DNA from: Gloeobacter kilaueensis JS1
Lineage (GTDB): Bacteria > Cyanobacteriota > Cyanobacteriia > Gloeobacterales > Gloeobacteraceae
Direction: 5' to 3'
DNA: 64,000 bases
NCBI RefSeq assembly: GCF_000484535.1
Contig: NC_022600.1
Coordinates: 124,001-188,000 of the forward strand
Below the pieces are notes generated by a model. That model worked only from the letters and a program-made list of their open reading frames with translations, made no database searches and was not told where the DNA came from. This document shows positions 1 through 64,000 of the stretch, piece after piece. How positions within the stretch are numbered: the first letter of the stretch is position 1; every line of letters begins with the position of its first letter. The position numbers and the translations under genes were made by a program.

Positions 1-1551
1 GAGCGCAACCGCCTCCGGGCGCTGGCGGTGCTCATCAAACCGGCAGGAATGGGTCTGCTGGTGCGCACCGAGGCCGCCGGGACCGACGAGCAGGGCATCC
101 TCGAAGATCTTGAGAACCTGCTCAAGCAGTGGGAAAAAATCCAGAAGCAGACCACCGAGACGCGGGCACCGGCGCTATTAAACCGCGACGAAGATTTTAT
201 CCAGCGCGTGCTGCGCGACGCCTACAGCGCCCAGGTCAACCGCATCGTCGTCGATTCGCACACCGGCGTCAAGCGCGTCAAACAGCACCTGCTCACCTGG
301 AACGGGGGGCGGATGCCCCAGGGCGTCTACATCGAGCACCACCGCGAGTCGGTGCCGATTCTCGATTATTTTCGGGTCAACGCCGCCATCCGCGAAGCGC
401 TCCGTCCCCGCGTCGATCTGCCCTCGGGGGGGTACGTGATTATCGAGCCGACCGAGGCGCTCACGGTCATCGATGTCAACTCGGGTTCTTTTACCCGCTC
501 GGCCACCTCGCGGGAGACGGTGCTGTGGACCAACTGCGAAGCGGCCACCGAGATTGCCCGCCAGCTCAGGCTGCGCAACATCGCCGGCATCATCGTCATC
601 GACTTTATCGACATGGACGCCCGGCGCGACCAATTGCAGGTGCTCGAGCACTTCTCCAAGGCGCTCAAAGCCGACAAGTCGCGCCCGCAGATCGCCCAGC
701 TCACCGAACTGGGCCTCGTCGAAATCACCCGCAAGCGCCAGGGCCAGAGCATCTACGAAATTTTTGGCAAGCCCTGCCCGACCTGCGAAGGACTGGGCAT
801 CCTCACCCACCTGCCGGGGATGCGCCACGATCAAGTCTCAGGCGGCGATCCGTATCCGACGTTTGCCCCGCCCAGCGAGGAGTTCGACGGTTTTGAGGGC
901 GAAGAATTCAGCGCTCCTCCCGCCTCCGAGTACGAGGAAGAAGAAGGGGGCGACCTCGATCTCACCTCGCACCCGGTCTTTCGCAACGAGCGCCGTCGTC
1001 CGATCCTCGATCGCAGGCCGGCAGCGCCGAGCGGAGCGGGCAACGGGGCTCCGTCGCCGGGCGGCGGTGGACGCAACCGCCGACGGCGTGGGCGCAGCGG
1101 CAATGGCCGGGGCGATGACTTTCGAGGGGCAGGGGAGGCAAATGAGTCCGCCTCCCCGGTTTCAACCGGCGCAATCGAAACCACCCCCTCCTCCAGTAGC
1201 TCCTACCCCCCTGTCCTCGAAGCCGAGGAGAGCAGCCAGAGCGAGCCTGCGATCGAATCTCCCGCCGGTCGCGAGAGCCACGAGGAGTTGCCTCCGGAGA
1301 TGCCCATCGACCACGTGCCGCCCGCCGAGCAGGAGGTGCTCGCCTACATGGGCCTGCCCGCCGAGTTGCTGCGCGGACCCGCCCTTACCTCGGGCAACAC
1401 TTCGATCCTCTCGGTGCGGCCTCCGAGCGCCGAAAAAGACGACGACGAGGGCGAGGCGAACGACCCGCGCCGCCGCCGTCGCCGCCGCCCGACGCGGGGC
1501 AAAGCGGAGACGGCGAGCGGACCGGTGACGACCGCTACGCCCGAAGAATAA
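1..1551 (+). CDS. rne: Ribonuclease E/G, 5'-truncated by window edge
   Basis: The reading frame is open from base 1, so the N-terminal S1/RNase H-like part lies outside the window. The visible part holds the DNase I-like catalytic subdomain: IDVNSG (near base 470) and DFIDMD (near base 601) carry the two metal-binding aspartates, and CPTCEG (near base 775) is the zinc-link cysteine motif of the RNase E/G family. It endonucleolytically cuts mRNA and rRNA precursors. The C-terminal 230 residues are acidic and low-complexity, interrupted by two arginine runs (RRRRGR and seven consecutive arginines near the end). In cyanobacteria an arginine-rich C-terminal peptide is known to bind polynucleotide phosphorylase, so the last run is probably that docking site (inference). 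The stop overlaps the rnhB start by one base (TAATG). Confidence 0.95.
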
Positions 1552-2222
1552 TGCCCCCGCTCGGCAGGCCGACCCTGGCGCTGGAGGCTCCCCTCTGGCA
1601 GCAGGGGGTTGCCCGGCTCGCCGGCATCGACGAGGTGGGGCGCGGGGCACTGGCCGGTTGTGTGGTGGCAGCAGCGGTGATCCTGCCGCCGGATCTGGAG
1701 GCCGCTGCCCTGGCTGGGGTGAGCGATTCCAAGTTGCTCAGCCGCCCCCAGCGCGAGCGGCTTGTAGAGCGCATCGAACGGGTGGCGGTGGCGATTGCCG
1801 TCGGCAGCGCCTCGGTCATCGAGATCGACCGGCTCAACATTCGCCGGGCAACTGCCCTCGCCATGGAGCGGGCGATTGAGCGCCTCGGAGGAGCAGAACA
1901 CCTGCTGGTGGACGGCCTGCCGGTAAGGGATCTGGGTCGTGCCCAGACGGCGGTGGTCAAAGGTGACCGCACCAGCCTCACGATCGCCGCCGCCTCGATT
2001 GTGGCGAAGGTGACCCGCGATCGCTGGATGCACCGGCTGGACCGGCGCTTTCCAGGCTATGGCTGGCAGGCCAACGTCGGTTACGGCACCGCCGCCCACC
2101 TGCAGGCGCTGGCAGAACTGGGGGTGACTCCCTTCCATCGGCGCAGCTTTGCGCCGGTGCGACTGGCCCTCGATTCAAGCAGTCAAAAACAAAACCGAAA
2201 CTCTGGTCGGCTATTCGATTGA
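1551..2222 (+). CDS. rnhB: Ribonuclease HII
   Basis: 223 aa, the usual size for RNase HII, which cuts the RNA strand of RNA-DNA hybrids and removes misincorporated ribonucleotides. The N-terminal signature GIDEVGRG gives the first catalytic Asp and Glu; the downstream block [20 protein letters not shown] is typical of the family. The ATG shares its A with the rne stop codon, so translation is probably coupled to rne. The last 15 residues (Ser/Gln/Asn-rich) look dispensable. No other interpretation is likely. Confidence 0.95.
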
Positions 2223-2247
2223 ATAGTGGTCCAAAGGTGCATAAAAT
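2219..2247 (+). promoter_or_regulatory. Candidate sigma70-type promoter for gltS
   Basis: TTGAAT and TAAAAT are separated by exactly 17 bases just after the rnhB stop, in an AT-richer stretch. Start of transcription would fall near 2254, leaving a leader of about 110 bases before gltS. Seen in sequence only; no experimental support. Confidence 0.45.
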
Positions 2248-2277
2248 GTAATTCCTCCAGATTCACCGGATTTGTTC

Positions 2278-2297
2278 GTAACTGTTCACGCTGTTAC
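2278..2297. promoter_or_regulatory. Small dyad in the gltS leader
   Basis: GTAAC and its exact reverse complement GTTAC are separated by 10 bases. It does not match the NtcA consensus GTA-N8-TAC (spacing 14 between GTA and TAC). It might be an operator for another nitrogen-responsive regulator, or chance. Confidence 0.25.
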
Positions 2298-2365
2298 ATG
2301 CCGGGCTGGTTTTCCTGTCTCCCAGTGAGCCTGGGTTCATCCGATTAATAAATCGAGCGCAGAAG

Positions 2366-6970
<4,605 letters not shown>

Positions 6971-7043
6971 CAGGGAGAACTGGCCCCGCCCCTCGCATTT
7001 CGTGGTAGGAAGTAGAAGCCCAATCGTCGGCGAGGGAGGTTTT

Positions 7044-7538
7044 GTGGAGACCGGCCTTTACATCGTTCGGCAGGCTGCAGACCAGCTCATCATCGATCAA
7101 AAACAACTGGGTCCGCCGATCCTTTCGCGCATCGTCTGGGCGATCGCCTGTGTCATCCTGCCTCTATTTGTTCTGTACTCCGGCTTGCGTCGGGGAAATA
7201 TCGGTGCCTTTCTAATCGCTGCCTTCGTCTTTGTCGCTTTCAGCGCGATTGTCTGGTTTCTTTTTCCCCAACAAAGCTGGACGTTTGACAGGCGCGCGAA
7301 CCGATTCACCTATGTGCGCGGACTGGGGCCGATCCCGTTTAGCTCGTCTTTCCCATTAAATGAAATTGAACGATACGAAATCAAGCGCTCCAACAGCGAA
7401 GGCTCCGAGTACTACGCGCCCTCGATCAAGCTGCGCAGCGGCAGGCAGTTCACTCTGGGAGCAGGTTCCAATGAACCGGGCGAACGGGACGCAGAACAAA
7501 TCGGTGTTCTCGTTCGGCCTTTTTTGAAAGGTCAGTAG
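7044..7538 (+). CDS. Small membrane protein with C-terminal PH-like region, unknown function
   Basis: 164 aa from a GTG at 7044; GGAGGT lies only three bases upstream, closer than usual, but longer in-frame starts would overlap gltS and give an unnatural Arg/Ser-rich N terminus. Two hydrophobic segments (about residues 25-45 and 52-75) are followed by a beta-rich stretch with a Trp-x-Phe-Asp start and charged strands, as in small bacterial proteins with two membrane helices and a pleckstrin-like domain. The family is not recognised with certainty. It follows gltS by 73 bases and may be co-transcribed. Confidence 0.6.
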   Translation: METGLYIVRQAADQLIIDQKQLGPPILSRIVWAIACVILPLFVLYSGLRRGNIGAFLIAAFVFVAFSAIVWFLFPQQSWTFDRRANRFTYVRGLGPIPFSSSFPLNEIERYEIKRSNSEGSEYYAPSIKLRSGRQFTLGAGSNEPGERDAEQIGVLVRPFLKGQ

Positions 7539-7791
7539 TCGCCTGCCATACCGACTTCGATATTCCTGCCTCAATAAACTTCTTCTACCTTTACACCGGC
7601 AATCCTCCATCCATAGAAGGGGCGAGGCGACGCTGCTATCTGAGTGCTCCAGGCTCCCTACACAGCGCAGTCGTTCCCAAAGCTGATTGATTATTCCTGT
7701 CCAATTCGAGCACCCGCTCCCACGCAGCGCAGTTTATTTTGGTCCAGCGTAAACGCAGGCTACCCATTTGACGACGGAGAGAAAGACAATC

Positions 7792-10700
7792 ATGAGTGGT
7801 CAACCAGGACAACCAACAGGCTCGCCGACCGCACCGCCCACCAATACGCCAACTCCCTCGCCCACAGCGACGAATACTCCTGCACCTTCACCGACAGCGA
7901 CGAATACTCCTGCTCCACAGCCGACGAGCACGCCTGCTACAAATCCTGGCAACCCACCTGCGAATCCCGCACATCAAGGCGGTGGGCATCAGACAACCTT
8001 CGGCGAGTGGGAATCGACGGCCAAGGATGTTGCGACAGCCGGTAAGGCGGCGGCAGTCGGGATGGACTCCTGGATCAAGACCGACGCAGCCGTGCTGGAG
8101 GCAAACAAGCAGGATTTTTATTCTCCTGGCCGTACCACTCCCAACACCGACCGGGTGACAAAAGAAAATTTCGATACGCCGAACGCCGCCGGTAGTCCTA
8201 CGGTCAAGAACATGACCAACCGCATCAAAGGCGGAGCGGCTGCTCTCGATGGCGTCCAGCAGATCTTCAAAGGCGTCGATGATCTTGAGAGCGGCAAATA
8301 TGTCAAAGCTGGTCAGGATGGGGCAAATCTGGCAAGCGACATCGCCAATCTCGGTGGATATAACCCCCTGACGGGTTCGGAGACCAAATCCTGGACTGGA
8401 ACGGCTGGTCTGTTTAGAGCCGCTGGTGGTGGTATCGGACTTTTCAACGACATTACCGATCAAAAATCACCAGAAGCCAAAAGAGATCTAAGCATTGCCG
8501 CCGACGGTCTCGACATTGCTGCCGGTACCACCAAGGCGCTTGAGAAATTCGGAGCCAGTCCACTGTTGGGCGGGGCTGCAAGCGATCTATTTGGTGGCTT
8601 AGCTGGCATTGCTTCCAACACCGCCAAACTCTTCGATCCCAACGCCACCACCCAGGACAAGGGAGCAGCCGTTTTCGGCGATGTCGTCTCCCTTGGCCAG
8701 ACCGCCGAGGGCATCAAGCGCGGCACGGCTTTTATCGGCAAACCGACGACACCACCCGGCGGCACGAGCGCCCCTGGAACTACTCCCAGCACTCCAGGCG
8801 GCACCAGCACCAGTGTCCAATCCGGCGCGAACACGAGCGTTCAATCTGGTGCCAACACCAGCGTTCAGTCTGGATCGAACACAACAATTCAATCCGGCAC
8901 TGATCCCAATGCCTCTGTTCCGGATCCGAACGCCTCAGCTCCAGATCCCAATGCTTCTGCAAATCCGGATCCGAATGCTTCTGCAAATCCTGACCCGGAC
9001 GCTTCGGCCAATCCCGATCCAGACGCTTCTGCCAATCAAGCAACGGCGGAAGAAGAAGCGCAACAAATTGCCGAGGAAGAGACACAACCTCTGAATGAGC
9101 AGGAAGCGCAACAAATCGCTGAAGAGGAGACACAACCTCTGACAGAAGAAGAAGCCCAACAGTTAGCTGAAGAAGAAACGCAACCTCTAACAGAAGAGCA
9201 GGCGCAACAAATTGCTGAAGAGGAGACTCAGCCTCTAACAGAAGAAGAAGCCCAACAGTTAGCTGAAGAAGAAGCTCAGCAAATTGCCGAGGAAGAAGGT
9301 CAAACAATTACCGGCGAGGAAGAGACTCAACCTCTCACCGAAGAGCAGGCGCAACAAATTGCAGAGGAAGAAACGCAACCTTTAACCGAAGAACAGGCGC
9401 AGCAGATTGCCGAAGAGGAAACCCAGCCTTTAACCGAAGAACAGGCGCAGCAGATTGTAGAGGAAGAGCCGCAACCGCTGACGGAAGAACAGCCCCAACA
9501 AATTGCCAGCGAAGAAACCCAGCCGATCACCAGTGAGGAGCCCCAGACTGTTCCAGAAGGGGAAGTCGAGCCAATCACCGCTGAAGCCGAGGTGCCGCCT
9601 ACTGAACCGTCTCCGGTAGCAGAAGAACCGCCGGTAAACGAGTTCGTGCCATCCGAGGCAGCCGCTCCTGAGACGGTCGTTCCCGAGGCAGTTGCGCCAG
9701 AAGTGGCAGAGAGTACCGAGGAGGCCGCGTCCATTATCGATTCGGCGATTCCGGGTACTGAGACGGCGAGTTCCGAAACGGCTGAGACGGTTGCTTCTAG
9801 TACTGCAAGGACAGTCGCACCAGAGCTGGCAGAAACTGCTGCCGTTGACGCTGTTGCACCGGGACTGGCAGAGGCCGCTGCCGTTGACACCGTTGCGCCA
9901 GGTCTGGTCGAAGCTGCTGCTCCTGGCGTTGTGGATGCAGTGGCACCAGGTCTGGTCGAAGCTGCCGCGCCCGGTCTGGTGGAAGCCGCTGCTCCTGGCC
10001 TGGCTGAAGCAGTTGTGCCGGGTCTGGTCGAAGCAGCGATTCCGGAAGCGGTCGAAGCTGGAGGTGTGCTGGCCGCTGAGGGTGGACTGTTAGCAGCGGA
10101 AGGGGCGAGCGGCCCGCCCGGCTGGGTAGCGGCTGCCGCCACAGCCGCTTACATGGGCGCTGACGCTCTTTCCGGTGGCAAGGTAAGTGAGGCGATCGGC
10201 GATACTGCCGTCGGTATCGGCAAGGGCGCGGTCGATGTCGGCTCAGCAGCAGTCGAGGCCGGTAAGGATGTTGCAGGCGGTGTCCACGATGCCGCCGTCG
10301 ATGGTGTCCACGACGCTGCCAAGGGCGGAACTGAGATCTGGAGCGGCATCCAGAACGCGGACCTGGGCCAGATCGGCGAGGGTCTGGGCGATCTCGGTTC
10401 GGGTGCTCTCAAGGTGGGCGAAGACATCACAGGCGCGCTGGGAGATGCGGGCGACGCTCTACTCTCCGGCGGTGAACAGGCGCTGAGTGACATCGGCGAT
10501 GGCCTGGGCAAAGCTGGCGAGGCGCTCAGCGAAGGCTGGCAGAACGCCGAGGAAAATGTCGGCAAGGCAGCGGATTGGGTCGGTGACACAGCCAACTTTG
10601 TCATCGAACACCCCGAGGAAGCTTTTGACAATACGGTCAACGCCCTGGGCGATGCCGGTGAAGCCGTTGCTGACTTTGCCGGTGATGCCTGGAATGCGAC

Positions 10701-12153
10701 GACCGATTTCGTCGGCAACGCCATCGAGCACCCCGAGGAGACCCTCCAGAATGCTGAGCAGGCGGTAGAAGGTGCTGTCGATACGGTCGGTGACTTTGCC
10801 GGCAATGCCGTCGATGCAGTCGGTGATTTTGCCGGGAACGCCCTGAATTCAGCCGGGGACTTCTTTGGTGGTCTGTTCAACGATGCGAAGGAGGCTGCCA
10901 GCGATTTCGCGAGCGACATCGGCGACGCGGCCAGTCAGGGAGCGGCTGAGGCCAATCAGCAAAACAACGCCTCCAGCGACGACTCAGGCGGCGGTTCCTT
11001 CCTGGATGGCGTCGGCGGCTTCTTGGGCGGCATCGGCGACGGTGTTTCCTCGCTCTTTGGCGGCGATGACAGTAGCTCCGACGATCAGCAACAACAGCCG
11101 ACGACAGACGATGGGCAGAGCGACGGTGACGGTGGCTTCTTCAGCGACATCGGCAACAGCATCTCCTCGCTGTTCGGTGGTGACGATGAGAACGCTTCGA
11201 CCGACCCACAACCGACGGACGGCGACACGGCGCTCGGTATCGAAGGTGCGGCTGAATTCCAGGACAACGGCGACACCACAGCCGACGCTGACGCCGATGG
11301 CAGTGACACAAGCGGCATCGGTGACTTTTTTAGCAACGTCGGCGATGACGCTTCATCGCTATTTAACGGGGATGACAGCAGCGGCGAAGGGGATGCCGAC
11401 GGTGGCATCGCCGATGCCGCTCAGGCAATTGGTGATTTTGCCGGCGATATGCTGGGCGATGTCTCGTCGCTCTTTGGTGGCGATGAGAGTACCGACGGCG
11501 ATGGCCAGGACGATGCCGCTGCCGGCGTCGATCCTGAGAACTACACCGAGATGCAGGCCGCCGGTCTGATGTCGGATTCGGAGTGGGCCGATGCGATGCT
11601 CGACGACGCCCGCGAGGCGATGGGCATGGATCCATCGGACGCCGACAGTGGGGCGGGAGCCGACAATTATCCCGCAGACGACGACAGCAACATCGGTGAT
11701 CCGGGCACTATCGCCGAGATGGGCGACATGGACGGCGAGACGGGCTTCCTCGCCGACGATGCCGGAGCGGGCGAAGATTCCGGGTACCTTCCTGGGGATG
11801 ATGCTGGTTCTGAGCTGGATGACGAATCGCTTGGCGACGGTGGAGCGAGTGCTTTCACCGACGACTTTGATGGCGATGGCGGCATCTACGCTGACTCTGC
11901 CATTGCGGACGATGCCACAGTTGACGACGATTCGGTTTCGGGCTTTACGAGCAGCGACGACGATTCGAGTGTCTACGACGACTCGGCTGTTGCCGATAAT
12001 TCCGCCGTATACGACGACTCGGCTGTTGCGGATGATTCTGCCCCGTCTGGGGACTACAGCAGCGATGAAGCGCCTGTGGAGGAGTCTGAGCCTGAGCCTG
12101 AACCAGAGCCCGAACCCCAGGAGGACGAGGGCGCTGACAGCTACGAAGAGTAG
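7792..12153 (+). CDS. Giant acidic repeat-built protein, unknown function
   Basis: 1453 aa from ATG 7792, preceded by GGAGAG. An in-frame TTG at 7768 would add eight residues. Order of parts: Pro/Thr-rich spacer (about 1-60); a helical, Gly/Ala-rich region that looks globular (about 65-325); four NTSVQSGA-type octapeptides; PDPNASAN repeats; about nine copies of a 16-residue Glu/Gln repeat; APGLVEAA repeats; a long amphipathic helical region rich in GDAG, FAGDA and EHPEE motifs; four FxxxIGxxxSSLFGGDD modules; Asp/Ser/Ala acidic repeats; a Glu-Pro tail. There is no signal peptide, transmembrane anchor, RTX nonapeptide or enzyme motif. The predicted charge is strongly negative. A scaffold, surface or condensate-forming role is conceivable but unsupported. 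A stem-loop follows the stop codon. Confidence 0.8.
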   Translation: MSGQPGQPTGSPTAPPTNTPTPSPTATNTPAPSPTATNTPAPQPTSTPATNPGNPPANPAHQGGGHQTTFGEWESTAKDVATAGKAAAVGMDSWIKTDAAVLEANKQDFYSPGRTTPNTDRVTKENFDTPNAAGSPTVKNMTNRIKGGAAALDGVQQIFKGVDDLESGKYVKAGQDGANLASDIANLGGYNPLTGSETKSWTGTAGLFRAAGGGIGLFNDITDQKSPEAKRDLSIAADGLDIAAGTTKALEKFGASPLLGGAASDLFGGLAGIASNTAKLFDPNATTQDKGAAVFGDVVSLGQTAEGIKRGTAFIGKPTTPPGGTSAPGTTPSTPGGTSTSVQSGANTSVQSGANTSVQSGSNTTIQSGTDPNASVPDPNASAPDPNASANPDPNASANPDPDASANPDPDASANQATAEEEAQQIAEEETQPLNEQEAQQIAEEETQPLTEEEAQQLAEEETQPLTEEQAQQIAEEETQPLTEEEAQQLAEEEAQQIAEEEGQTITGEEETQPLTEEQAQQIAEEETQPLTEEQAQQIAEEETQPLTEEQAQQIVEEEPQPLTEEQPQQIASEETQPITSEEPQTVPEGEVEPITAEAEVPPTEPSPVAEEPPVNEFVPSEAAAPETVVPEAVAPEVAESTEEAASIIDSAIPGTETASSETAETVASSTARTVAPELAETAAVDAVAPGLAEAAAVDTVAPGLVEAAAPGVVDAVAPGLVEAAAPGLVEAAAPGLAEAVVPGLVEAAIPEAVEAGGVLAAEGGLLAAEGASGPPGWVAAAATAAYMGADALSGGKVSEAIGDTAVGIGKGAVDVGSAAVEAGKDVAGGVHDAAVDGVHDAAKGGTEIWSGIQNADLGQIGEGLGDLGSGALKVGEDITGALGDAGDALLSGGEQALSDIGDGLGKAGEALSEGWQNAEENVGKAADWVGDTANFVIEHPEEAFDNTVNALGDAGEAVADFAGDAWNATTDFVGNAIEHPEETLQNAEQAVEGAVDTVGDFAGNAVDAVGDFAGNALNSAGDFFGGLFNDAKEAASDFASDIGDAASQGAAEANQQNNASSDDSGGGSFLDGVGGFLGGIGDGVSSLFGGDDSSSDDQQQQPTTDDGQSDGDGGFFSDIGNSISSLFGGDDENASTDPQPTDGDTALGIEGAAEFQDNGDTTADADADGSDTSGIGDFFSNVGDDASSLFNGDDSSGEGDADGGIADAAQAIGDFAGDMLGDVSSLFGGDESTDGDGQDDAAAGVDPENYTEMQAAGLMSDSEWADAMLDDAREAMGMDPSDADSGAGADNYPADDDSNIGDPGTIAEMGDMDGETGFLADDAGAGEDSGYLPGDDAGSELDDESLGDGGASAFTDDFDGDGGIYADSAIADDATVDDDSVSGFTSSDDDSSVYDDSAVADNSAVYDDSAVADDSAPSGDYSSDEAPVEESEPEPEPEPEPQEDEGADSYEE
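9049..9540 (+). repeat. 48-bp tandem repeat coding a 16-aa Glu/Gln motif
   Basis: Inside the giant protein gene. The unit reads roughly EQAQQIAEEETQPLTE, present about nine times, with one partial insertion unit (around 9265-9320). DNA copies differ mainly at third codon positions, so the array is being kept at protein level and not just copied by recent slippage. Confidence 0.85.
11020..11490 (+). repeat. Four dispersed SSLFGGDD modules
   Basis: Inside the giant protein gene. Each module is a 15-17 residue amphipathic segment ending in SSLFGGDD, SSLFNGDD or SSLFGGDE, separated by 25-50 residues of Asp/Ser/Gln linker. The hydrophobic Phe/Ile/Leu pattern against acidic linkers looks like sticker-and-spacer or docking motifs (inference). 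Confidence 0.75.
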
Positions 12154-12178
12154 CTGAAACGTTCCTTCTAAACTGAGT

Positions 12179-12204
12179 AGCCCGGTAGTCAACCCTATCG
12201 GGCT
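12179..12204. terminator. Stem-loop between convergent genes
   Basis: AGCCCGGTAG and CTATCGGGCT form a 10-bp stem (one G-T pair) with a 6-base loop, 25 bases after the giant gene stop and just before the end of the minus-strand CO2-hydration gene. No strong T-run follows on either strand, so it may be a weak bidirectional terminator or a 3' end stabiliser. Confidence 0.55.
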
Positions 12205-12208
12205 GCTC

Positions 12209-13336
12209 TTATGGCTCGATTTCGGCGAGTTTGGTCGGGACGATGCGCTGCGCCCAGGTGTCGAAGTAGGCCCGGCGCAATTCGGCGGATTCTGGGCCAC
12301 CGGCAGAAAGGGGTGCCAGAGCCAGAACGGCGGCGTTGGTGACGCAGAACATCGACTTTTGAAAAGTCTTGTTCATGTCGATGTTGATCGCCTCCCGGCT
12401 GCGGGTATCCTCCCGGTAGTGCCGCCTGAGAAAGTCCGGCAAGAAGCGGTGGAGATCCTGCATCAAAAGCATCGGCGTGACACCGGCAGCACCCACCCTG
12501 AGCGGATCGGCGTAGAGCACACCGTAGCTGAATGCGTCGCGCTCCGCCGGAATCTGGGCGGCGTCGGAGGTATAGGAGACGGTGCCCCGGAAAGGTATAG
12601 CCCGAAAAAAGACGATCTCGACGTAGGGAACGGCAGCTTCACTCACCCAGCGCAGCTCCGCCTCAGCCGGGATTAGCTCGTAGGTTTTACCGTCGATCGG
12701 CACTGAATAGGTGAGGGGCTGATCAGCCGCCTTGCCCAGACCGTTGGCGATGTGGGTGACGACATCGGGGATCGACTGAATCTGGCCCTGGTCGTAGCGC
12801 TCGGCAAGCGAGAGAAATATCGAACTCATCACCCGCCAGAACTGGCCGAGGATGTGGTAATAGCACAACTTGCGCACCTGCTCTGGCAGAGTAATCGGAA
12901 ACACTTTGTGCAGCGCCAGGGCAGCCGGGTTGTTGTGGAACTTTGCTCGAATTGCCCGCTCGGCCCGCCCGCCAAATTCTGGCCCCTGGAGGTAATCGTT
13001 GAGCTTCTGGTTGCCGTGCCAGTAGAGGGTGCGGGCACAGTACTCGGCGTACTCATAATTCAGGCGGTGGTGCAGACTGTGATCGACCAGCTTCTTGAAG
13101 GTCACTTTGCCGTTGAAGTACTTAAAAGGCGAGAGCGAAACCAGAAACTGGTGCTCGGCTATATATATCAAATTGCGCGAGTAGCCATCGAGGACGATGC
13201 CGTAGCTACCGAGGATACCGACGACTTCGAGCAGATTGTCGTCGCTATGGGATAGCAGTCCTCCTGCTTCCAGGCGCTGGCTCAGCAGCTGCTTGAGCGC
13301 CGCCAGGGAGAGGTTGGCAAAAGAGAGATTTTCCAC
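12209..13336 (-). CDS. CO2-hydration protein of the ChpX/ChpY (CupA/CupB) family
   Basis: 375 aa, GTG start. Recognised by conserved stretches of the family: SYGIVLDGYSRNLIYIAEHQF near the start in slightly shorter form, KYFNGKV, NYEYAEYC, GQFWRVM, QIPAERDAFSYG, LLMQDLHRFLPDF and FQKSMFCVTNAA. These proteins associate with specialised NDH-1 complexes at the thylakoid or plasma membrane and convert CO2 to bicarbonate as part of the carbon-concentrating mechanism. They are usually encoded with ndhF3/ndhD3 or ndhF4/ndhD4; here neither neighbour is present, so the gene is an orphan copy in this window. Which of the two paralogues it represents cannot be decided by eye. Confidence 0.85.
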   Translation of the reverse strand: MENLSFANLSLAALKQLLSQRLEAGGLLSHSDDNLLEVVGILGSYGIVLDGYSRNLIYIAEHQFLVSLSPFKYFNGKVTFKKLVDHSLHHRLNYEYAEYCARTLYWHGNQKLNDYLQGPEFGGRAERAIRAKFHNNPAALALHKVFPITLPEQVRKLCYYHILGQFWRVMSSIFLSLAERYDQGQIQSIPDVVTHIANGLGKAADQPLTYSVPIDGKTYELIPAEAELRWVSEAAVPYVEIVFFRAIPFRGTVSYTSDAAQIPAERDAFSYGVLYADPLRVGAAGVTPMLLMQDLHRFLPDFLRRHYREDTRSREAINIDMNKTFQKSMFCVTNAAVLALAPLSAGGPESAELRRAYFDTWAQRIVPTKLAEIEP

Positions 13337-13512
13337 GGGTAATCATAAGTGAGGACAGGGGCACGCACTGCGCGAAGCAGATGTACCGGGAAGGCATATG
13401 TTATGGGTGTGGTTCTATAAAAAGATTGGGCTGACTCTATAAGATCTAGTCGCCCCACCTCGATCCTGTCCAGTTGTTGTCAGATCCAGAGGCAGCAGCG
13501 TCGGGGCGGGTC

Positions 13513-14172
13513 TTATTTGGAGGCAGTCGTCTGTTCGGTCTTGGCTCTGGCAGCGGCGCGCTTCTCGGAGCGCTCGTCCATAAAGTGGCGGACGGTGCCA
13601 AAAAGCACGATCGCCACCACCAGCAGGATGAGCCCCCAGATACCGAGCTTTTCGACGTATTCGAGCACGACATTGCCGAAGAGATAGGCGGCGGTGCCGA
13701 TCGCCGAAGCCCAGGCAATCGCCCCCAGGCTGTTGAAGAGGACGAACTTGGGCCAGGGCATCCGGGTCATCCCGGCGAGGGGGCCGGCGAGGATGCGCAG
13801 CAGCACGATGAAGCGACCGACAAACACCGCCCAGGCACTGTTTTTTAAGAACGCTGCCTCGGCGCGGTCAAATTTTTCTTGGGTGAGGCCAAAGCGGCGA
13901 CCGAACCTGAGCACCAGATCGCGGCCAAAGCGCCGACCGATAAAGTAACCCATGTTGTCGCCCAGCACCGCGCCGCCGATGGCTGAGAGCAGCACCAGCG
14001 GAAAGGAGAGCGAACCACTCGCAGCAAACACCCCCGCCAGGATGAGCGTCGTCTCGCCCGGCAGGGGAATACCTGCGTTTTCTAAGAAGATGATTCCTGC
14101 GATCAGCAGATAGCTCAGCGGGCCGCTCGTCTCTAAAAACTGCTGAATGAACTGCGCCAGGTGCTCGCTCAT
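13513..14172 (-). CDS. DedA/SNARE-associated family membrane protein
   Basis: 219 aa, the typical DedA length. Conserved features: FLENAGIPLPGETTL near residue 30, GDNMGYFIGRRFGRD around residues 70-85, and FVGRFIVLLRILAGPLAGMTRM around 115-135 in shortened form (the F-x-GR-F-x-P-x-vR-x-x-x-P-x-x-A-G-like block). About five hydrophobic segments. DedA proteins are cytoplasmic membrane proteins linked to lipid scrambling, membrane potential and envelope integrity. The C-terminal 25 residues are charged (Lys/Arg/Ala-rich) and probably cytosolic. Divergent from the merR-thiD operon. Confidence 0.92.
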   Translation of the reverse strand: MSEHLAQFIQQFLETSGPLSYLLIAGIIFLENAGIPLPGETTLILAGVFAASGSLSFPLVLLSAIGGAVLGDNMGYFIGRRFGRDLVLRFGRRFGLTQEKFDRAEAAFLKNSAWAVFVGRFIVLLRILAGPLAGMTRMPWPKFVLFNSLGAIAWASAIGTAAYLFGNVVLEYVEKLGIWGLILLVVAIVLFGTVRHFMDERSEKRAAARAKTEQTTASK

Positions 14173-14320
14173 CGTGTCTATCGGTTGGAAAAGAAGTCTG
14201 CCGTCGTTCGTCGCACTTCCCTCATCTTACATGGGGCAGGCGCGCTCAACGTAGAATTTCTCCTTCTAGACTCAAGACAATTAAGCCGACAGGTTGTGCG
14301 ATTGGCGATGGCACTGTTTG

Positions 14321-14351
14321 TTGCGCTAGTTGTTTGCGAAAAACTTATACT
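14321..14351 (+). promoter_or_regulatory. MerR-type promoter with 19-bp spacer
   Basis: TTGCGC and TATACT are separated by 19 bases (14327-14345), the over-long spacing characteristic of MerR-activated promoters. The spacer contains an imperfect dyad (AGTTGTTT...GAAAAACT, 6 of 8 pairs). It lies 36 bases upstream of a gene coding a MerR-family regulator, so autoregulation is likely. Confidence 0.5.
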
Positions 14352-14386
14352 GGACGGGGAGCGGTAGAGTTAAGAAGCGACGAAAG

Positions 14387-14824
14387 ATGAGTTCGATGGA
14401 CATTCGCAAGAAGGGTTACCGCATCGGGGAGTTGGCGCACCTGGCAAAGGTCAATCCACGCACGATCGACTTTTACACCCGCGAGGGGCTGCTCGACCCA
14501 CTCGATCGCGACGATGCCCACCAGCACCGTTACTACTCGACAGCCGCCCTCGATCGGCTGTTGCTCATCAAGCATCTGCGGGGGCGGCACATGAGCCTGG
14601 CGGAGATCCGCGAGCACCTCAAAGGTATGCAGCAGCCCGAGCAGCGCGAGGTGATCCAGACGCTGCAATCGCTCTGCCAGCAGATCGATAGCCTCCACGA
14701 TCAGCTCGAGGACGTGATGCCGATTGCGGCGCGCTCGGACCGCGAGTTGCTGATGGGTATGACCGTCGAAGCGATGCAGAAGGTGGCTACCCTGACGGCG
14801 GTGCTCACGACGCTTTTGACGTGA
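14387..14824 (+). CDS. MerR-family transcriptional regulator
   Basis: 145 aa from ATG 14387; a second ATG three codons later is also possible. The N-terminal MerR winged-helix domain is clear: [20 protein letters not shown], then the GLL-P-RD wing and [24 protein letters not shown]. The C-terminal helix (about 85-145) is the dimerisation coiled coil, and no Cys-rich metal site or ligand-binding extension is seen, so the signal is unknown. The stop overlaps the thiD GTG start by four bases (GTGA), implying translational coupling. The promoter with a 19-bp spacer suggests it controls its own operon. Confidence 0.9.
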
Positions 14825-15621
14825 GCATCCCCCGCGCCCTCACGATCGCCGGTTCCGATTCAGGTGGTGGGGCGGGCATCCAGGCGGACCTGCGCACCTT
14901 CGCCTTCCACTGCGTTCACGGCATGTCGGCCCTCACCTGCGTCACCGCCCAGAACACCCTGGGAGTGCAGGGAGTGGTGCCCCTCGAAGCCGATTTCGTC
15001 GCCCTGCAGATCGAATCGGTACTGGGCGATATCGGCGTCGATAGCGTCAAGACCGGGATGCTCTTTGACGCGCCGATCATCCGCCGGGTAGCTCAACTGG
15101 CAGCCCAGTTGCCGCTGCCAAATCTGGTGGTCGATCCGGTGATGGTCTCGCGCACCGGTGCCCGGCTACTGGCCGATGAGGCAGTAGCTGCCCTGCGCGA
15201 CAGCCTTTTGCCCCTCGCTACCATCGTCACGCCCAACCTGCACGAGGCGCGGATCCTGAGCGGTCTCACCATCGAGACGATCGAGGATATGGCCGCTGCT
15301 GCCCAGCGCATTGCAGCCCTCGGAGCGCGCTATGTTCTTGTCAAAGGCGGAGCCCTAGGAGTGGGACGCGGCAGCGATGTCTTTTATGACGGCAAACAGA
15401 CAGTTGTGCTGGCGACGGAGACCGTCGATACACCCCACACCCACGGCACCGGCTGCACCCTCGCCGCTGCCATCGCAGCCCAGCTTGCCCTGGGGGAGCC
15501 TTTGCCCACTGCCGTCCGTCTGGCAAAAAATTACGTCACCCGCGCCCTGCACCACAGCCTCGCCATCGGCGGCGGCCAGGGTCCGGTGGGCCATTTCTGG
15601 CCTCTCATCGGGGCGAAATAG
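14821..15621 (+). CDS. thiD: Hydroxymethylpyrimidine (phosphomethylpyrimidine) kinase
   Basis: 266 aa, GTG start, usual length for ThiD. It phosphorylates HMP and HMP-phosphate in thiamine biosynthesis. The ribokinase-like fold is marked by [15 protein letters not shown] at the start, VVDPVMVS in the middle, VKGGA and [15 protein letters not shown] near the end (anion hole, catalytic Cys region). Coupled to the upstream MerR regulator, an unusual partner for a thiamine gene; no TPP riboswitch (THI box) is recognisable upstream of the pair. Confidence 0.95.
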
Positions 15622-15705
15622 GATAATCAAAGCATCGCCACCGGAGCCCGCCGAATCGAAGAGCGCTTGAACAGAGCCGAGTTGCGACTCGATTAACACG
15701 GGGAG

Positions 15706-15981
15706 TTGATCGCGGAGTTGCGCGCTTCGCAACTTGCCACAGCTCAGGCCGTGCAGGTGACAAACCAGAATCTCGATCGGCTGACCAGTATCAGCGGTCG
15801 GTTCATCACCGTTGTCTCCGATGCAATCGCCGAATTTCGGGCGACGACGAACTGGCTCGATCGAGCGATCGAAGAACTGCGTGTCTCAAACGAAGAGTCA
15901 CGCGCTTCCAATCGTCGCCAGGAAGCAATCAACGACTACCTCCTGCGCCAGGAGCGACGCGACAACGACGACGAAAGCTGA
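15706..15981 (+). CDS. Small coiled-coil protein, possibly the remnant of a longer gene
   Basis: 91 aa from a TTG directly after an in-frame TAA (15694-15696). Heptad-like Leu/Ala/Glu pattern throughout and a charged C terminus suggest a coiled coil. The same frame upstream of the TAA (from about 15652) reads RRIEERLNRAELRLD, which also looks coiled-coil and typical of the N terminus of such small cyanobacterial proteins, so a nonsense mutation may have split the gene. No good ribosome-binding site precedes the TTG. Function unknown. Confidence 0.45.
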   Translation: MIAELRASQLATAQAVQVTNQNLDRLTSISGRFITVVSDAIAEFRATTNWLDRAIEELRVSNEESRASNRRQEAINDYLLRQERRDNDDES

Positions 15982-15995
15982 ACAGCAACGCGATC

Positions 15996-16026
15996 AAAAA
16001 AAGCCGCGCCCGGAGAGAGACGCGGC
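15996..16026 (-). terminator. Rho-independent terminator
   Basis: Read on the minus strand: GCCGCG, 12-base loop, CGCGGC, followed directly by seven Ts. It lies 30 bases after the stop of the exported Ser/Gly/Arg-rich protein and would end that transcript. Confidence 0.8.
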
Positions 16027-16055
16027 CTGCCCACGCAGTTATCGAAAAGTGATCG

Positions 16056-16913
16056 CTAGCGCCTGCGGCCAAAGCTCCGCGAGCGGCTACTGCCAAAGCC
16101 ACTACCGCTGGAGGAGCGGGAGCGGTTGTAGCTCGAACCGCTCGACGGATCGGAGGAGCGCAGCGTGCTGCCGCCGAAGCCCGAACCGCTCGAGCGCGTG
16201 CTATTCGAGCCCACCGGCTGACGGGTGCTCGAAGAACCGAAGCCGCTGGTAGAGCGGAAGCTGCGGCTATTGCGCTCGGCTGCCGGCAGGGAGCCCGTGC
16301 GCTGCTGGTAGCTCGTCACCGCCTGGTTGTAGGTGCTGCCGAAGCCGCCATAACCCACCAGCCCGCCGGGACTGTAGACCGGCGGCACGTAGTAGCGGGG
16401 GGCAAAAAGGGCATTGCCGATCGCCGCTCCTGCCAGTGAGGCGGCGAAGGGCGTCCAGAAGCTCGATTCCTGGCGGACGACCACCGTCTGCTGCTCGCCG
16501 GTCTGGGGATTGGTCTGAGTCTGGGCAACGTTGCGGACGTACTCGATCTTGGCATCGGGGGTCAGATAAAGGGCCGGGTTGCCGCCTTCGACCTTGAGAT
16601 AGCTTTTTTTGCCAGCCTTTACGTCGTCGTCGGTGAGCCGGGCGAGGGGCAGTTGGGCGGTGCGCAGGCTGGAGGGACTGCCGGGCGGCGTATTGAGAAG
16701 CAGCAAAGTGTACTCGCCGTTGGCGTCGTTGTAAGAAGCTTGCTGGAGGGGATACTGACCGTCAGGCAGGCGGGATTGCTCGCTGCGCTCAGCTGCGCTC
16801 TGGCGGTTGCCCGCCTCGCGGGAAGTGCTGTCGCTGCAGGCGACGGTGGTCACAGTAAGAGTGACAGCCATCAGGACGGCCAGGCTCTTGCGGAGAGAAA
16901 ATCGCGTTTGCAT
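16056..16913 (-). CDS. Exported protein with Ser/Gly/Arg-rich C terminus, unknown function
   Basis: 285 aa from the ATG at 16913; an upstream extension in the same frame overlaps the neighbouring gene and reads as non-protein. The N terminus has positive charges, a hydrophobic core and VTTVACSDS, a possible but non-canonical lipoprotein cleavage site. A middle region (about 45-175) with alternating strands contains a tyrosine/proline stretch (APRYYVPPVYSPGG) and a short Gly/Ala membrane-like segment. The last 110 residues are Ser/Gly/Arg-rich with repeated SGFGSS units. It lies 52 bases downstream of the DUF1517 gene on the same strand, so the two probably form an operon ended by the terminator at 15996-16026. 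Confidence 0.75.
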   Translation of the reverse strand: MQTRFSLRKSLAVLMAVTLTVTTVACSDSTSREAGNRQSAAERSEQSRLPDGQYPLQQASYNDANGEYTLLLLNTPPGSPSSLRTAQLPLARLTDDDVKAGKKSYLKVEGGNPALYLTPDAKIEYVRNVAQTQTNPQTGEQQTVVVRQESSFWTPFAASLAGAAIGNALFAPRYYVPPVYSPGGLVGYGGFGSTYNQAVTSYQQRTGSLPAAERNSRSFRSTSGFGSSSTRQPVGSNSTRSSGSGFGGSTLRSSDPSSGSSYNRSRSSSGSGFGSSRSRSFGRRR

Positions 16914-16965
16914 CGGTTCTTTGGTGCGGATGAAGTGAAAGGAAAGTAGAACAGGCCAGCCGCCT

Positions 16966-17571
16966 TTAGATCGGCACCAGCTCTGGAAAGTTGACCAGGA
17001 GCTGATCGGGGGTGAGTTCGTCGCCCAGTTGGGCGGGCGAAAAATGAACCTGGATCGCCCGCAGCCTGTTGCCGTAGTGCAGGTTGATGAGCGCCTGCAG
17101 ACCTTTTGAGAGCGCCTCGGCGCTGGTGAGGTCGGTCTCAAGCTCGGCAGACTCGCCCTCGTAGGCGACAGTGATCATCACCACCAGATTGCGGGTCGCC
17201 TTGAGGGTCAGGGGCTGGTCGGCTCCAGGCGGGCCAGTCTGCAGATCCGGTCCACTTAGATAGCGGCGGGCCGAGTCGGTGAACATGGCATTAAAAGCGT
17301 CGCTCGCCTGGCCCTCGTCCCAGAGCACATCGCCCTCGTTGGCCGCCGAGCGCCAGTAGCTGTCGTACTGCAGCAGCGCCTGGACAACATTCACCAGGCT
17401 GTTGCCCAGTACTTCGATGTCGCCATCGGAGGCGACGACCCGGCGGCCTTCCTGATTGAGGACGCCCAAAAGCGGGGCCACATCTTCACCGGCCAGATGG
17501 ATGAACAGGCGGCAGACCACGAAGCGGGTCCGGCCAGCCATACGGTTGAGTCGATCGCGCCAGGAGGTCAC
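16966..17571 (-). CDS. DUF1517-family protein
   Basis: 201 aa. The C-terminal half matches the DUF1517 pattern: a strand with NLVVMITVAYEG, a helix with SAEALSKGLQAL, and the closing block LRAIQVHFSP...LTPDQLLVNFPEL. DUF1517 proteins occur in cyanobacteria and plants, often membrane-tethered, without assigned function. This copy has no clear membrane segment or signal peptide, so it is shorter than many homologues. It is the first gene of a probable two-gene minus-strand operon. Confidence 0.75.
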   Translation of the reverse strand: MTSWRDRLNRMAGRTRFVVCRLFIHLAGEDVAPLLGVLNQEGRRVVASDGDIEVLGNSLVNVVQALLQYDSYWRSAANEGDVLWDEGQASDAFNAMFTDSARRYLSGPDLQTGPPGADQPLTLKATRNLVVMITVAYEGESAELETDLTSAEALSKGLQALINLHYGNRLRAIQVHFSPAQLGDELTPDQLLVNFPELVPI

Positions 17572-17697
17572 GGTCCAACCAGAAAACCTACACCTTCATG
17601 TTAGTTAATAGACAGTGCAGCGGCAATGCCCCAGAGGCAGCAATCAGGACAACCGGGGTGAACAAGAGTAAGTGGCACAGTTTCTGTTCGGGCTATG

Positions 17698-17970
17698 TTA
17701 CCTCGGCTCACAGCTGAGCCACTTCACACCCGCTGCACTGATCTCAAGGACTGTGTGGCTCTGAATAGGCTCCCAGGGTCTGACCGAGGTATCACACTCG
17801 ACGATTACATACTGCCTACCGCAGGTTCGCCAACTGGTGCAAGGGGCACGATTAGGCGGTTCGTTCCACGGCAAACAGGAGCGGCGTTGTAACTCTGCGA
17901 GAGCCTCATCGAAGGAAGCAAATCTTCCTGCTTGCGTCTCGGCGTGATTGTCATCTTCGATGATGAACAT
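17698..17970 (-). CDS. Small conserved hypothetical protein
   Basis: 90 aa from ATG 17970; a start at 18003 would add 11 residues. It begins with an acidic strand (MFIIEDDNHAE), then an amphipathic helix (FASFDEALAELQRR), a Pro/Cys-rich loop with PWNEPPNRAPCTSWRTCGR, and ends with strands EYxIVE-like and VLEISAAGVKW. The arrangement looks like a known small family of stand-alone bacterial proteins without function. Codon pattern fits real coding. Three cysteines and three tryptophans are notable for its size. Confidence 0.65.
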   Translation of the reverse strand: MFIIEDDNHAETQAGRFASFDEALAELQRRSCLPWNEPPNRAPCTSWRTCGRQYVIVECDTSVRPWEPIQSHTVLEISAAGVKWLSCEPR

Positions 17971-17979
17971 AGCAATTGG

Positions 17980-17998
17980 AGCCAGTTGTAAACTGGCT
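17980..17998. repeat. Short perfect inverted repeat before the small hypothetical gene
   Basis: AGCCAGTT and AACTGGCT flank a 3-base loop. It sits 10 bases upstream of the ATG at 17970 on the minus strand, where it could bind a regulator or mask the ribosome-binding site. Confidence 0.35.
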
Positions 17999-18160
17999 GG
18001 CATCTATGAACAGCATACGGTCTTTGGGAAACTTCTCACTGAATCGGAACTTCATTTATGGAACGAGGAGCCTGTGCATTACGGATTATCGACGTCTGAG
18101 AGACCGTCTGTGAAGACATTCTTAAGCGAGAGTCAAATCAGAACTCTGAGCTATTCTCCC

Positions 18161-18583
18161 TTAATCCTCGTCTTCTACCCAGAGACAACCCGCTTTCGAG
18201 TTTCCAAGAACGAGAATGCCGGTGTCGAAGGTCGCGCTGGTCGCTGGATTCCAGCCGTTACTTGAACTGTCTATGTCGTAATCGCCATTGGTGAAATACT
18301 GTACATGTTCTTTGTCAAAATGATTCAGGAAATTTTCTGCCAGTGCCTGGGCTCTGGCCTCTGACATGATTTTTGCATCGTAGGCCAGATCGCGGTGGAG
18401 GATGCGCTTCGCCACGGCCAGTGCCTGGGCTCTATTGATGAGTCGATAGATGTCAGGTGTGGAAATCAATCCGAATCTGGCAGCCAATTCACCGACAGTG
18501 ATGGCGTCCGATTCCAGGATGCCGCAGTGGACCACTCCGCAGTCACGGGCGGAACTGATCTGATCGCAGATGCTGCTTTTCAC
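18161..18583 (-). CDS. Conserved hypothetical protein
   Basis: 140 aa with a GTG start at 18583. The C-terminal half has a distinctive conserved look: SNGWNPATSATFDTGILVL followed by AGCLWVEDED at the very end, a pattern seen in small cyanobacterial proteins of unknown function that may act as immunity-like or inhibitor proteins (weak inference). The N-terminal third contains ITVGELAARFGLIS, which could be a degenerate helix-turn-helix. It precedes the 90-aa hypothetical gene on the same strand by about 190 bases. No partner is recognised. Confidence 0.6.
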   Translation of the reverse strand: MKSSICDQISSARDCGVVHCGILESDAITVGELAARFGLISTPDIYRLINRAQALAVAKRILHRDLAYDAKIMSEARAQALAENFLNHFDKEHVQYFTNGDYDIDSSSNGWNPATSATFDTGILVLGNSKAGCLWVEDED

Positions 18584-18621
18584 CGTTCAGCCACCGCTTT
18601 CTCGTTGTTGCTCAAAGACAG

Positions 18622-18975
18622 TCAGTCGATATATCGTTCGGTGTTTGCACCATCGAGGTGCCGGACGCGGGCCTGCGCCACAATTTCAGGTGCCATGAGC
18701 CGGGCATTGATGCCCATCCGGTTGCGCCCCGGATCGACCGGTGCCCAGTGGGAGACACAGCCACAGGTGCGGCAGCGATGGAACGCGATGGACCGGTCGT
18801 CCCACATATAGATGTCGGTAAGCGCTCCTGCCTGAAGGCGCACCTGATCCGGTGTGTAGTAGGCCCAGAGCACACCGTAGCGGCGACAGATCGAGCAGTT
18901 GCATTCGGTGATCTCGGTGGGGGGAGAGTCGATCTCCAGGCGGAGGGAGCCGCAATGACAGGCAGCCACGATCAT
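18622..18975 (-). CDS. GFA/CENP-V domain protein
   Basis: 117 aa from ATG 18975, with AAGGA six bases upstream, preferred over a GTG at 18990. The Gfa-like zinc-binding pattern is complete: CHCGSLR (first pair of cysteines), CNCSICRRYG (next set), and HRCRTCGC (last set), then WAPVDP. These beta-tent proteins bind one or two zinc ions and are often annotated as glutathione-dependent formaldehyde-activating enzymes, but most members, including this one, have no proven substrate. Confidence 0.88.
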   Translation of the reverse strand: MIVAACHCGSLRLEIDSPPTEITECNCSICRRYGVLWAYYTPDQVRLQAGALTDIYMWDDRSIAFHRCRTCGCVSHWAPVDPGRNRMGINARLMAPEIVAQARVRHLDGANTERYID

Positions 18976-19137
18976 CGCTCGTCCTTTCACACAGTCTTGC
19001 CGGAAACTCTATTGTCCGATTTTTACCGGCAGACAGGGCAATCCCGAATATCCGGTAGGGTGCTGCCCACCGTAAAATGAGCGGTGTTACCCGGCGACCA
19101 GTTGTGGCCCACTGCTGTCGCCAGGAAGGAAAATACG

Positions 19138-20445
19138 ATGATCCGCACTGCTTCCTCCATCTCCAACGAACTGCGCTCGTTTCTCGAAGCGGAGCAGGTC
19201 GTGGTCTTTGAGGATCTCGGTGCGCTGTGGCAACAGAAGTTGAGGTGCGCGGTAGAAGAGCCGGGTGCGATTGGCTGCGTCGTCTATCCGGCCAGCGAGG
19301 CAGAACTGGCGGAGGTGGTGGCCTGTGCGGCCCGCAACCGCTGGCGGATGTTGCCTGCAGGCCACAGCAGCAAGCTTGGTTGGGCCCATCCGGCCTCGGA
19401 GCTGGATCTGGTGGTGAGCACGGCGCGGCTGAATGGGTTGATCGAGCATTCGAGCGGCGATCTGACGGCGACGGCCCAGGCGGGGATTGCTTTTGGGCAA
19501 CTGCAGACCGAACTGGCGCGAGCAGGACAGTTTCTGCCCCTCGATCCGGCCTACGGCGAGGAGGCTACCCTGGGAGGGATCCTGGCCACTGCCGATGCCG
19601 GGGCGCTGCGCCACCGCTACGGCAGTCTCAGGGATCTGTGCCTGGGGGTCCGCTTCGTGCGCGCCGACGGGCAGGTGGCAAAGGCGGGGGGGCGCGTGGT
19701 CAAGAATGTCGCCGGTTACGACCTGATGAAACTGCTGGGCGGCTCCTTCGGCACGCTGGGGATCGTAAGTGAAATTACCGTGCGCCTCTATCCATTGCCC
19801 CAGGCGACAGGTACGGTGATCCTCGCTGGAACGCCAGATTGGCTGCAGCAGAGAGCCCAGAACCTCCTCGCCTCGCACCTGACGCCCATCGCCGTCGAAT
19901 TTCTCTCGCCGCGCTGGGCAAGGCGACTGGAAGTGTCAAAAGAAGCGGCTCTGCTGGTGCGCTTCGGCGGCTCGACTGCCGGGGTGGCCGAGCAGATGGG
20001 GCAACTGGTGGGCGGTACTGTTTATCAGCCCGATGCGCCGCTCTGGGAGCGCCTGCAGGCGTTGCCCTGGGAGGATTTTAGCCGGGTTGTCTGTAAAGTT
20101 GGTGTGCTTGCGGCCCAGGTGAGTACGGCAATCGCAGGCTTCGAGGCGATTGGCGAGGAGCGGGGGCTTGCGGTGTCCAGCCGGTTTGCGGCGGGGAGTG
20201 GCCACGGCTTTTTGCGCTTCGAGCCGGCTGCAGTCGAGTCTCTGGTAGAGGCGATCAGGGCGGCGCGGGCGCTCTGCCAGGAGCATCGCGGTTTTTTGAC
20301 GATTCTTGAAGCTGAGAGTACATTGAAGCGCCAGTGCGATACCTGGGGTTTTACAGGTAGTGCGCTGCCCTTGATGGGCCGGATCAAGCGCCAGTTCGAT
20401 CCAGAGGGCTTGCTCAGCCCGCACCGCTTCGTTGGAGGTCTTTGA
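19138..20445 (+). CDS. glcE: Glycolate oxidase FAD-binding subunit GlcE
   Basis: 435 aa from ATG 19138, with AGGAAGGA seven bases upstream. An FAD-binding PCMH-type domain spans about residues 40-215: VVYPASEAELAEVV, LPAGHSSKLGW, and GGRVVKNVAGYDLMKLLGGSFGTLG in shortened form, the signature of GlcE/GlcD. With GlcD and GlcF it oxidises glycolate to glyoxylate in photorespiration, passing electrons to the quinone pool. glcD is not in this window. The glcF start overlaps the stop (TGATG), so the two are translationally coupled. Confidence 0.92.
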   Translation: MIRTASSISNELRSFLEAEQVVVFEDLGALWQQKLRCAVEEPGAIGCVVYPASEAELAEVVACAARNRWRMLPAGHSSKLGWAHPASELDLVVSTARLNGLIEHSSGDLTATAQAGIAFGQLQTELARAGQFLPLDPAYGEEATLGGILATADAGALRHRYGSLRDLCLGVRFVRADGQVAKAGGRVVKNVAGYDLMKLLGGSFGTLGIVSEITVRLYPLPQATGTVILAGTPDWLQQRAQNLLASHLTPIAVEFLSPRWARRLEVSKEAALLVRFGGSTAGVAEQMGQLVGGTVYQPDAPLWERLQALPWEDFSRVVCKVGVLAAQVSTAIAGFEAIGEERGLAVSSRFAAGSGHGFLRFEPAAVESLVEAIRAARALCQEHRGFLTILEAESTLKRQCDTWGFTGSALPLMGRIKRQFDPEGLLSPHRFVGGL

Positions 20446-21803
20446 TGGACGCGCCAGCACCCGTGCCACCGGCAGCCAGTCCCTTCGACAGCGATCACCC
20501 GCCCGATCCGAAGCTGATCGACGAGTGCGTTCACTGCGGTTTCTGCCTCGCCAACTGCCCGAGTTACCGGGTGATCGGCAAAGAAATGGATTCGCCCCGA
20601 GGCCGGATCTACCTGATGGACGGGCTGAACGAAGGGCAGATCCCGCTTTCGGAGGCGACGGTCAGCCACTTCGACTCGTGCCTGGGCTGCCTCGCCTGTG
20701 TGACCACCTGCCCATCCGGCGTCAAGTACGACCGGCTGATCGCCGCCACCCGGCCCCAGATCGAAAGGCACTATCCGCGCCGGGCAGGCGATCGCCTCTT
20801 TCGCGCCTTGATCTTTAATCTGTTGCCGTATCCGAACCGGCTGCGGCCCCTGCTGGTGCCGCTGCTCGCTTACCAAAAATCGGGCCTCCGGCGGCTGGTG
20901 CGCCGGACGAAGCTACTGGATAAATTCTCCCCCCAGCTTGCGAGCATGGAGGCGATCCTGCCCGACATTCCGGCAGATGCTCTGCGCAGCAGTCTTCCCG
21001 CCCATCTGGCCGCCCAGGGCAAACAGCGCTACCGGGTGGGCATGATCACAGGCTGCGTCCAGCGGCTTTTTTTCGATCGCGTCAACCAGGCGACGGCGCG
21101 GGTATTGAGCGCCAACGGCTGTGAAGTAATTATCCCTGCCGAGCAAGGCTGCTGCGCTGCGCTACCCGAGCACCAGGGCCAGCGCTCCCAGGCCCAGACG
21201 ATGGCCCGCGCCCTGATCGACAGTTTCGAGAAAACCGGGGTCGATTACATCGTCGTCAATGCCGCCGGTTGCGGGCATACCCTCAAGGAGTACGGCCACA
21301 TCCTGGCGGACGATCCCCAATATCGCGAGCGGGCAAAGGCGTTCGCAGCAAAAGTGCGGGACGTGCAGGAATTTTTAGAAGCGGTGGGCCTCACTGCTAT
21401 CCTGCAACCGCTGGCGGATGTGCCCCTGCCGGTCGTCTACCAGGACGCCTGTCACCTGCTGCACGGCCAGCGCATCAGCCTTCAGCCGCGCCGGTTGCTG
21501 CAGCGCATTCCTGGCCTGCAGTTGCGCGAGCCGGTCGATGCCGCCCTCTGCTGCGGCAGCGCCGGAGTCTACAACCTTCTGCAACCGGAGGTGGCCGAAG
21601 AGTTGGGCCGCCAGAAAGTCGCCAATCTGCTCGCTACCGGGGCGCGGCTGATCGCTTCGCCCAATCCCGGTTGTACGCTGCAGATCAACAAGTACCTGCA
21701 ACTGCAGGGCCAGTCCATTTCTGTCTGGCACCCGATGGAGCTGTTGGATTTTGCAATCCGTGGGGTGCGTCTACCTCTGCCCGCATCGACTGGAGACACC
21801 TGA
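20445..21803 (+). CDS. glcF: Glycolate oxidase iron-sulfur subunit GlcF
   Basis: 452 aa; ATG 20445 has GGAGGT five bases upstream, inside the end of glcE. Two 4Fe-4S motifs lie near the N terminus: CVHCGFCLANCP (about 28-39) and CLGCLACVTTCP (about 79-90). The C-terminal half has two CCG domains, seen as GCCAALPEHQGQ and ALCCGSAGVYNLL, each with paired cysteines. It transfers electrons from the GlcD/GlcE flavins to quinone at the membrane. Its stop overlaps the next start (TGATG), so at least three genes are coupled. Confidence 0.94.
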   Translation: MDAPAPVPPAASPFDSDHPPDPKLIDECVHCGFCLANCPSYRVIGKEMDSPRGRIYLMDGLNEGQIPLSEATVSHFDSCLGCLACVTTCPSGVKYDRLIAATRPQIERHYPRRAGDRLFRALIFNLLPYPNRLRPLLVPLLAYQKSGLRRLVRRTKLLDKFSPQLASMEAILPDIPADALRSSLPAHLAAQGKQRYRVGMITGCVQRLFFDRVNQATARVLSANGCEVIIPAEQGCCAALPEHQGQRSQAQTMARALIDSFEKTGVDYIVVNAAGCGHTLKEYGHILADDPQYRERAKAFAAKVRDVQEFLEAVGLTAILQPLADVPLPVVYQDACHLLHGQRISLQPRRLLQRIPGLQLREPVDAALCCGSAGVYNLLQPEVAEELGRQKVANLLATGARLIASPNPGCTLQINKYLQLQGQSISVWHPMELLDFAIRGVRLPLPASTGDT

Positions 21804-24019
21804 TGACCGTATCTGTTGAAGCTGCCGTATCGAGCCTGCCCACTTTTTTGGAGGGCATCCAGTACTTTGGCGAGCCCCTGCCCCACTTCGAGAGCCTGGG
21901 CCAGAGCCCGGCAATTGCAGCCGGTAGCCGAGCTATCGCCGATCCCACCGACCCGGCAGCGGTCTACCAGACGCTGCTTGCCGCCGACGCCCTGCGCTAT
22001 CTGACGCTGCAGGTGACGGCGAGCAAGGCGAGCGGCCATCCCGGCGGCTTCGCTTCGAGCGTCGAAGCCTACGCTTCGCTGGTGATGCTGGGCCACAAGA
22101 ACATCCCGACCGAAGTCGGCCACCACGCGCCGGGATTTTATAGCGCCATGTTCCTCGATCGCTCGCTGGAGGCGATGGGCATCTTGACGGTCGAACAGTT
22201 GCGCGAGCGCTTCCGCGAGCAGCACGGTCTTCTGGGTCATCTGTCGGGCTTTATTCCGGGCATCCTCGCCCCGGCGGGCCCTCTGGGCCAGGGGCAGCAC
22301 TTTGCGATGGCCGCCGCCCTGCTCCATCCGGGCACGCTCTTTCCGGTGACGATCGGCGACGGTGGCCTGGGCGAACCCTACGTGCTGAGCAGCATCGGCC
22401 ACTTTCACACCGCCTTTCCTGCGGTGACGAACTTTTTGCCGGTGCTGGTCTGGAACGGCTTCAGCCAGGAGCACCACTCGATGGTCTCGACTTTCACCAA
22501 CGAGCAGATGATCCGCTACTGGCAGGCGAACGGCTTCGACCAGGTGATCCTCATCGACGCCAAAGATTTTGATGCCGCCGGTCAGAGCGGTGCCTACGCC
22601 GACAGTACCCGCTTCCGCTTCGATCAGCGCCTCGCTTTTACTGCTGCTGTGCTGGCGGCGGCGGATCGAGCGGCAAAAGCAGCCCTGGGGGGCGAATTGA
22701 CCGTGCTCATCCTCAAGCAGCTCAAGGGAGCGGGGGTCCATGCGCGGGGAGCCAAGTCCCACAACCTCTACGCCCAGCACACCCTCGAAAATCCCGAGAT
22801 CGTCTCGGCCCTGCAGGAGCGGGCGCTGCCGGTCGCCGCCTGGCAGACGGTGCGCACCAACTTCGAGCGGGCCGGGGGTGGCCCGGCAGCGCGGGTGGCC
22901 GTCACCGAATCGGTGCTGCCGCTTGCCAATCTGGGCACCCTGCCGGTAGAAGACCATGCTCTGGGCAGCAAAGTGGTGGCGACGACGGCGATCGGAGCCC
23001 TGGTCGCCCACGCTGGAGCCGCCGATCGCCGCTACCTGGTGAGCAACGCCGACGGCAACGAAGCTTCCGGCATCGCCAACATCAATAGCGCCCTCAAGAT
23101 CATCCATCCCACCCCGGACCCGCTCTACAACCAGGCTCCCGATGGTCAGGTCTACGAACCGCTTTCAGAAGATGCCTGCGCCGGTCTGGCGGCGGCCCTG
23201 GCTTTGATGGGCAGCCGCAGCCTCTGGTGCTCCTACGAGTCCTTTGCCATCAACGGCTTACCCATCTGGCAGACGGTCACCCAGGCGATGGCCGAACTGC
23301 GCCGCCCGACGCCCTCGACTCTGGCGCTCTTTACTGCCGGGGCACTGGAGCAGGGCCGCAACGGCTGGACCCACCAGCGCCCCGAAATCGAGAACTACTA
23401 CGCCGCCTTGATGCGCAACGGCAACGTGTTTGTGCTCTTCCCGACCGATGCCAACGTCGCCCAGGCCGCCTACGAGTGGGCGCTCACCACCCGCAACAAG
23501 GGCATCGCGATTATCGCAAGCAAGTCGCCCCTGCCGGTGCGCACCACCCTTGCCCAGGCCCGTCAGGCTCTGGCGGACGGTGCGATTGCCCTTGCAGGCG
23601 ACGAGAATCCAACCGTCGTCTTTGCTGTCGCCGGGGATATGGCCCTGGTGCCCGTCTTCGAGGCGGCCCAGCAACTGGCAGAGCTGGACATCCGCTCGCG
23701 CATCGTCTCGGTGGTCAATCCCCGCCGCCTCTACAGGCCGACGGACGTGGCCTGGGAAAGTTGCTCCGAGCCGGACGGCGAGTTTCTCGACGACGCTAAC
23801 TTCGAGCGCCTCTTCGGCGGTGAAGTGCTCATCGCCGTCACCGGCGGGGCGAGCGGCGTGCTCGAACCTGTGCTGCTGCGTACCCGCGCCCCCCGGCGGG
23901 AAGTCTTTGCCTGGAAGCGGGGCGAGACGACCGCCAGTCCGGCCCAGCTTTTTGCCTTCAATGGCCTGAGCGCTGCTGCCCTGGTCGAGCGGGCCCGGAC
24001 GCTCATCGAGGAAAGCTAG
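21803..24019 (+). CDS. Transketolase-like thiamine diphosphate enzyme
   Basis: 738 aa from ATG 21803. The N-terminal domain has ASKASGHPGGFASSVEAYA and a ThDP/Mg motif around IGDGGLGEP, with HFAMAAALL between them. The middle domain has NADGNEASGIANIN, PLSEDACAGLAAALALMG and SYESFAINGLP (Pyr domain), and the C-terminal domain begins VVFAVAGDMALVPVF. This divergent form, common in photosynthetic bacteria, differs from the housekeeping transketolase and carries features recalling phosphoketolases (GHHAPGFY, GHLSGFIPG). Substrates are not certain. Its place between glcF and a four-carbon sugar-acid kinase argues for a role in handling two- and four-carbon sugar derivatives (inference). Confidence 0.85.
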   Translation: MTVSVEAAVSSLPTFLEGIQYFGEPLPHFESLGQSPAIAAGSRAIADPTDPAAVYQTLLAADALRYLTLQVTASKASGHPGGFASSVEAYASLVMLGHKNIPTEVGHHAPGFYSAMFLDRSLEAMGILTVEQLRERFREQHGLLGHLSGFIPGILAPAGPLGQGQHFAMAAALLHPGTLFPVTIGDGGLGEPYVLSSIGHFHTAFPAVTNFLPVLVWNGFSQEHHSMVSTFTNEQMIRYWQANGFDQVILIDAKDFDAAGQSGAYADSTRFRFDQRLAFTAAVLAAADRAAKAALGGELTVLILKQLKGAGVHARGAKSHNLYAQHTLENPEIVSALQERALPVAAWQTVRTNFERAGGGPAARVAVTESVLPLANLGTLPVEDHALGSKVVATTAIGALVAHAGAADRRYLVSNADGNEASGIANINSALKIIHPTPDPLYNQAPDGQVYEPLSEDACAGLAAALALMGSRSLWCSYESFAINGLPIWQTVTQAMAELRRPTPSTLALFTAGALEQGRNGWTHQRPEIENYYAALMRNGNVFVLFPTDANVAQAAYEWALTTRNKGIAIIASKSPLPVRTTLAQARQALADGAIALAGDENPTVVFAVAGDMALVPVFEAAQQLAELDIRSRIVSVVNPRRLYRPTDVAWESCSEPDGEFLDDANFERLFGGEVLIAVTGGASGVLEPVLLRTRAPRREVFAWKRGETTASPAQLFAFNGLSAAALVERARTLIEES

Positions 24020-24022
24020 CCA

Positions 24023-25336
24023 ATGCCCACGAAGATAATCGTCCTCGACGACGATCCGACCGGTTCTCAGACGGTCCATAGCTGTCTGCTGCTTTTGCGC
24101 TGGGATGTCGAGACCCTGCGCATCGGTCTGGCCGACGCTTCGCCCATCGTGTTTATTCTCACCAATACTCGAGCCCTCGCTCCCGAGGCGGCGGCAGGTA
24201 CCCTCCGCGAAGTTTGCGACAACCTCAAAGTCGCCCTGGCGGAGCAAAGTCTCACCGACTACCTGATTGTGAGCCGCTCCGATTCGACCCTGCGCGGCCA
24301 CTATCCGCTTGAGACCGACATTGTCGCCGAGCGGCTCGGTCCCTTCGACGCTCACTTTCTGGTACCGGCCTTCTTCGAGGGCGGACGCACCACCCGCGAC
24401 AGCGTGCATTACCTGAACGATGTCCCCGTCCACCGGACCGAATTTGCCCGCGACTCGGTCTTTGGCTACGAGCACTCCTACCTGCCGGACTACGTAGCCG
24501 AGAAGACCGGTGGGCGCACCCCGGCGATGGCGGTCGAGCGCATTGTGCTCGCCGATATTCGGGGGGATGGGCTTTTAGACCGGCTTGTTGCCCTCAAGGA
24601 CAACCGGACCGTCGTCGTGGACGGCGAAAAGCAGTCCGACTTCGATCGCTTTGCGGCGGCCATCCTCAACGCTGCCCACCGGGGCAAGCGCTTCTTGTTT
24701 CGCAGCGCTGCGAGCATCCTCACTTCCCTCGCTGCCCTGCCCCCCCAGCCGGTGCCCGCCGAGGCGATGGCATCCTGCGTCCGGGAGGGCCGTCCGGGAG
24801 CGGTGATCGTGGGTTCCCACGTCCGCAAGAGCACCGAGCAATTAGAAAAGCTGCTCCAGGAGCCGGGTGTGGCCGGGGTGCCGGTTGCCGTCGAGCAACT
24901 TTTGCACGCCGACACTGCAGGCGAAAAACTGTGTGCTGAGGCGAGTGCTGCCGCCGCTGTCGCCCACTTAGAAGGCAAGACCCCGGTTATCTACACCAGC
25001 CGCACCGAACTCACCTTTGCCGATGCCCAGGCGCGGCTGCACTTCGGCGAAGCGGTTTCAAAACTGTTGATGGCGATCGAGCGCCGCCTGCCCGAGTCGA
25101 TCGGTTTTCTCATCAGCAAAGGCGGCATCACTTCCAACGACACTTTGAGCGAGGGGCTGAACCTGCGCACCGCCCGCTTATTGGGCCAGATTCTGGCGGG
25201 GGTCTCCGTGGTTCTCACCCCCGCCGATCATCCGCGCTTCCCCGAATTGCCCGTGGTTCTTTTTCCGGGCAACGTCGGTGACGCCGACGCCCTGGCCACG
25301 GTCTATCGCCGTTTGAGCAACCCACCGGCGCTCTGA
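24023..25336 (+). CDS. Four-carbon acid sugar kinase family protein (DUF1537)
   Basis: 437 aa, ATG three bases after the preceding stop. The N-terminal sugar-acid-binding domain begins IIVLDDDPTGSQTV, the family's D-D-x-T-G motif, and contains SRSDSTLRGHYPLE. The C-terminal nucleotide-binding domain has SKGGITSNDTLSEGL and ends LFPGNVGDADAL. OtnK/DtnK/LtnK members phosphorylate threonate or erythronate at O4. Here none of the usual catabolic partners (PdxA2-like dehydrogenase, OtnC aldolase) is present; the partners are glycolate oxidase subunits and a transketolase-like enzyme, so the substrate may differ. Last gene of the four-gene operon. Confidence 0.85.
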   Translation: MPTKIIVLDDDPTGSQTVHSCLLLLRWDVETLRIGLADASPIVFILTNTRALAPEAAAGTLREVCDNLKVALAEQSLTDYLIVSRSDSTLRGHYPLETDIVAERLGPFDAHFLVPAFFEGGRTTRDSVHYLNDVPVHRTEFARDSVFGYEHSYLPDYVAEKTGGRTPAMAVERIVLADIRGDGLLDRLVALKDNRTVVVDGEKQSDFDRFAAAILNAAHRGKRFLFRSAASILTSLAALPPQPVPAEAMASCVREGRPGAVIVGSHVRKSTEQLEKLLQEPGVAGVPVAVEQLLHADTAGEKLCAEASAAAAVAHLEGKTPVIYTSRTELTFADAQARLHFGEAVSKLLMAIERRLPESIGFLISKGGITSNDTLSEGLNLRTARLLGQILAGVSVVLTPADHPRFPELPVVLFPGNVGDADALATVYRRLSNPPAL

Positions 25337-25343
25337 AATCTCT

Positions 25344-25979
25344 TCAGCGGCTGTGCTCGACGATGTACTGCATCGCCGCCGCATCGCCCGCCGCCTGGCC
25401 CTGCCGGAGCGCTTCACCCAGTAGTGCTGAATCTAAACCTGTCAGGATGCGGGAACTGGCAATAGGCTGCAATCCGCTATTGCCTTCTACTGGACCAAAC
25501 ACAAAGACCTGCACCGCCTGGGTGTCCACCACCCAGTACTCGCCCACGCCAATCTCCGCGTACAGATCCCGCTTGCTCGTCAGATCGTCCTCTAATGTCG
25601 TCGCTGCCACTTCGATCACAAGGGCCGGGGGCAGAACCGTTTCGAGGTCGATCGGGCGATTGGAGCGGGCCGGTAAATTGACCGTCTCACCGACGTAATA
25701 GGCCAGATCCGGCTGGGCTTCGAGCTGTCCGGTTTTCTGGAAAGTTGCGTTTACCAGAGTGCGAAAGCGCACCCCGCGACTGAAGAACCAGGCCGTGACG
25801 ATGTGATCGATCAGGCCATTGTCTTCGGCATGGGCGCGACCAACAGGAGACATTTCCGCTCGCATCCAGCCGCGACGATAGTACAGTTTTGAGCGCTCGA
25901 AGGCTGCTGTTTCCCCCAACTTCGCGAAGGACTGCCAGTCAACCCGCTCCCAGGGTGGAGCGCTGATAGAGGGTGTCAT
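25344..25979 (-). CDS. Uma2-family (DUF820) putative endonuclease
   Basis: 211 aa from ATG 25979, with a GTG three codons upstream as alternative. Uma2 proteins have a PD-(D/E)xK nuclease-like fold: AQPDLAYYVGE gives the Asp, VIEVAATTLEDDLTSKRDLY the Glu/x/Val core and following Lys, and IGVGEYWVVD the last strand. The family is strongly expanded in cyanobacteria and has no settled function. It converges on the sugar-acid kinase gene with 7 bases between stops. Two further family members lie at 35174 and 59106. Confidence 0.85.
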   Translation of the reverse strand: MTPSISAPPWERVDWQSFAKLGETAAFERSKLYYRRGWMRAEMSPVGRAHAEDNGLIDHIVTAWFFSRGVRFRTLVNATFQKTGQLEAQPDLAYYVGETVNLPARSNRPIDLETVLPPALVIEVAATTLEDDLTSKRDLYAEIGVGEYWVVDTQAVQVFVFGPVEGNSGLQPIASSRILTGLDSALLGEALRQGQAAGDAAAMQYIVEHSR

Positions 25980-26310
25980 GCTGGGCACCGCCTGCGCTTT
26001 GTACGACTCACTCCAGAATAGTTCACCTTCCCCTGCAAGGGAGAGGCCATCTACTACTTTAGATAGATCTTTCTTGAAAGTTTTTTACAAAACTAAAGCC
26101 AGAAGTTGAGCGATCGTTATAATTCATGCCTGACGGGGGGAAGCAGTATGAAAACTAGCGATGCCAGGGGCTACTTTGTCGGCAGCTTCTCTGCTTGTGG
26201 GACTATCTATATTGGTACTATCCCGGCTGCTCTGCGGAAGCTTCTGGTCATTAGAGTAGCGATGGGCTTCAGGATCTGGCCTGTTAGGAATACTGCTGCC
26301 GCTATCGCTT
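25980..26310. other. Gene-free region with candidate -10 element
   Basis: Between the divergent Uma2 and histidine kinase genes. AT-rich around 26050-26125. A perfect TATAAT at 26118-26123 has no good -35 at normal spacing. A short open frame from ATG 26148 (58 codons, preceded by GGGGGGAAG) overlaps the kinase start but has no protein-like features. No structured RNA was recognised. Confidence 0.4.
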
Positions 26311-29549
<3,239 letters not shown>

Positions 29550-29564
29550 TTACCAGATGCGTTT

Positions 29565-29729
29565 TTATTCGGCGGGCGGCCTGCGGGCGTTGTCGAAGTT
29601 GCTGGTGTTGCCCAGGCTACCCAGGCGCAGATTGTCGGAGTCGGAGAGGCAATGGGAAATTTCGGGCACGACGATGCCCGCAGCTTCAAGGAGACCGGTG
29701 CCGGTATGCAGCGCGTAGCGGTGGGCCAA
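29565..29729 (-). CDS. Possible 54-aa small protein upstream of ilvC
   Basis: Open frame with TTG start, ending 55 bases before ilvC on the same strand. The third codon positions are about 80 percent G or C and the residues are well mixed (for example LSDSDNLRLGSLGNTSNFDN), as in real genes here. However, no ribosome-binding site precedes the TTG, and the opposite strand frame is also open with a G-first codon pattern, which would produce the same third-position bias. Function unknown; may be a leader or a decayed C terminus. Confidence 0.3.
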   Translation of the reverse strand: MAHRYALHTGTGLLEAAGIVVPEISHCLSDSDNLRLGSLGNTSNFDNARRPPAE

Positions 29730-29749
29730 ACAACCGGCAGGAGGTGAAC

Positions 29750-29818
29750 ATGGCAGACCAGCACCAATTGTTACCTGGACAACGCTTTTTGTCCTATACT
29801 GGATATCCAGAAGGATAG
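29750..29818 (+). CDS. Possible 22-aa peptide with a perfect Shine-Dalgarno sequence
   Basis: ATG at 29750 is preceded at five bases by AGGAGGTGA (29739-29747), a full match to the anti-SD sequence. The frame codes 22 residues (MADQHQLLPGQRFLSYTGYP and two more) and stops at TAG 29816. No membrane segment or runs of a single regulated amino acid were seen. Such a strong site before so short a frame suggests a real peptide, a leader, or the broken start of a longer gene. Confidence 0.35.
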   Translation: MADQHQLLPGQRFLSYTGYPEG

Positions 29819-30140
29819 CCTCTCTGCAGTGTTCTACTATCTCCTTCGGGATATTTCTTTAGAAAGCTAGAAAGCATCCAGTTCCATAATATTTGTCTGC
29901 TCTAATAACGGAAGATTGGCTGACGGTTCAGAAAGTAAAAGTCGCGAATGCCCGACAAATTAGAAACCCAACCGGCCTGAATTCTTGTTAGAACAAAAAC
30001 TCCGCTAAAACACTGTTCAAAAAGCTATCCTCGGTAGCATTTCTTGTTCTGAAAATGAACAAGAAATGAATAATTTTTGGGCTGCACCCAGGTCTAGGTC
30101 GCGATAGAATCTGGTTGTAGGGGATTTCAAGGTAACAGCA
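29819..30140. other. AT-rich gene-free region
   Basis: Clearly lower GC than its surroundings. It contains a perfect 12-bp inverted repeat (30038-30068) and the likely promoter for the gene at 30141. All frames are interrupted; nothing protein-like was seen. Confidence 0.5.
30038..30068. repeat. Perfect 12-bp inverted repeat
   Basis: CATTTCTTGTTC and GAACAAGAAATG are exact reverse complements separated by 7 bases. AATAATTTTT follows on the plus strand, so it could act as a weak terminator, but the AT-rich stem and location 73 bases before the next gene also fit an operator. Confidence 0.55.
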
Positions 30141-30929
30141 ATGGAGTCGATTCTTCTGGAGCTTCTTGGTGAGGGCGGTGGCAGCATTTCTGTCGCAACC
30201 CTGCAGGGTGTTCTCACAAAGGAGTACGTGCAACAGGTCTTCCAGCAGGTTTTAGTCGCTCAAGGCCAGTGGGCCGAAGACTGGATTTTGAATGTAACCA
30301 TAGATTCTCCAGAGAGCGACTGGTCCCTGAAGCAACAACCCTTCGTATTCGTCCAGATTCAGCTAGTAAATAACCGTAACCTGCTCAGCAAAAGAGTGGG
30401 TGCAGGTGAGACTGCCCACGACGATCGCGGCCTCTACGGCTGGCACGCGGCGGTGAGCCGCCGGGTATCGCAACTGATGGAAGCGGCTCCCGTTCTGGCG
30501 GCCACTCCCGTTCCAGCCGAAGCGAGCGGTGCGCGCAACTACTATCTTGTCAACTTCTACGCAAGAGATCCGGTCGCGGGCCGGGCGAGCAGCCATGTCT
30601 GCCAGGTAGAACTCGATCAAAATAGTGGCTGGACGCAGATCGAGGGCTTCAACAACAAGTTGCCCTACTGTCGCCACGAGCACTTCCTGACGATCGGCTC
30701 GCTGAATCTGCCTTACCGGGATGCCTGGGAGGCGTGCAAAGCCGGCTGGGACACCGTGTTGCTCACGGCGCAGCATCTGGTGAACCTGCTCAACTACTTG
30801 CAGGCAGAAGGCTGGCTCTGCCCGGTCGGCCACCCGGCTCTGGCGATCGTCTTTAGAACCGGTATCGAGATTGCCCTCGCCGACCTCGAAGAGGCGATCG
30901 AGCCTTACCGCCTGCACGCGGTCGCCTGA
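30141..30929 (+). CDS. Unknown two-domain protein, first gene of a five-gene cluster
   Basis: 262 aa, ATG with AAGG seven to eight bases upstream. The first 85 residues (MESILLELLGEGGGS... V-QQVF-Q-LV... ESDW...) align by eye, without gaps of note, with the whole N-terminal part of the 100-aa protein at 32454, so both carry the same module. The second domain (about 120-262) begins after a Pro/Ala linker, has strands NYYLVNFYARD and CQVELDQ, a Cys-His pair (YCRHEHF) and a helical end; no family recognised. Followed after 134 bases by a CAP-domain protein gene, with a GC-rich hairpin (CGGGGC/GCCCCG near 30945) between. Confidence 0.6.
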   Translation: MESILLELLGEGGGSISVATLQGVLTKEYVQQVFQQVLVAQGQWAEDWILNVTIDSPESDWSLKQQPFVFVQIQLVNNRNLLSKRVGAGETAHDDRGLYGWHAAVSRRVSQLMEAAPVLAATPVPAEASGARNYYLVNFYARDPVAGRASSHVCQVELDQNSGWTQIEGFNNKLPYCRHEHFLTIGSLNLPYRDAWEACKAGWDTVLLTAQHLVNLLNYLQAEGWLCPVGHPALAIVFRTGIEIALADLEEAIEPYRLHAVA

Positions 30930-31063
30930 GACAAATTTTGAGCGGGGCGCTCGCCCCGACGGTCGAGCATCCACCCACCTGTTCCATCTATAAAATCCGG
31001 TAGAGCCTGAGCGCTGCTGCCTGATTTTGCAACACACCTTCGCGTCTTTAGAGGTTTCAAGCA

Positions 31064-31723
31064 ATGTCGGTTTCTCTCAAGCACCGCACGGGGATGCGGC
31101 TGGTATTTTGTTGCCTGTTTGTCTCGCTTCTCGCTCCCGCCCAAAAACTTATGGCCCAGACCGTATCGGGATGCGGGGACACTTCCCAAGAAGCGCTCAA
31201 GGCTTTTAACTACCTCAACGAAATTCGCCAGCAACCGCAGGTCTACGGCGAGCGCATCGGTCTGAGCCTCGGCAAAGTGCGTCGGCTTGCGGCGCTGCAC
31301 TGGAATCCCCGGCTGTCGGAAATTGCCCAGAAGCGGGCAGAGAACATGGCGCGGCGCAACTACTTCGCCCACGTCGATCCCGATGGTGTCGGTCCCAATC
31401 GCTTTGTCATCGGTGCCGGTTACCATCTGCCCAGCTATTATCCGAGCGATTCTGAGGCCAACACGGTCGAATCGCTGGCTGCCGGAGCGCCGACGGGCAA
31501 CGAAGCGATCGACGATCTGATGATCGACAAGGGTGAGATGCCACCCTCGCACCGCATTCACCTGCTCGCCCTCGCCTCGCCCTTCGATCGACACACCGAG
31601 GTCGGTATCGGTGTCGCCTGCTCGGCTGCCAGCGACTACCAGTATTACTACGAAGTTCTGACGGCACCGCCGGAAGCGATTGCCACCCGCCGCACAGCCC
31701 GGATACGGACAGTCAAGGAGTAA
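31064..31723 (+). CDS. Exported CAP/SCP-domain protein
   Basis: 219 aa with a signal peptide (positive start, hydrophobic stretch about 11-25, cleavage plausible after MAQ). The CAP fold is indicated by FNYLNEIRQQP, LHWNPRLSEIAQKRAENMAR and NYFAHVDPDG, then a polar stretch with ANTVESLAAG and the late SHRIHLL, equivalent to the usual GHR motif. Bacterial CAP proteins are extracytoplasmic and thought to bind lipids, metals or peptidoglycan. The response regulator gene starts three bases after its stop, and AAGGAG for that gene lies inside this one, so the two are coupled. Confidence 0.85.
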   Translation: MSVSLKHRTGMRLVFCCLFVSLLAPAQKLMAQTVSGCGDTSQEALKAFNYLNEIRQQPQVYGERIGLSLGKVRRLAALHWNPRLSEIAQKRAENMARRNYFAHVDPDGVGPNRFVIGAGYHLPSYYPSDSEANTVESLAAGAPTGNEAIDDLMIDKGEMPPSHRIHLLALASPFDRHTEVGIGVACSAASDYQYYYEVLTAPPEAIATRRTARIRTVKE

Positions 31724-31725
31724 CG

Positions 31726-32421
31726 ATGAACAGCTCTCCTGCTCCAATTTGCGTACTGCTGGTCGAAGATCATCCGCTGGTGCGCTGGGCTCTGGCGAGC
31801 CTGCTGGCTCAGCACAACCGTTTTCTGGTCGTCGGCCAGACCGATAACGGCGAGCAAGCCGTGTTGCTGGCGGCGAAACTCAAGCCCGACCTCGTGCTGA
31901 TGGATATCGACCTGAGGGGAATCGACGGCATCACCGCCACCTCGCGCATCAAACAGTTCTGGCCGGCCATCCGGGTACTGGCGCTCACGGCCTTTGCCGA
32001 AGAAAGCCATGTCGTTGCCATGCTCGCTGCCGGTGCCGACGGCTACTGCACCAAGTGGATCGAGGGCCGCCAGCTCATCTCGGCGATGGAGGTGCTCCAC
32101 AGAGGGGGAGTCTACCTCGACGCAGAAGTGGCCGGGAAGCTGGCGTCGCTGGTAAAACCCGCCGGTGAGTCTCCTGCTGCTGCAGCCGCACCTTCTCTGC
32201 CACCGCTGCCCAAATTGACGGCGGCTGAGCAAAAAATCTTGAGGCTGCTCGCCACCGGCCACTCCAACAAGGACATCGCGGACAAACTCCGCCTGCCCCA
32301 CGGCACAGTCAAGTTTCACGTGCGCAGCATCCTCACGAAACTGGGAGCCGACAATCGCACGACGGCAGCCGTCCGGGCTCTGCAGGAAGGACTGACCGAG
32401 AATTTGCCCTTGAGCGACTGA
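31726..32421 (+). CDS. NarL/FixJ-type response regulator, orphan
   Basis: 231 aa. The receiver domain has the acidic pocket VEDH, the phospho-acceptor Asp in LVLMDIDL (about residue 59), a conserved Thr/Ala region (LALTAFAEE) and Lys in GYCTKWI. A Pro/Ala linker (about 145-160) leads to a LuxR HTH: LTAAEQKILRLLATGHSNKDIADKL in part, then GTVKFHVRSILTKLGADNR in part. No histidine kinase is adjacent. The gene lies inside the cluster with the two module-sharing proteins, so it may control them or be phosphorylated by a distant kinase. Confidence 0.92.
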   Translation: MNSSPAPICVLLVEDHPLVRWALASLLAQHNRFLVVGQTDNGEQAVLLAAKLKPDLVLMDIDLRGIDGITATSRIKQFWPAIRVLALTAFAEESHVVAMLAAGADGYCTKWIEGRQLISAMEVLHRGGVYLDAEVAGKLASLVKPAGESPAAAAAPSLPPLPKLTAAEQKILRLLATGHSNKDIADKLRLPHGTVKFHVRSILTKLGADNRTTAAVRALQEGLTENLPLSD

Positions 32422-32453
32422 CACCACCTTCTTTGATACGAGGCAGGACAACG

Positions 32454-32756
32454 ATGGAAAGCGTACTTCTCAAACTTCTTCGCAGTGGCGGCGGCAGCGC
32501 CGTCACTCCCGCTGTCGAGATGGGCAGCCTGAGCGCCGAGGACGTGCAGCAAATGTTTCGGCGGCTGCTCGTCGAGCAGGATCTCAACCCGGAAAACTGG
32601 TCACTGCAGATTGAGGTGTGCCTGCCGGAGGACGATTGGCCGCTGCAGGAACTCGCCTACATCGTCTGCCGGGTGCGCTGTTATGCGCCGCGCCGCCGTC
32701 TCTCGCAATTTGGCCTGCTGCGGTGGCTCCTGCAGCGGCAGAGCAAAGCCGCCTGA
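32454..32756 (+). CDS. Small unknown protein sharing a module with the protein at 30141
   Basis: 100 aa from ATG 32454, AGGA five bases upstream. Nearly its whole length matches the N-terminal domain of the 262-aa protein: both start MES-LL-LL--GGGS, then share V-QQ-F--LLV, a W about residue 45, and a -E(S/D)DW- motif. The last 20 residues are basic (RRRLSQF...LLQRQSK). The pair seems to be the product of duplication, with this copy lacking the second domain. Function unknown; no family recognised. Confidence 0.6.
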   Translation: MESVLLKLLRSGGGSAVTPAVEMGSLSAEDVQQMFRRLLVEQDLNPENWSLQIEVCLPEDDWPLQELAYIVCRVRCYAPRRRLSQFGLLRWLLQRQSKAA

Positions 32757-32800
32757 AGCCGGCACCGAAACCCTTGTTTATATAACGGACGGAAGACCCC

Positions 32801-33373
32801 ATGTCATTTTCAGCCAGAGATCTGGCCGCCAGTTCCTCCAGAAGCCCCAGCTTTGCCCTGCGGCCCCTGCAGCGCATCGCCTCTGCGGCCCGCTACGATC
32901 CGAAGCTGGCCTGCCTCGATCTCATCGAGAGCCGGGGCAGCTGTACCCTTGATCAGCTCGTCAAAGTGCTGCAGTTGCCCAGAAAGCACGTCTTCGATCA
33001 TCTGAGTTACCTGTTGGCAAGCAGCTATCTTGCCCGCACCAGTGCTGGAGTGTATTATCTCGTGCCCCAAAATGATGCCCAGGGCGTGCTCAATTGCCTG
33101 CGTGGGCGCAGGGCGACACTGCTTGAAATCGCCCTGGAGTGCAACTTTGAACGCAGCGACAGGCTCGGTCCCGATCTCGATGCTGCCAAAGCAGTGCTCG
33201 ACTGGCTGATCTTCTTAAATAAAGTTCAGCTCAAGGAGGGTGAATTTTTTCTGGTCTTTCAGGATGGGGATGGACCGGCAGGCAGCGAGAACGACCTGCT
33301 GTCTTCCCAACCTTTCTATCTTGAAGAAGAGGCGGAGGCTGAAGCTAAGGCGGATACGCCTTACCGGCAATAA
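32801..33373 (+). CDS. Protein with two winged-helix-like domains
   Basis: 190 aa. After a Ser-rich start, residues 40-90 read as a winged helix: helix ACLDLIESRG, turn and recognition helices SCTLDQLVKVLQLPRKHVFDHLSYL in part, and wing YLARTSAGVYYLV. A second similar unit follows (about 95-155: VLNCLRGRRATLLEIALECN ... AVLDWLIFLNKVQLKEGEFFLVF in part). The C-terminal tail is acidic. This suggests a DNA-binding or protein-binding regulator with tandem winged helices. It ends the co-directional cluster; no terminator with a T-run was seen after it. Confidence 0.6.
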   Translation: MSFSARDLAASSSRSPSFALRPLQRIASAARYDPKLACLDLIESRGSCTLDQLVKVLQLPRKHVFDHLSYLLASSYLARTSAGVYYLVPQNDAQGVLNCLRGRRATLLEIALECNFERSDRLGPDLDAAKAVLDWLIFLNKVQLKEGEFFLVFQDGDGPAGSENDLLSSQPFYLEEEAEAEAKADTPYRQ

Positions 33374-33701
33374 CCAGAGATAAGCGGCAGCACATCCCGG
33401 TTGGCGGTGGTCTGCAGTTGGTCTATCCAACCTTCATATCAGCTTTAAGTTCGAGTCTAGGGAATCCTTTATCTTGGTCTATAGATACCAGCGCCGTTCT
33501 ACCCCCCAAAGCGAGTAGATGGTTCTGCAAGCAGAGCTTTCCAGGCTTGTTTCAGAAGCACCCTACCGTGAGTGGGAGATAGCGGCACCAATCGTTCTGC
33601 GTCTGCGCGAGCCTCCCTCCTCGCATCGATCGTCGTCAATCTTGCCCATGGCCTTTCCACCATGTGGAATTCGTCTTACTTTTTACCGAGAGGAGAGCAG
33701 A
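33374..33701. other. Gene-free region
   Basis: Contains two copies of TTGGTCTAT (33418 and 33474) and no convincing start before ATG 33702. The frame of the following HTH gene stays open upstream to 33519 but the residues there look non-coding. No structured RNA or terminator recognised. Confidence 0.4.
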
Positions 33702-34214
33702 ATGCCGAGGCGGATTACCATTACTCCGCATTTGAGTATCGAGGAACTAGAAAAGCGCTATCGGCGCGCTTCCGATGCCGTTGTCCGCGCCCAGTTTCAG
33801 ATTCTCTGGCTGTTGAGCCAGGGCAGATCGACCCGGCAGGTGGCCGAGGTGACAGGCTACTCAGCACCCTGGATCCGGATGATCGTTCGCCGCTACAACC
33901 GCTCCGGCCCTGCTGCGATTACCGATGGCCGGCGCACCAATCCCGGAGCACAACCGCTACTGCCAGAACAGTTGCAGAGCGAGTTGTACCGGGCGCTTCA
34001 GGCCGATCCGCCCGATGGGGGCAAGTGGAACAGCCGCAAGGTGGCCGAATGGATGAGCAAGCAACTGAACCGCTCCGTCGCCGTGCAGCGGGGCTGGGAG
34101 TACCTGCGTGCTCTCGAAAGCGATGCGCCCCCGTTCCAGATGCCCCACCCGCGCATTCAGTCGCTGGCGGCCCGATTCCGCAAACAGATCGAAGACGACA
34201 ATCCCACCGATTGA
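33702..34214 (+). CDS. IS630-type helix-turn-helix protein (transposase N-terminal half)
   Basis: 170 aa from ATG 33702, preceded by GAGGAGAG. It starts with strands RITITPHLSIEELEKRYR, then a helix-turn-helix (ILWLLSQGRSTRQVAEVTGY, WIRMIVRRYNRSGPAAITDGR in parts) and a second winged-helix unit with GKWNSRKVAEWM. This is the DNA-binding half of IS630/Tc1-mariner-like transposases. The DDE catalytic half is absent: the frame stops at 34214 and the next sequence belongs to a minus-strand gene. No terminal inverted repeats or TA duplications were recognised. It may be a remnant or a domesticated DNA-binding protein. Confidence 0.75.
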   Translation: MPRRITITPHLSIEELEKRYRRASDAVVRAQFQILWLLSQGRSTRQVAEVTGYSAPWIRMIVRRYNRSGPAAITDGRRTNPGAQPLLPEQLQSELYRALQADPPDGGKWNSRKVAEWMSKQLNRSVAVQRGWEYLRALESDAPPFQMPHPRIQSLAARFRKQIEDDNPTD

Positions 34215-34238
34215 GACGCGCTGCAGGAGTGCCGCCAA

Positions 34239-34916
34239 TTACCGGCTGGCGCTCTTGCGCTCCCGCAGAATCTTGCGGGTGGTCCAGGGCGAACCGTCCG
34301 CCTTGTAACAGGTTTCGAGTTTGCAGCGCGTCAGCAGCGCACCGTCCGCTGTAAAGGTGTAAGCGTTCTCAAAGTTGATGCGCACCTCGACCATCGTCAG
34401 CCGACCGCTCGGATAAGCGTAGTAGGAACCGCGAATCGGATAGTCGCCTCGGTCTTCGGGGGAGCCTGAGAGGATGACTTTGCTGACGAGCCGTCCTTGC
34501 TGGTTGTACTGGTAACCTTCGGAACTATTTTCATCCCGGACGTAGTAGCTGCCGTCGGCGAGCACCGTGAGAATGCGGGTGCCGACTTTGTTCTCGCCCT
34601 GGGCGATGGCCAGTTTGTTTTCTTTGAGATACGGATCCAGCAGCGGCCAGCTACCGGTATCGACGCTTTGATCCGCTTCGTCGAGGGCGAGGGCGCGCAG
34701 GTCTTCGAGCGTATAGCGCTTTTCGGTGCGCAGCACAAACGCCTGTTGACCATACGCGCCCGGAATAGAGAGAAACACGACTGTCAGAAGCAAGAGCGCG
34801 GGCACCGTGGCCCGACAGCACCGTGCGCGAAGAGCAGACAACCGTGCCCAATCCGGCGGAGCGATAAAAAATCCAGACAGACCGGCAACAAGCCGGATCC
34901 ACAGTGACGAAGGCAT
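34239..34916 (-). CDS. Exported or membrane-anchored hypothetical protein
   Basis: 225 aa from ATG 34916; GTG 34925 would add three residues. A hydrophobic segment (about residues 42-58, VPALLLLTVVFLSIPGAYG) preceded by Arg-rich sequence acts as signal peptide or anchor. The exported part starts with a helix around TLEDLRALALDEADQS and continues as strands with RDENSSEGYQYNQQGRL and NFENAYTFTADG, suggesting a beta-sheet of toast-rack type. Two cysteines near the end (CKLETCYK) could form a disulfide. Not recognised as a named family. Convergent with the HTH gene. Confidence 0.6.
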   Translation of the reverse strand: MPSSLWIRLVAGLSGFFIAPPDWARLSALRARCCRATVPALLLLTVVFLSIPGAYGQQAFVLRTEKRYTLEDLRALALDEADQSVDTGSWPLLDPYLKENKLAIAQGENKVGTRILTVLADGSYYVRDENSSEGYQYNQQGRLVSKVILSGSPEDRGDYPIRGSYYAYPSGRLTMVEVRINFENAYTFTADGALLTRCKLETCYKADGSPWTTRKILRERKSASR

Positions 34917-35065
34917 GGTCAACACTCTTCAAATAACCCCTGCTTGTAGATTAAAGACACCTGACCGTCCCGTCCGTGAAGATCCGATAAAGAACTGCTC
35001 TTCGTCTATAAACTGCGGAGTCGCCGCCCCGTAGGCTATGATATGAAGCCGGACTGAGCGTCCAG

Positions 35066-35137
35066 GGCGGCATAGCCAAGTGGTAAGGCAAGGGTCTGCA
35101 AAACCCTCATCCGGCAGTTCAAATCTGCCTGCCGCCT
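35066..35137 (+). tRNA. trnC: tRNA-Cys (GCA)
   Basis: Complete cloverleaf: acceptor stem GGCGGCA/TGCCGCC, D-arm with AGCCAAGTGGTAAGGC, anticodon stem AGGGT/ACCCT around loop CTGCAAA with anticodon GCA, T-arm GGCAG-TTCAAAT-CTGCC. The discriminator base is U, as required for Cys identity. CCA is not encoded. A -10-like TATGAT lies at 35037-35042. Confidence 0.97.
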
Positions 35138-35173
35138 CTTCATCCAGACCAGCTTCGCAACTGGAATTGAACG

Positions 35174-35791
35174 TTGCCTGCGCTACTTTGGAGGGAACGA
35201 ACGGTTTTTACCTGTGCTCTCCCACCCCGGCCTCCTTACTTTTCTGCCAAGGAGTACCTGCAGATTGAGGCGCAAAGCCCGATCAAGCACGAGTACATCG
35301 ACGGTCGGCTCTACGCGATGGTCGGGGTGAGTGAAGCGCACAACCTCATCGCCGGCAACCTTATTACCCTTTTGCGCAATCATCTACGCGGTTCGGGTTG
35401 CCGCGTTTTCTTCTCCGGTATGAAAGTGCGCATCGAGGCGCGCAATCGGTTCTACTATCCGGATGTGCTGGTCACCTGGGACGAGCGGGACAGAGACAGG
35501 GACACACTGCACTTCAAGCGCTTTCCGAAATTGATCGTCGAAATCCTCTCCGACTCCACCGAGGCGTTCGACCGGGGAGACAAGTTCGAGGACTACCAGA
35601 GCCTCGAAAGCCTGCGCGAGTACGTCCTGGTCAGCTCCAAGAGGCCACTGGTGCAGTGCTTCCGGCGAACCGACGCGAGACTGTGGGTGCTGCAGTCTTA
35701 CACGGGCGAGCAGGAAAGCTTCGAGCTGCTGAGCCTTGATTTATTAGCCCCACTCGCTGCCCTGTACGAAGATGTATCTTTATTGGGTTAA
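35174..35791 (+). CDS. Uma2-family (DUF820) putative endonuclease
   Basis: 205 aa, TTG start at 35174 (a stop lies two codons upstream, GGAA about seven bases before). Family features: YFSAKEYLQIEAQSPIKHEY in part, DGRLYAMVG, the nuclease-like core YYPDVLVTWD with Asp, LIVEILSDSTEAFDRGDKF in part with Glu and Lys, and YQSLESLREYVLV. This subgroup is closer to the typical cyanobacterial Uma2 proteins than the copy at 25344. It starts 37 bases after the tRNA-Cys gene. Confidence 0.85.
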   Translation: MPALLWRERTVFTCALPPRPPYFSAKEYLQIEAQSPIKHEYIDGRLYAMVGVSEAHNLIAGNLITLLRNHLRGSGCRVFFSGMKVRIEARNRFYYPDVLVTWDERDRDRDTLHFKRFPKLIVEILSDSTEAFDRGDKFEDYQSLESLREYVLVSSKRPLVQCFRRTDARLWVLQSYTGEQESFELLSLDLLAPLAALYEDVSLLG

Positions 35792-35841
35792 ATGCAGGCA
35801 AGTGGCCCGGTTCCATTGCCGTCCACGGGAAAGGGTGAATC

Positions 35842-37449
35842 TCACCCGCTCGTCCCGCGTGGTTGGGTAGCGCTTCTGAAGTAATCGAGCACATTCAGCT
35901 CGCCCCGACGAATTCGCTCCACCGGCGGCAGGCGGTCAAGGCGGGCCAGCTCTTCGATCGCTGCCATCTCGGTGTCCCGCTGGCTCGCTGCTACGGCCAC
36001 CACCCGGTTCTCGCGGACGAAAAAAGCCATAAACTGGCGCTTCTCAGGCTCGCCATCAAAAAGAATGTCATCCCATTCACTGGCGTGGCCGACGTAGCGC
36101 AACGGGAACTCGAACTGCAGGGTCCAGAAAACCGGCGCGGCTTTGAAGCGCTCCGCCCGGCCCAGCATGTTGCGGGCGGCGGTGTGGCCCTGCTGAGCAG
36201 CGATCCGCCAGTGCTCGATGCGCAGTGTTCCGCCCTTGCCGTCCGGGTAGCGGGCGATGTCCCCGGCGGCGTAGAGTCCGTCGGCGGCTAACAGATAATC
36301 GTCCACGAGCACACTCTTGTCCTTCTCGTGGAGCGTTACGCCGGAGAGAAGGTCCGTGGCCGGTGCGACACCGACGCCGACGATTACCATTTCTGCCGGC
36401 AAGCGTTCGCCGTGCTCGAGCACGACCGCTTCAACAGCGCTCTCTCCTTCAAGGCGGGCCACCTTCGCTCCGAGGCGAAAGGCGACGCCCTGCTCGGCGT
36501 GGACCTGCTGAAAGACGCGGCCAATCCGCTCGCCCAAAATCGGCTCGAAGGGCACCTGCTCCGGTGAGACGACGGTGATGTTTGCTCCCCGCTGGCGCAG
36601 CGCTGAGGCCGTCTCCATACCGATGAAGCTGGAGCCGACGACGACCACCTGCATGTCCGCTTTCACCATCGCCAGGATCTGCTGGCTGTCTTTGAAGCTG
36701 CGCAGGGTGAAGACTCCACCCAGATCTGCTCCTGGTGCCGAAAGCTGGCGCGGTTTGCCGCCGGTGGCCACCAGTAGCGCGTCGTAGATAAGGGAGGTGC
36801 CGTCCTCGAAGTGCAGCGTTTTTGTCTGGGCGTCTACCTGGCTCACTGCCTTACCGAAGTGCAACTCGATGTCGTGCTCGCGGTAAAAATCCGGCGAGCG
36901 CAATGGCATCTGTTCGGCTTCGACTTTGCCCATCAGATAATCTTTGCTGAGCCAGGTGCGATCGTAGGGCACCGCCTGCTCTTTGCCCACAAAGACAATC
37001 CGGCCTTTGAAACCTTCCTGCCGCAGCATCTCCACCGCCGCCGCTCCCGCTGCTCCGGTACCGAGGACGACGAAGGTGCGGGCATCCGCTTCCCGATCCT
37101 GCTTGGCCATCGGCGGAGTACACTGGCCCGTCGCCCCCTCCGGCACGCTTACGATCACCGCATCCCCCTCACTGCGCGTCTGGTAATGCTCCAGCGAGTC
37201 GAGGCCCGGCGGTTCCAATTGGCGGCCCGTCGCCAGGGCAAAGCAGGCGTTGTGCCAGGGACAGACGATGTGTCCTTCTGACACTACCCCCTCCGCCAGG
37301 GGAGCGCCGTAGTGGGTGCAGTAGGCACCGAGGGCGTGGACGGTGCCGTTTACCTGGACCAGCAATACGTCGGTATCGCCCACCTTGATCTGCTTTGGCT
37401 GCCGCTCACTTAATTCGCTGCGGGAAATGGACACTTCGATGCTGGCCAC
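35842..37449 (-). CDS. Rieske [2Fe-2S] ferredoxin fused to AIF-type FAD/NAD(P)H oxidoreductase
   Basis: 535 aa, GTG start. The first 105 residues form a Rieske domain: Cys44-x-His46 (YCTHYGAPL) and Cys63-x2-His66 (CPWHNACF). After a linker comes a two-dinucleotide-fold flavoprotein: VVLGTGAAGAAAVEML (FAD), VVVVGSSFIGMETASAL (NAD(P)H), and ADGLYAAGDIAR (second FAD motif). The C terminus has the AIF/ferredoxin reductase-type HWRIAAQQGHTAARNMLG in part and a dimerisation domain. Domain order matches AIFM3/AIFL-like proteins and some dioxygenase reductases. No oxygenase gene is nearby, so the electron acceptor is unknown. It begins 4 bases after the CAP lipoprotein stop. Confidence 0.92.
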   Translation of the reverse strand: MASIEVSISRSELSERQPKQIKVGDTDVLLVQVNGTVHALGAYCTHYGAPLAEGVVSEGHIVCPWHNACFALATGRQLEPPGLDSLEHYQTRSEGDAVIVSVPEGATGQCTPPMAKQDREADARTFVVLGTGAAGAAAVEMLRQEGFKGRIVFVGKEQAVPYDRTWLSKDYLMGKVEAEQMPLRSPDFYREHDIELHFGKAVSQVDAQTKTLHFEDGTSLIYDALLVATGGKPRQLSAPGADLGGVFTLRSFKDSQQILAMVKADMQVVVVGSSFIGMETASALRQRGANITVVSPEQVPFEPILGERIGRVFQQVHAEQGVAFRLGAKVARLEGESAVEAVVLEHGERLPAEMVIVGVGVAPATDLLSGVTLHEKDKSVLVDDYLLAADGLYAAGDIARYPDGKGGTLRIEHWRIAAQQGHTAARNMLGRAERFKAAPVFWTLQFEFPLRYVGHASEWDDILFDGEPEKRQFMAFFVRENRVVAVAASQRDTEMAAIEELARLDRLPPVERIRRGELNVLDYFRSATQPRGTSG

Positions 37450-37453
37450 GATG

Positions 37454-38032
37454 CTAGAACCCCTTGAGAAACACCTGTGTAAAGTAGACCGTCCGGCCCC
37501 GCTGCCAGATACCGACGCCCGTCTCCTCGAAGACGGGCCTGAGGATGTTCTCGCGGTGGCCGGGACTTTTCATCCAACCGGCGACCGCGAGGGGAGCCGG
37601 GCGGGGCGAACCACCGATAAGGGCCAGATTCTCGCCCACGACCAGATAAAAGACCCCGGCGGAGCGCACCCGGTCCGCCACGCTCTTACCGTTCGAGTCG
37701 TAGTGGCTGAAGAATTTTTGCTCCGCCATCAGGCGGCTGTAGCGGCGCGCCACCTGGGCAAGCTTCGGATTCTCCCTGAGAGGCTGCAGTTTGTTGCGCA
37801 CCCGAATCGCGTTGATATCCTGCAGCACCTGGCTTTCCATGCGGCCCAGGGCAGGCGATTGGGGAGTATCGCCGTTCACGGTTGGAGCAGGCTGCTGCTT
37901 CGCTGCTGTCTTGTCCACCAGCGAGGAAAAGCGCGACTGGAGCACCCCCGTATCGCCGCAGCCCACCAGCAGTGACGTGAGGCCGGCGAGGAGTGCCGGG
38001 GCCATAGTCGTCTTCAACTGCCCACTCAGCAT
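37454..38032 (-). CDS. CAP/SCP-domain lipoprotein
   Basis: 192 aa from ATG 38032. The signal peptide ends in LLVGC, a good lipobox, so the mature protein begins with a lipidated Cys at about residue 25. The CAP domain (about 68-190) has VLQDINAIRVRNKLQPL, KLAQVARRYSRLMAE, the His motif FFSHYDSNG, VVGENLAL and the hallmark MKSPGHRENIL. This is the usual bacterial CAP pattern, whereas the copy at 31064 is more divergent. It forms a tight pair with the Rieske oxidoreductase gene. Confidence 0.9.
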   Translation of the reverse strand: MLSGQLKTTMAPALLAGLTSLLVGCGDTGVLQSRFSSLVDKTAAKQQPAPTVNGDTPQSPALGRMESQVLQDINAIRVRNKLQPLRENPKLAQVARRYSRLMAEQKFFSHYDSNGKSVADRVRSAGVFYLVVGENLALIGGSPRPAPLAVAGWMKSPGHRENILRPVFEETGVGIWQRGRTVYFTQVFLKGF

Positions 38033-38175
38033 GGTTCATGTAGCCCAGAAACCTCTCCATCGTAGAAACGGAGAAATCTCATCGCCTTCTGCCGCCGGTC
38101 AGAGTTGGTGTAGCCCCACCCATCGCCCGAGTATGTCTGCCCTTAACCACCCACTCCAGAGCGGAATGGTAGTGT

Positions 38176-38193
38176 GTACCTTGCAGAAGGTAC
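38176..38193. promoter_or_regulatory. Inverted repeat upstream of RclA-like gene
   Basis: GTACCTT and AAGGTAC are exact reverse complements with a 4-base spacer, in the 284-base divergent region between the CAP lipoprotein and the flavoprotein gene. Position and symmetry suit a repressor or redox-regulator site. Confidence 0.4.
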
Positions 38194-38316
38194 CCCGATC
38201 CGCTGAAAGCACTTGCGTTTGGATTGTGTACCGCCTGCAAAGTCCACCAGTAGAAAGAAAACTGTACTTATCCCAGCAAGGTCGCCGGATAGTTTCTCAC
38301 TGATGGAGAGCAGAAC

Positions 38317-39708
38317 ATGAACATCGAGCATTACGACGCCATTATTATCGGCGGCGGCAAGGCGGGTAAAACCCTTGCACCGGTGCTGGTAAAAGCTGGG
38401 CGAAAGACGGCACTGGTCGAACGGAGTCTGCAGATGATCGGCGGAGGCTGCATCAACATCGCCTGCATTCCGACAAAGACGATGGTGGCGAGCGCCGAAG
38501 TAGCCCACACAGCTCAAAACAGTGCCGTCTACGGTGTCAACGCCGGTGTGCCTGTGGTCGATTTAGACGCAGTTATTCGACGCAAGCGAGCGGTCGTCCA
38601 GGCTCTGCGCGAAGTGAATCTGCACAATCTCGAAAATGCTCTGGGCCACGAGTTGATTATCGGCCTGGGACGCTTCGTTGGACCCAAAACGGTCGAAGTC
38701 CAGACCGATGAGGGGACGAGGCGACTACTCTCGGCGGACGAGATTTTTATCAATACTGGCACCCGCCCCCTGATTCCTCCGTTGCCCGGCCTCAAAGAAG
38801 CCGGGTTTTTAACGAGCGAATCGATCATGGAACTGGAAGGAGCGGTACCGGAGCACCTGATTGTTCTGGGGAGCGGCTATATCGGCCTGGAATTTGCCCA
38901 GATGTTCCGCCGCTACGGCTCACGGGTCACTGTCGTCGGTCAAAGCGCCCAGATCCTCACCCAGCAGGATCCAGACATCGCCAACGCCGTGCAAAAGCTA
39001 CTGGAGCAAGAAGGGATTGGGTTTGTGCTGGAAGCAAAAGCCTTGAGAGTCGATCGCTCCGGTAGCACGACCGTGCTCCAGTTGCATGTCGCCGATGGGA
39101 AGTTGAACCTCGAAGGAAGCCACCTGCTCGTCGCCGTCGGTCGCGCCCCGACCACGGACATCTTGAATCTTGCTGCTACCGGGGTGACGGTGGACGGGCG
39201 CGGATTTATCCCGGTCAATGACCGGCTGGAGACGAACGTCGCTGGAATCTGGGCATTGGGCGACATCAACGGCGGCCCGCAGTATACCCACATTGCCCTC
39301 GACGATTATCGGATCGTGAGGGCAAACCTGCTGGAGGGAGGCAACCGCAGCCGAAACGACCGCCTGGTGCCTTCTGCTCTATTTATCGACCCGGAACTGG
39401 CGCACGTAGGTCTTACCGAAACCGAAGCCCGGCACCAGGGACTCGATATCCGGATAGCCAAGGTAGACGCAGCGGCTGTTCCCCGCGCCAGAACCCTGGG
39501 CCGGACCGAGGGACTTTTGAAAGCGATTGTAGATGCTCAGACCGGTCATATTCTCGGCTGTACGCTTCTCTGCCAGGCAGCGGGCGAAGTGATTTCAACG
39601 GTGCAGATGGCGATGACCGCCCGGCTGCCCTACACGGTTCTGCGCGACGGCGTGCTCACCCATCCGACGATGGCCGAGGGGTTGAACGTCCTTTTCTCGA
39701 AACTATAA
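38317..39708 (+). CDS. Class I pyridine nucleotide-disulfide oxidoreductase (RclA/MerA-like)
   Basis: 463 aa; ATG preceded by GGAGAGCAGAAC. FAD motif AIIIGGGKAGKTLA; redox-active disulfide Cys45/Cys50 in GGGCINIACIPTK; NAD(P)H motif LIVLGSGYIGLEFA; second FAD motif GIWALGDINGG; C-terminal dimer domain ending LTHPTMAEGLN with the conserved His-Pro. There is no N-terminal heavy-metal domain and no C-terminal Cys pair, so mercuric reductase is unlikely. RclA-type copper or hypochlorite-stress reductases and related enzymes are the best match. Lacks lipoamide-complex neighbours, so not a dihydrolipoamide dehydrogenase by context. Confidence 0.85.
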   Translation: MNIEHYDAIIIGGGKAGKTLAPVLVKAGRKTALVERSLQMIGGGCINIACIPTKTMVASAEVAHTAQNSAVYGVNAGVPVVDLDAVIRRKRAVVQALREVNLHNLENALGHELIIGLGRFVGPKTVEVQTDEGTRRLLSADEIFINTGTRPLIPPLPGLKEAGFLTSESIMELEGAVPEHLIVLGSGYIGLEFAQMFRRYGSRVTVVGQSAQILTQQDPDIANAVQKLLEQEGIGFVLEAKALRVDRSGSTTVLQLHVADGKLNLEGSHLLVAVGRAPTTDILNLAATGVTVDGRGFIPVNDRLETNVAGIWALGDINGGPQYTHIALDDYRIVRANLLEGGNRSRNDRLVPSALFIDPELAHVGLTETEARHQGLDIRIAKVDAAAVPRARTLGRTEGLLKAIVDAQTGHILGCTLLCQAAGEVISTVQMAMTARLPYTVLRDGVLTHPTMAEGLNVLFSKL

Positions 39709-39970
39709 GTGGTTTCAACTGGAGCCAGGGGTCTTCAAAAAGCTCTGCTGTGGATTGGGGGCATTTTCCCAGAGTGCTCAAAGTGAGAAAACCAGTACAG
39801 CACCAGCAGGTGTTATGGATGGTCATTACTGAAACCAGCAGTATGGCCTTGCCACGCTGTGCATTGAAACTTACGCTGTTGAGAGCCAAGGTGGCAGGGC
39901 AACTTTATGAATCGTATAAACTTCGGCCTACTGGCTGCGATTCCAACCAAAAACACAGATCTCGTAGGAC

Positions 39971-40927
39971 ATGCCCGTTAACCTCGATAAGCCTCAGCAC
40001 TGGAAAACGGACATCTCCGCCTCCGTGGATATGTACAACGCCTGGTTTATGCGTTTCGCCCCTGAAGCTTTCCGTAGAACTCGAATTCAGACCACCCAGG
40101 ATGTTGAAGCCGCTTTGGCTACCACTGAGAACCTGACGGATATCAAGCCGTCCACCATCCGCAATAGCCCCGCCATTTTGCCGACCTTGCGCATGTCCAC
40201 CTGCCCGCCGCTGGCTGTGGACAGACTTATCGGTCTGGCCAGGGTCTCCCCTGGCTTGGTCAAGACTATGGAGCAGGGGAAACGGCTGCCACCTCAAATG
40301 AACGTTGCTCAAGCAGACACTGAGCTGGCGAGAGTTGCTGATGTTATTGAGCGTCTGGCAGACCCTGATATTTTTGTGTGGATTGGCCGACCTGCGCCGG
40401 CAACGACGCAAGAAATCCATCGCGCTGCGATCATCGTCGCCGATCGGCTGTGCGGCGCTGTCACTAATCCAATCATTCGTAACGCCCAGGAGGCGCGGCA
40501 ACTCGCCGCTATCAAGGCTTGGTTGGAGGCCAGGGGCTATACACCTGCCCCCAATGGCATTCGCTTCAACACTATGCAGCCGGGGACGTTCAGTTTTCGC
40601 ATGAACGTTCCTGTCACACAGTCTGGTCGTGTGCAAAGTATAAACATTCCTATCGATGCGGTAATTATGCCACGGACAGCCGCGCCGGGTTCGCTGCCGA
40701 TTTTCTTCGAGGCCAAATCGGCTGGCGACTTTACTAACACCAACAAGCGCCGCAAGGAAGAGGCTGTCAAGATGGCCCAGCTCCGCACCACCCACGGGCT
40801 CGGGGTGCAGTTCAATCTTTTCCTGTGCGGCTACTTCGATAGCGGTTATCTCGGCTATGAGGCAGCCGAAGGCATTGACTGGGTATGGGAGCATCGGATC
40901 GACGATTTGGCTTTGTTCGGACTCTAA
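39971..40927 (+). CDS. XamI-type type II restriction endonuclease
   Basis: 318 aa. Recognised as XamI-family by its start (PQHWKTDISASVDMYNAWF in part), the KPSTIRNSPAILPTLRMST block, and the C-terminal catalytic region. That region has a PD-(D/E)xK pattern: INIPIDAVIM with Asp, then IFFEAKSAGD with Glu-x-Lys (about residues 225-255). XamI cuts GTCGAC; this enzyme's site is inferred to be the same or similar but is not proven. The methyltransferase gene starts two bases after the stop. No controller gene is seen. The sequence is somewhat less GC-rich than nearby genes, compatible with transfer. Confidence 0.85.
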   Translation: MPVNLDKPQHWKTDISASVDMYNAWFMRFAPEAFRRTRIQTTQDVEAALATTENLTDIKPSTIRNSPAILPTLRMSTCPPLAVDRLIGLARVSPGLVKTMEQGKRLPPQMNVAQADTELARVADVIERLADPDIFVWIGRPAPATTQEIHRAAIIVADRLCGAVTNPIIRNAQEARQLAAIKAWLEARGYTPAPNGIRFNTMQPGTFSFRMNVPVTQSGRVQSINIPIDAVIMPRTAAPGSLPIFFEAKSAGDFTNTNKRRKEEAVKMAQLRTTHGLGVQFNLFLCGYFDSGYLGYEAAEGIDWVWEHRIDDLALFGL

Positions 40928-40929
40928 AC

Positions 40930-42456
40930 ATGGGACATAGCTTTGCCGCTCTCGAAGAACAGCGGTTACTCCTGCAAGCCAGTCTAGATGGCCTGAAAAC
41001 TCAGGCCGCACGGAACAAGTTGGGCCAATTTGCTACTCCGTCCGCGCTTGCGCAGGAGATTATGCGCTGCGCTGCAGCGCTCATGCCTGCTGGTGCGCCT
41101 GTGCGCTTTCTCGACCCGGCCATCGGTACAGGGGCATTCTATGCGGCGTTGCGCACTGTGTTTCCAGAAAACCAGGTGCACGAAGCAGTCGGCTTTGAGG
41201 TGGATACCCACTACGGCCAACCAGCACGGCAGTTGTGGCAAGAAACCGGTCTTGACCTAACGCTGGCGGATTTCACCCGGCAGCCGGCATCACCCCGCTT
41301 TAATCTAGTCATCTGCAACCCGCCTTACGTCCGACATCATCACCTGAACAATGATGACAAAGCACGGCTGCAGCTCAGCACCATCCGGGCCTGCGGCACT
41401 AAAATGAGCGGCTTGGCGGGCCTCTATTGTCATTTCCTGGGGCTGTCGCACGCCTGGATGGCGGAAGGTGGTCTCGCCGGCTGGCTCATCCCCAGCGAAT
41501 TCATGGATGTAAATTACGGTCAAGCGGTCAAGCGATACCTGCTGGAGCAGATGACGCTGCTGCATATTCATCGCTTTGACCCGAGCGATGTGCAATTTGC
41601 CGACGCGTTGGTTTCCTCGGCACTGGTCTGGTTCCGCAAAACGCTGCCCTCGCCCGACCATGCTGTCACTTTTAGCTTTGGTGGCAGTTTGAGTGCGCCA
41701 AAGCTGATACGTGTGGTGCCGGCAAGTGCTCTGGCCCGTGAAGCAAAATGGACACGGTTTCCGGCGACGGATATTCGCAATAACGACTCGCTGCCGACCA
41801 TCGCGGACTTGTTCAAAATCAGGCGCGGTCTCGCAACCGGTAACAATAATTACTTTATTCTCTCGAACGAAGAAATCAGGGCACGCGCGCTACCGCTGGA
41901 ATGCTTCCGCCCTATTCTGCCGAGCCCCCGCTATCTCACCACAGATATCGTCGAGGCTGATGCGATGGGTCTGCCTGTCCTTGAGCACCGTCTTTTTCTG
42001 CTGGACGTGCGCTTGAGCGAAGCTGAGATCGAGTGCCGCTATCCACGCCTCCTGGCTTATCTCGAAGAGGGCAAGGCCCAGGGCCTGCACGAGGGCTACT
42101 TGTGCAGCCATCGCTCCCCCTGGTACAGTCAGGAAAATCGGCCCCCAGCCCCGATAGTTTGCACCTATATGGGTCGGGGCGACGCCAAGAGCGGACGATC
42201 TTTCCGTTTCATCCTCAATCTGTCGCAAGCGACCGTAGCGAACGTCTATCTCGCCATGTATCCAAGGCCGCCGCTCGCCCAAGCGCTAAAGCGCGAGCCA
42301 GCCTTAATCCGGCGTCTGTGGCAGGTGTTGAACCAGATTACGCCTGAGCAGCTTTTGAGCGAAGGACGCGTTTATGGTGGCGGCCTGCACAAACTAGAGC
42401 CGAAGGAGTTGGCGAAAGTGCCAGCTTGTGCCCTGCTCTCCTTGATCTCGAACTGA
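40930..42456 (+). CDS. N6-adenine DNA methyltransferase of the XamI-type system
   Basis: 508 aa from ATG 40930. The SAM-binding motif I is FLDPAIGTGAFY (about 60-71) and the catalytic motif IV is NPPY (about 130), preceded by the gamma-class order. KLGQFATPSALAQEIM near the N terminus is the usual lead-in of Eco57I/TaqI-like methyltransferases. The C-terminal 250 residues form a target recognition domain, with KIRRGLATGNNNYF typical of TaqI-like enzymes. It protects the host from the upstream nuclease. The short gap implies co-transcription, with the nuclease first. Confidence 0.92.
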   Translation: MGHSFAALEEQRLLLQASLDGLKTQAARNKLGQFATPSALAQEIMRCAAALMPAGAPVRFLDPAIGTGAFYAALRTVFPENQVHEAVGFEVDTHYGQPARQLWQETGLDLTLADFTRQPASPRFNLVICNPPYVRHHHLNNDDKARLQLSTIRACGTKMSGLAGLYCHFLGLSHAWMAEGGLAGWLIPSEFMDVNYGQAVKRYLLEQMTLLHIHRFDPSDVQFADALVSSALVWFRKTLPSPDHAVTFSFGGSLSAPKLIRVVPASALAREAKWTRFPATDIRNNDSLPTIADLFKIRRGLATGNNNYFILSNEEIRARALPLECFRPILPSPRYLTTDIVEADAMGLPVLEHRLFLLDVRLSEAEIECRYPRLLAYLEEGKAQGLHEGYLCSHRSPWYSQENRPPAPIVCTYMGRGDAKSGRSFRFILNLSQATVANVYLAMYPRPPLAQALKREPALIRRLWQVLNQITPEQLLSEGRVYGGGLHKLEPKELAKVPACALLSLISN

Positions 42457-42565
42457 CGTTCAATTTAATTCTGGATGGTCAGGTGCATCATCTCCATTGC
42501 TGATTCGCAGCACAGGTGCCTCTGAAGAAATTCACGAGCAACCCTCGACCCGTTCCGAGCAGCAT

Positions 42566-43054
42566 TCAGACTTTGGGCTGTGTCGCCAGCTTTTGAGCGT
42601 GACTGAGCAGGGCACCGACTAAGGCAACCGGCACGGTGAGCGTCACCCTCGCAATCAGGTACCAGGAGGGCAGCGAGCCGTGGTAGGCACCCACCAGGCC
42701 CAGGAACATCAGCTCTGAGAACAAACCCACCAGCAACGCGTGTCTGAACGGTGCTTCTCTGGCTAGTTGGGCGCTCAAGAAGGCGGAGGCACCTGTCATC
42801 GTCAGGGCGGCGACAAGATTGGCGGTCGAGAAGGCGGACCACCAGGGCAGGGAAAAATCCGTCAGGTTCCAAAGGGCGATCGCACTCCAGACCCGCAGCA
42901 CCCAGTAGTTGAGCAGGGCGACCAGAAAGGCCCCAGAGCCAATCGCGACGGCACTGAGTTTGAACCTGGCAGCAGGAGCGGGGGTCGTTGCAGGTCGGCG
43001 CAGCAGATGCATGGCTACGGGTGGTAAGAGTTGTTGAAATTCTAGCCTGGGCAC
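42566..43054 (-). CDS. Integral membrane protein, unknown function
   Basis: 162 aa from GTG 43054, or 148 aa from the internal ATG at 43012. Four hydrophobic segments follow an Arg/Pro-rich start: around VAIGSGAFLVALLNYWVL, SAFSTANLVAALTMTGASAF, FRHALLVGLFSELMFLGLVGA in parts, and YLIARVTLTVPVALVGALL. No charged catalytic pattern is seen and the family is not recognised. It starts 6 bases from the end of the TamB-like gene on the same strand, so it is probably the last gene of that operon. Confidence 0.6.
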   Translation of the reverse strand: MPRLEFQQLLPPVAMHLLRRPATTPAPAARFKLSAVAIGSGAFLVALLNYWVLRVWSAIALWNLTDFSLPWWSAFSTANLVAALTMTGASAFLSAQLAREAPFRHALLVGLFSELMFLGLVGAYHGSLPSWYLIARVTLTVPVALVGALLSHAQKLATQPKV

Positions 43055-43060
43055 AGGTCT

Positions 43061-46000
43061 CTAAAAGCGCGATTCGTACTCCACCGAGAGGCTCTGGCTG
43101 TCCTGCAGACCGTTGGTCGCCCCGGTCGTGGTCGTGGCCCGGATGACTACCTGATCGCTCAGGCGATAGCGCACGCCGTAGATGGTCGGCTGCAGGTTGT
43201 CGCTGACGCTGCGCCGCGCCGAAATCGAGATCGCAGGACCGAGGTCTTTGACCGCTTCGACCGACAGACCCACGCTCGAACTCTGGGGACCAGCCACCGC
43301 CGTGCCGCCCAGATCGAAGTTGAGGGCGTCGAGGCCAAAGGCGGAGGCCAGATCTTGAGAGATCGGGTTAAGAAGCGAGCCGCCTAAAAGCTGCGCCGCA
43401 CTGGAGACGAGGGAACCGCTGCCGCCGTTGAAGCCACCGATCAGAGCAAGCAGTTCCTCCTTGGAGCGCGGTGGACTGCTCGTAAGGTCAATCTGCGGTT
43501 CGGAGGCAGGACCGGTAATTTCAGCGCGCACATCGACGCGATCGACCGTGCCCAGGGCGGTCTGACTATTGGCCAGAGTCGGAAAGCGCAACTGCTGCGA
43601 GTCGAGGGAGGCAAGCCCCGTCTGCTGAAAATCGGAGACGCTCGCTTCGGCGCGCAGGTCGAGCACCGGGTCGAGGCTGTTGTTGAAAGTGAGGGTGTTG
43701 GACCGGGTCGAATCGAGGCGGAAGCGGGCCGGGCCGATGGCAAGGCTGCCCTGGGCGACCTCGATCGCACCGGTGGCGCGCAACCGCCGCAGCGGACCGT
43801 TGATGCTCAATTTGCCGTCGAGGCGGGCATCGAGGTTGCTGAGGGCGATCCGAAATTGGGGACCGATCTGCACCTGCAGATCGCGAAAGGCGACCGGCAG
43901 ATTGTTCTGGGAGGCAGGTCCAGCTACCAGTCCAGAATCACCTCCCCCTGCCAGGGCAACGATATCCTGCAGCGTAAAGAGTAGCTGTCCGGGGTTGATG
44001 ACGACCGCACCACCGATGAGGGGGCGCACGATCGCCCGGCCAACGGTGATCTTTGCGTCGATGCCGCCCCGGTAGAGCCTGGGTAGATCGATCGTGCCGG
44101 TGGCGGTGAGGACAAGCGCGCTTTGATCGTTGCCTGGCCTGAGGGGAATACTACCGCTCCCGGCGATCGGGGCTCCGGCCAGATTGCCTGTGAGCTGATC
44201 GAGGAGCAGGCGCTCGCGGTCAAAGCGGGCGGCGAGCCGATCGACCACCAGCTTGCTCTTGAGCTGGCGAATTTCGATGCTGGTGGCGCGCAGATCGACC
44301 ACTCCATCGATGACGGGTTCATCGAGCGTGCCCGCAACTTTGATCGCGACCTGGCCCTGGGCGGGCTGGAACACCAGCTGATCGCTCACGATATTGAGCA
44401 GCGGCAGGTTCTTGCCGTCGAAATTCACGCTCAAATCGAGATCATTGTTGGCCGGATTGAGGGGCGGGATCGGCGCGCTGCCCGAGATCTGCGCACCCTC
44501 ACCGCCCACACCGACAGCCGTCGTATCAAGGACGGCCCGACCATCGCGCACCGCCAGTTGGGTCTTGATCGGATCGATGGAGCGGCCATTGACTGCGAGC
44601 TTCTGGACGCTCAGCCGGGCTGTGGCGACGGGATCCTGCAAGCTGCCGCCTACCTCGGCGTCGGTATCGAGATCGCCGCTCAGGCGCGTTCCAGCCGGTA
44701 GGGCCGCCTCCGCCAGCTCCAGCGGAAACTTGCGCACGCTCAGGCGCGCCTGCAGCGGTCCAGCCAGGGCCAGGCGGCCTTCGAGGCTGGCGCTGCGCTC
44801 CCGGTAGCGCGCCGTCGCCTCGCTCAATTGGAGCACCTGATCTTGATAGGTGCCCGCCGCCCGGACCTGTTCGAGCTGCCAGGGCCGCCAGTTCCAGTCC
44901 CGGCCCGTCAGATCGAAGCGAGCGTTCGGTGCGGCCCGGCTACCGCCGATGTGGCCCACAAAGTCGAAGCTGCCTCGCAGCTGCCGGAAATTGTCGGGGA
45001 TGGGTGAGCGCGACTCGGTGCTGAGCCGCTCGATCGTGCTCGTCGCCGCCACATCGTAGACGGCGAGGATCGCCCTGAGCGGTGTGGGTGGGTCTTTGCC
45101 AATGTCGATGACGCCCAGATCGGCGGCCCGGCCCCTGGCGCTGCGGTCCCTGGTGGCGATGAGGCCGCTCAGCGAATAGAGATCGAGAAGCCGCACCAGA
45201 TGTTCGAGGCGGCCCGATTCGGCCTGCAGATCGATGTCGATCGGTGCGTTCGCCCCCAGACCCGCCCGGCCCGCCAGGCTGTAGCGCGCATCGTCGATCG
45301 TAAGCGCAGTCGGAGCGATCGCGATCTGGTTGTTGCTCAGTTGCAATCGGGTCCGCACGTCTCCTAGATCGAGGCTGTTGATCTTGCCATTGGCCAGATG
45401 AGCATCGATGCTGCCCTGCAGTTGCCCGCGAGCGTCCTGGGAGAGGACCACCTGAGCATCCGCTCGGCCCCCAAGGCTGCGCACCGGTCCAAGCGGCCCA
45501 ATCCCCAGATCGTCGAGCACCAGATCAGCGATCCGGGCCTTGAGGCGGGTGAGCCCGCGCCGGTAGTCGTAGAAGCCGTTGTCGGCCACGACCGTCGCCT
45601 GGGCGACGCGGACGTTGAGCGCCACCAGTTCTACCCCCCGATCTTGCAGGCGGGCCTGGGCCGTCAATCGCTGCGAGCCACCGGCCAGGCTGGTGCGGAT
45701 GTCCCGGCCCTGCCAGCTGAGGGGCCCGTCGAGGGCGGCAATCTGGTAGCGGCCCACCTGGGCATCCCGCAGCCGTAGCGCCAGCTGCAGATCGGGCGAT
45801 TGCAGGTTGCCCCGAAACCGGCCCTGGCCCGAGAGCCGTCCGGCAACATCCAGCCCGAGGGGCAGCCGCGCCAGATCCAGCCGGTCAAGAACGATGTCGA
45901 GGTCGGCCCGCGCCAGCAATCGCTCCGGGGGCGCTTTGAGATCCGGCACGAGGGTGCCGCGCACCAGAAGCCCGTCCGAGGCGAAGCGATCGAGGGTGAG

Positions 46001-47758
46001 GATCTCGTCGCGGTAGCGAAAGGCAGCGTCGATCGCCGGCAGGGTACGACCGGCCAGGACAGGCCGATCCACCTGGGCGGTGCCCTCGACCTGCAGGCTC
46101 TCGGGTATCCCGGCCAGCTCGCCCCGTACCGTCGCCTGGCCGCGCACCGTGCCACCGAGGCTCGGACTGGCCAGGTTGAGGGGCACGTCCCGCAGAGTGG
46201 CAAAAAGCAGCAGCGGTCGCCTGCCCCCCAGCCCGGTCTGGCCCGTCAGTTCAATCTGGCCGGTGCGCGCTATCTGCACGTTGGCCCGATCGAGGACGAG
46301 TGTTTGAGCGGTGAGGGTCGCTGTACCGGTAGTTGCGAGGGGCCTGCCTGCAAAGGCACCGCCTTGTTGGACAAAGTCTACGGTCGTCTTGAGCGCCGTC
46401 GGGGGGCCGGTGACCTGTGCCACAAAGTCGAGCGTGCCCGCCCGCGCGCCCGTCGGCAGATTGGTGCCGTAGCGCGCCGCCAGCGCTTCGATATCGAGGC
46501 CGCTGCCGGTCGCCTGGACGGCAACTTGCCGGCCCGCTTCTGCGAGGGTAGCCCGGCCACTCACCGCCCCACCGGCCAACAGCGCTGTAAAGGGCACCGT
46601 GAGCTGACGACGCTCGTAGCGCAGGCGGGCATCGAGGCGATCGACGCGCAGTTTGTCCACGGTGAGGGCCGTCGTCTGCTGCACCGTGCCGGTCGCCACC
46701 AGGTTGTCCGGCTTGGCCAAAGGGATCGCCGCCTGCAGTACCGCGACTACGCCGCCCTGCAACTTCACCGGCGGGTTGATGAGTGCAGTCGAGAGCTTTT
46801 CTAAGGTACCGGCAACGTTCAAATTTAAGTCAAGCTGGCCCGGCAGCGTCAACAGCCCCGTGCCGCGCACGCTCGCCCCGGCCAGCCTGCCGTCGATGCG
46901 CTGGACAGCAAGTCGAGGAAAAGTGAGTTCGCTCGTAATGTCGAGGTTGGTCGCCGGGGCGCGCACCCCCGCCAGGGCGAGCTGACCGCCCACCACCCGG
47001 AGGGGGCCAGTGATGCTGAGGCGCTTCGCCTGATCCAACTGCAGCCGGAGTGCCCCTTCGACGGTGCCCCGCTGCACCGAGAGGCTGCCCAGGTTGAGGA
47101 CCGTCGCCAGAAGCGGCGCGCTCAGGTTGCGCAGGCGCGCATCGATCTGGGTTGCAAGACTGTCGAGGGTCGTCTCACCCGCAGCCTGCGCTTCGCCCGC
47201 TCCTACCGGTGCCCGGAGCGTGTAGTGGGCACGGGCGGCATCGAGGCTGGCCTGGGCAGCGACGCCCTCGATCCGCAGCGCTCTGCCCGCCAGCACCCGA
47301 TCGTCGTAGGTAAAGATGGCGTTGCTCACATCGAGCCCGCTCACCAGCCGGTTGATCCCGCCGGTGCTGCCACCCGCCGTATTTTCGATGACCGGCAGGT
47401 TGAGGCGGCCCTCCCGGTCGCGCCGCAGATAAAAAGTCGGGCGCTGCAGGTTCAGATGGGCCTGGGGACCGCCGCCGGTGAGCAGGCTGAGCAGGTTAAA
47501 GCTCAGCGCCACCTCCGGGGCGTCCACCAGCGGCGGGCCGCTCGGCGAATTGATCACAACCGGGCCAACCGTCACCTGCCAGGGCAGGATGATCCGCAAC
47601 TTGCCCAGGGTCACCCGCGTGTTGAGCGTGCGCGAGAGCTGACTTTCAAGCTGGGCGATCACCGTCGGAGCGAACGCGCTGGTCGCCACCAGGGCGACGA
47701 CGACGAGCAGGGCAAGGGCCACCCCGATAGAGAACCACAGACGCCGGGAGCGAATCAT
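43061..47758 (-). CDS. TamB/DUF490-like translocation and assembly module protein
   Basis: 1565 aa from ATG 47758; the frame remains open to 47872 (1603 aa) and a TTG at 47773 with GGAG upstream is another option. One N-terminal membrane anchor (FSIGVALALLVVVALVATSA) is followed by AsmA-like sequence (LNTRVTLGKLRI) and more than a thousand residues of repeating short beta strands with L-x-L-x-G patterns. The C-terminal 300 residues are the DUF490/TamB domain, ending VSDNLQPTIYGVRYRLSDQV in part and YESRF, a beta-signal-like end. TamB-like proteins bridge inner and outer membrane and serve in lipid transport or outer-membrane protein assembly. No TamA/Omp85 gene is adjacent. Confidence 0.9.
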   Translation of the reverse strand: MIRSRRLWFSIGVALALLVVVALVATSAFAPTVIAQLESQLSRTLNTRVTLGKLRIILPWQVTVGPVVINSPSGPPLVDAPEVALSFNLLSLLTGGGPQAHLNLQRPTFYLRRDREGRLNLPVIENTAGGSTGGINRLVSGLDVSNAIFTYDDRVLAGRALRIEGVAAQASLDAARAHYTLRAPVGAGEAQAAGETTLDSLATQIDARLRNLSAPLLATVLNLGSLSVQRGTVEGALRLQLDQAKRLSITGPLRVVGGQLALAGVRAPATNLDITSELTFPRLAVQRIDGRLAGASVRGTGLLTLPGQLDLNLNVAGTLEKLSTALINPPVKLQGGVVAVLQAAIPLAKPDNLVATGTVQQTTALTVDKLRVDRLDARLRYERRQLTVPFTALLAGGAVSGRATLAEAGRQVAVQATGSGLDIEALAARYGTNLPTGARAGTLDFVAQVTGPPTALKTTVDFVQQGGAFAGRPLATTGTATLTAQTLVLDRANVQIARTGQIELTGQTGLGGRRPLLLFATLRDVPLNLASPSLGGTVRGQATVRGELAGIPESLQVEGTAQVDRPVLAGRTLPAIDAAFRYRDEILTLDRFASDGLLVRGTLVPDLKAPPERLLARADLDIVLDRLDLARLPLGLDVAGRLSGQGRFRGNLQSPDLQLALRLRDAQVGRYQIAALDGPLSWQGRDIRTSLAGGSQRLTAQARLQDRGVELVALNVRVAQATVVADNGFYDYRRGLTRLKARIADLVLDDLGIGPLGPVRSLGGRADAQVVLSQDARGQLQGSIDAHLANGKINSLDLGDVRTRLQLSNNQIAIAPTALTIDDARYSLAGRAGLGANAPIDIDLQAESGRLEHLVRLLDLYSLSGLIATRDRSARGRAADLGVIDIGKDPPTPLRAILAVYDVAATSTIERLSTESRSPIPDNFRQLRGSFDFVGHIGGSRAAPNARFDLTGRDWNWRPWQLEQVRAAGTYQDQVLQLSEATARYRERSASLEGRLALAGPLQARLSVRKFPLELAEAALPAGTRLSGDLDTDAEVGGSLQDPVATARLSVQKLAVNGRSIDPIKTQLAVRDGRAVLDTTAVGVGGEGAQISGSAPIPPLNPANNDLDLSVNFDGKNLPLLNIVSDQLVFQPAQGQVAIKVAGTLDEPVIDGVVDLRATSIEIRQLKSKLVVDRLAARFDRERLLLDQLTGNLAGAPIAGSGSIPLRPGNDQSALVLTATGTIDLPRLYRGGIDAKITVGRAIVRPLIGGAVVINPGQLLFTLQDIVALAGGGDSGLVAGPASQNNLPVAFRDLQVQIGPQFRIALSNLDARLDGKLSINGPLRRLRATGAIEVAQGSLAIGPARFRLDSTRSNTLTFNNSLDPVLDLRAEASVSDFQQTGLASLDSQQLRFPTLANSQTALGTVDRVDVRAEITGPASEPQIDLTSSPPRSKEELLALIGGFNGGSGSLVSSAAQLLGGSLLNPISQDLASAFGLDALNFDLGGTAVAGPQSSSVGLSVEAVKDLGPAISISARRSVSDNLQPTIYGVRYRLSDQVVIRATTTTGATNGLQDSQSLSVEYESRF

Positions 47759-47985
47759 CGGCCCGACCGGCAATTGGCTCCACTCTTTTCCAGACCACTG
47801 GATTTGGGTTGCATCGAGAGATACCGTTCTGGTTGCGATCGGACCTGCCCTGGTGGGACCACTGCAGTTCACAGGAGCAGACTTACATTACCAACACCGG
47901 TAGCACGTTTCCTCCCCCTCCAGGCGGAGGCCCAGGACTTCTTGCGACTTAGAAGTGCATCTCCCCTATTTTGGTGAACTGGCCT

Positions 47986-48294
47986 CTACTGTGCCTGGTC
48001 GAAGCGCTCGGCGCGCCGCTGCTTGAGTTGCTCGCGCTGCTCGGCGGTGAGCACCCCATCGATCTGCTTGCGGGTATCCTGGCCCATCTGTCGGAGTTGC
48101 TGCAACAGCGGTTTGCTGCGATCGTGGCTGCTTTTGATAATCTGCTGAATCTGGCTTTGCTGGTCGCTGGTGAGATTCAGTTCTTCGAGCGGTCCACCGT
48201 CGGGAGGCGGCAAAAAGAAATCCGGCTGGCTCAGTGCAGGCTGGGCGACGAGCAGAGGCAGGGCCGCAAGGGCAAGGAGCGTGGAACTTTTCAT
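47986..48294 (-). CDS. Periplasmic LTxxQ-motif (Spy/CpxP-like) protein
   Basis: 102 aa from ATG 48294 with GGAG five bases upstream. The signal peptide (KSSTLLALAALPLLVAQPALS) is typical with cleavage after ALS. Two LTxxQ-like motifs, LNLTSDQQSQIQQI and VLTAEQREQLKQRR, lie in a helical mature region, as in Spy/CpxP/CnrX-type proteins that act as small chaperones or sense envelope stress. It lacks Cys/Met-rich metal sites. A strong terminator-like hairpin lies in its 5' leader. The divergent gene on the right is a NarL-type sensor kinase, which may respond to the same stress (inference). Confidence 0.8.
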   Translation of the reverse strand: MKSSTLLALAALPLLVAQPALSQPDFFLPPPDGGPLEELNLTSDQQSQIQQIIKSSHDRSKPLLQQLRQMGQDTRKQIDGVLTAEQREQLKQRRAERFDQAQ

Positions 48295-48323
48295 GGCCAC
48301 TCCGATGTCTACAGGTTCATCCT

Positions 48324-48360
48324 AAAAAAAGGACTGCGCCCCGCCGCCGGGCGCGAGTCC
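48324..48360 (-). terminator. Rho-independent terminator in the leader of the LTxxQ gene
   Basis: Read on the minus strand: an 11-bp GC-rich stem with one bulged base (arms at 48349-48360 and 48331-48341), a loop of about 7 bases, then seven Ts. It lies only 30 bases upstream of the LTxxQ gene start, where no other minus-strand gene ends, so it looks like an attenuator or the end of a small RNA. Confidence 0.7.
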
Positions 48361-48490
48361 GGAATGCTGCCTCGACTGGTGGCCAGTTTTTGCCCCAGAC
48401 GTTCCGCCAGCCTGCGGGCACCGATGCTCGACGACCGCCGGTGTCCGGCTGGACGATCGATCTTCTACACTGAACAACAAATTCTTACCC

Positions 48491-49813
48491 ATGAGCGCCA
48501 TGCCTGCCTTCCGGGTACCGGGTGCGCTGTTTGAAAAGCGCGAGCCCTTCACTTTTTTGCTGTATCTGGAGTGGATCTTGCTGGCAGTCGCCCTGCTCAC
48601 CGAGATCTGGCCGGGGCCGGAGTTGCACTTTGGGCGTCCCTTTCCCTTCGTGCGGGTGGCGGTGGTGCTGGTCTTTGCCCTGCTGGGGCTGCGCCTGCCC
48701 ACCCGCAGTCTGACAGCGAAGCTTTTTTACATGGCCGTCTCCTTTGCGCTGATCATCGCCGCGATGGTCTCGGTGGGTTCGCCCTTCAACATGGCCCCAT
48801 TCCTGCTGTTGCTTCTGGTGATCCGCAGCTGTCTTATCTTTCCTTTGAGCGGTCGGCTCACCGTCGCCGGGCTGGTGTTCGTCACGTTCGTCTTCTTTTC
48901 TTTCTGGCGGGTGCAGGCTTTGCCGGGTGAGCGCCCGTGGCGGGTGCATCGTCACTTTCACCGCGAAGCGCTGCCGCCGGGAGCAGACCGTCCGCCGCCG
49001 CGCAACCTGTTTTTGCCGCCGGACGAAGATTATCAGCTTTTTATTCTCCGGCTCACCCTCAACTCGGCCCTGCTTTTTGGCGCGGGCCTCGCCTTCGTGC
49101 TGCTGCTTATCAACGCGATGCTCAACGAGTACGCCAACCGCCAGAAGCTGGCCCTCGCCAACCAGCGGCTGCGCCTGTATGCCCAGCGCATCGAGGATCA
49201 GGCCACCCTGCAGGAGCGCAACCGGATCGCCCGCGACATCCACGACTCGCTGGGCCACTCGCTCACTGCCCTCAACATGCAGATGGAGATGGCCCTCGCC
49301 TTGATCCCCTCCGCTCCCCAAAAAGCGGAAGGCTATCTGATCGATGCCAAGCACCTCGGCACCCAGGCACTGCAGTCGGTGCGCCAGTCGGTCTCAGCCC
49401 TGCGCAGCGATCCGCTCCTGGGGATGGCGCTACCGGAAGCGCTGGAGCAACTGACGCAGACTTTCGTTCAGAGCACCCGCCTGGAGGTGGAGCGCACGAT
49501 CGATCTGGCCGGACCGCTGCCGCCGGAGATCGCCGTCGCCGTCTACCGGATCGCGCAGGAGGGGTTGACGAACATCTCCCGCCATGCCGCCGCGACAAAG
49601 GTCGAACTGGAAGTGCGCCAGTTGCCGGGTATGCTCCACCTGCGCTTAGAAGACGACGGCCAGGGCTTTGATCCGGCCCAAAACGCTACCGGCTTTGGGC
49701 TGGAAGGAATGCGCGAGCGCGCCGCCGCCCTCGCTGCCGGCCTGGTGATCGACAGCGCGCCTGCAAAAGGCTGCCGCATCTACGCTGACTTTCCCCTGCC
49801 GGAGGTGCTCTGA
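48491..49813 (+). CDS. NarL-type membrane sensor histidine kinase
   Basis: 440 aa from ATG 48491, with another ATG three codons later. Five or six hydrophobic segments fill residues 20-220, with a Pro/His/Arg-rich loop (about 145-185). A coiled linker leads to HisKA_3 with RNRIARDIHDSLGHSLTAL (phosphorylated His in DIHD) and a HATPase_c domain: YRIAQEGLTNISRHAAAT, DDGQGFD and FGLEGMRERA. It has the architecture of DesK/LiaS-like kinases that sense membrane or envelope state. The response regulator gene overlaps the stop (TGATG). Confidence 0.92.
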   Translation: MSAMPAFRVPGALFEKREPFTFLLYLEWILLAVALLTEIWPGPELHFGRPFPFVRVAVVLVFALLGLRLPTRSLTAKLFYMAVSFALIIAAMVSVGSPFNMAPFLLLLLVIRSCLIFPLSGRLTVAGLVFVTFVFFSFWRVQALPGERPWRVHRHFHREALPPGADRPPPRNLFLPPDEDYQLFILRLTLNSALLFGAGLAFVLLLINAMLNEYANRQKLALANQRLRLYAQRIEDQATLQERNRIARDIHDSLGHSLTALNMQMEMALALIPSAPQKAEGYLIDAKHLGTQALQSVRQSVSALRSDPLLGMALPEALEQLTQTFVQSTRLEVERTIDLAGPLPPEIAVAVYRIAQEGLTNISRHAAATKVELEVRQLPGMLHLRLEDDGQGFDPAQNATGFGLEGMRERAAALAAGLVIDSAPAKGCRIYADFPLPEVL

Positions 49814-50469
49814 TGATTCGCGTCCTGGTCGTGGACGATCAGAACATCGTGCGCCAGGGGTTGCGATCGCTTCTGGAGATGATGAGCGACTTTGAGGTGG
49901 TGGGTGACGCCGAAAATGGCCAGCAGGCGTTGAATGTGCTGGCCCAGCTTGCCCAGGCGGACCGCCTGCCGGATGTGGCGCTGATGGATGTGCGGATGCC
50001 GGTGGTCGATGGCGTGGCTGCCACCCGCGCGATTGCCCAGCAGTATCCGAGCGTCAAAGTCCTGGTGCTCACCACCTTCGACGACAGCGAATACGTCGCC
50101 CAGGCCCTGCGGGCCGGGGCTTTAGGCTACCTGCTCAAGGACACGCCGATGGCGGAGTTGGCCGAGTCCATCCGGATGGTCCACAAGGGCTACAACCCCC
50201 TCGGGCCGGGCATTCTTCAGAAGATGATCGCCCAGTTACCGGCGAATGCCGCCGCCAAACCCCCCGCTGCCCTCGCTGCCCTCACCCCCCGCGAGCGCGA
50301 GGTGCTGCAACTGGTTGCGCGGGGAGCGAGCAACGCCGAGATCGCCAGAGAACTCTACATCTCCGAAGGAACTGTCAAGTTTCACATCACCAAGATCCTC
50401 AGCCAGCTCGGCGTGCGTGACCGCACCCAGGCGGCGATCGTCGCCCATTCTTTTGCCGACTGGCTCTAG
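49813..50469 (+). CDS. NarL/LuxR-type response regulator, partner of the upstream kinase
   Basis: 218 aa, start overlapping the kinase stop by one base. The receiver domain has VVDDQ, the phospho-acceptor in VALMDVRMP (about residue 57), TTFDDSEY and LLKDTP with conserved Lys. The LuxR-type HTH spans about 155-215: LTPREREVLQLVARGASNAEIA in part, then SEGTVKFHITKILSQLG. Translational coupling gives a cognate pair. Targets unknown; the divergent LTxxQ gene is a reasonable candidate. Confidence 0.94.
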   Translation: MIRVLVVDDQNIVRQGLRSLLEMMSDFEVVGDAENGQQALNVLAQLAQADRLPDVALMDVRMPVVDGVAATRAIAQQYPSVKVLVLTTFDDSEYVAQALRAGALGYLLKDTPMAELAESIRMVHKGYNPLGPGILQKMIAQLPANAAAKPPAALAALTPREREVLQLVARGASNAEIARELYISEGTVKFHITKILSQLGVRDRTQAAIVAHSFADWL

Positions 50470-50532
50470 CGCTCCAGGGGGCCGACCGCCGGTTCGGTGT
50501 GCGACACTGGAGTAGACAGTTGTTCTCAAGTC

Positions 50533-53340
50533 ATGCCAGATTCAAGCTCGAACGTCCTGGTGCTGGTGGATGGCCACTCCCTCGCCTACCGGGCGTACTT
50601 CGCCTACGTGCGCGGCGGTGAGACGGGACTGCGCACGACCACCGGCACACCGACCAGCGTCAGCTACGGATTTTTGAAGCTGTTGCTCGACGCGCTCGAA
50701 CATTACAAACCGGCGATGGTCGCCATCGCCTTCGACACGCGGATGCCGACTTTTCGCCACGAGGTCGATGCCGGGTACAAGGCGGGCCGGGCGGAGACCC
50801 CAGGCGAATTTATCGACGATCTGGCAAATTTGCGGGCGATCCTGGAGGCGATGGAGTTGCCGCAGTTTGAACTGGCAGGCTACGAAGCCGACGACATCAT
50901 CGGCACCCTCGCCCTGCAGGGAGCGGCCCAGGGCTACGACGTCAAGATCTTGAGCGGCGATCAAGATCTCTTTCAGCTCATCACCCCCGACGGCGAAGGG
51001 GGCGGCTCGATTCGGGTACTGCACAACAATACCCGCACCGGCAGCGAAGAATTTGGACCGGCCCAGGTCAAAGAAAAGCTCGGGATCACCCCCCGGCAGG
51101 TGGTCGATTACAAGGCGCTCTGCGGCGACAGCTCCGACCGCATCCCCGGCGTCAAAGGGATCGGGGCCAAGACCGCCGTCAAGTTGCTCGAAGAGTACGG
51201 TTCTCTGGAGCAGCTCATCGCCTCGCTCGATAGCGTTCCCGGTGCCCTGGGTAAAAAACTCAAAGACGGCATCGAAGATGCCCGCCACTCGTACTGGATG
51301 GCGACGATCGAGACGAAGGTGCCGATTGTCATCGATTTTGACGCCCTGCGCCTCAAAGGTTTCGACGAGGAGCGGGTCTCGCCACTACTGGAACAGTTAG
51401 AATTTCGCTCGTTCCTGCGCCAGTTGCAGCGGCTGCAGCGCCTGTTCGGCGGTGAGGTGGCTCCGGCTCAACCGCAAAATCCGGGTGACGCCCTCGAAGG
51501 GATCGCCCAGGCGAGCGAGGACGATCTGTGGTTCGACTTTGCCCCGAGCGCTCCCTTCGAGCTGGTAGTTCATACTGTCCAGACCCCTGAGCAGTGGCAG
51601 CAGTTTCTGGACGAGCTGCTTACCCAGAGGGGGGTGGTGGCCTGGGACACCGAAACCACCAGCCTCGATCCACGCCACGCCCGGCTCGTCGGCATCGGCT
51701 GCGCCTGGGAAGCGGAGGTGGCCTACTACCTGCCCCTGGGCCACCAGCAGGGCACCAACCTCGCTGTAGACGCGGTGGTGGCAGCCCTCAAACCTTACTG
51801 GGAGGATCCGTCGCGGCCCAAGGCGCTGCAAAATGCCAAGTACGACTGGCTGGTCCTGCGCAACTACGGCGTAGCGCTTACAGGCATCACCTTCGACCCG
51901 ATGCTCGCAAGTTACGTCCTCGATCCGGACGCCAAGCACAACCTGCCCGCGATGGCCCAATCCCATCTGCAGTTGACGATGGGCACCTACCAGATGCTCG
52001 TTCCCAAGGGCCAGACGATCGACGCAGTAGCGATCGAGGCGGTGAGCCGCTACTGCGGCGAGGATGTGGCCGTCACCCTGCGCCTGGTGCCGGTGCTACA
52101 AGAAAAACTCAATCACGACCCCCGCCTGGCCGGCATCTTCGAGACGATCGAGGTGCCCCTTGAGCCGGTCCTGGCGCGCATGGAAGCCCAGGGCATCCGC
52201 ATCGACAGCGATTATCTAGCGGAGCTGGCGCAGGAACTGGACCACGACCTCGAAGGGCTCGAACAGCAGGCATACAACCTGGCGGGCGAAAAGTTCAACC
52301 TCGGCTCCCCCAAGCAATTGAGCGAGCTGTTGTTCGGTAAACTCCAGCTTTCGATTAAAAAAAGCCGCAAGACGGCGACGGGTTACTCCACCGACGCGGC
52401 AGTGCTCGAAAAGCTGCGCGACGACCACCCGATCGTCGAGGCGATTCTCAACTACCGCACCCTCGCCAAGCTCAAATCCACCTACGTCGATGCCCTGCCC
52501 CAGCTGGTCGATCCGGCTACAGGCCGGGTCCACACCGACTTCAACCAGGCAGTGACCACTACGGGCCGCCTCTCCAGCTCCAACCCCAACTTACAAAATA
52601 TTCCCGTGCGCACCTCCTTTTCGCGGCGCATCCGCCGGGCATTCATTCCTGAACCCGGCTGGCTACTGGCGGCGGCGGATTACTCACAGATCGAGCTGCG
52701 CATCCTTGCCCACCTCACGCAAGAACAGGTGCTCATCGAAGCTTTTGGAGCCGAGGACGACGTTCACGCCCTCACCGCCCGCCTGCTCTTCAACAAAGCG
52801 ACCGTCAGCTCCGAGGAGCGCCGCCTCGCCAAGGTGATCAACTACGGCGTCGTCTACGGTATGGGAGCCCGCCGCTTTGCCCGCGAGACCGGCGTCGGCA
52901 CCGCCGAAGCAGAAGACTTTATCCGCGCCTTCTACCGGCGCTACCCGGCCATCTTTGCCTACATGGAGCAGACCCGCCGGGCAGTGCTCGACCAGGGCTA
53001 CGTCGAAACCCTCTTAGGCCGCCGCCGCTACTTCCACGGCCTGGGCCAACTGGGCCAGCGCGACCGCGAAACGGCCCTGCGCGCTGCGATCAACGCTCCC
53101 ATCCAGGGCACCGCCGCCGATATCGTCAAACTCGCCATGGTCCAGGTAGACCAGCAACTGCAGAACCGCCGCACCCGACTGTTGTTGCAGGTCCACGACG
53201 AACTCGTTTTCGAGATGCCCCCCGAGGAGCGCGAGACAGTGGAACCGCTCATCCGCAGCAGCATGGAATCGGCCCTCACCCTTTCGGTGCCGCTTAAAGT
53301 CGAGTTGAACGTCGGTCAGAACTGGCTGGAAGCGAAGTAA
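50533..53340 (+). CDS. polA: DNA polymerase I
   Basis: 935 aa from ATG 50533; an in-frame GTG twelve codons earlier is less likely. The 5'-3' exonuclease domain (about 1-300) has LVLVDGHSLAYRAYFA, YEADDIIG and DSSDRIPGVKGIG. The 3'-5' proofreading domain keeps its acidic residues: WDTETTSL (about 370) and YCGEDVAVT (about 506), so it should be active, unlike many bacterial Pol I enzymes. Polymerase motifs A, B and C are AADYSQIELRILAH, KVINYGVVYGMG and LLQVHDELVFEMP. It serves Okazaki fragment processing and repair. Confidence 0.97.
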   Translation: MPDSSSNVLVLVDGHSLAYRAYFAYVRGGETGLRTTTGTPTSVSYGFLKLLLDALEHYKPAMVAIAFDTRMPTFRHEVDAGYKAGRAETPGEFIDDLANLRAILEAMELPQFELAGYEADDIIGTLALQGAAQGYDVKILSGDQDLFQLITPDGEGGGSIRVLHNNTRTGSEEFGPAQVKEKLGITPRQVVDYKALCGDSSDRIPGVKGIGAKTAVKLLEEYGSLEQLIASLDSVPGALGKKLKDGIEDARHSYWMATIETKVPIVIDFDALRLKGFDEERVSPLLEQLEFRSFLRQLQRLQRLFGGEVAPAQPQNPGDALEGIAQASEDDLWFDFAPSAPFELVVHTVQTPEQWQQFLDELLTQRGVVAWDTETTSLDPRHARLVGIGCAWEAEVAYYLPLGHQQGTNLAVDAVVAALKPYWEDPSRPKALQNAKYDWLVLRNYGVALTGITFDPMLASYVLDPDAKHNLPAMAQSHLQLTMGTYQMLVPKGQTIDAVAIEAVSRYCGEDVAVTLRLVPVLQEKLNHDPRLAGIFETIEVPLEPVLARMEAQGIRIDSDYLAELAQELDHDLEGLEQQAYNLAGEKFNLGSPKQLSELLFGKLQLSIKKSRKTATGYSTDAAVLEKLRDDHPIVEAILNYRTLAKLKSTYVDALPQLVDPATGRVHTDFNQAVTTTGRLSSSNPNLQNIPVRTSFSRRIRRAFIPEPGWLLAAADYSQIELRILAHLTQEQVLIEAFGAEDDVHALTARLLFNKATVSSEERRLAKVINYGVVYGMGARRFARETGVGTAEAEDFIRAFYRRYPAIFAYMEQTRRAVLDQGYVETLLGRRRYFHGLGQLGQRDRETALRAAINAPIQGTAADIVKLAMVQVDQQLQNRRTRLLLQVHDELVFEMPPEERETVEPLIRSSMESALTLSVPLKVELNVGQNWLEAK

Positions 53341-53365
53341 CTGACCATCCTGGGAGGAGCAATTT

Positions 53366-53886
53366 CTAAAGCTGGTCGTATACCTGGCGCAACATGCCCA
53401 TAGCCTTTGGCAAACCGCACTGGTACAAGGTGTCCATCAGCTGGTCACGAGTCAGGGGTGGATTTCTTAGGGAAGTAAGTTGCTCGTTAAATGCTTGCTG
53501 GACTGCAATCGGGTCCAGGTCCAACAGGTAGCAGAGGAAATCGTCCGGGTGCTCGGCTTCAATACCGTGGGGTGTGAGGCTCTCCTCCGGGAAGTCTTTC
53601 AAATTAAAAGTGACGATCACATCAGCGTTGCAGCGAATGGCAGCGGCCAGCACATGCCTGTCGTCGGGGTCCGGCAGCTGGAGACCTGGAATTAACCCCT
53701 CATAATCTACTACTGTTCACGGGAGAGGTCTGGTCGCTTTCTCAGGACTGCCCTGATCCATTCCGCATGAATATCTTCACTCCAGTGTGCCCGAAATAGA
53801 CCTGTCAGAGCCAGATGCATAAGAAAGTCTCTGAGCGGTGCTGGATAGAGTACGCAGGAGTCGAACAGGGCAGTGAAGGAAGACAT
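53366..53886 (-). pseudogene. Broken PIN-domain (VapC-like) toxin gene
   Basis: The N-terminal part starts at ATG 53886 (SSFTALFDSCVLYPAPLRD; the first conserved Asp is in FDSCVLY) and stops after 58 residues at DLSREQ. The C-terminal part continues in another frame, reading VDYEGLIPGLQLPDPDDRH and then LAAAIRCNADVIVTFNLKDF, which carries the later acidic residues. Compared with intact family members about 15-20 residues are missing at the joint, so a small deletion with frameshift has inactivated the gene. The adjacent antitoxin gene appears intact. Confidence 0.75.
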
Positions 53887-53955
53887 CTTTAAAACATCAA
53901 AATTTCGCTCGCCATTGTATAGGAACAATTATGTCTCTACTGGCAATGGGTGCCC

Positions 53956-54417
53956 TCAATAACCCATATTGAGTTCTTGTGCCTGAGCGGCCAGAGTATC
54001 CAGTACCTGTTTGCGCCTAGAATCGATGCTTTTTTTATAGTCGAGCACGTCCTGGAAGCGCACCCGGCGGCGGGTACCGACTTTGCGGTATGGAATCTCG
54101 CCTGCCTCCAACAAACCGACTAGAAACGGTCGGGAGACATTCAGAAAATCAGCCGCCTGCTGGGTTGTCATCTCAGAGTGAAGGGGAACGAGGGTGACAG
54201 CGTTGCCTCGTGACATCTGATCAAGAATTTCAGCTAAAAGAGCCACGGCTTGCCGAGGTAATTCGATCGAGGAGCCGATTGGACTTTGATCTCCCTCTGC
54301 CTGCTGAACCTGCAGCACATAGCGTTGAACCTGCCCACGGCTGAGCAACTTGGTCAGGATACGGCTGCCGGTGCGCGCTAAAGTTTCCTGCTCCTGGTCG
54401 GGTGTGCTGGTGTACAT
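53956..54417 (-). CDS. Helix-turn-helix (excisionase-type) antitoxin
   Basis: 153 aa from ATG 54417. The middle part has an excisionase-type HTH: EMTTQQAADFLNVSRPFLVGLLE in part, followed by the wing IPYRKVGTRRRVRFQDVLDY in part. Proteins of this layout, with an N-terminal helical part and a C-terminal charged helix, are encoded upstream of PIN toxins and act as their antitoxin and autorepressor. Here the toxin gene lies 69 bases downstream and is disrupted, so the antitoxin may persist as a free regulator. Confidence 0.8.
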   Translation of the reverse strand: MYTSTPDQEQETLARTGSRILTKLLSRGQVQRYVLQVQQAEGDQSPIGSSIELPRQAVALLAEILDQMSRGNAVTLVPLHSEMTTQQAADFLNVSRPFLVGLLEAGEIPYRKVGTRRRVRFQDVLDYKKSIDSRRKQVLDTLAAQAQELNMGY

Positions 54418-54486
54418 AGCTGCACCTGCAAATTCTGAGGTCTTTATTATACGAAGTAAACGAAATGAGCGAAATAACCGATTCTC

Positions 54487-54804
54487 TTACCCTTCGACGA
54501 GCTTGAGGCCGATAATCGCCGCGAGCAGCAACCCCAGCAGGGCGAGCCGAGCAGGTGAAGCGCTCTCGCCCAGAAACACGATGCCCACCACGGCGACGCC
54601 AAAAGCACCGATACCCACCCAGACGGCGTAGGCGGTGCCCACCGGCAGGGTCTTCAAGGCAGCTGAGAGCATAAAGAAGCTGGTCACAGCCGAAGCGATG
54701 GCGAGCAGACTCGGGACAAGCTGGGTCCAACCGCCGGTGTACTTGAGGCCCACTGCCCAACCTATCTCCAACAGACCCGCACCGACGAGCAGCAACCAGG
54801 CCAT
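54487..54804 (-). CDS. sugE: Small multidrug resistance family transporter, SugE/Gdx type
   Basis: 105 aa with four membrane helices; AAGGAG lies seven bases before ATG 54804. The essential Glu is at position 13 ([13 protein letters not shown]), and YAVWVGIGA is the SugE/Gdx-type version of the helix 3 signature. Gdx proteins exchange guanidinium for protons in the plasma membrane. It is a single gene, so it would act as an antiparallel homodimer. No guanidine riboswitch could be recognised upstream. Confidence 0.9.
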
Positions 54805-54840
54805 AGCAATCTCCTTGATAAGGATGCCCCCCTGCCACGG

Positions 54841-54867
54841 TACGCCATCACCTCACCTGATGCCGTA
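54841..54867. promoter_or_regulatory. Inverted repeat between sugE and NDH-2 genes
   Basis: TACGCCATCA and TGATGCCGTA pair over 9 of 10 positions with a 7-base spacer. The dyad lies in the 130-base divergent promoter region, about 36 bases from the sugE start and 67 from the NDH-2 start. Could be a regulator site serving one or both genes, or an RNA stem in the sugE leader. Confidence 0.4.
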
Positions 54868-54934
54868 TCAGAGGATGATTGGCGTTAGGCTGGATTCAAA
54901 AAGATTCGTCCGAAGTCCGGACCGGGAGAGGGCG

Positions 54935-56221
54935 GTGAACGTACCAGTTCCAACGACGGTGATCGTGGGCGGTGGCTTTACGGGGTTGTTTACGGCCCTG
55001 TACCTGAGCCAGCAGCGCTACGCCGGGCGGATTGTGCTCATCAATCCGGCAGATCACTTTGTCTTTCGGCCTTTGCTCTATGAACTTCTGACCGGTCAGA
55101 TGAATAGCGAGCAAGTCTGGCCCAGTTTCGAGACGCTGCTTGCCGGGAGCACTGTCAAGTTTGTTCAAGACAGTGCCGAGTACGTCGATCTGGCCGATCA
55201 CCGCGTCGAACTGACTTCGGGAGAATCGTACCGGTACGACTATCTGGTGCTCGCCCCCGGCACCTTGATTGACTTTTATCATATTCCTGGGGCGGCGGAG
55301 AATGCACTGCCCTTTCGCAGCGGCCAGGACGCGCTGAAGTTGCAGCAGCAGCTGCATACCTGTCTGGAGCGGGCAAGCCAGTGTACCGACAGCGAGGAGC
55401 GGCGAAAGCTCTTGACCGTGGCCATCGTCGGGGCGGGCGACAGCGGCGTAGAATTGGCGGCGACTTTGGGAGACTGGCTGGCGGAGCGATACACGGCTTT
55501 GGGCGGCAACCGCAAGGAGATCCGGATCGTGCTGTTGCACCGCAATCGCGAGATTCTTTCGGAGCGGACCACCCCCCGGCTGCAGAAGACGGCCCGCGTC
55601 GCGCTGGCGAGCCGGGCGGTACCGGTGGAGCTGCTGACAGCCACGGTGGTCAACAAAGTCGAGCCGGAGCGGGTCGAATACCGCCGCGACGCTCAGACGG
55701 TCTGCCTGCCGGCGGCGACGATTATCTGGACGGCAGGCACGGCCATCCCCTCGGTCATCAAAAACCTCGCCATCCCCGACGAGAATCGCGACCCCTGCGG
55801 TCGGCCCTACATCACGCCCACCCAGCACCTGATCGCTTATCCGGAAGTCTTTGCTGGGGGCGATTGCGTGACGCTGCGCAAGCCCAAACCGGCCACAGCC
55901 CAGGTGGCGTACCTGCAGGCAAAGGCGATTGCCCAGAATCTGATCGCCGCTTCTGCCGGAGAAGGACCGAAGGCGGCTTCGCTCGCTCTACGGGGAACCT
56001 TGATGAAGCTGGGGCTGCGCGAAGCGGCAGCTGAAATCTACGACCAGTACGAGGTCAAAGGCCGCCTCGGCCATACCATTCGCCAGCTTACGTATCTGGA
56101 GTTGCTGCCGGTGCCCATCCACAACCTCAAGAACACTGCCGAGTGGATGAGCGACGAGATCTTTCAGGGGGCAAAAAACACCGCTGAGCCGGGCGCTGCT
56201 CAAAAAAGCGGCGGGGCGTGA
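54935..56221 (+). CDS. Type II NAD(P)H dehydrogenase (NDH-2)
   Basis: 428 aa from GTG 54935 with GGGAGAGG just upstream; the longer frame upstream is antisense to sugE. Two Rossmann motifs: TVIVGGGFTGLFTALYL for FAD and VAIVGAGDSGVELAATL for NAD(P)H. LVLAPGTLIDFY, TIIWTAGT and FAGGDCVTL are family blocks. The C-terminal amphipathic region (LTYLELLPVPIHNLKNT in part) would bind the membrane surface. It passes electrons from NAD(P)H to quinone without pumping protons. Convergent with pgi, one base between stops. Confidence 0.92.
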   Translation: MNVPVPTTVIVGGGFTGLFTALYLSQQRYAGRIVLINPADHFVFRPLLYELLTGQMNSEQVWPSFETLLAGSTVKFVQDSAEYVDLADHRVELTSGESYRYDYLVLAPGTLIDFYHIPGAAENALPFRSGQDALKLQQQLHTCLERASQCTDSEERRKLLTVAIVGAGDSGVELAATLGDWLAERYTALGGNRKEIRIVLLHRNREILSERTTPRLQKTARVALASRAVPVELLTATVVNKVEPERVEYRRDAQTVCLPAATIIWTAGTAIPSVIKNLAIPDENRDPCGRPYITPTQHLIAYPEVFAGGDCVTLRKPKPATAQVAYLQAKAIAQNLIAASAGEGPKAASLALRGTLMKLGLREAAAEIYDQYEVKGRLGHTIRQLTYLELLPVPIHNLKNTAEWMSDEIFQGAKNTAEPGAAQKSGGA

Positions 56222-56222
56222 T

Positions 56223-57803
56223 TCAACCCACCGAGACCAGCAGGCTGTCCGGACGGGAGCGATCGCCGGCAAGCGCGACACCGCGCCGATTGGCCTCCAG
56301 GTGGCGGACGATCTTGTAGATCGCCTCGATCTGCTCGGGCGTACCCGCTTTTTGGGCGAGGGTCGCCAGCGGCATCGGCTGGGCAGAGGACTGGAGCACC
56401 TGGAGGATGCGCTTTTGCAATTCAAGAATCGAGGCGGCAGCTTTTTTGCCGGCCTCGACGCCCGGCTGGTCGTAGGCGTTGATGTTGACGAGGGAACCGT
56501 AAAAACCCACTGCCCGCTCGTAGAGGGCGATGATTGCCCCGACGCTGCGCGGATCGACGCGGGAAATGGTGAGGGTAATCGAGTCGCGCCGGTTCTCGTA
56601 GAGTGCCTGCCGGGTGCCCTGCAACAGGCCCGAGAGATAATCGCCGCTGGTGACCCCCGGCTCCAGCTCGATCGACGGTCCCTGGCGGTCTTCGAGCACT
56701 TCGATAAAGGTGAGAAAAAAGTTGGGCACCCCCTCGCGCAGCTGCTGAACGTAGGCGTGCTGGTCGGTGGAACCTTTGTTGCCGTAGACGGCGATGCCCT
56801 GGCGCACCAGTTGGCCGTCGCGGTCTTTTTCTTTGCCGAGCGACTCCATCACCAGTTGCTGGAGGTAGCGGCTGAATAAAAGCAGGCTGTCCTTGTAGGG
56901 AAGCACCACCATGTCCTTGCTGCCCCGGCCATCGCTGCCGTAGTACCAGCTCATAGCAAGCAGCGCCGCAGGGTTGCCTCTGATCGAGGCGAGGCGGGTC
57001 GCCTCGTCCATCTGGCGCGCTCCGGCGAGCATCGCCCGAATATCGATGCCCTGGAGCGCCGCCGGCAACAGGCCCACGGCTGAGAGTTCCGAGGTGCGTC
57101 CGCCCACCCAGTCGAACATCGCAAAGCGCTCCAGCCAGTTTTGGGAGCGAGCGAGGCTGTCCAGGCGGCTATTGGGCATGGTGATGGCGAGAGCGTGGCG
57201 GCCAAAGTCGAGCCCCTGGACCTGGTAGGCGTGCTGGACTTCGACCATGCCGTTGTGGGCCTCAGGCGTGCCCCCCGATTTGCTCGTCACCAGTACCAGC
57301 GTGCGGCCCAGGCGGTCCTTGAGCCCGTCGAGCACCCGGTCGATGCCCGCCGGATCGGTGTTGTCGATAAAGTGAATGCCAAGGGGCGGCTTCTGGGGGG
57401 CGAGGGCCCCGGCGACGAACTGGGGACCGAGGGCGGAGCCGCCGATGCCGATCGACAGAATGTCGGTGAATTTGGGAGCGAGCGGTGGGTGCAGGGCACC
57501 GCTGTGGATTTTTTGAACGAACGCCTCGATCTGCTCGATACCGGCGACGATCGCCCGCTGCAACTCGGCTGTCGGTGCCAGCTCCGGGGCGCGCAGCCAG
57601 TAGTGGCCGACCATGCGGTTCTCGTCGGGGTTGGCAATCGCTCCTTTCTCAAGGGCGTCCATCTCCTGGAAGGCCCGCACAAAACGCGGCTCCAGGCTGG
57701 CGAGCAGACTTGCCTCAAAGCGCATCCGACTCACATCGAGGTACAGCCCCAATGCGGCGTGGTAGTAAAGCCAGTCCTGGTAGCGCTGCCAGAGTTCGTT
57801 CAT
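56223..57803 (-). CDS. pgi: Glucose-6-phosphate isomerase
   Basis: 526 aa from ATG 57803, which begins [15 protein letters not shown], the usual start in cyanobacterial enzymes; a longer frame to 57863 is unlikely. It interconverts glucose 6-phosphate and fructose 6-phosphate. Conserved parts: [48 protein letters not shown] and [13 protein letters not shown], which hold the sugar-phosphate site and the catalytic Glu/His. The C-terminal 60 residues, after the isomerase core, resemble a small winged-helix extension ([20 protein letters not shown]), a known feature of cyanobacterial forms. Confidence 0.95.
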
Positions 57804-57954
57804 AAATGGGTAAGAGTTCAGCGAAAGTCCGACTTCGCCGCCGGGCCGGGCCGATTTTACCAAAAACCGGCGCGCCGGGGGGGCCAGTGGCGTTTATCAG
57901 CCACCTCCCCTAGACTCGATGCAATCCCGACAACTGCTCCTACCTCGATCGCCC

Positions 57955-59010
57955 ATGAATTTGCTCATCGGTTCCACCACTGCCTGCAGCGGCAAATCCG
58001 CCGTCACCCTCGGCCTCGGTCTGCACTTAGAAGCGGATGGGCTGCAGGTGAGCTACGCCAAACCTTTAGGAAACCATGCTCTGGATGTCGGTGGCCGGCT
58101 CCTGGACGAGGACTGCGCGACGATGGGCAAGTACCTGCGCACCGGAATGCCGGTGGGTGCGCCGCTGGTCTTTCTCGATCGCGCCAGCGTGCGCCGCCGC
58201 CTGAGCGGCGAGGACAACGACGATTATCTGGTTCGCCTGCGCGACTACGCACCCGCAACCGGGCAGTTGCACCTGATCGAGGGAGCGGGCACACCCCAGG
58301 AGGGGGCGATGTTTGGCCTGACGCTGCAGGTGCTGGCCGAGCAACTGCCTGCCCGCGTGCTATTGGTCTGCCGCTATCAAGAAGACCTGGTGATCGACCA
58401 GCTTCTGATTCTGCGCTCGCAGTTGGGCAATCGTCTGCTGGGCGTCGTGCTCAACGACGTACCTGCCGATCAGATCGAAGATCTCACCGCTGTGCTGGTG
58501 CCGTTTCTTGAGCGCCAGGGCATCGCTGTACTCGCCACCCTTCCGGCGGATACGGCCCTGCAGAGTGTGAGTGTGGCGGAGCTGGCATCGGCCCTGGACG
58601 CGGATGTGCTCTGCTGCCGCGACCAGCTCGATTTGATGGTCGAATCGGTCCACATCGGGGCGATGAGCGTCAACGCCGCCATCAAATATTTCCGCACCGC
58701 CGCCAATAAAGCCGTGATCACCGGCGGCGACCGCACCGACATTCAACTGGCTGCCCTCGAAACTTCCACGACCTGCTTGATTCTCACCGGCCACCTCGCT
58801 GCCGCCCAGCCCGTCCTCGCCCGCGCCGAGCAGCTGGAGGTGCCCGTGCTCTCGGTCCACCACGATACCCTCGGCACTACCGAGATCGTCGATCGCCTCT
58901 TTGGTCAGGTGCGCTTTCGCGAAGCGGTCAAAGTTCAGCGCATCCAGCAATTGCTTGCCCAGCACTTCGATTTCGAGCGCCTGCGGGCGTTGCTGGGGTT
59001 GAACAGTTAA
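57955..59010 (+). CDS. BioD-like P-loop protein with DRTGG domain (phosphotransacetylase N-terminal-like)
   Basis: 351 aa from ATG 57955. The N-terminal part begins with the P-loop LIGSTTACSGKSAVTLGLGL and has LIEGAGTPQEG, as in the dethiobiotin synthetase-like domain at the N terminus of long phosphate acetyltransferases. The C-terminal part is a DRTGG domain (VHIGAMSVNAAIKYF, ITGGDRTDIQLAAL), known from PTA and regulatory proteins. The catalytic phosphotransacetylase domain is missing, so this is not a PTA enzyme; a nucleotide-sensing regulatory role is inferred. Common as a stand-alone protein in cyanobacteria. Confidence 0.85.
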   Translation: MNLLIGSTTACSGKSAVTLGLGLHLEADGLQVSYAKPLGNHALDVGGRLLDEDCATMGKYLRTGMPVGAPLVFLDRASVRRRLSGEDNDDYLVRLRDYAPATGQLHLIEGAGTPQEGAMFGLTLQVLAEQLPARVLLVCRYQEDLVIDQLLILRSQLGNRLLGVVLNDVPADQIEDLTAVLVPFLERQGIAVLATLPADTALQSVSVAELASALDADVLCCRDQLDLMVESVHIGAMSVNAAIKYFRTAANKAVITGGDRTDIQLAALETSTTCLILTGHLAAAQPVLARAEQLEVPVLSVHHDTLGTTEIVDRLFGQVRFREAVKVQRIQQLLAQHFDFERLRALLGLNS

Positions 59011-59105
59011 CACCCGTCGGCGTCTGGCCCCTGGGCGGCCTGTGAAAATCTGGTCCGGATCGTCCGGTCGGTGGACAATAGGACCATCTGCCTTTGATAG
59101 TGACG

Positions 59106-59879
59106 ATGACTACTCTTGTTGCAACGACCCCGGTCACCTATCCGAGCGGAGACGGACGACCCTTGGCGGAAACTTTCTTGCACGTCTACGCCATCCTCAC
59201 CACCCTGGAAGTGTTGCGTCAGTACCTCGAAGGCAGCCAGGCAACAGTTCTTGCCAACCAGTTTCTCTACTATGCTCCAGGCGTGCGCACTTCCCGCGTC
59301 GCTCCGGATGTGATGGTCATCTTCGGTGTTGCGCCCGGTCCACGGGATAGCTACAAGACCTGGGAAGAAGGACAGGTACCGGCTATTATCTTCGAGATCA
59401 CTTCTGAAAGTACCCGCAGCAAGGACCAGGACGACAAGCTAAGGCTGTACGAGTTTCTGGGGGTGCAGGAGTACTGGCTGTTCGATCCTAAAGGTGAATG
59501 GATCCAGGACAAGCTCAGGGGCTACCGGCTACAAGTAATCGAACAAGGGGATGGGCCGGTCAATCACTACCAGCTTATCGAGGAGAACATCAGCGAGCGG
59601 TTGCAGTTACGGCTGCAGGTCGAAGGGGAGTTGATCGGCTTCTATCGGCTGGACAACAGCCAGAAGCTATTGATCCCGTCCGAGTTGGCGGCTGAACTGC
59701 GGGCAACGGCGGCACAGCTGGAGCAGTCCGAGCAGCGGGCGCAAGCGGCTGAACAACGAGCGCAAGCGGCTGAAGCAGTAGTTCAGCAAGAACAACAGGC
59801 AAGACAACAAGCCGAGCAGCGGGCGGCGGAACTGGCAGAACGCTTGCGCGAGTTGGGCATCGATCCGGATACACCTTGA
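59106..59879 (+). CDS. Uma2-family protein with coiled-coil tail
   Basis: 257 aa from ATG 59106, with an in-frame ATA four codons earlier. The Uma2 core covers about 1-190: RVAPDVMVIFGV with Asp, IIFEITSESTRSKDQDDKL with Glu and Lys, and GVQEYWLFDPKGEW. This longer subgroup carries a C-terminal coiled coil (about 200-250) made of AAEQRAQ-type repeats rich in Glu, Gln and Ala. Its start lies about 95 bases after the DRTGG gene, but a separate promoter is possible. Third Uma2 gene in the window. Confidence 0.88.
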   Translation: MTTLVATTPVTYPSGDGRPLAETFLHVYAILTTLEVLRQYLEGSQATVLANQFLYYAPGVRTSRVAPDVMVIFGVAPGPRDSYKTWEEGQVPAIIFEITSESTRSKDQDDKLRLYEFLGVQEYWLFDPKGEWIQDKLRGYRLQVIEQGDGPVNHYQLIEENISERLQLRLQVEGELIGFYRLDNSQKLLIPSELAAELRATAAQLEQSEQRAQAAEQRAQAAEAVVQQEQQARQQAEQRAAELAERLRELGIDPDTP

Positions 59880-59903
59880 AACCAGGGACGTTCGCAGTGC
59901 TGA

Positions 59904-62276
59904 TTAGTGAGCTTTTTCCTGCACTGCCTGCTGAAAGAACGCTTCGAGTGCCCGCACGCAGTCTTGATCGTCGAAGAGCCGCCAGCAGTTTTCTTTGACG
60001 CGGGCGGAAACCTGTTTGCGCCAATCGGGGTCGTTACCGAGCCGGGCCGCAATCGTCAGATAGGTCTGCTCACAGGTGGCCACTGTCTCGGCAATCGCCA
60101 GTAGTTGGAGCATGGCACCGGCATGGCGGCTGCGCATAAAGGCACCCGGCCAGGTGACGACCGGCAATCCGGCAGCGAGAGCCTCGAAGGTCGTATTGCC
60201 GCCGGACCAGCCGATCGAATCTAAGAAGATGTCTGCCAGTAGATGCAACTGCAGATAATCGTCGTGCCCCAGGCGAGGCAGCAGGACACAATAATCGCTC
60301 ACCTCCAGCCCTGCGTCGCAAAAAGCTCCGCCCAGGCGCTGCCAAAATTGCGCGCTCAAGTTTGCCTCCGGCAGCGAGAGGAAGACGAACTGCGCCTGTG
60401 GTACCTGGCGGGCGATAGCAGGCCAGAGCCAGTCGTGCTGCGGCAAATATTTAAACAGTGACTGGCAGCAAAGATAGATGACCGCCTCGGATCGCAGTCC
60501 GTAGCGGCAGCGATCCCTCGTGAGAGCAGGAAAAACTGGCCTGGGGTAGCAAAGCCCGAGTTTGGGCAGGCGAACAAGCCGCTCGCTGTAGTGCGCCTGG
60601 GCCGGTTCCGGCTCCATCAGATCGCTGGAAAGGTAGTAATCGACGGTAGGCAGGCCGGAGGTGACCGGGTGGCCCCAGGCGGTGCATTGCACCGGAGCGA
60701 GGCGCAATGCCGCCAGCTGCATCGTTCTCGCGTCCATGCCCAGATCCGGAAAGACCAGCACCTGGAGCCCATCTGCGAGAACCTGACGGCCCACAGCCTC
60801 CAGGCCGCGCGGCAGGTGAAAAAAATGGTCCGCCTGCACCCGGAACTGGTCTGTGATCGCGTCTATCTCCAGACCCGTGTGATAGCAGTAGATTTCAAAC
60901 TGGGAACGGTCGTGGTGCCGGAGCCAGCCAAGCGCCCAGCGCGCACCGTTGTGATCGCACAGATGGTTTGAGAGATAACCCACGCGAATTTTGCTGTTGC
61001 CCCGATGAACAACCGGGAGGGGCTGGACCCAGTGCGGATAACTGGCAGACAGGATGCGGTGAAGAAGCTGGCCGTACTGCCCGTGCAACCGGGTGACATC
61101 GAGACCCTGGTAGGGCAGACGAAACAGGGTGAGCGAGCCCGTCGCCGCCAGGGCCTGCTGTTTTTGTTCGTCCGTATCGAGGACGGTCTGTGCGATGAGC
61201 TTCTCCAGGTGTTCGCCGAAGCGTGAGTGCCACTCAGCAATCCGTTCTGTGTCCTGGTAGAGCACCGGCAGGGCTAACTGCTGCCGCCAGCGGGCGACGA
61301 GATTACCCGGCTCCACTGCCAGGGCCTGACGATAACAGGCGAGCGCTTCCTCAATCTGCCCCTTCGCCTCCAGTAAAGCTCCGAGGTTGTTGAGCACGAT
61401 GGCAGCCTGGGGCGGGTGAACAAGTGCCCGGCGATAGGCAGCAATCGCCTCCTCAAACCTGTTCTGCTCCTGCAGGAGCACTCCCAGATTGTTGTGGGCT
61501 TCCCAACGATTGGGGTCCAGGGCAATGGCCCGCTCCAGTTGAGCGGCTGCTTCTACGAATTTGCCCTGCTGTTGGAGAACCTGTCCGAGGTTGTTGTGGG
61601 CAGCGGCAAAGTCTTTTTTGAGGGCGACGGCGTTGCCCAGGGCAGTGGCGGCCTCCGCCCAGCGGCCCAGTTGCCGGAAGACGACGCCCAGGTTGTAGTG
61701 CAACTCGGCGATGTCCGGGCGCAGCGCTAGCGCCTGTCGGTAGCAAGAAATCGCTTCCTGCGGGCGACCAAGGGCTTCGAGCACACCTGCCTGGGCGTTG
61801 TGAGCCTCGACCAGATTGGGAGAGAAAGCTGTACTGCGCCCATAGCTTTCCAGCGCCGCTTCCAGCTTGCCCTGTCTTTTGAGCACCGTGGCCAGGCGGT
61901 AGTGCAGCAGCCCTGAACGCGGATCGAGAGTAAGGGCACGGCGGTAAGCATTTGCCGCTTCTTCAGAGCGATCGGTCTGTTCGCAGAGGAGCCCGAGGTG
62001 GTAGAGCGCTTCGCCGTTGTCTGGCTGGAGGGAGACGACTCGCTTAAAAAGGTGCCGCGCCTGCTCCAACTGGCCTGTCTGGGCAGCGATGCCCCCCAGA
62101 CCCAGCAGCGCTTCGGGCTGATTGGGCTGCAACTGCAAGATCTGGCGAAACAACCCTTCCGCCTGTTGCCGGTGCCCAGCCCGGTAGCAGTACACCGCCT
62201 GATCGAGAAGTTGTTTGATGCCTGGCCTGGGGGGCTGCCTGTTTGCGGCTGCGTCGAATCCCTTGCCCTTTTTCAT
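59904..62276 (-). CDS. TPR-domain O-GlcNAc transferase-like glycosyltransferase
   Basis: 790 aa from ATG 62276 with GGAG six bases upstream. Residues 20-340 contain about nine tetratricopeptide repeats, each with the A-x-x-x-Y/L-G-x-x-L pattern (for example LHYNLGVVFRQLGRWAEAAT). The C-terminal part (about 440-780) matches the SPINDLY/OGT family: KIRVGYLSNHLCDHN, FPDLGMDARTMQLAALRLAP, VQCTAWGHPVTSGLPTVDYY, and DIFLDSIGWSGGNTTFEALA, the UDP-sugar-binding block. Bacterial members transfer sugars to proteins or act on envelope glycans; the target here is unknown. Located in the cytosol. Confidence 0.92.
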   Translation of the reverse strand: MKKGKGFDAAANRQPPRPGIKQLLDQAVYCYRAGHRQQAEGLFRQILQLQPNQPEALLGLGGIAAQTGQLEQARHLFKRVVSLQPDNGEALYHLGLLCEQTDRSEEAANAYRRALTLDPRSGLLHYRLATVLKRQGKLEAALESYGRSTAFSPNLVEAHNAQAGVLEALGRPQEAISCYRQALALRPDIAELHYNLGVVFRQLGRWAEAATALGNAVALKKDFAAAHNNLGQVLQQQGKFVEAAAQLERAIALDPNRWEAHNNLGVLLQEQNRFEEAIAAYRRALVHPPQAAIVLNNLGALLEAKGQIEEALACYRQALAVEPGNLVARWRQQLALPVLYQDTERIAEWHSRFGEHLEKLIAQTVLDTDEQKQQALAATGSLTLFRLPYQGLDVTRLHGQYGQLLHRILSASYPHWVQPLPVVHRGNSKIRVGYLSNHLCDHNGARWALGWLRHHDRSQFEIYCYHTGLEIDAITDQFRVQADHFFHLPRGLEAVGRQVLADGLQVLVFPDLGMDARTMQLAALRLAPVQCTAWGHPVTSGLPTVDYYLSSDLMEPEPAQAHYSERLVRLPKLGLCYPRPVFPALTRDRCRYGLRSEAVIYLCCQSLFKYLPQHDWLWPAIARQVPQAQFVFLSLPEANLSAQFWQRLGGAFCDAGLEVSDYCVLLPRLGHDDYLQLHLLADIFLDSIGWSGGNTTFEALAAGLPVVTWPGAFMRSRHAGAMLQLLAIAETVATCEQTYLTIAARLGNDPDWRKQVSARVKENCWRLFDDQDCVRALEAFFQQAVQEKAH

Positions 62277-62413
62277 GCCGTCTCCGCGACCGTGGCTCCC
62301 AAATCGTAACCGCTCGATCCGCAGGGAAGGCCAGCCCATCGAACCTTTCTGAAGGCAGATGCCTGTGAGTGGCGCTGGCCCCTACGTTGAGGACGCCGTT
62401 ACCCAGGATCTCG

Positions 62414-62530
62414 ATGAAATTTCCGGCCCTTATTCTGGTGATTGTTGTCCTCGCTACCGGTTCCGCCGCCTGGGCGCAGGAGAGCGGGCGGGCCACCGGT
62501 TCCCCCCAGAGCAACCAGATTCTTCCCTAG
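62414..62530 (+). other. Signal-peptide exon-like start of the Dps-like gene, ended by an amber codon
   Basis: ATG 62414, with AGGA five to six bases upstream, starts a clean signal peptide (KFPALILVIVVLATGSAAWA, then QESG). After 38 codons an in-frame TAG occurs at 62528-62530. The frame then continues without break into the Dps-like domain. A single C-to-T change in CAG would explain the stop. Confidence 0.65.
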
Positions 62531-62578
62531 GGCCGTCAGGTCGTTCAGAGTTATCCTCTGCCGCCCCAACGGCGGGAT

Positions 62579-63052
62579 GTGGCGGTGAGCGAACTGCAGG
62601 GTGAGCTGAGCGAACTGGTCGATCTGACCTTGCAGACCAAGCAGGCCCACTGGAATGTGTCCGGACCCCTCTATCTGCCCCTGCACGAGCAATTTGAAGA
62701 GCAGGTCAAAGAATATCGCGAGTTCTCCGACCGGGTGGCAGAGCGCATCCTCAGCCTGGGCGCATCGGCGGATGGCAGGCCCCAGACGGTCGTGCGCACC
62801 TCGCCTCTGGGCGAATACCCGGCAGGCTACGTGAGCGACGAGCAGGCGATCCGCATCGAGGTCGATCGCTTGAGCAAGATCACCAAAAACACCCTGGCCC
62901 GGATCGAGCGGCTGGCAGAGCCGGACCCGGTGGGCCAGAACCTGCTGCAAGAAATCGAGTACACCCTTGAGAAGCACCTCTGGCAGATGCGTATCCACTT
63001 CGCCCGGCCAGGTGGCACCGGCGACGGTTTGCCCTACACCTCTACGAAGTAA
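62579..63052 (+). CDS. Dps/ferritin-like protein, probably exported form interrupted upstream
   Basis: 157 aa from a GTG at 62579; the same frame reaches back to the signal-peptide start at 62414 except for one TAG. The Dps fold is clear: KQAHWNVSGPLYLPLHEQFEE with ferroxidase His in part, DRVAERILSLG with Asp and Glu, and a late IEYTLEKHLWQMRIH. Dps proteins oxidise and store iron and detoxify peroxide; versions with a signal peptide would act in the periplasm. The GTG has no good ribosome-binding site, so the gene is either inactivated, read through, or shortened to a cytosolic form. Confidence 0.85.
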   Translation: MAVSELQGELSELVDLTLQTKQAHWNVSGPLYLPLHEQFEEQVKEYREFSDRVAERILSLGASADGRPQTVVRTSPLGEYPAGYVSDEQAIRIEVDRLSKITKNTLARIERLAEPDPVGQNLLQEIEYTLEKHLWQMRIHFARPGGTGDGLPYTSTK

Positions 63053-63132
63053 ACCTTGCCGGACGATCAGGCGATCTGCACCCGCCGGATCGCTGTGGGG
63101 GATTTTTGGTTATCGGCGATGGAGCTGTCCTC

Positions 63133-63690
63133 TCAAGGCTTGCCTGCGGGAGCAGTGGGCAGCTTGAAGGTGACCGAGCGGGTAAAACCGCCCTCGGCGT
63201 ACTCGATCGCGAAGGTGCCATCGGTAGGAGCCACTGCGCCCAGATCGAGCGTGTCCCCAGCCGCATCCCGGTTGCACTGGCCCTGGCCCTGGGCACAGGC
63301 GCTCGGGGTAAAGGCGACGTGGGTGACCGGGTGATCGTACCAGCTATAAAAGGGCGGAAAGGGAGTCAGCAGGCGCGTGATCTCGCTCTGGAGGCAGCGA
63401 CTGTGGATCAGGTGATAGAGATTGCCCTGTTTCTCGACGCGCACCCACTCGGAGGAACCCGGCAGCGCGTGCAGCATGATCTTGAATTGCTGTTGGGCCG
63501 GAACCTCAGCTGCAGGAGCAGAAGCCGACAATTGCTGTCTGCCCCCATTGCAGCGCGAGTTGAGTGGAAAATCGCGGCATAGCCCTTCTGGGTCGGCACT
63601 GGCTTGAAGCGGGACAATGGCTGCCATCAGGGCAAAGCCGGACGCTGCGACGGCGGACAGTAGGAGCGCACGAAACGGAGTATCGGACAT
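63133..63690 (-). CDS. Exported hypothetical protein
   Basis: 185 aa; AGGAGAAGAAC precedes ATG 63690. The signal peptide (ALLLSAVAASGFALMAAIVP) is followed by an Ala/Pro linker and a compact domain with four cysteines (CRDF, SRCNGG, HSRCLQ, SACAQGQGQC) that could form disulfides in the periplasm. WVRVEKQGNLYHLIH and FAIEYAEGGFTRSVTF look like beta strands. Not recognised as a named family. Convergent with the Dps-like gene. Confidence 0.7.
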   Translation of the reverse strand: MSDTPFRALLLSAVAASGFALMAAIVPLQASADPEGLCRDFPLNSRCNGGRQQLSASAPAAEVPAQQQFKIMLHALPGSSEWVRVEKQGNLYHLIHSRCLQSEITRLLTPFPPFYSWYDHPVTHVAFTPSACAQGQGQCNRDAAGDTLDLGAVAPTDGTFAIEYAEGGFTRSVTFKLPTAPAGKP

Positions 63691-63727
63691 GTTCTTCTCC
63701 TGAGCGAATGGGATAAAACGCAGCTAT

Positions 63728-64000
63728 TTACCACAAGGAGCGGACCTTGGAGACAACTTCTTCTGCCCTTCCTGCACCCAGATAGTGGGCCTGAACCTCT
63801 CCTTTTGCATCGATAACGAAGATATGAACGTTGCTCTTGAGCCGCTGTTGTTGGCGCTGCAGCCGCTCGCGATCGAAGCGCGACTTGTGGCCTTCATCTT
63901 CTTGAAAGGCGCTAAATTCAGCCAGGGGGCTGCTCCGCCAGATCTTGAAGGAGAGCCCTTCATCCCAGTCAGGAATGAGCAGAGGCGATTGGGGCGCAGC
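63728..64000 (-). CDS. C-terminal part of a gene leaving the window, possibly redoxin-like
   Basis: Open frame of 90 codons with no start inside the window; stop TAA at 63728-63730. It reads LIPDWDEGLSFKIWRSSPLA, then a charged helix (RFDRERLQRQQQRLKS) and a closing beta-alpha unit NVHIFVIDAKGEVQAHYLGA followed by the last helix EEVVSKVRSLW. That end resembles the final strand-strand-helix of thioredoxin-like or AhpC/SCO-type proteins, but the active-site part is outside. It lies 38 bases upstream of the exported hypothetical gene and may share its operon. Confidence 0.6.
   Translation of the reverse strand, partial: AAPQSPLLIPDWDEGLSFKIWRSSPLAEFSAFQEDEGHKSRFDRERLQRQQQRLKSNVHIFVIDAKGEVQAHYLGAGRAEEVVSKVRSLW

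Follow-up and report, generated by a model that had tools for sequence, protein, structure and literature searches.

NarL/FixJ response regulators consist of a receiver domain and a GerE HTH domain, and for the NarL type an adjacent cognate kinase is usual but not required. Members of the bacterial YkwD-like CAP superfamily are characterized by a His/Glu/Glu/His residue set. We describe here a neighborhood of Gloeobacter kilaueensis JS1 in which one member of each of these families is encoded beside two proteins that share an N-terminal module without a recognized family, and compare it with these known systems as well as with the SpoVS/Alba fold and the N-domain of ClpC, which the module superficially recalls.

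The five-gene locus and its surroundings

The window, i.e. the whole stretch of 64,000 nucleotides that was analyzed, corresponds to positions 124001-188000 of the G. kilaueensis JS1 chromosome (a single-contig genome of 4,724,791 bp), and coordinates are given in its numbering. A preliminary description, made from the window alone, reported five co-directional genes at 30141-33373, and all five ORFs are indeed found there on the + strand:

30141-30929, + strand: 262-aa protein, shared module (residues 1-84) and a C-terminal region; assigned by module homology, no family match
31064-31723, + strand: CAP-domain (PF00188) protein, 219 aa, probably exported; assigned from Pfam, conserved residues and a hydrophobic N-terminal stretch
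31726-32421, + strand: NarL-type response regulator, 231 aa, receiver and LuxR/GerE HTH; assigned from Pfam and receiver residues
32454-32756, + strand: 100-aa protein, shared module alone with a short tail predicted to be helical; assigned by module homology and model
32801-33373, + strand: probable double winged-helix protein, 190 aa; assigned from weak winged-helix matches and a distant G. violaceus homolog

An alternative TTG start at 32433 would extend the 100-aa ORF to 107 aa. Consecutive genes are separated by 134, 2, 32 and 44 nt, in that order. The last four therefore form a tight group, from which the gene of the 262-aa protein is set apart. The latter is separated by a 615-nt spacer from the upstream ilvC gene on the other strand. 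Part of this spacer (29768-30140) has a G+C content of 41%, compared with 61% for the window, and contains a perfect 12-bp inverted repeat with a 7-nt loop (30038-30068). This repeat lies about 70 nt before the 262-aa gene, has an AT-rich tract after it and is present as a single copy in the genome. The predicted RNA fold of this region is 3.7 sd better than that of shuffled sequences, and the repeat is possibly an operator or a terminator. The spacer is neither repeated in the genome nor conserved, the Rfam search returned no RNA family, and we found no unusual structure in the GC-rich 134-nt gap that follows the 262-aa gene. As the codon-position GC resembles that of the neighboring genes, there is no sign of recent foreign DNA.

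A tRNA-Cys gene (GCA) lies at 35066-35138 on the + strand, 1.7 kb downstream of the cluster, and its 3' end is not repeated in the window. Between the cluster and the tRNA gene, at 33519-34214 (+ strand), is encoded an HTH_29/HTH_32 protein, which we take to resemble the N-terminal part of IS630-type transposases, with no catalytic part recognized adjacent to it. Elsewhere in the window (7768-12153, + strand) we observed a 1461-aa acidic protein of low complexity without a Pfam match, which carries an AAPGLVEA array in addition to repeats of 8 and 16 residues (EEEAQQIAEEETQPLT).

The CAP protein, the response regulator and the winged-helix protein

The 219-aa protein had been proposed to be an exported CAP protein. 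Its CAP identity is firm (PF00188, 42.4 bits against a gathering cut-off of 21.1), and its export is probable, judging from the hydrophobic stretch that begins at residue 13 after a basic N-terminus. The His/Glu/Glu/His set typical of YkwD-like CAP proteins is intact (YFAH, VESLAAG, TEVGIG and SHR in the alignment) and conserved in five homologs; presumably these residues have the cavity roles generally ascribed to them. The protein differs from the YkwD-like CAP proteins in belonging to a Gloeobacterales subgroup of its own with two Cys residues, also conserved in the five homologs, and its score against the spore YkwD model TIGR02909 does not reach the cut-off (26.2 vs 171). Homologs with 48-52% identity are encoded by three genes in two other Gloeobacterales genomes, and a paralog with 47% identity is found elsewhere in the G. 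kilaueensis genome. Among the neighbors of the CAP homologs that we compared, there were no relatives of the module, of the regulator's subfamily or of the 190-aa protein.

The assignment of the 231-aa protein as a NarL-type regulator is borne out by matches above the cut-off to both Response_reg (92.6 bits) and GerE (60.5 bits), and the Asp phospho-acceptor, Thr and Lys of the receiver are retained, as in other NarL/FixJ proteins (LVLMDIDL, LALTAF and YCTK, aligned with homologs). Its closest homologs, namely the best paralog (52% identity) and a protein from a sister genus (51% identity), each directly follow a gene for a CHASE3-HAMP-HisKA kinase, whereas the regulator of the G. kilaueensis locus has no adjacent kinase. 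The nearest kinase seen is a GAF/PAS HisKA protein on the same strand (26311-28515), with ilvC in between on the other strand. A conserved pair of a CHASE3-HAMP-HisKA kinase and a NarL-type regulator was observed in two genomes (L083:6973-9149 and L087:4405-6647), in both of which the adjoining gene encodes a protein with a DNA primase-like beginning.

The tandem winged-helix architecture suggested for the 190-aa protein is plausible, yet the matches are below every family cut-off: weak winged-helix hits at residues 34-80 and 41-71, and PDB 4o5v with an E-value of 0.01. The second winged-helix domain finds its sole support in a distant homolog of 155 aa from G. violaceus PCC 7421 (L089:8637-9104, - strand). 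The two proteins are 27% identical over the full alignment, with the strongest similarity over the second domain, and share the motif F-R-D-LGPD-D---AVL; the G. violaceus gene sits in an unrelated gene setting. Cyanobacterial matches to the profile of the 190-aa protein cover the first winged helix only, and those that we read represent one family, presumably similar to the SufR regulators.

A duplicated module detected only at this locus

The N-terminal module reported to be common to the 262-aa and 100-aa proteins proved genuine. Residues 1-84 of the former align with residues 1-85 of the latter with one gap and 33 identities in 84 aligned codons (40%), and the start codons of the two proteins agree (MES-LL-LL). 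The local score of 150 is about 27 sd above that of shuffled sequences (mean 28.5, sd 4.5, maximum 57), and in a whole-genome search the pair is recovered with an E-value of 9e-13. Of the possible frames, the one on the + strand has by far the highest score, and 17 of the 33 identical residues are encoded by different codons. Identities at the first, second and third codon positions amount to 48, 62 and 43%, which indicates that the module is conserved at the protein level.

Within the G. kilaueensis genome the module occurs twice, both times at this locus. In eight other Gloeobacterales genomes and about 385 other sampled cyanobacterial genomes, searches with the single sequences and with the two-sequence profile gave matches at chance level only, none of them convincing as a relative. 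That such a search is able to detect relatives is indicated by the recovery of ilvC and of the regulator in nearly all Gloeobacterales genomes searched. There were likewise no relatives in plasmids and phages (tblastn) or in IMG/VR and GTDB contigs (pattern scans), all of these scans reaching close relatives only. The module had been described as unrecognized, and it matches no family above the cut-off in Pfam, NCBIfam, PHROGs or PADLOC; in the same four collections nothing significant was found for the C-terminal region of the 262-aa protein.

A few candidate similarities were considered and rejected. The GGGSA loop recalls the DUF4147 glycerate kinase, but the match falls short of the Pfam gathering score of 23 (12.9 bits, rising to 15.9 when the query is cut to its first 43 residues) and spans only 31 of 234 positions. 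The short motif E-x-LL-x-LL-x-x-G-x-G of the ClpC N-domain repeat (Clp_N) recurs in the module; single repeats, however, gave E-values from 6 to 68, the value of 0.05 being obtained by summing two repeats, and Clp_N is all-helical, which the model of the module is not. For the C-terminal part of the 262-aa protein, a match in G. violaceus (E-value 0.001, 57 residues, interrupted by one stop) does not look like an orthologous gene and was set aside as probably due to chance.

As judged from sequence comparison and within the reach of these searches, the two proteins are a lineage-restricted (orphan) paralogous pair, and the module appears to constitute a two-member protein family that has not been described. 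Fast divergence past recognition may alternatively account for its orphan status.

Proposed readings: a species-specific neighborhood or one functional unit

Our preferred reading, which we hold tentatively and at somewhat less than even confidence, is that the neighborhood is species-specific rather than a conserved system, with a module gene duplicated beside a probable operon of CAP, regulator, module and winged-helix genes. Two diverged copies of the orphan module, one free (100 aa) and one fused to about 180 further residues, are found at this locus only, and both the CAP protein and the regulator have paralogs and homologs in other contexts. Orphans are common in G. kilaueensis, as 313 of its proteins lack database hits and 493 genes were gained in the lineage (PMC3806779). 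Chance could account for where the two module genes lie within the set.

According to this species-specific reading, the CAP, regulator, 100-aa and winged-helix genes would share one transcript, as their spacing suggests. Their expression would follow phosphorylation of the regulator, with either an unlinked kinase or the GAF/PAS kinase as the donor, while the 262-aa gene would have its own promoter downstream of the 615-bp spacer. Stand-alone paralogs of fused domains often modulate the fused counterpart; by analogy, the two modules may pair, the small protein thereby tuning the larger one's activity in the cytosol. The CAP protein would be a separately useful exported product.

The preliminary description instead suggested that all five genes are one functional unit, perhaps for envelope sensing with a cytosolic adaptor. 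In such a signaling unit the CAP protein would be exported, the response regulator would sense via a kinase, and the module proteins would be cytosolic adaptors linking the response regulator to the winged-helix one. The common strand, the tight spacing of four genes and the way in which the module copies flank the CAP-regulator pair are consistent with such a unit, which we nonetheless regard as unlikely. The gene order was found in no relative, the other Gloeobacterales genomes searched lack the module, and the 134-nt gap and the separate spacer dissociate the 262-aa gene from the others. The association is not conserved either, as the CAP homologs, located in unrelated contexts, are linked neither to a module nor to a related regulator, and the closest regulator homologs follow kinases. 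By conservation of gene order, the criterion that the preliminary description itself had set, the unit is not upheld, although this is a weak test here, because the module has no orthologs and the genus Gloeobacter shows little synteny (PMC3806779). The surroundings of ilvC, near which no neighboring gene is shared in four relatives, are uninformative. Beyond the probable export of the CAP protein, nothing points to envelope sensing.

Equally doubtful is the interpretation of the neighborhood as an acquired island whose orphan genes come from an unsampled mobile element. It would explain why the module genes are orphans, and the tRNA-Cys and the transposase-like HTH gene nearby agree with it. 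On the other hand, the codon composition is host-like, the 3' end of the tRNA gene has no repeat in the window, scans reaching close relatives found no match in phages, plasmids or IMG/VR, and no integrase was seen among the ORFs read.

Predicted structure of the module

AlphaFold2 models based on two-row alignments show the module in both proteins as helix-strand-helix-strand-strand with modest confidence, the pLDDT of the block being about 58-82 in the 262-aa model and about 50-82 in the 100-aa model; the remainder of the 262-aa model is below 50. Structural comparison of the module models yielded no match with Z of 5 or more, and Foldseek no E-value below 0.04. With both models, SpoVS ranks among the best matches that cover the whole domain, at Z 4.3-4.5 and an rmsd of 3.5-4.6 over 70-72 aligned residues; it is tied with other folds, and several Alba chains rank below it. 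The order of helices and strands is similar to that of the SpoVS/Alba fold minus the first strand.

The module might then be a diverged nucleic-acid-binding SpoVS/Alba domain without its first strand, and the pair small chromatin- or RNA-associated proteins. We find this improbable, since small alpha/beta folds that are unrelated usually give Z-scores under 8, other folds match equally well, and the module is acidic (net charge -5 and -3 in the two copies), with no SpoVS or Alba family among the Pfam matches listed up to an E-value of 10, from which weak matches had been filtered. Because both models use the same two sequences and such Z-scores are common, the predicted likeness is weak, a lead that proves nothing. 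It is very unlikely that the module is a new domain restricted to one Gloeobacter lineage and acting as a paired cytosolic adaptor that couples the orphan regulator to a double winged-helix partner.

Implications

If the module did turn out to be the regulator's adaptor, it would represent a new signaling part. Lineage-specific genes are common, and on present evidence the finding is a modest one: the module pair is a case of lineage-specific paralogs and not a new kind of system. With its orphan domain duplicated into a fused and a stand-alone version, it provides a handy case for studying the establishment of new domains in an early-branching cyanobacterium.
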